Below the pieces are notes generated by a model. It saw only the letters and a program-made list of their open reading frames with translations. It did not search any database and was not told where the DNA came from. A stretch of DNA of 20,587 bases, taken from positions 1 through 20,587 of the IMG/VR virus record IMGVR_UViG_3300011116_000449. One strand, written 5' to 3'. The translations under genes and the position numbers were made by a program. Positions 1 through 20,587 of the stretch are shown here, piece by piece (position 1 is the first letter of the stretch; every line of letters begins with the position of its first letter). This stretch comes from a virus.

Positions 1-32
1 TCTTCAAAAGCCTCGTCTTCAGGTTCTTTCAT
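1..32 (-). CDS. 5' end of a leftward small gene (partial)
   Basis: An ATG on the minus strand at 32-30 is preceded by AGGAG eight bases upstream, inside the end of the neighbouring gene. It opens a frame reading MKEPEDEAFE that runs off the window. It overlaps the last 14 bases of the gene at 19-279, the same compact packing as the rest of this block. Only ten codons are visible and the visible part is acidic, so no function can be given. Confidence 0.45.
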   Translation of the reverse strand, partial: MKEPEDEAFE

Positions 33-279
33 CTGCAATCTCCTGGTCGTTACGCTTGATTTCATGCTTGAGATATGCCAAATCAGCATAGGACAACTCA
101 TCTGTTATGTCCTTGATTTCCAGGTTAAAGCGCATCCACTTGACTGTTTTCTCACAGTATGAGATTAAACCAACAGAATCATCTGCTTCATGCCATTGGT
201 AATCAACCTCAATGCGGTCAATTTCTGGATTGAAGTCATCGTCTACCCAATCAAAAGGCACAAATTCAATTGTTGTCAT
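19..279 (-). CDS. Small acidic phage protein, unknown function
   Basis: This 86-residue frame starts at an ATG preceded by a good AAGGAG site, which lies inside the last codons of the upstream gene at 282-500, so translation is probably coupled. The protein is acidic and rich in aromatic residues (FDWVDDDF, DYQWHEADD) and has no signal peptide or membrane segment. I do not recognise a family. It belongs to the leftward accessory operon, and its end overlaps the next gene. Confidence 0.65.
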   Translation of the reverse strand: MTTIEFVPFDWVDDDFNPEIDRIEVDYQWHEADDSVGLISYCEKTVKWMRFNLEIKDITDELSYADLAYLKHEIKRNDQEIADERT

Positions 280-281
280 GC

Positions 282-500
282 TTATCTCCTTGCTCTAATT
301 TCTTTAGCAATATCAACAGAAACAAATACGAGAGGATCATTATCATATTTAGCGCATATCAATGCACACGCTTCACGCTCTTGTTTGATTGCCCGATTAA
401 CTAGTTCAACTATATGAGGTGTTGAAATTGTCCAGGTTTTAAATTTCTGATTACCATAAATCACAATACGCAATTCTTTTAATACTTCATCTTGTGTCAT
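282..500 (-). CDS. Small phage protein, unknown function
   Basis: This is a 72-residue protein beginning MTQDEVLKEL. Two ATG codons lie side by side; the second (498-500) is six bases from a GGAG site and the first (501-503) only three, so I chose the second. The segment AIKQEREACALICAKYDND resembles the 'EREACA' helix seen in many short phage proteins of unknown role. Its stop codon overlaps the ribosome-binding site of the next gene and its start lies inside the 3' end of the gene at 487-663. Confidence 0.65.
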   Translation of the reverse strand: MTQDEVLKELRIVIYGNQKFKTWTISTPHIVELVNRAIKQEREACALICAKYDNDPLVFVSVDIAKEIRARR

Positions 501-663
501 CATTCACTCCTATCTGTTCAATGTCTTGTGCGGCAAGGAGGGCATCCAAAGCCACAGATTTAAGGATTACAAGGGCATTCTCTGGCGAGGATGGATTGAG
601 AGCCTTGTGAGCCTCTACATCCTGCCAAAAAGCATTTAAACGGGTTGTTTGTTGTTGGTTCAT
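487..663 (-). CDS. Small helical phage protein, unknown function
   Basis: A 58-residue frame runs from ATG at 663 to TGA at 487 and overlaps the following gene by 14 bases (17 if that gene uses its upstream ATG). It starts MNQQQTTRLN and looks mostly helical, with a central VILKSVALDALLAAQDIEQ segment. The upstream AAGGCAG is a weak ribosome-binding site. It fills what would otherwise be a gap of about 200 bases in a block with no other gaps, which supports it being real. No family recognised. Confidence 0.6.
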   Translation of the reverse strand: MNQQQTTRLNAFWQDVEAHKALNPSSPENALVILKSVALDALLAAQDIEQIGVNDDTR

Positions 664-704
664 GCGTCAATTCTGCCTTGTCTGACAGAGATTGGAATAG
701 GGAT

Positions 705-1043
705 TTACCCTAGCTTACGCATAACCCTTTGGAGTCGCCCAGAAACGCCTTTACGGGTTCCAATGACCTCGATAAAGCCCTTGTCAATCAGCGCCTTGTA
801 ACGGGCTGTGACGCTGGAATAGGGCAGAAATGCCAGCTTGGAAAGCACATCATCTGAGATGCAACCATCTGGCCCATAGGCTGCAATGGTTTCATATACC
901 AACGACTCCATCTTTGTGGTGTCAATTGCCTGTGCCGCTTGGTGGGAAGTGGCAGGGTCTTCTTTGCGAACCAGTTTGAATGCTGGAGTTCCAAAGAACT
1001 TTTCCACCATGCCATCAAACCAAATTTTGTCTAATTTTGTCAT
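705..1043 (-). CDS. Winged-helix DNA-binding protein
   Basis: This 112-residue protein has a winged-helix shape. An N-terminal segment ends in the phage-typical DPATSHQAAQ motif (about residues 29-38). A helical part follows with the recognition-helix-like LPYSSVTARYKALIDKGFIEVIG and a basic C-terminus (RKGVSGRLQRVMRKLG). Such proteins usually bind DNA as repressors or replication accessory factors. An upstream TTG and ATG are possible starts, but the ATG at 1043 has the best spacing (six bases) from AGGAG. The last codons overlap a copy of the TAGGGATTTACCCTA palindrome found throughout the early blocks. What it regulates is unknown. Confidence 0.75.
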   Translation of the reverse strand: MTKLDKIWFDGMVEKFFGTPAFKLVRKEDPATSHQAAQAIDTTKMESLVYETIAAYGPDGCISDDVLSKLAFLPYSSVTARYKALIDKGFIEVIGTRKGVSGRLQRVMRKLG

Positions 1044-1085
1044 CATCAACTCCTATCAAATGGGGCCGTAGCCCCGTGAGGTTTA

Positions 1086-1322
1086 TCAAAAAGGAATATC
1101 GTCATCCGAATAAACTATCTTTTTAGGATTAGACGCTGGAGGCTGTGCATCCTTGGGATTGACTGCCAAGCCCATGAACTTGCCACTCTTGCCCTCTTTG
1201 ATCCAAGCACTCAACCAATATTCTTGACCATCAACAGTTATGTTACCTTTGTAGTCAGGCTGGTTAGCTGATTCCTTTTTATCGTTCTTAAACAGAACAC
1301 CAGAGTTGTCTTTCTTTTCCAT
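1086..1322 (-). CDS. SSB-like protein with acidic DDDIPF tail
   Basis: This 78-residue protein has a compact beta-rich core: LFKNDKKESANQPDYKGNI, then DGQEYWLSAWIKEGKSGKFM. That resembles the short DUF736-like, OB-fold-like phage proteins. After a Pro-rich linker it ends in SDDDIPF, the acidic tip by which bacterial SSB recruits replication and recombination partners. It is far shorter than normal SSB (about 110-180 residues). The preceding TTTGAAAGGC both ends the upstream annealing-protein gene and serves as its ribosome-binding site, so the two are probably translated together. I infer that it binds single-stranded DNA or mimics the SSB tail alongside that recombinase. Confidence 0.7.
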   Translation of the reverse strand: MEKKDNSGVLFKNDKKESANQPDYKGNITVDGQEYWLSAWIKEGKSGKFMGLAVNPKDAQPPASNPKKIVYSDDDIPF

Positions 1323-1323
1323 A

Positions 1324-2004
1324 TTAGCCTTTCAAAGATTCACCATGTTTTTTCAAAGCACTGCGAACATTGCTGGGGAGCAATGCCCATAGCGCCACCT
1401 TTTCCTCCTGGTCGGTGATTCCCAGGTATTCTTCATAAGCCCCAATCATGTCATCTGCTTCAAACCGATCTTGAACAGCAATCGCAACATCCGCAATGAT
1501 GTTTTGCCTGTCTTTGGAGACAATCACGCCATCTGTGGGTTTGATTGTTGCGCCACCCTCTGGAATATCCTCTCCAGCATAGATATACAAGCCCAAACCA
1601 TGTAAAGATAAAGCCTTAGTCATGCAACGCATGATGGCAGTGTTGACTTGAAATGCGTCTGGATTGGGGATTGCCTTGTTGCGATAGTCCATCACAGGCA
1701 GTTGGCAGGTCATTGGCTTGCCAAACATGGTGACAGTTACAAACACCATTGCAGTGCCGTTTATGTCCATGAAGCACTTGTCGCCAAACATCTCCACCTT
1801 GTAGGTGGCACTTGAGTCGGCCTTCAAAGCCTCTGCCCATGCCCATGCCCATGAAAGGTATGTGAGGTTGTTTTTCTTCTCTGTGTGCTCGTTAACATTC
1901 TTTTTCAGTAACTCGTTTATGAGGTCACTGCGGTCAACTAAATGGCCTTTTTGATCTGGTTTTGGCGAAAGAACTAACGCCTCTTTTTCGTACTTTGTAT
2001 TCAC
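1324..2004 (-). CDS. Single-strand annealing protein, DUF1071 (Rad52/Sak-like)
   Basis: This 226-residue protein matches the DUF1071 pattern. It has NLTYLSWAWAWAEALK near residue 46, then a beta-rich section with MVFVTVTMFGKPMTCQLPVMDYRNKAI and DAFQVNTAIMRCMTKALSLHGLGLYIYAGEDIPEG. DUF1071 proteins are grouped with the Rad52-like annealing proteins of phages (Sak family), which coat single-stranded DNA and pair it with a complementary strand. The C-terminal third (after about residue 150) is helical and variable. The start has AGGAG about ten bases upstream. It is followed after one base by the SSB-like gene, as expected for a recombination pair. Catalysis is not expected; the call rests on the motif pattern alone. 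Confidence 0.75.
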   Translation of the reverse strand: MNTKYEKEALVLSPKPDQKGHLVDRSDLINELLKKNVNEHTEKKNNLTYLSWAWAWAEALKADSSATYKVEMFGDKCFMDINGTAMVFVTVTMFGKPMTCQLPVMDYRNKAIPNPDAFQVNTAIMRCMTKALSLHGLGLYIYAGEDIPEGGATIKPTDGVIVSKDRQNIIADVAIAVQDRFEADDMIGAYEEYLGITDQEEKVALWALLPSNVRSALKKHGESLKG

Positions 2005-2039
2005 TTGGGACTCCTGTTGAAAAGTGAGATTTAATTTTG

Positions 2040-2252
2040 TCAGACTTTGTTGAGAATTCTATAGGTGTTTTCCCTAACTTGTTCACATTGGGCTTGTGTG
2101 ATCCACATTGTCAGCAAGGTCAGTTGGCTTTGAATTGTCTGAATGTCAGCCGTGAACCCGGCGTAACTTCTGTTTAAGCATCTCTGCTCCAGTGCTTTGG
2201 TCTTGTTTTCGATTGCCATCAGCATCGTTGAGTAATCGTTGAAGTCTGTCAT
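2040..2252 (-). CDS. Small helical phage protein, unknown function
   Basis: I start this 70-residue protein at MTDFNDYSTM because AAAAGGC lies at the right distance upstream; an earlier ATG in frame has no such site. It looks all-helical (IENKTKALEQRC, IQTIQSQLTLLTMWITQAQ) and could form a coiled coil or dimer. Its last codons (RENTYRILNKV) are encoded over a copy of the TAGGTGTTTTCCCTA motif that also occurs in the regulatory gap at 2926-2940. Another frame on this strand (2146-2466) runs through the same DNA but lacks a ribosome-binding site. Function unknown. Confidence 0.55.
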   Translation of the reverse strand: MTDFNDYSTMLMAIENKTKALEQRCLNRSYAGFTADIQTIQSQLTLLTMWITQAQCEQVRENTYRILNKV

Positions 2253-2311
2253 TTTTAGCCTTTTCAAATGTTTGTGAAATGTCTGTGCAAGCTGCACTTT
2301 GGTAGACGAAT

Positions 2312-2497
2312 TTAGGGTCTGTGATTGAGAGGGTTGGAAGGGTCATCCTTGCTGGTGTTTTTTCTTTCAACAAGATAGGCAAGCTGGGTTGCAAAGTCAC
2401 AATCTCGAAATAGGATAGGACTCGTCTGATCGCAATCGTCAAAAGTTTCATCTTGATTGTCTCCAATAATGTCTTGCAGTCTGGATTTCATTTTCAT
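2312..2497 (-). CDS. Small phage protein, unknown function
   Basis: A 61-residue protein starts MKMKSRLQDI at an ATG eight bases after the TGA of the upstream gene, with GAGG in between. A longer frame would begin inside the upstream gene, so the shorter start is preferred. The middle is acidic (GDNQDETFDDCDQ) and the C-terminus is basic and Pro-rich. No motif recognised. Its spacing to the upstream gene points to the same leftward transcript. Confidence 0.55.
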   Translation of the reverse strand: MKMKSRLQDIIGDNQDETFDDCDQTSPILFRDCDFATQLAYLVERKNTSKDDPSNPLNHRP

Positions 2498-2504
2498 AGC
2501 ATCC

Positions 2505-2855
2505 TCACTCGTCAAACATTTGTCGAAAAGGGGCATCCATTTTAGCTTCGATGATCTTGCGTTCATCTAATGCTTTTTGGACACGCTCAATGCGGAGATT
2601 GCGATAGTGTTGCAATTCTTCAATATCATCAATCCATTGGGTCTTGACAACATCAAACACTCGCAGTTCAGCCCTACGCCGCACCTTGAGTTCTACTCTG
2701 TTCATCACGATTGATGCAACATCTTCAGCATGATTGGCTTTGATGGCCTCCACCAGAGCAACGCTGTCACCAATGGCATCAGCAATGTCCTCTGGATCAA
2801 GTTCTTGGACAATCGCCCAGCACTCGTATTTAAATTGTTCCTCATCAGTTGGCAT
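2505..2855 (-). CDS. Helical phage protein, first gene of the left operon
   Basis: This 116-residue protein is started at MPTDEEQFKY because AGGAG lies seven bases upstream. The longer open frame to 2990 would read through the divergent promoter gap and is unlikely. It is strongly helical and charged: an acidic first half (QELDPEDIADAIGD) and a basic second half (ELKVRRRAELRVF, then a QHYRNLRIERVQKALDERK helix). It is the promoter-proximal gene of the leftward block, facing the winged-helix regulator at 2991. A regulatory or replication accessory role is possible, but no family is recognised. Confidence 0.65.
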   Translation of the reverse strand: MPTDEEQFKYECWAIVQELDPEDIADAIGDSVALVEAIKANHAEDVASIVMNRVELKVRRRAELRVFDVVKTQWIDDIEELQHYRNLRIERVQKALDERKIIEAKMDAPFRQMFDE

Positions 2856-2990
2856 ATATTCACTCCTGTTGACCACTGCAAAAGCGCAGTGATGGGACTG
2901 TCGCACAGAAAAAAGATGCGTGGAATAGGTGTTTTCCCTAGTGCATAAAACTATAAATACCATCATACTGAGGTTTTTTAAGGACAGCAA
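2856..2990. promoter_or_regulatory. Divergent promoter and operator gap
   Basis: This gap separates the leftward block from the rightward winged-helix gene. It holds a perfect inverted repeat CACTGC/GCAGTG (2874-2879 and 2886-2891, six-base loop) just before the leftward gene. It also holds a TAGGTGTTTTCCCTA palindrome-like motif at 2926-2940 and a TATAAAT box at 2952-2958 that could serve as a rightward -10. On the minus strand the same AT-rich stretch reads TTTATAGT and could serve the leftward promoter. The motif lies where the rightward -35 should be, as expected of an operator. These sites are read by eye. Confidence 0.5.
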
Positions 2991-3362
2991 ATGCGTTTAA
3001 ACCTCACCCATAGAGCATTGCTCAAGCGCCTGTCAGGTGGCCCAAGGTCAATGATTGACCTCACCCATGCGGCAACCGACAACAATTCAGTGTCGTTTCA
3101 CTATCAAAGATACCTACCTGAATTAGAGAGGTTTGGGTATGTCATCAACCACGATCAAAAGTGGCATCTGACTGAGTATGGGCGCATGGAGATGAATCGG
3201 GCTATCAGCGGTGCAGCTATGCGGATTGAGAATGGGTCAACCACAGAACCTTATGATGGAAAAGAATTGAGAAGGAATGTGTTTCGCAGGGGTTGTTACG
3301 ATTTCTTACAACTTCCTAGCAGGTTTGGAAATAGTTTTGTACCCAGGAAAACACCTACTTGA
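2991..3362 (+). CDS. Winged-helix transcriptional regulator
   Basis: This 123-residue protein has AAGGA seven bases upstream. Residues 1-65 look like a winged helix: LTHRALLKRLSGGPRSMIDL, a recognition helix around FHYQRYLPELERFGYV, and a wing ending HLTEYGRMEMNRAI. The C-terminal part has EPYDGKELRRN followed by RRGCYDFLQLPSRFGN, a tail I associate with small phage regulators of Burkholderiales. Its position beside a divergent gap with a repeated palindrome suggests it controls one or both flanking promoters. The last codons overlap a reversed copy of the same motif (AGGAAAACACCT, 3345-3356) and the -35 box of the next promoter. Repressor versus activator cannot be told. Confidence 0.7.
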   Translation: MRLNLTHRALLKRLSGGPRSMIDLTHAATDNNSVSFHYQRYLPELERFGYVINHDQKWHLTEYGRMEMNRAISGAAMRIENGSTTEPYDGKELRRNVFRRGCYDFLQLPSRFGNSFVPRKTPT

Positions 3363-3388
3363 CAGCGGGTTTTTTTATGGTGTACATT
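3359..3388 (+). promoter_or_regulatory. Sigma-70-like promoter of the structured RNA region
   Basis: A perfect TTGACA (3359-3364) overlaps the stop codon of the winged-helix gene. Eighteen bases later lies TACATT (3383-3388), four of six matches to TATAAT. Transcription would begin near 3395, just before the first large stem at 3404. The reversed palindrome copy at 3345-3356 sits directly upstream of the -35 box and could be an operator. Confidence 0.5.
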
Positions 3389-3394
3389 TCGTTC

Positions 3395-3697
3395 GTCAAA
3401 AGCGCCGACACGCATAGACGAAACATGAGGCCATTTACTCATGCGTTCATCCCGAAAGGGGCAGTGTGTCGGCACTGGAACGCAGTAGTAAGTGGCCTTT
3501 TGCGTTCTTGATCGTACTCCACACGATAGCAGAGCGTTTGCATGGACGGCTTGGAAGAAAACACCGCACCCTACACACCCAAGGGCAAAAGGCGAACAGC
3601 GTTGGTTGAGCGACTGTTGAAGCACATGGTACATCGGTGGAACAAGGCCATGTGTATAAGCGAATCAACCCGTCAAGCGCACTTGGGGCTTTTTTAG
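3395..3697 (+). ncRNA. Candidate structured non-coding RNA, about 300 nt
   Basis: This gap carries no convincing protein gene but many perfect stems. A ten-pair stem (3404-3413 with 3464-3473, one G-U) encloses CATGAG/CTCATG (3424-3429 with 3438-3443) and CCC-GAAA-GGG (3451-3460), forming a three-way junction with a GNRA tetraloop. Further stems follow: GAACGCA/TGCGTTC (3478-3484 with 3501-3507), ATCGT/ACGAT (3511-3515 with 3523-3527), AACAG/CTGTT (3595-3599 with 3614-3618) and CACATGG/CCATGTG (3623-3629 with 3648-3654). A promoter lies before it and a stem plus six T after it. I do not recognise a known family; it lacks the hammerhead core and shows no tmRNA or RNase P signature. The borders are inferred. 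Confidence 0.45.
3669..3695 (+). terminator. Probable intrinsic terminator after the structured RNA
   Basis: CCC (3669-3671), a two-base bulge, CAAG-CGCA-CTTG (3674-3685) and GGG (3686-3688) form a bulged seven-pair hairpin followed, after one C, by six T (3690-3695). The stem is imperfect, so some read-through into the following operon is likely. The gene at 3725 has no obvious promoter of its own. Confidence 0.45.
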
Positions 3698-3724
3698 TTT
3701 TTCAATGTTAATAGGAGTCAATGA

Positions 3725-3958
3725 ATGAACACTGATAAGTCTGGAGAGGGAAGGATAGTCGGTCTATCCACCCTTGGAGAAGCTATGTCTGAAGAAGAAT
3801 TCGAGGACAAAATGAACACCTACGAACTCGACCAACAGTATGCTGAGTACATCATGGAGCACAGGGTTGTCGGTAATGGAGAAATGCTTATCCGAATCAT
3901 GGAGAGAGGCGATCTCTACGAAGACTTCAAAGAACACATCATGTTTGGCAACAAATGA
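3725..3958 (+). CDS. Small acidic protein sharing a domain with the protein at 5458
   Basis: This 77-residue protein has AGGAG seven bases upstream. Residues 21-72 (beginning MSEEEFEDKMNTYELDQQYA and ending GDLYEDFKEHI) align with residues 140-193 of the protein at 5458-6063 (MTEEQFEVAMRTFKLEREYA ... GDYLQGFKEKM), with a two-residue gap. The shared unit is acidic and helical, so it is a small paralogous domain present twice in one operon. Its stop overlaps the start of the DpdA-like gene (ATGA), implying coupled translation. The function of the domain is unknown. Confidence 0.7.
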   Translation: MNTDKSGEGRIVGLSTLGEAMSEEEFEDKMNTYELDQQYAEYIMEHRVVGNGEMLIRIMERGDLYEDFKEHIMFGNK

Positions 3959-4635
3959 TTCATTATCATGGAACCCCAATATCACCCATCAAAGCCATAG
4001 AAACAATGGGTGGTAAGCATTTCTGTGTGTCCTATGCCAGACCTGATGACTTACAGAGATGTTTGCGTTTGGGACAGTCTTTGATGCTGGACAACGGGGC
4101 TTTTAGTGCAAAAACCCGTGGCTTGACCTTTGACATCAATGGCTTCTACGAATGGGTTGAGCCTTTGCTGGTACATCCACACTGGGCTGTAGTGCCTGAT
4201 GTAATTGATGGGACTGTTGAACAACAGAAAGAAATGGTCAAAACTTGGCCCTTTCGAAAAGAGTTTGGAATCCCTGTCTGGCACTTGGGTTTGCCAATTT
4301 CATATCTTCTTGAACTCTGCGACACCTGGGGACGGGTCTGCTTTGGATCGGCTGGTGAATTCTGGCAAATCGGCACTACTAAGTGGTGCGGCAAGATGGA
4401 CGAAGCCTTTAATGCCATGACAAACACTTTTGGGCGGCAATTGCCTTGGGTGCATGGTTTGAGGATGCTAGGACTGTCTTCTGGCCCTTGGCCCTTGGCT
4501 AGTGCAGATTCCACTAATGTGGCGCTACACCATGCTGAAAAACAGGTTTGTGCGGGTTGCATGGCAAAACGCATAGATTCCACTAATCCCCCAGGCCTCT
4601 GGGAACAAAAACCATTACAGGAGATTTTGATTTGA
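3955..4635 (+). CDS. DpdA-like 7-deazaguanine DNA transglycosylase (predicted)
   Basis: This 226-residue protein begins MIHYHGTPISP and carries the motif series I associate with short phage DpdA-like proteins of the tRNA-guanine transglycosylase superfamily: LDNGAFS (residues 45-51), VVPDVIDG (79-86), PVWHLG (107-112), FGSAGEFWQIGTTKWCGKM (130-148), HGLRML (167-172) and LASADSTN (181-188). Asp46, Asp82, Asp85 and Asp185 are candidate active-site residues. A late Cys199-x2-Cys202 pair may bind metal. Known DpdA enzymes exchange guanine in DNA for a 7-deazaguanine base such as preQ0, which protects DNA from restriction. The next gene, overlapping by four bases, looks like a queuosine-precursor transporter, which supports the call. 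No preQ0 synthesis gene is in the window. The substrate base is not known. Confidence 0.62.
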   Translation: MIHYHGTPISPIKAIETMGGKHFCVSYARPDDLQRCLRLGQSLMLDNGAFSAKTRGLTFDINGFYEWVEPLLVHPHWAVVPDVIDGTVEQQKEMVKTWPFRKEFGIPVWHLGLPISYLLELCDTWGRVCFGSAGEFWQIGTTKWCGKMDEAFNAMTNTFGRQLPWVHGLRMLGLSSGPWPLASADSTNVALHHAEKQVCAGCMAKRIDSTNPPGLWEQKPLQEILI

Positions 4636-5117
4636 TTTATCCAGCAATTTACATCGCCGCCCTAGTCATTGCCAATCTATTGGTGGCATGGCTTGGCCCT
4701 TGGTTTAGCCCCATAAATGCCTTTGTTTTGATTGGTTTGGACTTGTCATTGAGAGACAAGCTCCATGAGCAATGGAAAAACGACAAATTAGTGGTGAAAA
4801 TGGGTGGCTTAATAGCGACAGCAAGCGTGGTTTCTTACTTGTGGAATCCAGCGGCAGGGCCGATTGCATTGGCATCGTTTCTGGCATTTGCCCTTGCTAT
4901 GACTGCTGACACAATTGCTTATCACTTCTTGCGTGATAAACCTTGGATGATTCGATCAAATGGGTCAAATGTTGCTGGAGCTGCCGTTGATTCATTAGTA
5001 TTTCCCACAATTGCTTTTGGCGGGTTGTTGTTGCACATTGTTGCTTTGCAATTCGTTGCCAAGATTGTCGGCGGGTTGATTTGGAGCAAAATTCTAAGCA
5101 GGAGACAAGATGTTTGA
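4632..5117 (+). CDS. VUT/YhhQ-family queuosine-precursor transporter (predicted)
   Basis: This 161-residue membrane protein has about five hydrophobic segments (roughly residues 3-21, 27-37, 58-72, 74-92 and 117-150). Family features are GLDLSLRDKL after the second segment and the C-terminal SNGSNVAGAAVDSLVFPTIAFGG, which parallels the 'VDS-F--IAFG' signature of the YhhQ/VUT transporters. These import preQ0, preQ1 or related 7-deazaguanine precursors across the inner membrane. It starts at TTG, with the sequence TTGA shared with the previous stop and AGGAG about nine bases upstream, so it is coupled to the DpdA-like gene. The pairing suggests that the phage modifies its DNA with an imported precursor. 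The protein is shorter than E. coli YhhQ (about 220 residues). Confidence 0.68.
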   Translation: MIYPAIYIAALVIANLLVAWLGPWFSPINAFVLIGLDLSLRDKLHEQWKNDKLVVKMGGLIATASVVSYLWNPAAGPIALASFLAFALAMTADTIAYHFLRDKPWMIRSNGSNVAGAAVDSLVFPTIAFGGLLLHIVALQFVAKIVGGLIWSKILSRRQDV

Positions 5118-5457
5118 TGACTTTTGGAAAGCATGGCCTAGCAGTCCCAGAAAAGGGGCTAAATCGGCCTGTAAAAAGGTTTGGGACAAAACCTACTGCG
5201 ATACCCAGGCTGACCAGATCATCAAGCACTTAGCCTGGATGAAGACAACAGAGCAGTGGCTCAAGGCAAATGGGGCGTTTATACCTGCTCCCTTGGTGTA
5301 TTTGAACCAACAACGCTGGGATGGCGCAGAAGTGCCTGAAATGGCCTTTAAACCAGCCGTAGACCCTGCCCTAGCCAAGATCAAGGCAGACATAGCCAAG
5401 GCAGCACCTATGCCCGATCACATCAAAGAGCGTTTGGCTCAATTAAGGCGGCAATGA
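5110..5457 (+). CDS. Replication-protein-like C-terminal domain protein
   Basis: This 115-residue protein has the pattern FWKAWPSSPRKGAKSACKKVW at its N-terminus, followed by WLKANGAFIPAPLVYLNQQRWDG at about residues 50-72. The same FW--P---GK--A---W ... FIP-P--YLN--RW arrangement closes many phage and plasmid replication initiation proteins, where it is thought to recruit the helicase. Here it stands alone without the usual N-terminal winged helix, so it may be a split or reduced loader. AGGAG lies five bases before the ATG, and the gene overlaps the transporter gene by eight bases. Confidence 0.6.
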   Translation: MFDDFWKAWPSSPRKGAKSACKKVWDKTYCDTQADQIIKHLAWMKTTEQWLKANGAFIPAPLVYLNQQRWDGAEVPEMAFKPAVDPALAKIKADIAKAAPMPDHIKERLAQLRRQ

Positions 5458-6063
5458 ATGACTGATGCTGAACTGATAGAACTTGCTGCACAAGCGGCGG
5501 CAATTAACGCAGTTAAAGACCCTAATGGTGTCTGGCGTGACTATACGGGTATGCCACCAGCATTCAACATTTTGGATGCAAAGCCTTGGAATCCGCTTAC
5601 AAATGATGGCGATGCACTGCGATTAGCGGTGAAGTTGAACATGAAAATAAACATCACTTATGGTTTTGTTGAAGTGCAGTTTGAAGAAGATGTGCATGGT
5701 TCTTTCGTGCGGTCAGGCATTGTGGATTGGTCAAGGAAACAGGCTGGGAAACCAGTAAAACCGCCTGCCCAGCGAGAAAATATAGCTTCGGCTTTCGTGA
5801 GTGCAGGCATTGACAAGAATGAAGCCACTCGTCTAGCAATCGTTCGAGCAGCCGCTGAAATTGGTAAGGTTCCCATGACTGAAGAACAATTTGAGGTAGC
5901 AATGAGAACATTCAAACTTGAGAGAGAGTACGCTGACTACATCCTAAAGCGTCACAACAAAGAGATTGAACAGGGCATGGGTCTTTGGAAATTGATGGAC
6001 AAAGGTGATTATTTACAAGGGTTCAAAGAAAAGATGACAGGAATTAAAAATGACCAAAAATGA
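5458..6063 (+). CDS. Two-part phage protein: DUF2591-like front, small helical domain behind
   Basis: This 201-residue protein starts immediately after the preceding stop (TGAATG). Residues 1-135 resemble the short phage proteins with PWNPLTNDGDALRLAVKLNM (43-62) and the closing ATRLAIVRAAAEIG, loosely like DUF2591/NinX-type proteins. Residues 140-193 are a second copy of the domain that makes up most of the small protein at 3725-3958. The front type normally ends soon after the AAAEIG helix, so this looks like a fusion. No catalytic residues are evident. Confidence 0.65.
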   Translation: MTDAELIELAAQAAAINAVKDPNGVWRDYTGMPPAFNILDAKPWNPLTNDGDALRLAVKLNMKINITYGFVEVQFEEDVHGSFVRSGIVDWSRKQAGKPVKPPAQRENIASAFVSAGIDKNEATRLAIVRAAAEIGKVPMTEEQFEVAMRTFKLEREYADYILKRHNKEIEQGMGLWKLMDKGDYLQGFKEKMTGIKNDQK

Positions 6064-6295
6064 AGCACACCACTTACTTGACCAACAAAAACAAGGGATT
6101 GCCGTTGCACAGCACCTTGTCAATCATGCCCTCCTTGTATGCGGAGACATTGGCCCATCTTGTTTTGATGGCAAAAACTCCAGGGTGGAAGGGTCAAGCG
6201 TGGCACAGGGCGAAGGAATTGGAGGCTTGCCCAACATACCTATGGCTTGGGATAACCACCGATTTAATCAACACCATGAAGGATATAAAACATGA
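6050..6295 (+). CDS. Alternative overlapping frame, possible small gene
   Basis: This frame has AGGA at a good distance from its ATG. Its first 35 residues (ALHHLLD-like start: NEAHHLLDQQKQG, then VNHALLVCGDIG) look like a genuine helical phage peptide. After about residue 36 the sequence turns Gly- and Ser-rich and unlike a folded protein. The frame at 6060-6320 shows the opposite, with an unconvincing start and a convincing end. Either two genes overlap, or one protein is read through a +1 shift near 6150-6175. Confidence 0.3.
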   Translation: MTKNEAHHLLDQQKQGIAVAQHLVNHALLVCGDIGPSCFDGKNSRVEGSSVAQGEGIGGLPNIPMAWDNHRFNQHHEGYKT

Positions 6296-6320
6296 GCGAA
6301 GCATTAACCAGGGTAATTGA
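6060..6320 (+). CDS. Small phage protein with TPGWKGQAWHRAKEL motif
   Basis: The frame holds 86 codons from 6060, whose ATG overlaps the previous stop. The part after the ATG at 6168 (50 residues) is the recognisable one: KTPGWKGQAWHRAKELEACP, then WLGITTDLINTMK, a pattern I associate with short phage proteins of unknown function. The first 36 residues look out of frame, so the true start may be 6168 or the N-terminus may come from the frame at 6050. It overlaps the next gene by 29 bases. Confidence 0.5.
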   Translation: MKHTTYLTNKNKGLPLHSTLSIMPSLYAETLAHLVLMAKTPGWKGQAWHRAKELEACPTYLWLGITTDLINTMKDIKHERSINQGN

Positions 6321-6585
6321 CGAGCAACAAAAGCGAATAGATGATTTGTTGGAGGGCAACAAAAAGCTCATTGAAAGAGCTGACAGGGTTTTTAAACAGA
6401 ATGATGAACTGTTTGAGGCGATGGCAAGATTGCTTGACTATGATTTGCCTTCAGACAATATTACAGATAAACAATGGGCAGACTATTGCTCACTCAAGCA
6501 TGAAGTAAGAATGCAAATGCTAGATGCTGGTTATTGTGTTCGATGCTATGAATTTATTTGTGAATGCGAAAACCAATACGATTAA
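6292..6585 (+). CDS. Coiled-coil protein with C-terminal cysteines
   Basis: This 97-residue protein has AAGGAT seven bases upstream. Residues 1-48 form a long charged helix (VIDEQQKRIDDLLEGNKKLIERADRVF), likely a coiled coil that dimerises. The C-terminus GYCVRCYEFICECEN holds four Cys in a C-x2-C-x5-C-x-C arrangement that might bind a metal. No family recognised. It follows the small overlapping genes on the same transcript. Confidence 0.65.
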   Translation: MSEALTRVIDEQQKRIDDLLEGNKKLIERADRVFKQNDELFEAMARLLDYDLPSDNITDKQWADYCSLKHEVRMQMLDAGYCVRCYEFICECENQYD

Positions 6586-6587
6586 AC

Positions 6588-6809
6588 ATGAGACATGACA
6601 TTGATTGGCACAAGGTGCACGCAAAGGTCGGACAGAAAATACCTGTTTATCCTTTTAAAACAAACGAAACTCCATTTATTGGAACAGTTGAAAAGGTGAC
6701 AATAAATAAATATGGTCGTGTGAGTTATGTAGTAAATGGGCGTGATGTATTTGCAGAAGAATTATTGCCAGCAAAAGGACAGGAAAAACTTAAGATGAGA
6801 GCTTGTTAA
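6588..6809 (+). CDS. Small beta-rich basic protein, unknown function
   Basis: I place the start at the ATG two bases after the upstream stop, giving 73 residues (MRHDIDWHKV). An ATG 24 bases earlier would overlap the upstream gene; neither has a clear ribosome-binding site. The sequence alternates short beta strands: GQKIPVYPF, FIGTVEKVTINKYGRVSYVVNGRDVFAEELLP. This looks like a small SH3-like barrel and could bind nucleic acid or protein, but there is no family match I trust. Confidence 0.6.
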   Translation: MRHDIDWHKVHAKVGQKIPVYPFKTNETPFIGTVEKVTINKYGRVSYVVNGRDVFAEELLPAKGQEKLKMRAC

Positions 6810-7282
6810 TGACTATTTACCTTGGGCTAGATCCTGGTTCCATATCCGGCGCAGTTGGCGCATTGGATTCAAATGGCGATTATTTAGACTCTTTTGAAAT
6901 TCAGCACAAAGATAAAAATATTCTGCCCCTTGTATTCAAAAACATGATATTGCGTTGCATTGACCCACGAGAGGGCGCAGAGATTTGCATGGAATCGGTG
7001 CATTCAATGCCAGGGCAAGGGGTTGCCAGCAGTTTTCAGTTTGGCAGGGCAGTTGGGGTTATCTCAGCCGTGGCTGAATTAACTAATTACCCTTTTCATT
7101 TGGTAACCCCTCAGCGTTGGAAAAAGTATTTTCATTTGACAAGCGATAAAAACGAAAGCCTAGATTTAGCTCGATCATTTTGGCCTGAGGCAAAACTAAC
7201 GAGAAAGAAAGATGGAAACAGGGCCGAAGCGTTATTAATCGCCCTTTATTGGAAAGATCAAATAAATGGCGCAACCAATTAA
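6809..7282 (+). CDS. RuvC-like Holliday junction resolvase
   Basis: This is a 157-residue RNase H-fold nuclease. The motif YLGLDPGSISGAVGAL gives the first catalytic Asp (Asp8), CMESVHSMPGQG gives Glu62, and KKDGNRAEALLIALY gives Asp135 and Glu140. These match the acidic residues that hold two metal ions in RuvC. SSFQFGRAVGV and VTPQRWKKYF are also typical of phage RuvC-like proteins. The family cleaves four-way or branched DNA, resolving recombination and replication intermediates before packaging. The ATG at 6809 shares one base with the previous stop; a TTG six bases earlier is less likely. It pairs logically with the annealing protein of the left block. Confidence 0.85.
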   Translation: MTIYLGLDPGSISGAVGALDSNGDYLDSFEIQHKDKNILPLVFKNMILRCIDPREGAEICMESVHSMPGQGVASSFQFGRAVGVISAVAELTNYPFHLVTPQRWKKYFHLTSDKNESLDLARSFWPEAKLTRKKDGNRAEALLIALYWKDQINGATN

Positions 7283-7484
7283 ACCAGGGCCACGGTATAC
7301 AAGCATCGATTTAAGTGGCGATCAAAGATTAATCCTTGAAACCTTGGGAAATGGAAACTTAAACCAAGGCGCAAAGGTAGCAATTGAGTGGGCAGCACAT
7401 TTTTTTAACTGTGGGCTTGACCCTGAAATGAACCTAAACTTTGTGGGTTTGGTGACAACCCTGCCAAACCAGGATGATGATTGA
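7266..7484 (+). CDS. Small phage protein, unknown function
   Basis: This 72-residue protein overlaps the resolvase gene by 17 bases, with GGAAAG about eight bases before its ATG. It has a Pro-rich start (MAQPIKPGPRYT), one helix (GAKVAIEWAAHFFNCG) and an acidic end. It is the last gene of the rightward middle operon, just before the convergent repeat region. No family recognised. Confidence 0.55.
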   Translation: MAQPIKPGPRYTSIDLSGDQRLILETLGNGNLNQGAKVAIEWAAHFFNCGLDPEMNLNFVGLVTTLPNQDDD

Positions 7485-7490
7485 CTCCAA

Positions 7491-7579
7491 AAGGGCTTGC
7501 CAAAGGGCTTAAAAGGGCTTTTAAGGGGCTTTTGTTGATCAACCCAATGCCCCCTACATGGTCGGGCTTGCAAGGGCTT
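7491..7579 (+). repeat. Iteron-like AAGGGCTT repeats with a central palindrome
   Basis: AAGGGCTT occurs at 7491-7498, 7503-7510, 7513-7520 and 7572-7579, with AAGGGGCTT at 7523-7531 and a partial copy CGGGCTTG at 7563-7570. The first four start 10-12 bases apart, about one helical turn. The perfect palindrome GTTGATCAAC (7534-7543) lies between the copies. This pattern fits binding sites for a replication or regulatory protein, on one face of the helix, in the gap between two converging operons. Confidence 0.6.
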
Positions 7580-7590
7580 AAAAATGGGCA

Positions 7591-7614
7591 AGAAAAAACC
7601 ACCCGAAGGTGGTT
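7591..7614 (-). terminator. Strong intrinsic terminator for the leftward operon
   Basis: Read on the minus strand, AACCACC-TTCG-GGTGGTT forms a perfect seven-pair stem with a UUCG tetraloop, the outer pairs merging into a run of six T (complement of 7593-7598). It lies about 20 bases after the last leftward gene. On the plus strand no T-run follows, so it acts leftward only. Confidence 0.85.
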
Positions 7615-7634
7615 GTGAGTGAGTGGTTACTAAC

Positions 7635-7913
7635 TTATGATGTTAGGTCTTCACAAATTGACATGGCATCATTGATTTCTTGCATGAGTTGAATTTCTTG
7701 ATCTTCGGTCATGCCCATGTCTTTCAATTCATCTAGGGGCATTTTCCCTTCTGTGATTGAACAATCGAAAGCATTTTCAATTCCCCAGGGGCCAAAAATA
7801 ATATTACCCACTCTTAAATCAAAACAAAACCCTGATTGGTCGATTGATTGCAATGTGACAAAACTGCATTTCTGCATGATTTTGTCGTTGATTTCCTTAA
7901 TCTGAATATTCAT
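7635..7913 (-). CDS. Small acidic phage protein, unknown function
   Basis: This 92-residue protein is the last gene of the leftward operon. GAAAGGC stands five bases before the ATG, and the same GAAAGGC motif contains the TGA of the upstream gene. The N-terminal half looks beta-rich (QSIDQSGFCFDLRVGNIIFGPWGIENAF) and the C-terminal half helical and acidic (LDELKDMGMTEDQEIQLMQEIND). No family recognised. Confidence 0.6.
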   Translation of the reverse strand: MNIQIKEINDKIMQKCSFVTLQSIDQSGFCFDLRVGNIIFGPWGIENAFDCSITEGKMPLDELKDMGMTEDQEIQLMQEINDAMSICEDLTS

Positions 7914-7923
7914 TTCAAGCCTT

Positions 7924-8043
7924 TCAAATTAAATCATCTAAGATTGAATACAAGACATGAGCAGGTAAACCAGTGATTTCCAACAAATCAGCCCAGGTCA
8001 ACTCACCAGATTCAAACATATCACGCATTTTTTGGTCACTCAT
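7924..8043 (-). CDS. Tiny helix-turn-helix-like protein
   Basis: This 39-residue frame is preceded by GAAAGGC, the leader shared by the other genes of this operon, six bases before the ATG. Its TGA lies inside the next gene's leader. The sequence ends ELTWADLLEITGLPAHVLYS, which reads like a helix-turn-helix (a DLLEITGLP turn). An upstream in-frame ATG (8058) has no ribosome-binding site. It is too short to stand alone as a typical regulator, so its role is unknown. Confidence 0.5.
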   Translation of the reverse strand: MSDQKMRDMFESGELTWADLLEITGLPAHVLYSILDDLI

Positions 8044-8104
8044 TTCAAAGCCTTTCATTTTTTGCGGGTTAATATTCTCAGGATTAGTGCAAGGGTGGCA
8101 TAGA

Positions 8105-8278
8105 TCAAGGGTTTTCCCCTATCATCTTCAATGCTTGGGCCTTGCAACGATTTACTTGGGCACGGGTTAACCCTTGGGCGATTTGTTCTGCAAGGGTTGA
8201 CGCTTGGGCTGCTTTTACATCATCTGGAGCGATGATGGCCAAAACGAGGGCTTGAGTGAGGGCTTGGGATTGTGTCAT
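8105..8278 (-). CDS. Small Ala-rich helical phage protein
   Basis: I start this 57-residue protein at MTQSQALTQA, with AGGA nine bases upstream. A longer frame to 8320 would overlap the upstream gene. It is two helices: ALTQALVLAIIAPDDVKAAQ, then ASTLAEQIAQGLTRAQVNRC. This pattern is common in short phage proteins of unknown function. Its last codons (GENP) are encoded over an AGGGTTTTCCCC motif copy at 8109-8120. Confidence 0.6.
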   Translation of the reverse strand: MTQSQALTQALVLAIIAPDDVKAAQASTLAEQIAQGLTRAQVNRCKAQALKMIGENP

Positions 8279-8289
8279 TGGTTTAGTTC

Positions 8290-8496
8290 CTATTTGATTG
8301 GATTGCCTGATTTGTCCCAAATATCAAACCATGTTGACATTTGACAATGATCGCATTTGATGCAATATCTGCCTCTGCCATCTGCATATCCATCATCTTT
8401 GACGCTTTCAGGATTTAATGGTTTCAAGCATTGCAAACAACCCCAAATTGCGGCGGTTTTAGCATTTTCATGCCTTGGGAATTGTGGGGTTCTCAT
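8290..8496 (-). CDS. Small zinc-ribbon-like protein
   Basis: This 68-residue protein has two Cys pairs, CLQC (around residue 20) and CIKC with a further Cys in DHC (around 45-51), as in zinc ribbons. AAGGTGG precedes the start, which overlaps the upstream stop as ATGA. The C-terminus is aromatic and acidic (MSTWFDIWDK). Such small zinc proteins may bind DNA or partner proteins; the function here is unknown. Confidence 0.65.
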   Translation of the reverse strand: MRTPQFPRHENAKTAAIWGCLQCLKPLNPESVKDDGYADGRGRYCIKCDHCQMSTWFDIWDKSGNPIK

Positions 8497-8915
8497 GCTA
8501 CCACCTTGTCTGCAATGGCCCAGCTTGCGGACTCGTAACCCTCTAGCCGTGGGATTGCGTCTGCAATAATTGCTTCAATCAGTTTAAACGCAATAGATTC
8601 TTCAAAATCATCGCATTCATTTGATTGATATTTCAAGCACTGAGCCGCTTTAATTGCCTGAATTGCTGTTAATATTGGTGCGCCAGGGTCATAAGTTATT
8701 GTCATAACCTCATTATCACGATAACGATAATTTACGCTTTTAACATTTTCGTCTAATAATATTTGAGCAACGGCTTGCTCATTACCGTAAGTTTTTAATT
8801 GCTCTTTTCCAAACGGGAAACCTAATTGCCTGTTGAAAAAAACTGATAACTTATGCCGTGAGGCATATCGAACCAGAGCATTTATGTGAGTGTCGGTGAC
8901 GATGAAAGCTGACAT
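8493..8915 (-). CDS. Conserved-looking phage protein, unknown function
   Basis: This 140-residue protein begins MSAFIVTDTHINALVRYA and has SVNYRYRDNE in the middle, then AIKAAQCLKYQSNECDDFEESIAFKLIEAI and a closing RLEGYESASWAI. I recognise this arrangement (THI-ALV start, SV-YRY, CY-YQS-E) from phages and prophages, where it remains a hypothetical family. AAAAAGGCGTT precedes the start, a variant of the operon's leader. No catalytic motif is seen. Confidence 0.7.
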   Translation of the reverse strand: MSAFIVTDTHINALVRYASRHKLSVFFNRQLGFPFGKEQLKTYGNEQAVAQILLDENVKSVNYRYRDNEVMTITYDPGAPILTAIQAIKAAQCLKYQSNECDDFEESIAFKLIEAIIADAIPRLEGYESASWAIADKVVA

Positions 8916-8963
8916 TTTGAACGCCTTTTTAAAAGTTGAAGAACCCAGGCAAAGCCCAGGCCA

Positions 8964-8982
8964 AAGGGCACAAAATGCCCTT
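8964..8982. other. Perfect hairpin in the gap between two leftward genes
   Basis: AAGGGCA and TGCCCTT form a seven-pair stem with the loop CAAAA. Next to it CCCAGGC occurs twice (8944-8950 and 8954-8960 region). No T-run follows on either strand, so it is more likely an mRNA-stabilising or processing hairpin than a terminator. Confidence 0.5.
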
Positions 8983-9000
8983 CAGTCTAGGTTTTATGGT

Positions 9001-9270
9001 TCATTCTTCAGCGTAAGCGGATTGGATTCGCTCGCTGGTATCGTCACAATACAGGCCTGAATCCTCCCAGTTTATTTCACAGCCAACCACCTGCCAGCCA
9101 TCATTAGATCGTTCTGTGATGGCATCAAATATCAGTTTTTGATTGTGCATAGCTGATTTATACGATAGTGCCGCACCATCGGAGGTTATGAAATAGCGTG
9201 GATAACCCCCAGGCCAAGCGTATGGGCTTGAAAGGTCGGATTTAAATTGTTCGATAGTATATTGACGCAT
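9001..9270 (-). CDS. Conserved-looking small phage protein, unknown function
   Basis: This 89-residue protein has TTTGAAAGGC before its ATG. Recognisable stretches are YAWPGGYPRYFITSDGAALS (about residues 17-36), then GWQVVGCEINWEDSGLYCDD and ERIQSAYAEE at the end. I know this pattern from short proteins in phages of Burkholderiales, with no assigned role. The alternating polar and aromatic residues suggest a small alpha/beta fold. Confidence 0.7.
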   Translation of the reverse strand: MRQYTIEQFKSDLSSPYAWPGGYPRYFITSDGAALSYKSAMHNQKLIFDAITERSNDGWQVVGCEINWEDSGLYCDDTSERIQSAYAEE

Positions 9271-9295
9271 GATTTAAGCCTTTCAAAGTGTGGTT

Positions 9296-9472
9296 TTATC
9301 GGTTCAACTGATACATAATGTGCCCGATGGTGATGACCATCGTGCCATGATCAATTAAGGTTTTAATCCATGATTGATCGTGGGAATCCCACAAGGGTGA
9401 ATCAATGGGCAGAGTTTTAACTGGTTTCCAGCCCTCTGCCTGAGTTTTTTGGTGCATGGTGATGGTGTACAT
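9296..9472 (-). CDS. Small phage protein, unknown function
   Basis: This 58-residue frame is preceded by TCTGAAAGGCTTCACC, the same leader as its neighbours. It begins MYTITMHQKTQAEGWKPVKT and contains SPLWDSHDQSWIKTLIDHG. The well-placed leader, and the TGA of the tiny upstream frame lying inside it, make a real gene likely. No family recognised. Confidence 0.6.
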   Translation of the reverse strand: MYTITMHQKTQAEGWKPVKTLPIDSPLWDSHDQSWIKTLIDHGTMVITIGHIMYQLNR

Positions 9473-9483
9473 GGTGAAGCCTT

Positions 9484-9564
9484 TCAGAATGTGTACAGAA
9501 TGAAGGCCAAGGCCATGAAAGCCAAGGCCGAACCGATTACGACGATTTTGTCAGATGGGTGCAT
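9484..9564 (-). CDS. 26-residue single-pass membrane peptide (candidate)
   Basis: The frame begins MHPSDKIV and continues as one hydrophobic helix (VVIGSALAFMALAFILY), with a charged N-terminus and a short end. It exactly fills the space between the stop of the gene at 9570 and the leader of the gene at 9472, and its TGA lies within that leader. The ribosome-binding site is weak (AGAG, 13 bases upstream). The repeats AAGGCCAAGGCC encode its ALAF motifs. It could be a small membrane protein of the phage; a chance frame cannot be excluded. Confidence 0.4.
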   Translation of the reverse strand: MHPSDKIVVIGSALAFMALAFILYTF

Positions 9565-9569
9565 GATGT

Positions 9570-9785
9570 TTAAACTCTATCGGTTTGGTTGATGCGCTTG
9601 GATTGCACCCAATGCCAGCCACGCAAGAAAAGCTCAGGGAAAGCGTCCACGAGCTTTTGAGAGTTGCCCTTGTCAGCAACGATGTAAGCATCTCCAATGG
9701 CCCCAGCAAAAGAGCCATGCTGACCCGTGCTGAGTTCGCAAGCGGAAAGGTAAAGTTCGGAAGGGGTGAGAGATTTGTTTGTCAT
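9570..9785 (-). CDS. Small phage protein, unknown function
   Basis: This 71-residue protein begins MTNKSLTPSELYLSACELS and continues TGQHGSFAGAIGDAYIVAD, a pattern typical of short phage proteins (ELYL-A-ELSTG-HGSFA-A-G-AY--AD). CTTGAAAGGC stands seven bases before its ATG. It looks helical with no membrane segment. A longer open frame on the opposite strand (9585-10067) has no support. Confidence 0.65.
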   Translation of the reverse strand: MTNKSLTPSELYLSACELSTGQHGSFAGAIGDAYIVADKGNSQKLVDAFPELFLRGWHWVQSKRINQTDRV

Positions 9786-9806
9786 TTTGAAAGCCTTTCA
9801 AGTTGT

Positions 9807-10013
9807 TTAAACTGTCTCAGGGATTTTGCCCAGCAGTTTGCCCAGGTCGGTGTGCACCTGTTGCTTGGTGCCTGTCATGCCCATGCTCTTGAGGATTTTG
9901 TAACAAGATGCGCCACGGCTCATTTTCATGCCTTTAAGTTCGAGGCCCAGGCCACGCCACAAGGTCAGCAAGCGAAAATGCTCAATTTGGTCAGGGTCGG
10001 TCAGTATGTTCAT
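9807..10013 (-). CDS. Small helical basic phage protein
   Basis: I start this 68-residue protein at MNILTDPDQIEHF because TTTGAAAGGC lies about nine bases upstream. The longer frame to 10145 overlaps the SprT-like gene and has no such site. It is helical and basic (FRLLTLWRGLGLELKGMKMS, then YKILKSMGMTGTKQQVHTDL), so nucleic acid binding is possible. No family recognised. Confidence 0.6.
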   Translation of the reverse strand: MNILTDPDQIEHFRLLTLWRGLGLELKGMKMSRGASCYKILKSMGMTGTKQQVHTDLGKLLGKIPETV

Positions 10014-10092
10014 GGTTTTCACGCCTTTCAAAGTTATAAAGTTTGGCAATATGCCCGTCAACCCTGACCCGCAGGGCTGACAGTCAGACTGT

Positions 10093-10671
10093 TTAAACCC
10101 TTTGCATCTCGCCATGGTCAGGGCAGTGAGGTGCGCCCATCTCATTCAGCCACTTGCCAGCAACCCGAACTGTATAACCACAGTCACGGCAGACGCATTT
10201 CAACAGGCGCGTGGTCTGTTTCTTTTGAGCGTTTGAAGGGATAAGGTCAGCGTGAGGGTAAGCGCCAAGGCGAGCCAGCACGGGTTCAGCCCAGGCCAAG
10301 AATTCAGGGCCAGCCGTGGTGGCTGTCAGCTTGCCTTCTAAGCCGATGGCACGAGCCGTGCGCCCGAACTTCTTGCCGTGCCCGTCACCAGGGTGAACCG
10401 CGTGGATCAACTCATGGGCGAGAATGTCCAAGACCCGCGAACTGTCTGAGATGGTGGGCGAGATGAAAATCTCAGCGTGGCTGTCAGCGCTCGCCCGTGA
10501 TGACCAGCATTCTCCAATGCGCCGATTCTTGGCGCTGAGGGCTGACTTTGAAGGGAAACCGCAAGATGACCTGATGCGCTCAGGGATGGCCTCCCCATGC
10601 TGTTTAAATAGTTTCCTGAGTTCTTCGGTGGCCTTGGAGAGCCATTGCTCCCTGGTGATGTTGCTTGTCAT
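10093..10671 (-). CDS. SprT-like zinc metalloprotease
   Basis: This 192-residue protein is the first gene of the leftward operon. The catalytic motif HELIHAVHPGDGHGKKF (about residues 87-103) contains HExxH plus a following His, as in SprT/Spartan proteases. The C-terminus has a zinc ribbon: CVCRDCGYTVRVAGKW, then PHCPDHGEM. SprT-family proteases cut proteins cross-linked to DNA; small phage members are common but their targets are unknown. The ATG is preceded by CGAAAGGCGTTCAAA, the operon's shared leader. Upstream, TGAGAG/CTCTCA (10699-10704 with 10715-10720) would form a hairpin in the mRNA leader. Confidence 0.8.
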   Translation of the reverse strand: MTSNITREQWLSKATEELRKLFKQHGEAIPERIRSSCGFPSKSALSAKNRRIGECWSSRASADSHAEIFISPTISDSSRVLDILAHELIHAVHPGDGHGKKFGRTARAIGLEGKLTATTAGPEFLAWAEPVLARLGAYPHADLIPSNAQKKQTTRLLKCVCRDCGYTVRVAGKWLNEMGAPHCPDHGEMQRV

Positions 10672-10958
10672 TTTGAACGCCTTTCGATGGTTGATGACTG
10701 AGAGTTTTTCGACGCTCTCACATATATAGCATAATAGAATCGTGCCAGTTTTTATACATCGTTGATTTTAAACAAGAAAATCAGCAACATGAAAACCCTT
10801 ATAGTAATAACCCCTATATAATATCTCACAACATGAAATGTAACTCTAAAATATTCCACATGATGAAACGATTCGGATTAGGGTTTACCCGTAAAGTGTC
10901 ATTGAAAAGGTGCTTAGACGACATTCATTACCCGTCCGACCGGTCGGTTAATTAACTC

Positions 10959-10985
10959 AGGGTTTTCCCTCATAGGGTTTACCCT
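10959..10985. promoter_or_regulatory. Tandem AGGGTTT(T/A)CCCT palindromes
   Basis: AGGGTTTTCCCT (10959-10970) and AGGGTTTACCCT (10974-10985) stand 15 bases apart, start to start. They are the two most symmetrical copies of a motif also found at 698-712, 2062-2075, 2926-2940, 3345-3356, 8109-8120, 10880-10890 and 11393-11404. A double dyad in a promoter region is typical of an operator; the protein that would bind is unknown. Confidence 0.5.
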
Positions 10986-11396
10986 GTGTTGCAGTGGCGC
11001 AACAAACATGGGGGGGAGGGGGTGTGTGTGGCGTAAGAGATTTTGTGGTGCCCCCTCCGCACACGAGAAGTCAAATCAAGGTTTGTTATAGCAATGATTA
11101 GCTTTTGTTGGGAAGGGAGTAGGTGCTACAGACGGGTGGTGGTAGGGTATAGACGAGTTCAGGCACCCGTGAGGGTTAGTCTTCTTTTCAGAAGTGAACC
11201 TCTTGTTTATCTAAGCTAACCAGTATCTTGTTTGTCAGACAAGTGGCTCAGACTACGTTTCCTGTTCACCTTGCCATGATTCATCCCGAATGATGGGGGG
11301 CTACTTAAGAGTCGCCTGACTCGCTACGATTATCCCAATTGGTCGGTTCCACCGCATGGAGGGCTGGGTGATGGCCCCGTGAAGAATGTACTAGGG

Positions 11397-11425
11397 TTTA
11401 CCCCACTTGTCAAACAATGTATAGT
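11397..11425 (+). promoter_or_regulatory. Candidate promoter for the structural operon
   Basis: TTTACC (11397-11402, four of six to TTGACA) lies 17 bases before TATAGT (11420-11425, five of six to TATAAT). The -35 box is part of an AGGGTTTACCCC motif, so a protein bound there would block the promoter. The first structural gene starts about 25 bases downstream. Confidence 0.45.
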
Positions 11426-11454
11426 CTGCCCAAACTTCCATTAGTGGGTAAAGT

Positions 11455-11850
11455 ATGAATGTGATTGATGCCTTGCCAAACAACCTAAAGAAAAAAGGTC
11501 GCCCTAAGGGTGCTGTGAACAAGAAGTTCACTATGGCTACCTATGCTGATAGACCTGCGGCTCTCCTGCCAAAGACTGAAGTTCAGCGCATCAAAGAACT
11601 CAAAGACCTCCTGATAAACAGTGCTGGTTCCAATGTTGTCCACAAAGCAATTCAGATTGCAATGGATGACGATCACCCTGCACAGGCGGCTATGCTCAAA
11701 CTCTGTATGGATCGGATGCTTCCCGTCAGTCTGTTTGAGAAAGAAGGCAAACAGCGTTCTGCTGTAAACATCACTATCTCCGGCATTGGCGGAGTTACGA
11801 TTGGCGAAAATACTGTAGATGCTGAAGATATAGAACCAAAAAATGTCTGA
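11455..11850 (+). CDS. terS: Putative terminase small subunit
   Basis: This 131-residue protein lies directly before the large terminase gene and overlaps it by eight bases. It has a basic AT-hook-like start (LKKKGRPKGAVNKKF, residues 11-25), a helical centre (VQRIKELKDLLI, then AIQIAMDDDHPAQAAMLKLC) and a beta-rich tail. Small terminase subunits bind the packaging site in the phage DNA and load the large subunit. The call rests mainly on position and basic N-terminus, since these proteins diverge strongly. The ribosome-binding site is weak. Confidence 0.6.
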   Translation: MNVIDALPNNLKKKGRPKGAVNKKFTMATYADRPAALLPKTEVQRIKELKDLLINSAGSNVVHKAIQIAMDDDHPAQAAMLKLCMDRMLPVSLFEKEGKQRSAVNITISGIGGVTIGENTVDAEDIEPKNV

Positions 11851-13102
11851 CCTTAACTTCTCACTCCTTCCTTGGCAACAAACTGTCTTTACTGACAAAA
11901 CAAGGTTTAAGGTTGTGGCTGCTGGTCGGCGCTGTGGCAAGTCTAGGTTAGCGGCTACTACGCTAATTATTGAAGCATTGCGTTGCCCAGCAGGTAGCGC
12001 AGTTCTCTATGTTGCGCCTACCAATGGACAAGCTAGGCAAATTATCTGGGATGTTTTGATGGAGATTGGCAGGGATGTTATCCAGGCTAGTCACATCAAC
12101 AATATGGACATCACCATGATAAATGGTGCAAAGATTTATGTTCGTGGCGCTGATAGACCAGATACTCTGCGGGGTGTGTCCCTTACCTATGCGGTGCTAG
12201 ACGAGGTTGCGGACATTAAGCCTGAAGCCTGGGAGCAGGTCATCAGGGCTTCTTTGTCAGACAAAAAGGGCAGAGCCATATTCATTGGCACTCCCAAGGG
12301 CCGCAACTGGTTCTATGATCTGTTCAAGATGGGCCAAGAGGGGTCTGATCCTGATTGGAAGTCTTGGCACTTTACAACCCAAGATAACCCATTGATAGAC
12401 CCAACTGAGATTGAGTCTGCCAAGAAAACGCTGTCATCCTTTGCTTTCAAGCAGGAATATCTAGCGTCCTTTGACAACGCAGGAAGCGATGTTTTTAAAG
12501 AAGATTGGATCAAATATGGTGTGGAACCTGAGTATGGTAGTTACTTCATTGCAATCGACTTGGCAGGATTTGAAGAGGTGGCTAAACAAGCTGCTAACGC
12601 AAAGAAAAGGCTAGATGAGAGCGCCATTGCAGTGGTCAAGGTCACTGATGATGGGAAGTGGTTTGTCAAAGAGATTGATCATGGCAGATGGGACATTCGG
12701 GAAACTGCTGCCAAAATCCTGATGAAGATGCGGGATTACAGGCCAATTTCGGTGGGAATTGAGCGTGGGGCGCTTAAAAATGCTGTTTTGCCCTACCTCA
12801 GTGACCTGATGCGGAAAAATAATGTATATTCGCACATAGTTGACCTAACGCATGGCAACAGGAAAAAGACAGACAGAATCATCTGGAGTCTCCAAGGGCG
12901 GTTTGAGCATGGGCGAATTGTGCTGAACTCTGAAGAAGATTGGGACACATTTACCGATCAACTCTTGATGTTTCCTGCCAATGGCGTACATGATGACTTA
13001 CCCGATGCTTTGAGTTATATCGATCAATTGGCTGTAACATCTTACTTTGAAGCCGAAGAAGATGAAGAGTGGGAGCCTGTAGACATCATATCGGGGGTTT
13101 AA
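11843..13102 (+). CDS. terL: Terminase large subunit
   Basis: This is the 419-residue motor that pumps DNA into the head. The N-terminal ATPase shows Walker A GRRCGKS (residues 28-34), Walker B YAVLDE (116-121, with Asp120 and Glu121) and the coupling motif IFIGTPKGRNW (137-147). The C-terminal RNase H-like nuclease shows FIAIDLAG (Asp239), GIERG (Glu297) and VHDDLPDALSY (Asp384, Asp385, Asp388), which cut the concatemer. Its length is usual for the family. After the first nuclease Asp there is a short Lys- and Ala-rich insertion (about residues 243-257). Its stop codon shares a base with the portal start. Confidence 0.93.
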   Translation: MSDLNFSLLPWQQTVFTDKTRFKVVAAGRRCGKSRLAATTLIIEALRCPAGSAVLYVAPTNGQARQIIWDVLMEIGRDVIQASHINNMDITMINGAKIYVRGADRPDTLRGVSLTYAVLDEVADIKPEAWEQVIRASLSDKKGRAIFIGTPKGRNWFYDLFKMGQEGSDPDWKSWHFTTQDNPLIDPTEIESAKKTLSSFAFKQEYLASFDNAGSDVFKEDWIKYGVEPEYGSYFIAIDLAGFEEVAKQAANAKKRLDESAIAVVKVTDDGKWFVKEIDHGRWDIRETAAKILMKMRDYRPISVGIERGALKNAVLPYLSDLMRKNNVYSHIVDLTHGNRKKTDRIIWSLQGRFEHGRIVLNSEEDWDTFTDQLLMFPANGVHDDLPDALSYIDQLAVTSYFEAEEDEEWEPVDIISGV

Positions 13103-15162
13103 TGGCAACAGATAAGCAAGAAAAGCTAGAGCAAAATGAGTTTTATGAGCCGACTGAGGCTGATAAGGAACTGACTGATTTTGTTGTTGACCATTGCAAC
13201 CGCTGGCGTGATTGGAGAGATACCAACTACCTGCCTGATTATCTGGAATACGAGCGAATCTTTCGTGGTCAGTGGGCATCTGAAGACAAAACCCGTGAGT
13301 CTGAGCGTTCACGCATCGTAACCCCTGCTACCCAACAAGCCGTAGAGACTCGCCATGCTGAGATTATGGAAGCTATCTTTGGTCAGGGCGAATTCTTTGA
13401 CATTCAAGATGATATTCGGGATGTGAACAACAACCCCATTGATGTGGGCATCATCAAAGCCCAGTTGATGGAGGATTTCAAGCGGGACAAGATACGCAAA
13501 TCCATTGATGCCATTGAGTTGATGGCAGAAATTTACGGCACAGGCATTGGCGAGATTGTCGTTAAGACTGAAAAGCAGTTTGTGCCCTCTACTCAGCCGA
13601 TTCCTGGGCAAATGGGCCAAGCCGCAATTGGCGTAGTGGAAAAAGACAGGATTTCGGTCAGAATTTCCCCTATTAACCCCAAAAACTTTCTTTTTGACCC
13701 CAATGGAACCTCAGTTGATGATTGCATGGGGGTCGCAATTGAGAAATACATAAGTATTCATAAGATTGTTGAAGGCATTGAGCGTGGAATCTATCGAAAA
13801 GTAGACATTACGCCCACCTATGAAGATACTGACTTAGAGCCAACCCAAGAAGTTACCCAATATCAGGACGATAAGGTACTTTTGCTGACTTATTATGGCC
13901 TGGTTCCCCGTGAATACCTAGAGAACCTTGAGGAAAACAAGAATATTGTCGAGTTATTCCCTGAGAGTTCCGCTGCTGAAGAATATTCAGACATGGTTGA
14001 GGCCATTGTCGTAATTGCCAACGATGGACAATTGCTAAAAGCAGAGGCAAATCCTTACATGATGAAGGATCGTCCTGTTCTGACCTACCAAGATGACACT
14101 GTTCCCAATCGTCTTTTGGGTCGTGGCACAGTGGAAAAAGCCTTCAATATGCAAAAGGCTATTGATGCTCAGATTCGCTCTCACTTGGATTCATTGGCGC
14201 TGACCACTAGCCCCATGATTGCAATGGATGCAACCCGTTTGCCTCGTGGTGCTAAGTTTGAAGTCAAGCCTGGGAAGGCGATTCTTACCAATGGCGCACC
14301 TTCAGAGATTCTGTATCCCTTCAAGTTTGGTCAGACTGATGGCAACAACCTAGCCACTGCCAAGGATTTCGAGCGTATGCTCCTGCAATCCACGGGAACT
14401 TTGGATTCTCAGGGCATGGTCAGTGCTGGTGCTAGAGACATGGGGCAAGGCGGTATGTCTATGGCAGTCGCCACCATCATCAAGAAGTACAAGCGTACTC
14501 TGGTGAACTTCCAAGAAGACTTCCTGATTCCCTTTATCCAGAAGGCGGCTTTCAGGTACATGCAGTTTGACCCAGAGCGTTACCCCTCTGTGGACATGAC
14601 CTTCATTCCTACGGCTACTCTGGGCATCATTGCTCGTGAGCATGAACAACAGATGTTCATTGGCTTGCTCCAGACCCTTGGCCCCAACACTCCTGTGTTG
14701 CCATTGATTCTGAAAGGTGTTTTGGCTAATTCTTCATTGACCAACCGCTATGAATTGATGGATCAGTTGGACAAGATGAGCCAGCCTAATCCGCAAGCAG
14801 AGCAAATGGCTCAGATGCAACAACAGTTGGCTATGCAAGCTGCACAGGCTCAGATTGCTGTCAATACGACTCAAGCTGAACAAAATCGTGCAGAAGCACA
14901 GAAGTTGGCAATTGAGGCTCAGTTGATGCCCCAAGAGATTCAGGCCAAAAATATGGCGGCACTGACCAAGAACCTGCCAAATCAAGATGATGCAACTTCA
15001 AAAGAGTTTGACAAGCGGGTGAAGATTGCTGAATTGATGCTGAAAGAAGCTGACATTAAGAACAAGTCCAAGATTGTTGAATTGCAAATGGCAGACAAGA
15101 AGGGCAAAATGTCGAGCGTTGAAGATGAGTTTCTCAATCGTCTTTCAAGGGAATTGACCTAA
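13102..15162 (+). CDS. Portal (head-tail connector) protein
   Basis: This 686-residue protein lies directly after the large terminase, as portal genes usually do. The start at 13102 (TAATG junction, GGGGG upstream) is preferred over a GTG at 13069. The N-terminal part contains SRIVTPATQQAVETRHAEIMEAIFG, similar to podovirus-type portals that begin with a conserved helix of this kind. The middle is alpha/beta. The C-terminus is a long Gln- and Ala-rich helix (about residues 565-625), like the barrel helix of P22-type portals. The portal forms the dodecameric ring through which DNA enters. Its length is nearer P22 (725) than T7 (536). Confidence 0.85.
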   Translation: MATDKQEKLEQNEFYEPTEADKELTDFVVDHCNRWRDWRDTNYLPDYLEYERIFRGQWASEDKTRESERSRIVTPATQQAVETRHAEIMEAIFGQGEFFDIQDDIRDVNNNPIDVGIIKAQLMEDFKRDKIRKSIDAIELMAEIYGTGIGEIVVKTEKQFVPSTQPIPGQMGQAAIGVVEKDRISVRISPINPKNFLFDPNGTSVDDCMGVAIEKYISIHKIVEGIERGIYRKVDITPTYEDTDLEPTQEVTQYQDDKVLLLTYYGLVPREYLENLEENKNIVELFPESSAAEEYSDMVEAIVVIANDGQLLKAEANPYMMKDRPVLTYQDDTVPNRLLGRGTVEKAFNMQKAIDAQIRSHLDSLALTTSPMIAMDATRLPRGAKFEVKPGKAILTNGAPSEILYPFKFGQTDGNNLATAKDFERMLLQSTGTLDSQGMVSAGARDMGQGGMSMAVATIIKKYKRTLVNFQEDFLIPFIQKAAFRYMQFDPERYPSVDMTFIPTATLGIIAREHEQQMFIGLLQTLGPNTPVLPLILKGVLANSSLTNRYELMDQLDKMSQPNPQAEQMAQMQQQLAMQAAQAQIAVNTTQAEQNRAEAQKLAIEAQLMPQEIQAKNMAALTKNLPNQDDATSKEFDKRVKIAELMLKEADIKNKSKIVELQMADKKGKMSSVEDEFLNRLSRELT

Positions 15163-16536
15163 ATGGACATTTCTGATCTTGAGCGTAAGCTAGGAATTGA
15201 TGGAATCTCTGCTGAACAGCAGATGGAGATCATTACTGCTTTGCAACAGTCTGCCGCTGAGAAGATTGCAAAGGCCAAGAGCGAGTCTATTGGCAAGGGT
15301 GCTGAACTTGTTATCCAAGGCTTGAAGAAGATCAAGTCAGACATGGAGCAAAAGTTTGCTCAGTTGAATGGCGAGATTCAGAGCAAAGTTGCCTCTGTAC
15401 AAGATGGACAGGATGGCAAGAATGGCAAAGATGGACGAGATGGTAAGCAAGGGCCAGCAGGAGCAACAGGGCCAGCAGGAAGAGATGGTAGTCCTGGGCG
15501 TGATGGAGTTGATGGTGCTAACGGCACTGGCGTTGCCTCTGCTCGCATTGATTTTGATGGTAGCCTTATTATCGTTCTTGATGATGGTCGTGAGATTAAT
15601 GTTGGTGAAGTTGTTCCTTTTGATGTTGCTGAACGCATCAAAGTTATTACCAATGGTGGCGGTACTTCTCAGTCTGTACTTGATACTCTAACGAGTCTTC
15701 AGTCTCAAATTACGGCTCTGTCTGGATTTGTAAACTATGAAGGTACTTGGAATGCATCAACCAACACGCCTACCCTTGTTTCTAGTGTAGGAACAAAGGG
15801 AGACTACTATGTTGTCTCTGTAACAGGCTCAACCAATCTCAATGGCATTACGACTTGGACTCAAGGCGATTGGGCAATCTTTAATGGAACTGCTTGGGAA
15901 AAAGTTGATAACACTGACCTTGTAACTTCAGTTGCAGGGCGCACTGGTGCTATTACTCTGACCACTGCTGATATTGGTGGTTTAGGAACAATTGCTACCC
16001 AGGCGGCAAGCAATGTCTCTATCACTGGTGGCTCAATCACAGGTATCACAGATTTAGCAGTTGCTGATGGTGGTACGGGCGCATCTACGGCATCGGGAGC
16101 CAGAACCAATCTAGGGCTAGTGATTGGGACTGATGTTCTGTCTCCAAGTGGCTCGGCTGCAAGTCTGACTTCTTTTCCCACTCTGAATCAAAATACCACT
16201 GGCAATGCTGCCAATGTAACGGGTACTGTTGCGGTTGCCAATGGTGGTACAGGTGGGACAACCGCCGCTACCGCCAGAACAAACCTTGGTTTGGTAATTG
16301 GTACAGATGTTTTGGCTCCTACTGGATCAGCCGCATCTTTGACTTCATTTCCAACACTCAATCAGAACACCACAGGAACTGCGGCATCTACCCCTAAACT
16401 CTTGACTACAAACTTCACGATTGAAGAAAGTGGTGGAAAGTTGATATTCAAGTATGGGGCAACGACAATTGCATCAATGTCTTCAACTGGATTGATTACC
16501 TCTTCTGCAAATATTGTCTCCAATGGAACACCTTAA
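15163..16536 (+). CDS. Collagen-like fibre or head-fibre protein
   Basis: This 457-residue protein starts directly after the portal stop. Residues 1-80 are helical (coiled-coil-like). Residues 82-122 are a Gly-x-y collagen-like stretch (DGKNGKDGRDGKQGPAGATG and onward), which would form a trimeric triple helix. Residues 188-250 are a beta module (YEGTW, GDYYVV, WTQGDWAIFNGTAWEKVD) of the kind seen in phage fibres. Two copies of a module starting GGTGAS/GGTGGT follow (about 299-347 and 357-405), then a short end. It is most likely a trimeric fibre for host contact. Its place between portal and scaffold rather than among tail genes makes a head fibre possible. Confidence 0.75.
   Translation: MDISDLERKLGIDGISAEQQMEIITALQQSAAEKIAKAKSESIGKGAELVIQGLKKIKSDMEQKFAQLNGEIQSKVASVQDGQDGKNGKDGRDGKQGPAGATGPAGRDGSPGRDGVDGANGTGVASARIDFDGSLIIVLDDGREINVGEVVPFDVAERIKVITNGGGTSQSVLDTLTSLQSQITALSGFVNYEGTWNASTNTPTLVSSVGTKGDYYVVSVTGSTNLNGITTWTQGDWAIFNGTAWEKVDNTDLVTSVAGRTGAITLTTADIGGLGTIATQAASNVSITGGSITGITDLAVADGGTGASTASGARTNLGLVIGTDVLSPSGSAASLTSFPTLNQNTTGNAANVTGTVAVANGGTGGTTAATARTNLGLVIGTDVLAPTGSAASLTSFPTLNQNTTGTAASTPKLLTTNFTIEESGGKLIFKYGATTIASMSSTGLITSSANIVSNGTP
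16057..16377 (+). repeat. Tandem duplicated fibre module, period 174 bases
   Basis: Within the fibre gene two modules, each about 49 residues, repeat at a spacing of 58 residues. Both carry ARTNLGLVIGTDVL, then SAASLTSFPTLNQNTTG. The protein copies are nearly identical over this core while codons differ in many places, so the duplication is not recent or is kept by selection on the protein. Confidence 0.8.
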
Positions 16537-16545
16537 AGGAAAATT

Positions 16546-17478
16546 ATGGCAACCTCAACACTAGGCTCTGGAACGCTTGTTCTTGCTGGAACCACATCAG
16601 GAACCACTACAGTCACGGCAACTGCGGTGGCGGGTACCACCACTTTGACGCTTCCTGCGGCTACTGACACTTTGGTTGGTAAAGCAACAACTGATACGCT
16701 GACCAATAAGACCCTGACGGGTGCGGCAATGAATGGTACTTTAGGGGCAACAACTCCAAGTACTGCATCTGTAACCACACTGACTACATCATCGACTGTT
16801 ACTCACAATGGTGGCACAGCCAATGGTGTGGCCTATCTTGATGGCTCAAAGGTGCTGACTACGGGCAGTGCGTTGGTGTTTGATGGGACAAATTTGCTGG
16901 TGGGGACTACAACACCAGTATATAACCTTTCAGGCAGAGGCTTAATTACAATCAATGGTTCTTCTGCCGCCGCACTTGGATTTACAGCAGGCGCTGTGGA
17001 TAAAGGAATTATTCTTCACACAGGCACAGACATGATTATGTCTAATTCCGTGTCTGGTGCTATTACATTCCAAACAAACAACACAGAGCGTGCCCGCATC
17101 GAATCCAGCGGTAACTTTGTTCAAAAAGGCGCAACAACTGCGGCGGGTATTAAACCAACCGCAATTGCAAATAATGAAAGCATAACTACCGTTAACAGCA
17201 CTACATACACAATTACTTTAAGCACAAGCGCCAAACTGTTTTGGATTTCTCTTGGAAATGGTGACGGGGCTTTGGTATTCACAAGCTATTTAAGCAGTTC
17301 AATTACATTTCTTGGGATAACTCCAACTAATGTTGCCGCAACCGCAAGCCCGTCATCTGCACAATTGGGTATTTCCAAAAGCGCCAATAGTCACGATATT
17401 GTGATTAAAACTGGCTCTGCTTTGTCTTCAACTGCCGCCGCTTGGCAAATGGGCGTTTTATCATCTCAAGTTGCATAA
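16546..17478 (+). CDS. Fibre-like structural protein
   Basis: This 310-residue protein has AAGGA before its ATG. It is rich in Thr, Ser, Gly and Ala, with short beta repeats (TLPAATDTLVGKATTDTLTN, then STASVTTLTTSSTVTHNG). The middle pattern NGVAYLDGSKVLTTGSALVFDGTNLLVGT is widespread in fibre-like proteins of aquatic phages. NNTERARIESSGNFV precedes a beta-rich C-terminus that may carry a receptor-binding or assembly domain. It is probably a second fibre or head-decoration protein working with the collagen-like one. Confidence 0.7.
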   Translation: MATSTLGSGTLVLAGTTSGTTTVTATAVAGTTTLTLPAATDTLVGKATTDTLTNKTLTGAAMNGTLGATTPSTASVTTLTTSSTVTHNGGTANGVAYLDGSKVLTTGSALVFDGTNLLVGTTTPVYNLSGRGLITINGSSAAALGFTAGAVDKGIILHTGTDMIMSNSVSGAITFQTNNTERARIESSGNFVQKGATTAAGIKPTAIANNESITTVNSTTYTITLSTSAKLFWISLGNGDGALVFTSYLSSSITFLGITPTNVAATASPSSAQLGISKSANSHDIVIKTGSALSSTAAAWQMGVLSSQVA

Positions 17479-17488
17479 GGAATAAATC

Positions 17489-17665
17489 ATGTTTAGAAAA
17501 CATAGCGATGAATTTGTTGTAAAAACAATTGATGTATCACCATTGATTCCTGTTGCAACAGAATTAACAGACGCACAAAAGTCGGATGAAAAACTTGTGC
17601 AATACCATACCGAATATCAAGAGTGGATTGCAAGTGGCAATACACCATTGGCTCAAGATGAATAA
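17489..17665 (+). CDS. Small structural-region protein, unknown function
   Basis: This 58-residue frame has AAGGAATAAATC before its ATG and sits between two clear genes with matching leaders. It starts MFRKHSDEFV, contains PVATELTDAQKSDEKLVQY and ends acidic. A role as a fibre chaperone or accessory is possible from position only. Confidence 0.65.
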   Translation: MFRKHSDEFVVKTIDVSPLIPVATELTDAQKSDEKLVQYHTEYQEWIASGNTPLAQDE

Positions 17666-17683
17666 CCTATAAAGGAATAAACC

Positions 17684-17980
17684 ATGTCAACCATCGTTTG
17701 GAACATCAGTCAACTTGACCGACAAACCTCAGATGGTTTTGTCACTACCGCACATTGGCAAGCAAATGCAACAGATGGGGATTACTCTGCATCTGTGTAT
17801 TCCACTTGCTCATGGAGTGATGGCACTGCAACCATTCCCTATGCTGACTTGACTAAAGAAACAGTCTTAGGATGGATTTGGGCCAATGGTGTGGATAAAG
17901 CGGCGACTGAAGCTGCTTTGAATGCTCAGATTGAGTTGCAGAAGAACCCTGTGACTGCCACTGGCGTACCCTGGAATTAA
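17684..17980 (+). CDS. Small conserved phage protein (DUF7936-like)
   Basis: This 98-residue protein has AAAGGAATAAACC before its ATG. The arrangement IVWNISQLDRQTSDGFVTTA, then AHWQANATDGDYSASVYST, IPYADLTKETVLGWIW, and QIELQKNPVTATGVPW at the end is the pattern I recall for a widespread small phage family (DUF7936). A beta-sandwich N-terminal part followed by a helix is likely. It lies among fibre genes, so it may be structural or help fibre assembly. The biochemical role is unknown. Confidence 0.65.
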   Translation: MSTIVWNISQLDRQTSDGFVTTAHWQANATDGDYSASVYSTCSWSDGTATIPYADLTKETVLGWIWANGVDKAATEAALNAQIELQKNPVTATGVPWN

Positions 17981-17983
17981 AGA

Positions 17984-18223
17984 ATGACTCCTGAACTCCA
18001 GAAATATTATGAAAATCGCTTCTCTATGATGGGAAGTGATGGATGGAAAGATTTGGTGGAGGATATTGACACCATGATTGCATCCCTGAATAATATATCT
18101 GTGATTTCTGATGAACAAAGCCTACAATTCAAAAAAGGTGAACTTTCTATACTAACTTGGCTGAAAACCTTGCGACAGGTCAGCGAGAGAGCATACGAGG
18201 AATTGAATGAAAAGAATGTTTGA
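17984..18223 (+). CDS. Small helical phage protein
   Basis: This 79-residue protein follows three bases after the previous stop. It is helical and charged: LQKYYENRFSMMGSDGWKDL, then VEDIDTMIASL and LSILTWLKTLRQVSERAYEEL. Short helical proteins of this type are common between fibre and scaffold genes of podovirus-like phages. The ribosome-binding site is weak and translation is probably coupled. Function unknown. Confidence 0.6.
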   Translation: MTPELQKYYENRFSMMGSDGWKDLVEDIDTMIASLNNISVISDEQSLQFKKGELSILTWLKTLRQVSERAYEELNEKNV

Positions 18224-18434
18224 TTTTGCCTGTGCAAACGGGCATAAAACCGAAAGACTGACTGATTATGAGTCGATCAGTTTTAGGTGTGAATGTGGTG
18301 AAACAGCCAACCGCATTCTTTCTGCTCCAAACTTCAAACTAGAAGGGTGGTCTGGTTCTTTTCCATCAGAGCATGGAAGGTTCGAGAAAAAACACCTAGA
18401 TCAGTTGAAGTGGGAGCAAAAGCACAACTCATAA
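18207..18434 (+). CDS. Small zinc-ribbon (FmdB-like) protein
   Basis: This 75-residue protein overlaps the previous gene by 17 bases; GAGG stands six bases before the first ATG. MFDFACANGHKTE with C-x2-(G)H and FRCECGETANRIL with C-x-C form a small zinc ribbon like that of FmdB-type regulatory proteins. The following APNFKLEGWSGSFP is also typical. In phages such proteins are found beside capsid genes with no known role. Confidence 0.7.
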   Translation: MKRMFDFACANGHKTERLTDYESISFRCECGETANRILSAPNFKLEGWSGSFPSEHGRFEKKHLDQLKWEQKHNS

Positions 18435-18489
18435 ACAGCAATGTCGAGTTGATTCTCCTATAACCGAAACGGCAGGAAAAAGGGATAAT

Positions 18490-19248
18490 ATGTTGATTGA
18501 CCAAGAACCTGAGATGAAGAGTGAGTTGGAAGCTGAAGAATCCAAGCTATCTGACACCATTGCGCCAGCAAGTCCTGGACTCCCTGACAAGTACAAGGAT
18601 AAAAGTCTGGAGGACATTGTTCGGATGCACCAAGAAGCTGAAAAGCTAATTGGCAAGCAAGCGCAAGAGGTGGGAGAGGTAAGGAAGCTGGCAGACGAAC
18701 TCATTAAGCAGAACCTTAGTTCTAAACAGCAACCTATTAAAGAGGAAGAGCCAGAAGTAGATTTCTTTGAAAATCCACAGAAGGCAGTTCAAAAGACTAT
18801 TGATAACCATCCTGATGTTCTCGCTGCCCGTCAAGCGGGTATGGAGTTCAAAAGGATGCAGATTCAACAAAAGCTAACGCAAGAGCATCCTGACTACACT
18901 CAGATTGCTCAAGATCAGGACTTTGTGAATTGGGTGAAATCCTCGCCTATTCGCCTTGGTCTGTATGCAAAAGCTGATGGTGAGTTTGATTACGATAGTG
19001 CCAATGAGTTGCTGTCTACCTACAAGCAGTTGCGTGGCGTAAAACATAAGCAGACTGAACAAGCGGGTGAAACCGCCAGGAAGCAAAATATGAAGGCCGC
19101 ACAAGTGGATGTTGGTGGAACTGGTGAGAGTTCAAAGAGGGTTTACAGACGGGCTGACCTTATTCGGCTGAAGATGACAGAACCTGACCGCTACGATGCG
19201 CTTTCTGAAGAAATAATGAAAGCGTATGCAGAGGGACGGGTTAAGTAA
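18490..19248 (+). CDS. Scaffold protein
   Basis: This 252-residue protein lies directly before the major capsid gene, as scaffolds do. It is acidic and highly helical, with low-complexity Glu-, Gln- and Lys-rich stretches: SLEDIVRMHQEAEKLIGKQA, then a Pro/Glu linker (QQPIKEEEPEVDFFENP), HPDYTQIAQDQDFVNWV, and a basic C-terminal helix (RADLIRLKMTEPDRYDAL). A basic C-terminal helix binding the coat protein is known for P22-type scaffolds. It should guide assembly of the prohead and then leave or be cut. AGGGA precedes the ATG. Confidence 0.75.
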   Translation: MLIDQEPEMKSELEAEESKLSDTIAPASPGLPDKYKDKSLEDIVRMHQEAEKLIGKQAQEVGEVRKLADELIKQNLSSKQQPIKEEEPEVDFFENPQKAVQKTIDNHPDVLAARQAGMEFKRMQIQQKLTQEHPDYTQIAQDQDFVNWVKSSPIRLGLYAKADGEFDYDSANELLSTYKQLRGVKHKQTEQAGETARKQNMKAAQVDVGGTGESSKRVYRRADLIRLKMTEPDRYDALSEEIMKAYAEGRVK

Positions 19249-19277
19249 TTTAACTTTCGTTTCTAAGGAGAAACAAC

Positions 19278-20231
19278 ATGGCAACCTCATTTTCCCCCAG
19301 TAACTCAGTTACTGTTACCACAGGCGCAACATTCATCCCCGAAATTTGGAGTGATGAGATTATTGCTGCTTACAAGAAAAACTTGGTTCTTGCTAACCTC
19401 GTTATGAAGATGAACTTTAAAGGTAAGAAGGGTGATGTAGTTCACATCCCTGCACCTACCCGTGGTTCAGCTTCTGCCAAGGCCGCAGAAACAGCAGTCA
19501 CTTTGATTGCCGCTACTGAGTCTGAAGTGCAAGTGTCGATTAACAAGCATTACGAGTACTCTCGTTTGATTGAAGACATTGTTGAGGCCCAAGCCCTGAA
19601 CAGCTTGCGTAACTTCTACACCTCTGATGCTGGCTACTCCCTGGCTAAACAAGTCGATACCGACTTGGTGCAGTTGGGTCGTTCTACCAACGGCGGTGCT
19701 GGTACAAACGTATATGCAACTGGTGCGTTCATTGGTGGTGATGGTACTACTGCTTATGTTGCCGCAAGCAACAATGAGTCAGCACTGACCGATGCCGCCA
19801 TTCGCCGCACTATTCAGCGTTTGGATGACACCGATACCCCTATGGATCAGCGTTTCTTCTTGATTCCTCCATCAAGTCGCAACACCCTGATGGGTTTGGC
19901 TCGCTACACTGAACAAGCCTTTGTGGGTGGTACTAACAGCACCATTCGCACTGGCGAGATCGGTAACCTGTATGGCATTCCTGTGTTTGTCTCAAGCAAT
20001 TGCGACACTGCATCAGGTTCTGCTGGCGCACGAGTTTGCCTGATGGGTCACAGAGACGCAGTGGTTCTGGTTGAGCAAATTGCTGTTCGTTCACAAGTTC
20101 AGTACAAGCAGGAGTATTTGGCTACCCTGTTTACTTCTGACACTTTGTATGGCGTTCAGATTCTTCGTGCCGCCGCAAGCACTGGTGCAGCGAAATCTGC
20201 ATCTATGTTTGCACTTTTGGTTCCCGCCTAA
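19278..20231 (+). CDS. Major capsid protein
   Basis: This 317-residue protein has AAGGAG before its ATG and follows the scaffold gene. It starts with a short Ser/Thr-rich arm. IPEIWSDEIIAAYKKNLVLANLV, then KKGDVVHIPAPTRG and VSINKHYEYSRLIEDIVEAQ follow, matching the long helix and P-domain of HK97-fold coat proteins. Further on come RFFLIPPSSRNTLMGLARY, then GEIGNLYGIPVFVSSNCD and YGVQILRAA. The order is typical of the marine and freshwater podovirus-like coat proteins. It forms the icosahedral shell and is followed by a strong terminator. Confidence 0.88.
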   Translation: MATSFSPSNSVTVTTGATFIPEIWSDEIIAAYKKNLVLANLVMKMNFKGKKGDVVHIPAPTRGSASAKAAETAVTLIAATESEVQVSINKHYEYSRLIEDIVEAQALNSLRNFYTSDAGYSLAKQVDTDLVQLGRSTNGGAGTNVYATGAFIGGDGTTAYVAASNNESALTDAAIRRTIQRLDDTDTPMDQRFFLIPPSSRNTLMGLARYTEQAFVGGTNSTIRTGEIGNLYGIPVFVSSNCDTASGSAGARVCLMGHRDAVVLVEQIAVRSQVQYKQEYLATLFTSDTLYGVQILRAAASTGAAKSASMFALLVPA

Positions 20232-20240
20232 TTGCAGTTG

Positions 20241-20269
20241 CCTCCCCCCTAGTGGGGGGGGTCTTTTTT
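20241..20269 (+). terminator. Strong intrinsic terminator after the capsid gene
   Basis: Six C (20244-20249), the loop TAGT and a run of eight G (20254-20261) form a very stable hairpin followed by TCTTTTTT. It lies directly after the capsid stop codon and would limit expression of later genes relative to the coat protein. Confidence 0.88.
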
Positions 20270-20291
20270 AACCTAATTAGGAGAAATCAAA

Positions 20292-20587
20292 ATGGCAGCA
20301 GCAACAGCAGTTGTTTCCCGCAGAGGAAATGACAGTTTCCGTGGTTTGTTTTCAGATACCTTTTCTGTTTTAGCAACCTTGGATGCTTCATCTCTTGCAG
20401 ATGGTGTAGGAGAGACAAACACAATAGCAGTCCCAGGCGTTAAGTTGGGCGATATTGTATTGAACATTAGTATGGGTGTAGATGTTTCTGGCATCTCCAT
20501 CACTCCTTATGTTTCAGCGGCTGATGTGGTGTCTATTCGTTTCCAAAACGAGTCAGGCGGCACATTAAATTTGGCATCCACCACAGT
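20292..20587 (+). CDS. Start of a further structural protein (partial)
   Basis: This frame has AGGAG eight bases before its ATG and runs off the window. It opens MAAATAVVSRRGNDSFRG and becomes beta-rich: TLDASSLADGVGETNTIAV, then GDIVLNISMGVDVSGISITP and VVSIRFQNESGGTLNLAS. This looks like a small capsid-associated or decoration protein with an immunoglobulin-like or jelly-roll fold. The 3' end is outside the window, so length and identity are open. Confidence 0.65.
   Translation, partial: MAAATAVVSRRGNDSFRGLFSDTFSVLATLDASSLADGVGETNTIAVPGVKLGDIVLNISMGVDVSGISITPYVSAADVVSIRFQNESGGTLNLASTT

Follow-up and report, generated by a model that had tools for sequence, protein, structure and literature searches.

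In phage lambda, nutR/tR1 is situated between the Cro gene and the replication genes, and the PR' unit (PR', the 6S leader and tR') consists of its own promoter, a leader of ~100-200 nt and a terminator placed ahead of an operon, termination being relieved by protein Q; the PR' leader is not known to have a conserved pseudoknot. The put RNAs of phage HK022 allow RNA polymerase to read through terminators via its beta' zinc-binding domain, the P4 and P1 immunity RNAs (cI, C4) are structured leader RNAs of operons for replication or for an anti-repressor, and the pRNA of phi29 forms an RNA-only assembly by intermolecular loop pairing. The Betaproteobacteria-1 RNA (RF02932) was reportedly defined in a paper of 2017. 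The put RNAs are ~70 nt in length, fold into two stem-loops and act without phage proteins, putL being found directly at its promoter and putR ~270 nt downstream of the PR start (PMC9378689). The GOLLD and ROOL RNAs measure 600-800+ nt, are often found near tRNA islands and form cages (PMC12286853).

The locus described here is part of a stretch of viral DNA of 20,587 nt, hereafter the window (positions 1 to 20,587 of IMG/VR virus record IMGVR_UViG_3300011116_000449). An earlier note on the window had proposed that the + strand stretch 3359-3697 encodes one structured RNA of ~340 nt with its own promoter and terminator. The promoter and the structured, non-coding character of the locus were borne out; however, judged from sequence comparison, this single stretch is two adjacent folded RNAs, here RNA1 and RNA2, and is accompanied by a hairpin at the start of the next gene, motif 3 (Table 1).

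Table 1. Coordinates of the RNA cassette, its neighbours and the late-operon RNA in the window
Feature	Position	Strand	Description
123-aa ORF	2991-3362		Upstream neighbour of the stretch 3359-3697
RNA1 promoter	3359-3388	+	-35 TTGACA 3359-3364, -10 TACATT 3383-3388; 18-nt spacer
RNA1	about 3389-3502	+	Pseudoknotted, ~100-115 nt, ends in terminator-type stem; model match, covariation
RNA1 hairpin P1	3392-3422	+	3392-3397 / 3417-3422; loop is the 5' side of the pseudoknot
RNA1 pseudoknot	3404-3473	+	3404-3413 x 3464-3473; stem of the earlier note; compensating changes
RNA1 terminator-type stem	3429-3501	+	3429-3448 / 3478-3497, then TTTT; covariation
RNA2	3506-3688 (or about 3513-3688)	+	Hairpins P2-P5, short P6, pseudoknots PK1 and PK2; 58-sequence alignment A1, mutual information, pair counts
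RNA2 PK1	3519-3520 x 3553-3554 and flanks		P1 loop x strand after P2
RNA2 helix P4	3596-3617	+	3596-3601 / 3611-3617; 100% paired, 5/6 pairs double-changed; loop in PK2
RNA2 PK2	3604-3609 x 3665-3670		6 bp; P4 loop x 3665-3670
RNA2 helix P5	3623-3654	+	3623-3630 / 3647-3654; 98% paired, 7/8 pairs double-changed
Motif 3	3743-3787	+	Hairpin GGATAG/CTATCC (3743-3779) in conserved frame TGGAGAGGG..CCACCCTTGGAGAA; ATG 3785
Next gene	3785-3958	+	57 aa from ATG 3785, 77 aa from 3725
DpdA-like gene	3955-4635		phrog_887
Vut_1 transporter gene	4632-5117
Gene 5110-5457	5110-5457		Related to replication initiation families
Late-operon RNA	about 11190-11400	+	In gap 10671-11455 ahead of late (terminase) genes

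Structure and conservation of RNA1, RNA2 and motif 3

The first relatives comprised 80 viral loci retrieved by means of their DpdA-like protein and one GenBank phage, MW202484. When these were aligned, the 5' part of the stretch was variable and always ended in a strong stem with a T-run, and the 3' part (RNA2) was 75-90% conserved with single-base gaps that break any reading frame. A protein-coding locus was rejected on the basis of these gaps and of stop codons, which occur in each of the six frames in 38-57 of 58 relatives; it is the stems, and not a reading frame, that the relatives keep, in agreement with the earlier view that no convincing protein is encoded here. In MW202484 (L082:2898-3257), an annotated 'hypothetical protein' covers RNA1 and RNA2 and is probably an annotation artefact rather than a gene.

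RNA1 was compared across 52 sequences with a mean column identity of 57%, the 5' part being aligned separately, and a cmsearch with model R2, from the building of which the window sequence was left out, matched the window at 3388-3502 (47.8 bits, E 1.7e-8). The relatives start with GTTG..CAAC and end with GTAAG.GGCTTTTTT; the TTTT following the stem is invariant (52/52), GGCTTTTTT is present in nearly all and TTTTTT in most. With its GC-rich stem and a T-run directly after it, the 3' end has the form of an intrinsic terminator, and 15 of the 20 pairs of the stem show changes on both sides. In the window the T-run is just TTTTGCG, which is under the threshold of the terminator scanner, and the stop after RNA1 may for that reason be leakier there. 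The earlier note had placed the terminator at the 3' end of the whole stretch, as a stem followed by six T; the T6 is in the sequence (3691-3696), as is the CCC-GAAA-GGG hairpin at 3451-3460, but the final T-run is found in just 56 of 78 relatives, and it is the inner stem (3429-3497) that is conserved and of terminator type.

At the other end of RNA1, the TTGACA and the -10 box are both present as previously reported. A promoter scan found two promoter-like sites where 2.5 would be expected by chance; among the relatives, the -10 box lies 5-6 nt ahead of the RNA1 5' end in 42/47, with a mean match to TATAAT of 5.1 of 6 positions (4.0 when shuffled), and the -35 is likewise above chance. The structured 5' end is therefore also the likely transcription start, and RNA1 has the promoter placement expected of a promoter-driven small RNA. 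All of the RNA1 types, of which there are at least three, consist of a -10 box, then a structured RNA, then a terminator with a T-run, and roughly one fifth of the non-redundant loci have type II or III in place of type I.

The helix equivalent to P1 is 95.4% paired in relatives, and the P1 loop forms 7-9 bp with the strand immediately internal to the terminator stem in 51/52 of them. There are 32 distinct loops in the 52 sequences, with the partner strand changing in step: when partners are swapped between phages a match is obtained in about 8%, as opposed to 51/52 for a phage's own, and own pairings of 6-11 bp fall mostly to 3-5 bp on swapping across subtypes. In the window's own subtype, this pseudoknot is the 10-bp stem that had been singled out for covariance analysis, and it is missing from the minimum free energy (MFE) fold because it is a pseudoknot; in L002, L003, L095 and L096, compensating changes have altered both of its sides together. 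Loops and partner strands that co-vary in so many combinations would also be consistent with an RNA-only complex in which copies of RNA1 and RNA2 join with their own kind or with one another and the RNA1 loop pairs intermolecularly, and the phage RNAs GOLLD and ROOL do form homo-oligomers (PMC12286853). However, the same pairing is possible inside one molecule, RNA1 is small and most loci have no link to packaging genes, all of which make such a complex unlikely.

The fold predicted for RNA2 is five helices plus two pseudoknots. Helices P2-P5 and PK2 were recovered by an unbiased mutual-information scan of alignment A1 (58 sequences, <96% identity), in which 99.0% of the cells of 30 pairs are paired and 25 pairs have changed on both sides. 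Double-changed cells number 388, compared to 124 on shuffling, and the covariation score of 0.627 compares with 0.192 for shuffled alignments and <=0.10 with slid partners. This score exceeds that of 500/500 shuffles, a result which relatedness alone can give in some alignments; the count of double-changed pairs does so as well, which relatedness alone rarely gives. The loops of P2 and P3 are TGCATG and ACACCC, respectively, and many unpaired bases around the helices are invariant or highly conserved. A further candidate pseudoknot, CACCG x CGGTG (3562-3566 x 3635-3639), hardly varies between relatives, which puts it beyond covariation testing. The window holds one copy of RNA2, which has neither its own promoter nor the room for one.

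Pairing and covariation among relatives far exceed chance. Two observations would be in keeping with a mere intrinsic terminator next to a non-functional gap or decayed gene: a terminator scan of the window gives chance-level matches only, and 3359-3697 folds better than shuffled sequence by just a modest margin (z -2.95, with 1/100 shuffles equally good). However, both RNA1 and RNA2 covary to a degree that greatly exceeds the shuffled and the slid controls, and they are conserved across divergent phages, which renders this explanation extremely improbable.

Motif 3 follows RNA2 and a variable spacer, lying 148-201 nt 3' of the RNA2 pattern and, in most loci, nowhere else. Its consensus is TGGAG-A-GGG..GGATAG..CTATCC-ACCCTTGGAGAAC-TATG, and the hairpin is kept although length changes shift the reading frame between loci. 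A start codon with its ribosome-binding site comes after the block in 73/78 loci, though the next gene varies; this start opens a longer gene in 33 of the 73 and, in the other 40, a very short frame (e.g., MSKGK*, MPERN*) overlapping the following gene's ribosome-binding site. In the window, the start of that gene is probably at 3785, not 3725. The short protein 3725-3958 is similar to the C-terminal portion of the 201-aa product of gene 5458-6063.

A single 340-nt RNA was rejected because RNA1 and RNA2 assort: the RNA1 types swap, RNA1 is found without RNA2, and in one locus (L161) an insert separates the two. This insert of about 190 nt contains a tRNA T-arm-like GGTTCGAATCC, and ARAGORN reported no tRNA in it.

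Occurrence, neighbouring genes and related RNAs

RNA2 was found in more than 100 IMG/VR contigs, which are freshwater phage fragments, by two pattern scans in which some contigs were retrieved more than once. MW202484 was the sole match among 50,697 phage records, and plasmids gave no match to the cassette. A prophage scan of a genome contig collection gave no match to the RNA2 pattern; the RNA1 pattern was found in a Comamonadaceae MAG and a betaproteobacterial MAG, on phage-like contigs in both cases, with one additional chance match. One of 299 genomes in the family of the Comamonadaceae MAG carries the elements, again on a phage-like contig. RNA1 and RNA2 are essentially confined to phages, the hosts of which, going by the two MAG assignments, are probably Betaproteobacteria.

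The earlier impression that the sequence resembles no known RNA family was upheld. None of the Rfam 15 covariance models matched the whole window above its gathering threshold, and at E<=10 over 3300-3730 the best match was the Glutamine riboswitch, at 12.6 bits against a gathering threshold of 35 (E 8.7), attributable to chance. A literature search, the scope of which did not extend to the original Betaproteobacteria-1 paper, found no description of these RNAs. As far as these sources go, both the tandem modular arrangement and the RNA families appear to be undescribed; an orphan structured phage RNA as such is of a known kind.

The order promoter, RNA1, terminator stem, RNA2, motif 3, gene is fixed in the non-redundant RNA2 loci. 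Upstream of the cassette there is often a small Cro-like helix-turn-helix protein; the winged-helix regulator which had been assigned to this position in the window found no confirmation in Pfam or PHROGs. A relative of the protein encoded at 5110-5457 frequently follows downstream, and methyltransferases, DpdA-like proteins and proteins of no recognised family also occur. The neighbours of RNA1 include terminase, RusA, primase, methyltransferase, scaffold and capsid genes.

The earlier note had also placed the locus next to the modification operon of the window. A link to this operon would suit a riboswitch-like sensor, in which RNA2 and motif 3 bind a ligand (e.g., a deazaguanine precursor, with DpdA or transporter genes under control) and the RNA1 stem serves as an upstream attenuator; the highly conserved unpaired bases around the RNA2 helices and the presence of DpdA-like and Vut_1 transporter genes in the window operon are in keeping with it. 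However, the cassette precedes unrelated genes, the following gene varying freely between replication, methyltransferase, DpdA and unknown functions, and when the RNA2 model was run against 71 other DpdA-like loci there was one confident match, on a contig ending inside RNA2. The tie to DpdA was rejected on these grounds and, with no riboswitch of Rfam matching, a ligand sensor is very unlikely.

In a scan for RNA1 only, about 30 of 99 among the matches listed carry the RNA2 family, which includes a longer subfamily of the same architecture (41-81 bits), and the others carry unrelated classes. In one locus (L256:3442-3558, - strand), the RNA directly after RNA1 is Betaproteobacteria-1 (83.1 bits), the only such match among the loci scanned, which places that orphan family in a phage setting. 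Large RNA-like classes were noted in the slot next to RNA1 in loci L248-L353, among them C (CACGAGCAAGC), D (GGTCGAATC), F (TCTATCGGGTT) and G (GATAAATAAAGCAG), and class C contains covarying pairs. Classes D and G share with the RNA2 family a 5' module, CCGTACTCC..CG or CCGTCAGGGCG. The classes other than RNA2 gave no match in cultured phages, two short and weak matches of L272 being judged chance. Six loci (L249, L255, L295, L301, L339, L351) have an extra module between RNA1 and the next RNA, GACTAGG..GGGTTAGCGCC..CACTGCTT.ATGTGAGC..CCTAGTC, which looks like a further structured element. A contig with a type III RNA1 and an RNA2 also carries an int-alpA RNA (RF02996; L168:3122-3188, + strand).

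The window has a second covarying RNA, the late-operon RNA, so that RNAs of this sort would stand in front of several operons in these phages. Its long-range helices covary across 20 sequences, with pairs that include 11335-11337 x 11357-11359, 11214-11216 x 11323-11325 and 11199 x 11346; the same small-terminase-like gene comes next in at least seven relatives, and Rfam gave no match to this RNA. In other phages its sequence occurs after RNA1 on the opposite strand. Class E reads on the opposite strand, its sequence being that of the late-operon RNA in reverse complement, and was therefore rejected as a partner of RNA1.

Possible roles of the cassette

From the comparison of relatives, the promoter of RNA1, its terminator-type stem, the order of the RNAs and the joining of RNA2 and motif 3 to the next ribosome-binding site can be regarded as established. 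Its frequent location between a Cro-like gene and replication genes, and the second RNA ahead of the late genes, suggest that the locus is a cassette of two RNAs, each with its own fold, which serves a phage operon as leader and acts in cis; we favour this reading tentatively, at somewhat short of an even chance. The fixed order, the exchangeable RNA1 types, an RNA2 without a promoter or a constant 3' T-run and the attachment of motif 3 to the start of a varying gene all argue for it. Transcription would start at RNA1 or enter from the upstream gene, and RNA2 would be made only beyond the RNA1 stem. Most polymerases would stop after RNA1, in the manner of the lambda PR'/tR' leader, and those reading through would make RNA2, which would then act on the elongating polymerase or the mRNA, either by controlling read-through as HK022 put does or by protection and ribosome loading, so that the operon would be turned on as a whole. 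The RNA1 pseudoknot is compatible with the terminator stem and is not an alternative to it, and there is accordingly no evident classical switch.

There is the serious rival possibility, appreciable in its own right, that the cassette encodes trans-acting RNAs in portable form, with RNA1 and a processed RNA2 acting elsewhere (for example, by binding a host protein, polymerase or ribosome, or by blocking a defence system) and with its place before a gene being incidental. RNA1 is a self-contained unit of promoter, RNA and terminator which is found at many genomic places and is followed by different large RNAs in the same slot, and RNA2 has many invariant unpaired bases. What makes this rival serious is, firstly, that in four loci (L258, L268, L272, L276) the cassette is found between a scaffold-like gene and the major capsid gene, with a new promoter behind it, so that the capsid gene has no need of the cassette as its leader, and secondly, that the window operon lacks obvious terminators: on its + strand, from 3.7 to 7.5 kb, no strong intrinsic terminator was found that would need antitermination. 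On the other hand, RNA2 has no promoter, its terminator is not constant, motif 3 is joined to the next ribosome-binding site and the order does not vary, all of which speak against a trans-acting cassette. In the same four loci, the new promoter and a further conserved leader come after motif 3 and before the major capsid gene; this leader has GGACAACCGCAAGGCC... in three of them and a different sequence in L268, and is possibly another structured RNA.

A broader form of the cis-acting leader, which we regard as possible but rather doubtful, is that freshwater betaproteobacterial phages possess modular, exchangeable, pseudoknotted leader RNAs of many classes as an RNA-only counterpart of N/Q-type antitermination. 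RNA1 types I-III, the RNA2 family, the further RNA-like classes and the late-operon RNA would then form one set that drives the transcription programme by RNA alone.

The RNA families described here, with near-complete covariation support, are missing from Rfam 15 and add to those known, and the slot they have in common with Betaproteobacteria-1 gives orphan phage RNAs a common genomic context and a testable role. If control in cis is true, phages would have a diverse RNA-only means of running their expression programme; if action in trans is true, they would have a portable RNA tool targeted at the host. Reporter assays could be applied directly to the conserved modules, which are sufficiently short.

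Comparison with known phage RNAs

An antisense immunity pair, as in P4 and C4, was considered and rejected: the longest match between RNA1 and RNA2 averages 7.8 nt, compared to 7.5 nt after shuffling, with no conserved complementarity, and the C4 model of Rfam gave no match. GOLLD and ROOL resemble the present RNAs in being large, pseudoknotted orphan phage RNAs; however, they differ in size and their Rfam models have no match in the window. Betaproteobacteria-1 occupies the same slot after RNA1, whereas the RNA2 of the window has no match to it at any reported threshold. The put RNAs of HK022 are, by description, also operon-leader RNAs of a phage near early promoters, but RNA2, at ~180 nt, contains pseudoknots and RNA1, at ~100-115 nt, ends in a terminator-type stem, so that neither fits the put description of ~70 nt and two stem-loops. 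The lambda PR' unit has a layout like that of the cassette and differs in having no equivalent of RNA2. By analogy, the position of the cassette between a Cro-like gene and replication genes would correspond to that of lambda nutR/tR1 and HK022 putR.

Follow-up and report, generated by a model that had tools for sequence, protein, structure and literature searches.

The dpdA-VUT locus

The window, by which we mean the whole stretch of DNA that was analysed (20,587 bases, an entire IMG/VR record), is freshwater phage DNA and probably a fragment of a genome. The phage is a tailed one, with a terminase, a portal and a major head protein encoded at 11.8-20.2 kb, and the first 7.3 kb encode a Sak annealing protein and a Holliday-junction resolvase. 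The genes diverge at 2990/2991, from where a leftward arm carries Sak and a rightward arm carries dpdA and, later on, the morphogenesis genes. The first-pass annotation, made from the bare sequence, had singled out two neighbouring genes sharing the bases TTGA, and we found both open reading frames in place, within a run of overlapping genes:

3725-3958, plus strand: upstream ORF of 77 aa, overlapping dpdA by ATGA (from the sequence)
3955-4635, plus strand: dpdA, predicted short transglycosylase of the phage DpdA/TGT family, 226 aa, ATG start (from PHROG, profile alignment and a model)
4632-4635, plus strand: TTGA, in which dpdA ends and VUT begins (from the sequence)
4632-5117, plus strand: predicted six-helix membrane protein of the VUT/YhhQ family (QPTR, COG1738), 161 aa, TTG start (from Pfam, PHROG and a model)
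5110-5457, plus strand: following gene in this run, 115 aa, similar to the C-terminal region of phage replication-initiation proteins, with an 8-bp overlap with VUT (from similarity)

An AGGAG run resembling a Shine-Dalgarno sequence precedes the TTG start of VUT. No obvious Shine-Dalgarno of its own was seen before dpdA, which, together with the ATGA overlap with the 77-aa ORF, suggests that dpdA is probably translated by coupling. Both look like real genes: they are under strong purifying selection, with a median dN/dS among close relatives of 0.044 for dpdA and 0.107 for VUT, and dpdA has homologues in over 100 phage records. A search for a preQ1 riboswitch yielded no credible Rfam match anywhere in the window.

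Of 89 distinct viral pairs of dpdA and VUT, 58 overlap by 4 bases, and we considered whether it is itself a sign of function. This idea was rejected, since in relatives that lack VUT an equal overlap (ATGA) joins dpdA to unrelated genes, RusA-like or VRR-NUC-like, at the same junction, and since the 77-aa ORF of the window overlaps dpdA as well. The 4-bp overlap is thus uninformative when taken alone, and is ordinary phage packing.

Family and fold of the small DpdA

The 226-aa protein matched PHROG 887, named 'queuine tRNA-ribosyltransferase', at 8e-46, and had no match among the models of Pfam (including PF01702, that of the canonical tRNA TGT), NCBIfam or PADLOC. When a profile of 57 diverse relatives was compared by hhalign with the DpdA of Enterobacteria phage 9g, which itself also matches PHROG 887, the two aligned with a probability of 96.5% (E 7e-10), placing residues D46, H110, H167 and D185 of the window protein on D72, H141, H196 and D215 of 9g. 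D46, D82, H110 and D185 are invariant among the 57 members, and H167 is conserved in at least 90% of them. The diagnostic histidine of phage DpdA is therefore kept, as H167 corresponds to 9g H196, the residue that Hutinet et al. named as lacking in DpdA2 (PMC6884629). Judged by these comparisons, the small protein is a homologue of the phage DpdA family, in line with the initial reading of a DpdA-like enzyme. It shares with 9g DpdA both family and active-site residues, and differs from it in size and setting: the 9g protein has 317 aa and is encoded beside preQ0 synthesis genes, whereas the window protein has 226 aa, no accompanying QueC or QueD, and an adjoining putative transporter.

An AlphaFold2 model of the protein (pLDDT 93) presented a complete TGT-like barrel, with its eight strands in order. 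The lack of such a barrel, which the first-pass annotation had named as a ground for refutation, was thereby looked for and not found. The conserved residues are H3 and H5 (strand 1), D46 (strand 3), P81-D82 (strand 4), H110 (strand 5), G131 (strand 6), H167 and R170 (strand 7) and D185 (strand 8), and their location at or just after these strands is the arrangement known for the TGT active site. An hhalign comparison with E. coli tRNA TGT was not significant; the tie to TGT runs through 9g DpdA and the fold, and not through direct sequence similarity.

The shortness of the enzyme had been taken at first as a possible sign of a reduced subtype with its own base product. This suggestion did not hold: a length of 222-285 aa is usual for the DpdA branch of the window protein and the barrel is complete, so we rejected a truncated or reduced enzyme. 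Relatives of the same branch carry a known base, dADG, and nothing points to a private base for the window DpdA. A scheme of DpdA subfamilies has reportedly been laid out by Cui in 2023. Among the relatives, Salmonella phage 7-11 and Pantoea phage MED16 encode DpdAs of the same family (about 35-39% identity for MED16) and of about 240-260 aa, and have dADG in their DNA and no synthesis genes (PMC6884629, PMC8306585); they differ from the window in having no VUT next to their dpdA. The modification is tiny, at 0.13% of G in MED16 and about 0.02% in 7-11, and in MED16 the restriction enzymes tested were not noticeably hindered by it (PMC8306585).

We consider it unlikely that the enzyme acts on tRNA, of the host or of the phage, such that a minimal TGT and a transporter would together raise queuosine-type tRNA modification during infection. 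The TGT-type fold and the name of PHROG 887 would suit such a role, as would the part that Vut_1 transporters take in queuosine salvage and the TGT-QPTR fusions known in bacteria (PMC11130926); however, the sequence groups with phage DpdA and not significantly with E. coli TGT, the protein has 226 aa as against 375 aa for that enzyme, its relatives carry dADG in DNA, and the candidate host described below already has a TGT.

A search of PDB structures gave Cap10 of type IV CBASS (9ntn) as the best match (E 9e-5) and the sole hit with E<0.001. Cap10 has a TGT-type barrel like that of the window DpdA and binds an NDG-modified protein N-terminus (PMC11996544), so that a TGT-fold protein acting on a target other than nucleic acid, for example by interfering with deazaguanine-dependent defences such as Cap9/Cap10 of type IV CBASS, is conceivable. 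This is improbable, as Cap10 (Z 14.5, rmsd 3.2 over 210 residues) and TGT (Z 14.0, rmsd 3.0 over 203 residues) were tied upon realignment, showing no preference, and as the window protein fully keeps the Asp/His set of DpdA and matches no PADLOC model. A sequence search with it against PDB chains gave no match, Cap10 included. We favour phage DNA as the candidate substrate of the small DpdA.

Family and fold of the VUT protein

The 161-aa protein is a member of Pfam Vut_1 (E 9.2e-15; 55.7 bits against a cut-off of 27.2) and matched phrog_4899 at 2e-38. With the NCBIfam model TIGR00697 (queuosine precursor transporter) it scored 40.6 bits, under the cut-off of 50.95, and a profile of 38 of its relatives aligned to E. 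coli YhhQ (QPTR, COG1738) with an E of 8.5e-6. YhhQ is a Vut_1 protein too and its core aligned with the phage VUT, the two differing in length (221 versus 161 aa). The model of VUT has six long helices (pLDDT 93), which, along with the Pfam score, bears out the earlier VUT/YhhQ-type label. A search of this model against the PDB returned no significant fold match, so that the assignment draws its support from the sequence family. VUT is probably a 7-deazaguanine precursor transporter. The substrates of QPTR proteins vary, being preQ0/preQ1 in E. coli and queuine in Chlamydia (PMC11130926).

The pair recurs across unrelated phages

A tblastn search placed the window DpdA family in 104-105 phage records and, with three queries and one bacterial contig removed, the VUT family in 34. 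MT837598 ('Bacteriophage sp.'), which carries VUT, was left out of the phage tally because it reads as bacterial DNA, with DnaK- and GrpE-like ORFs. A window-type dpdA lies near VUT in 17 of the 34 records, where about 0.07 would be expected (Fisher p about 1e-37, the records not being independent), and in most of these 17 the two genes are adjacent, with one or two genes between them in Pam5 and X2_30. The pair occurs, in both gene orders, in phages of E. coli, Klebsiella, Enterobacter, Pectobacterium, Acinetobacter, Rhizobium and Pseudanabaena. Phages PEAT2, LHE71, RCIP0319, Opt-79, Phc, AB3P2, RHph_N3_2 and Pam5 have the two families as neighbours, often overlapping and often annotated as hypothetical; the enterobacterial pairs differ from that of the window in their reversed order. 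In four further VUT records that we examined, VUT lies near TGT-like proteins of other subfamilies; such enzymes accompany VUT in mycobacterial, Arthrobacter and Sinorhizobium phages. The DpdA of a 1.7-kb 'Staphylococcus phage' record (OR850331.1) has an identity of 35.8%, the same as that of Salmonella phages, and the record is possibly mislabelled.

Among viral contigs, VUT was found near 89 of 102 distinct dpdAs, downstream in 86 and upstream in 3. The contigs are for the most part closely related, and so are not independent cases. In bacterial genomes VUT was near 8 of 51 dpdAs, with none nearby for the other 43. On a tree of 78 DpdAs, the presence of VUT requires 18 changes, at least 10 of which are forced by well-supported branches. 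VUT is absent or lost in close relatives, and is thus dispensable. One such locus (L028:3336-3420) is a natural deletion in which VUT is lost and its first ~20 bases remain after dpdA. At three loci without VUT (L039:5711-6562, L045:2464-3282 and L046:5550-6398), the junction holds RusA-like or VRR-NUC-like genes, and at some such loci a PAPS-reductase-like protein (N-type ATP pyrophosphatase, ~272-283 aa) comes next; all of these were named by eye.

Seven mEp021-like phages carry VUT as well. In mEp021, the one of the seven that was examined, no dpdA was found beyond the first 14.8 kb, and VUT shares 4 bp with a methyltransferase-like gene (phrog_757; L224:3992-5259). Such a gene is possibly a second kind of VUT partner.

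The two genes also change partners. The DpdA of L030 is 90% identical to that of the window and its VUT merely 53.5%, whereas L034 has a more distant DpdA (84.5%) yet a VUT that is 83.4% identical. The viral contig L005 holds two dpdA-VUT pairs on opposite strands (1601-2829, minus; 6001-7163, plus), and their DpdAs belong to different subfamilies. The VUT of the second pair shares 91% identity with the VUT of L076, but the DpdA beside it shares 38% with the DpdA of L076 and 59% with the one in Acinetobacter phage AB3P2. Next to the second pair lies a short region that resembles the left arm of the window in matching order, which makes a chimeric contig less likely.

These observations show dpdA-VUT to be a recurrent, reshuffled module in which VUT was gained or lost at least 10 times and partners were swapped in two ways. 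Such re-association of partners speaks more strongly for a functional link than the overlap does. It is very improbable that the two genes merely happen to adjoin in a tightly packed early operon, their closeness carrying no functional meaning: start/stop overlaps are indeed general here, extending to other genes where VUT is missing, but the association with dpdA far above expectation in these non-independent records, in both orders, in several lineages and with swapping on both sides, speaks against it.

Precursor supply and the candidate host

The window, a 20.6-kb fragment, has neither QueC nor QueD, and QueC, QueD and FolE are absent from the long relatives tested, of up to 56 kb, in agreement with the first-pass observation that no synthesis genes accompany the pair. 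A QueC-like match in the L034 record (14.2 bits, below the cut-off) was rejected as not being QueC; PAPS-reductase-like ORFs are present in this neighbourhood among the relatives. In Caulobacter phage DMCA, a 98-aa ORF annotated as 6-carboxytetrahydropterin synthase abuts dpdA (L086:3705-4001).

One contig, whose DpdA is 82% identical, falls in the bin of a Betaproteobacteria MAG, which is a candidate host if this putative binning is right. The bin encodes QueC, FolE and TGT, and contains no Vut_1 besides that of the phage contig itself (taken to be C249 from its matching coordinates). Across 101 genomes of the family of the candidate host, QueC scored over the cut-off in 91 and Vut_1 was present in 29. 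If the bin is indeed the host, it makes preQ0, while an importer of the VUT type is usually lacking, and the transporter of the phage would top up a pool that is already there. Salvage would then plausibly supplement the preQ0 of the host rather than be required. The initial proposal of precursor salvage thus stands in part: salvage is plausible, though not a necessity, given that the candidate host bin encodes QueC and FolE. We regard as highly unlikely the opposite role, in which VUT would export 7-deazaguanines freed by turnover of host DNA or tRNA; nothing in its sequence fixes the direction of transport, but the characterised QPTR members import precursors (PMC11130926, PMC5372724).

A candidate two-gene DNA-modification module

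We propose, with moderate confidence, that dpdA and VUT constitute a two-gene phage module that puts a 7-deazaguanine base into DNA, VUT raising the supply of precursor. The small DpdA would exchange guanine in phage DNA for the base by the TGT base-exchange mechanism, in which, by analogy with TGT, D185 may serve as the nucleophile and D46 as the acid/base, D82 may recognise the base, and H110 and H167 would line the pocket. The base would most likely be preQ0, ending as dPreQ0 or dADG. VUT, for its part, would import preQ0 or preQ1 across the host membrane and raise free precursor beyond the supply made by the host. The likely benefit would be that the phage DNA is partly shielded from restriction or from other defences that sense DNA. 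Hutinet et al. tested the DpdA of 9g and concluded that it introduces preQ0 into DNA (PMC6884629). Several observations weigh against the proposal: the trace level of modification in MED16 and 7-11, the lack of a noticeable effect on restriction in MED16, the dispensability of VUT, the preQ0 synthesis of the candidate host, and the presence of VUT in mEp021-like phages without a dpdA found.

The swapping of partners allows for a bolder version, to which we give little credence, namely that the exchangeable VUT, and not the transglycosylase, sets the base: with specificities (preQ0, preQ1, queuine) exchanged between phages, the DNA of one lineage would carry whichever 7-deazaguanine is imported from the host or the environment, among them bases such as queuine, of which we know no report in DNA.

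DpdA, VUT and the class of phages with DpdA only are all already known, and the DpdA family of the window is not new. DpdA without synthesis genes corresponds to group 3 of Hutinet 2019, to which MED16 and 7-11 belong, the largest group of that survey and one whose modification status is hard to predict; the same survey recorded no correlation of YhhQ with any group (PMC6884629). No description of the pair as a module was found in the literature searched, in which subscription journals and recent deazaguanine work are thinly covered. What our analysis adds is that the two genes keep recurring together, and swap partners, in phages that are not related, an association stronger than that recorded in 2019. 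A recurrent, partner-swapping dpdA-VUT pair suggests a testable rule, that DpdA-only phages manage their precursor supply by transport, and the presence of the pair in cultured E. coli phages means that it can be tested there. The pair is also relevant to the question of why strong purifying selection maintains an enzyme whose modification, in the relatives measured, amounts to no more than traces.
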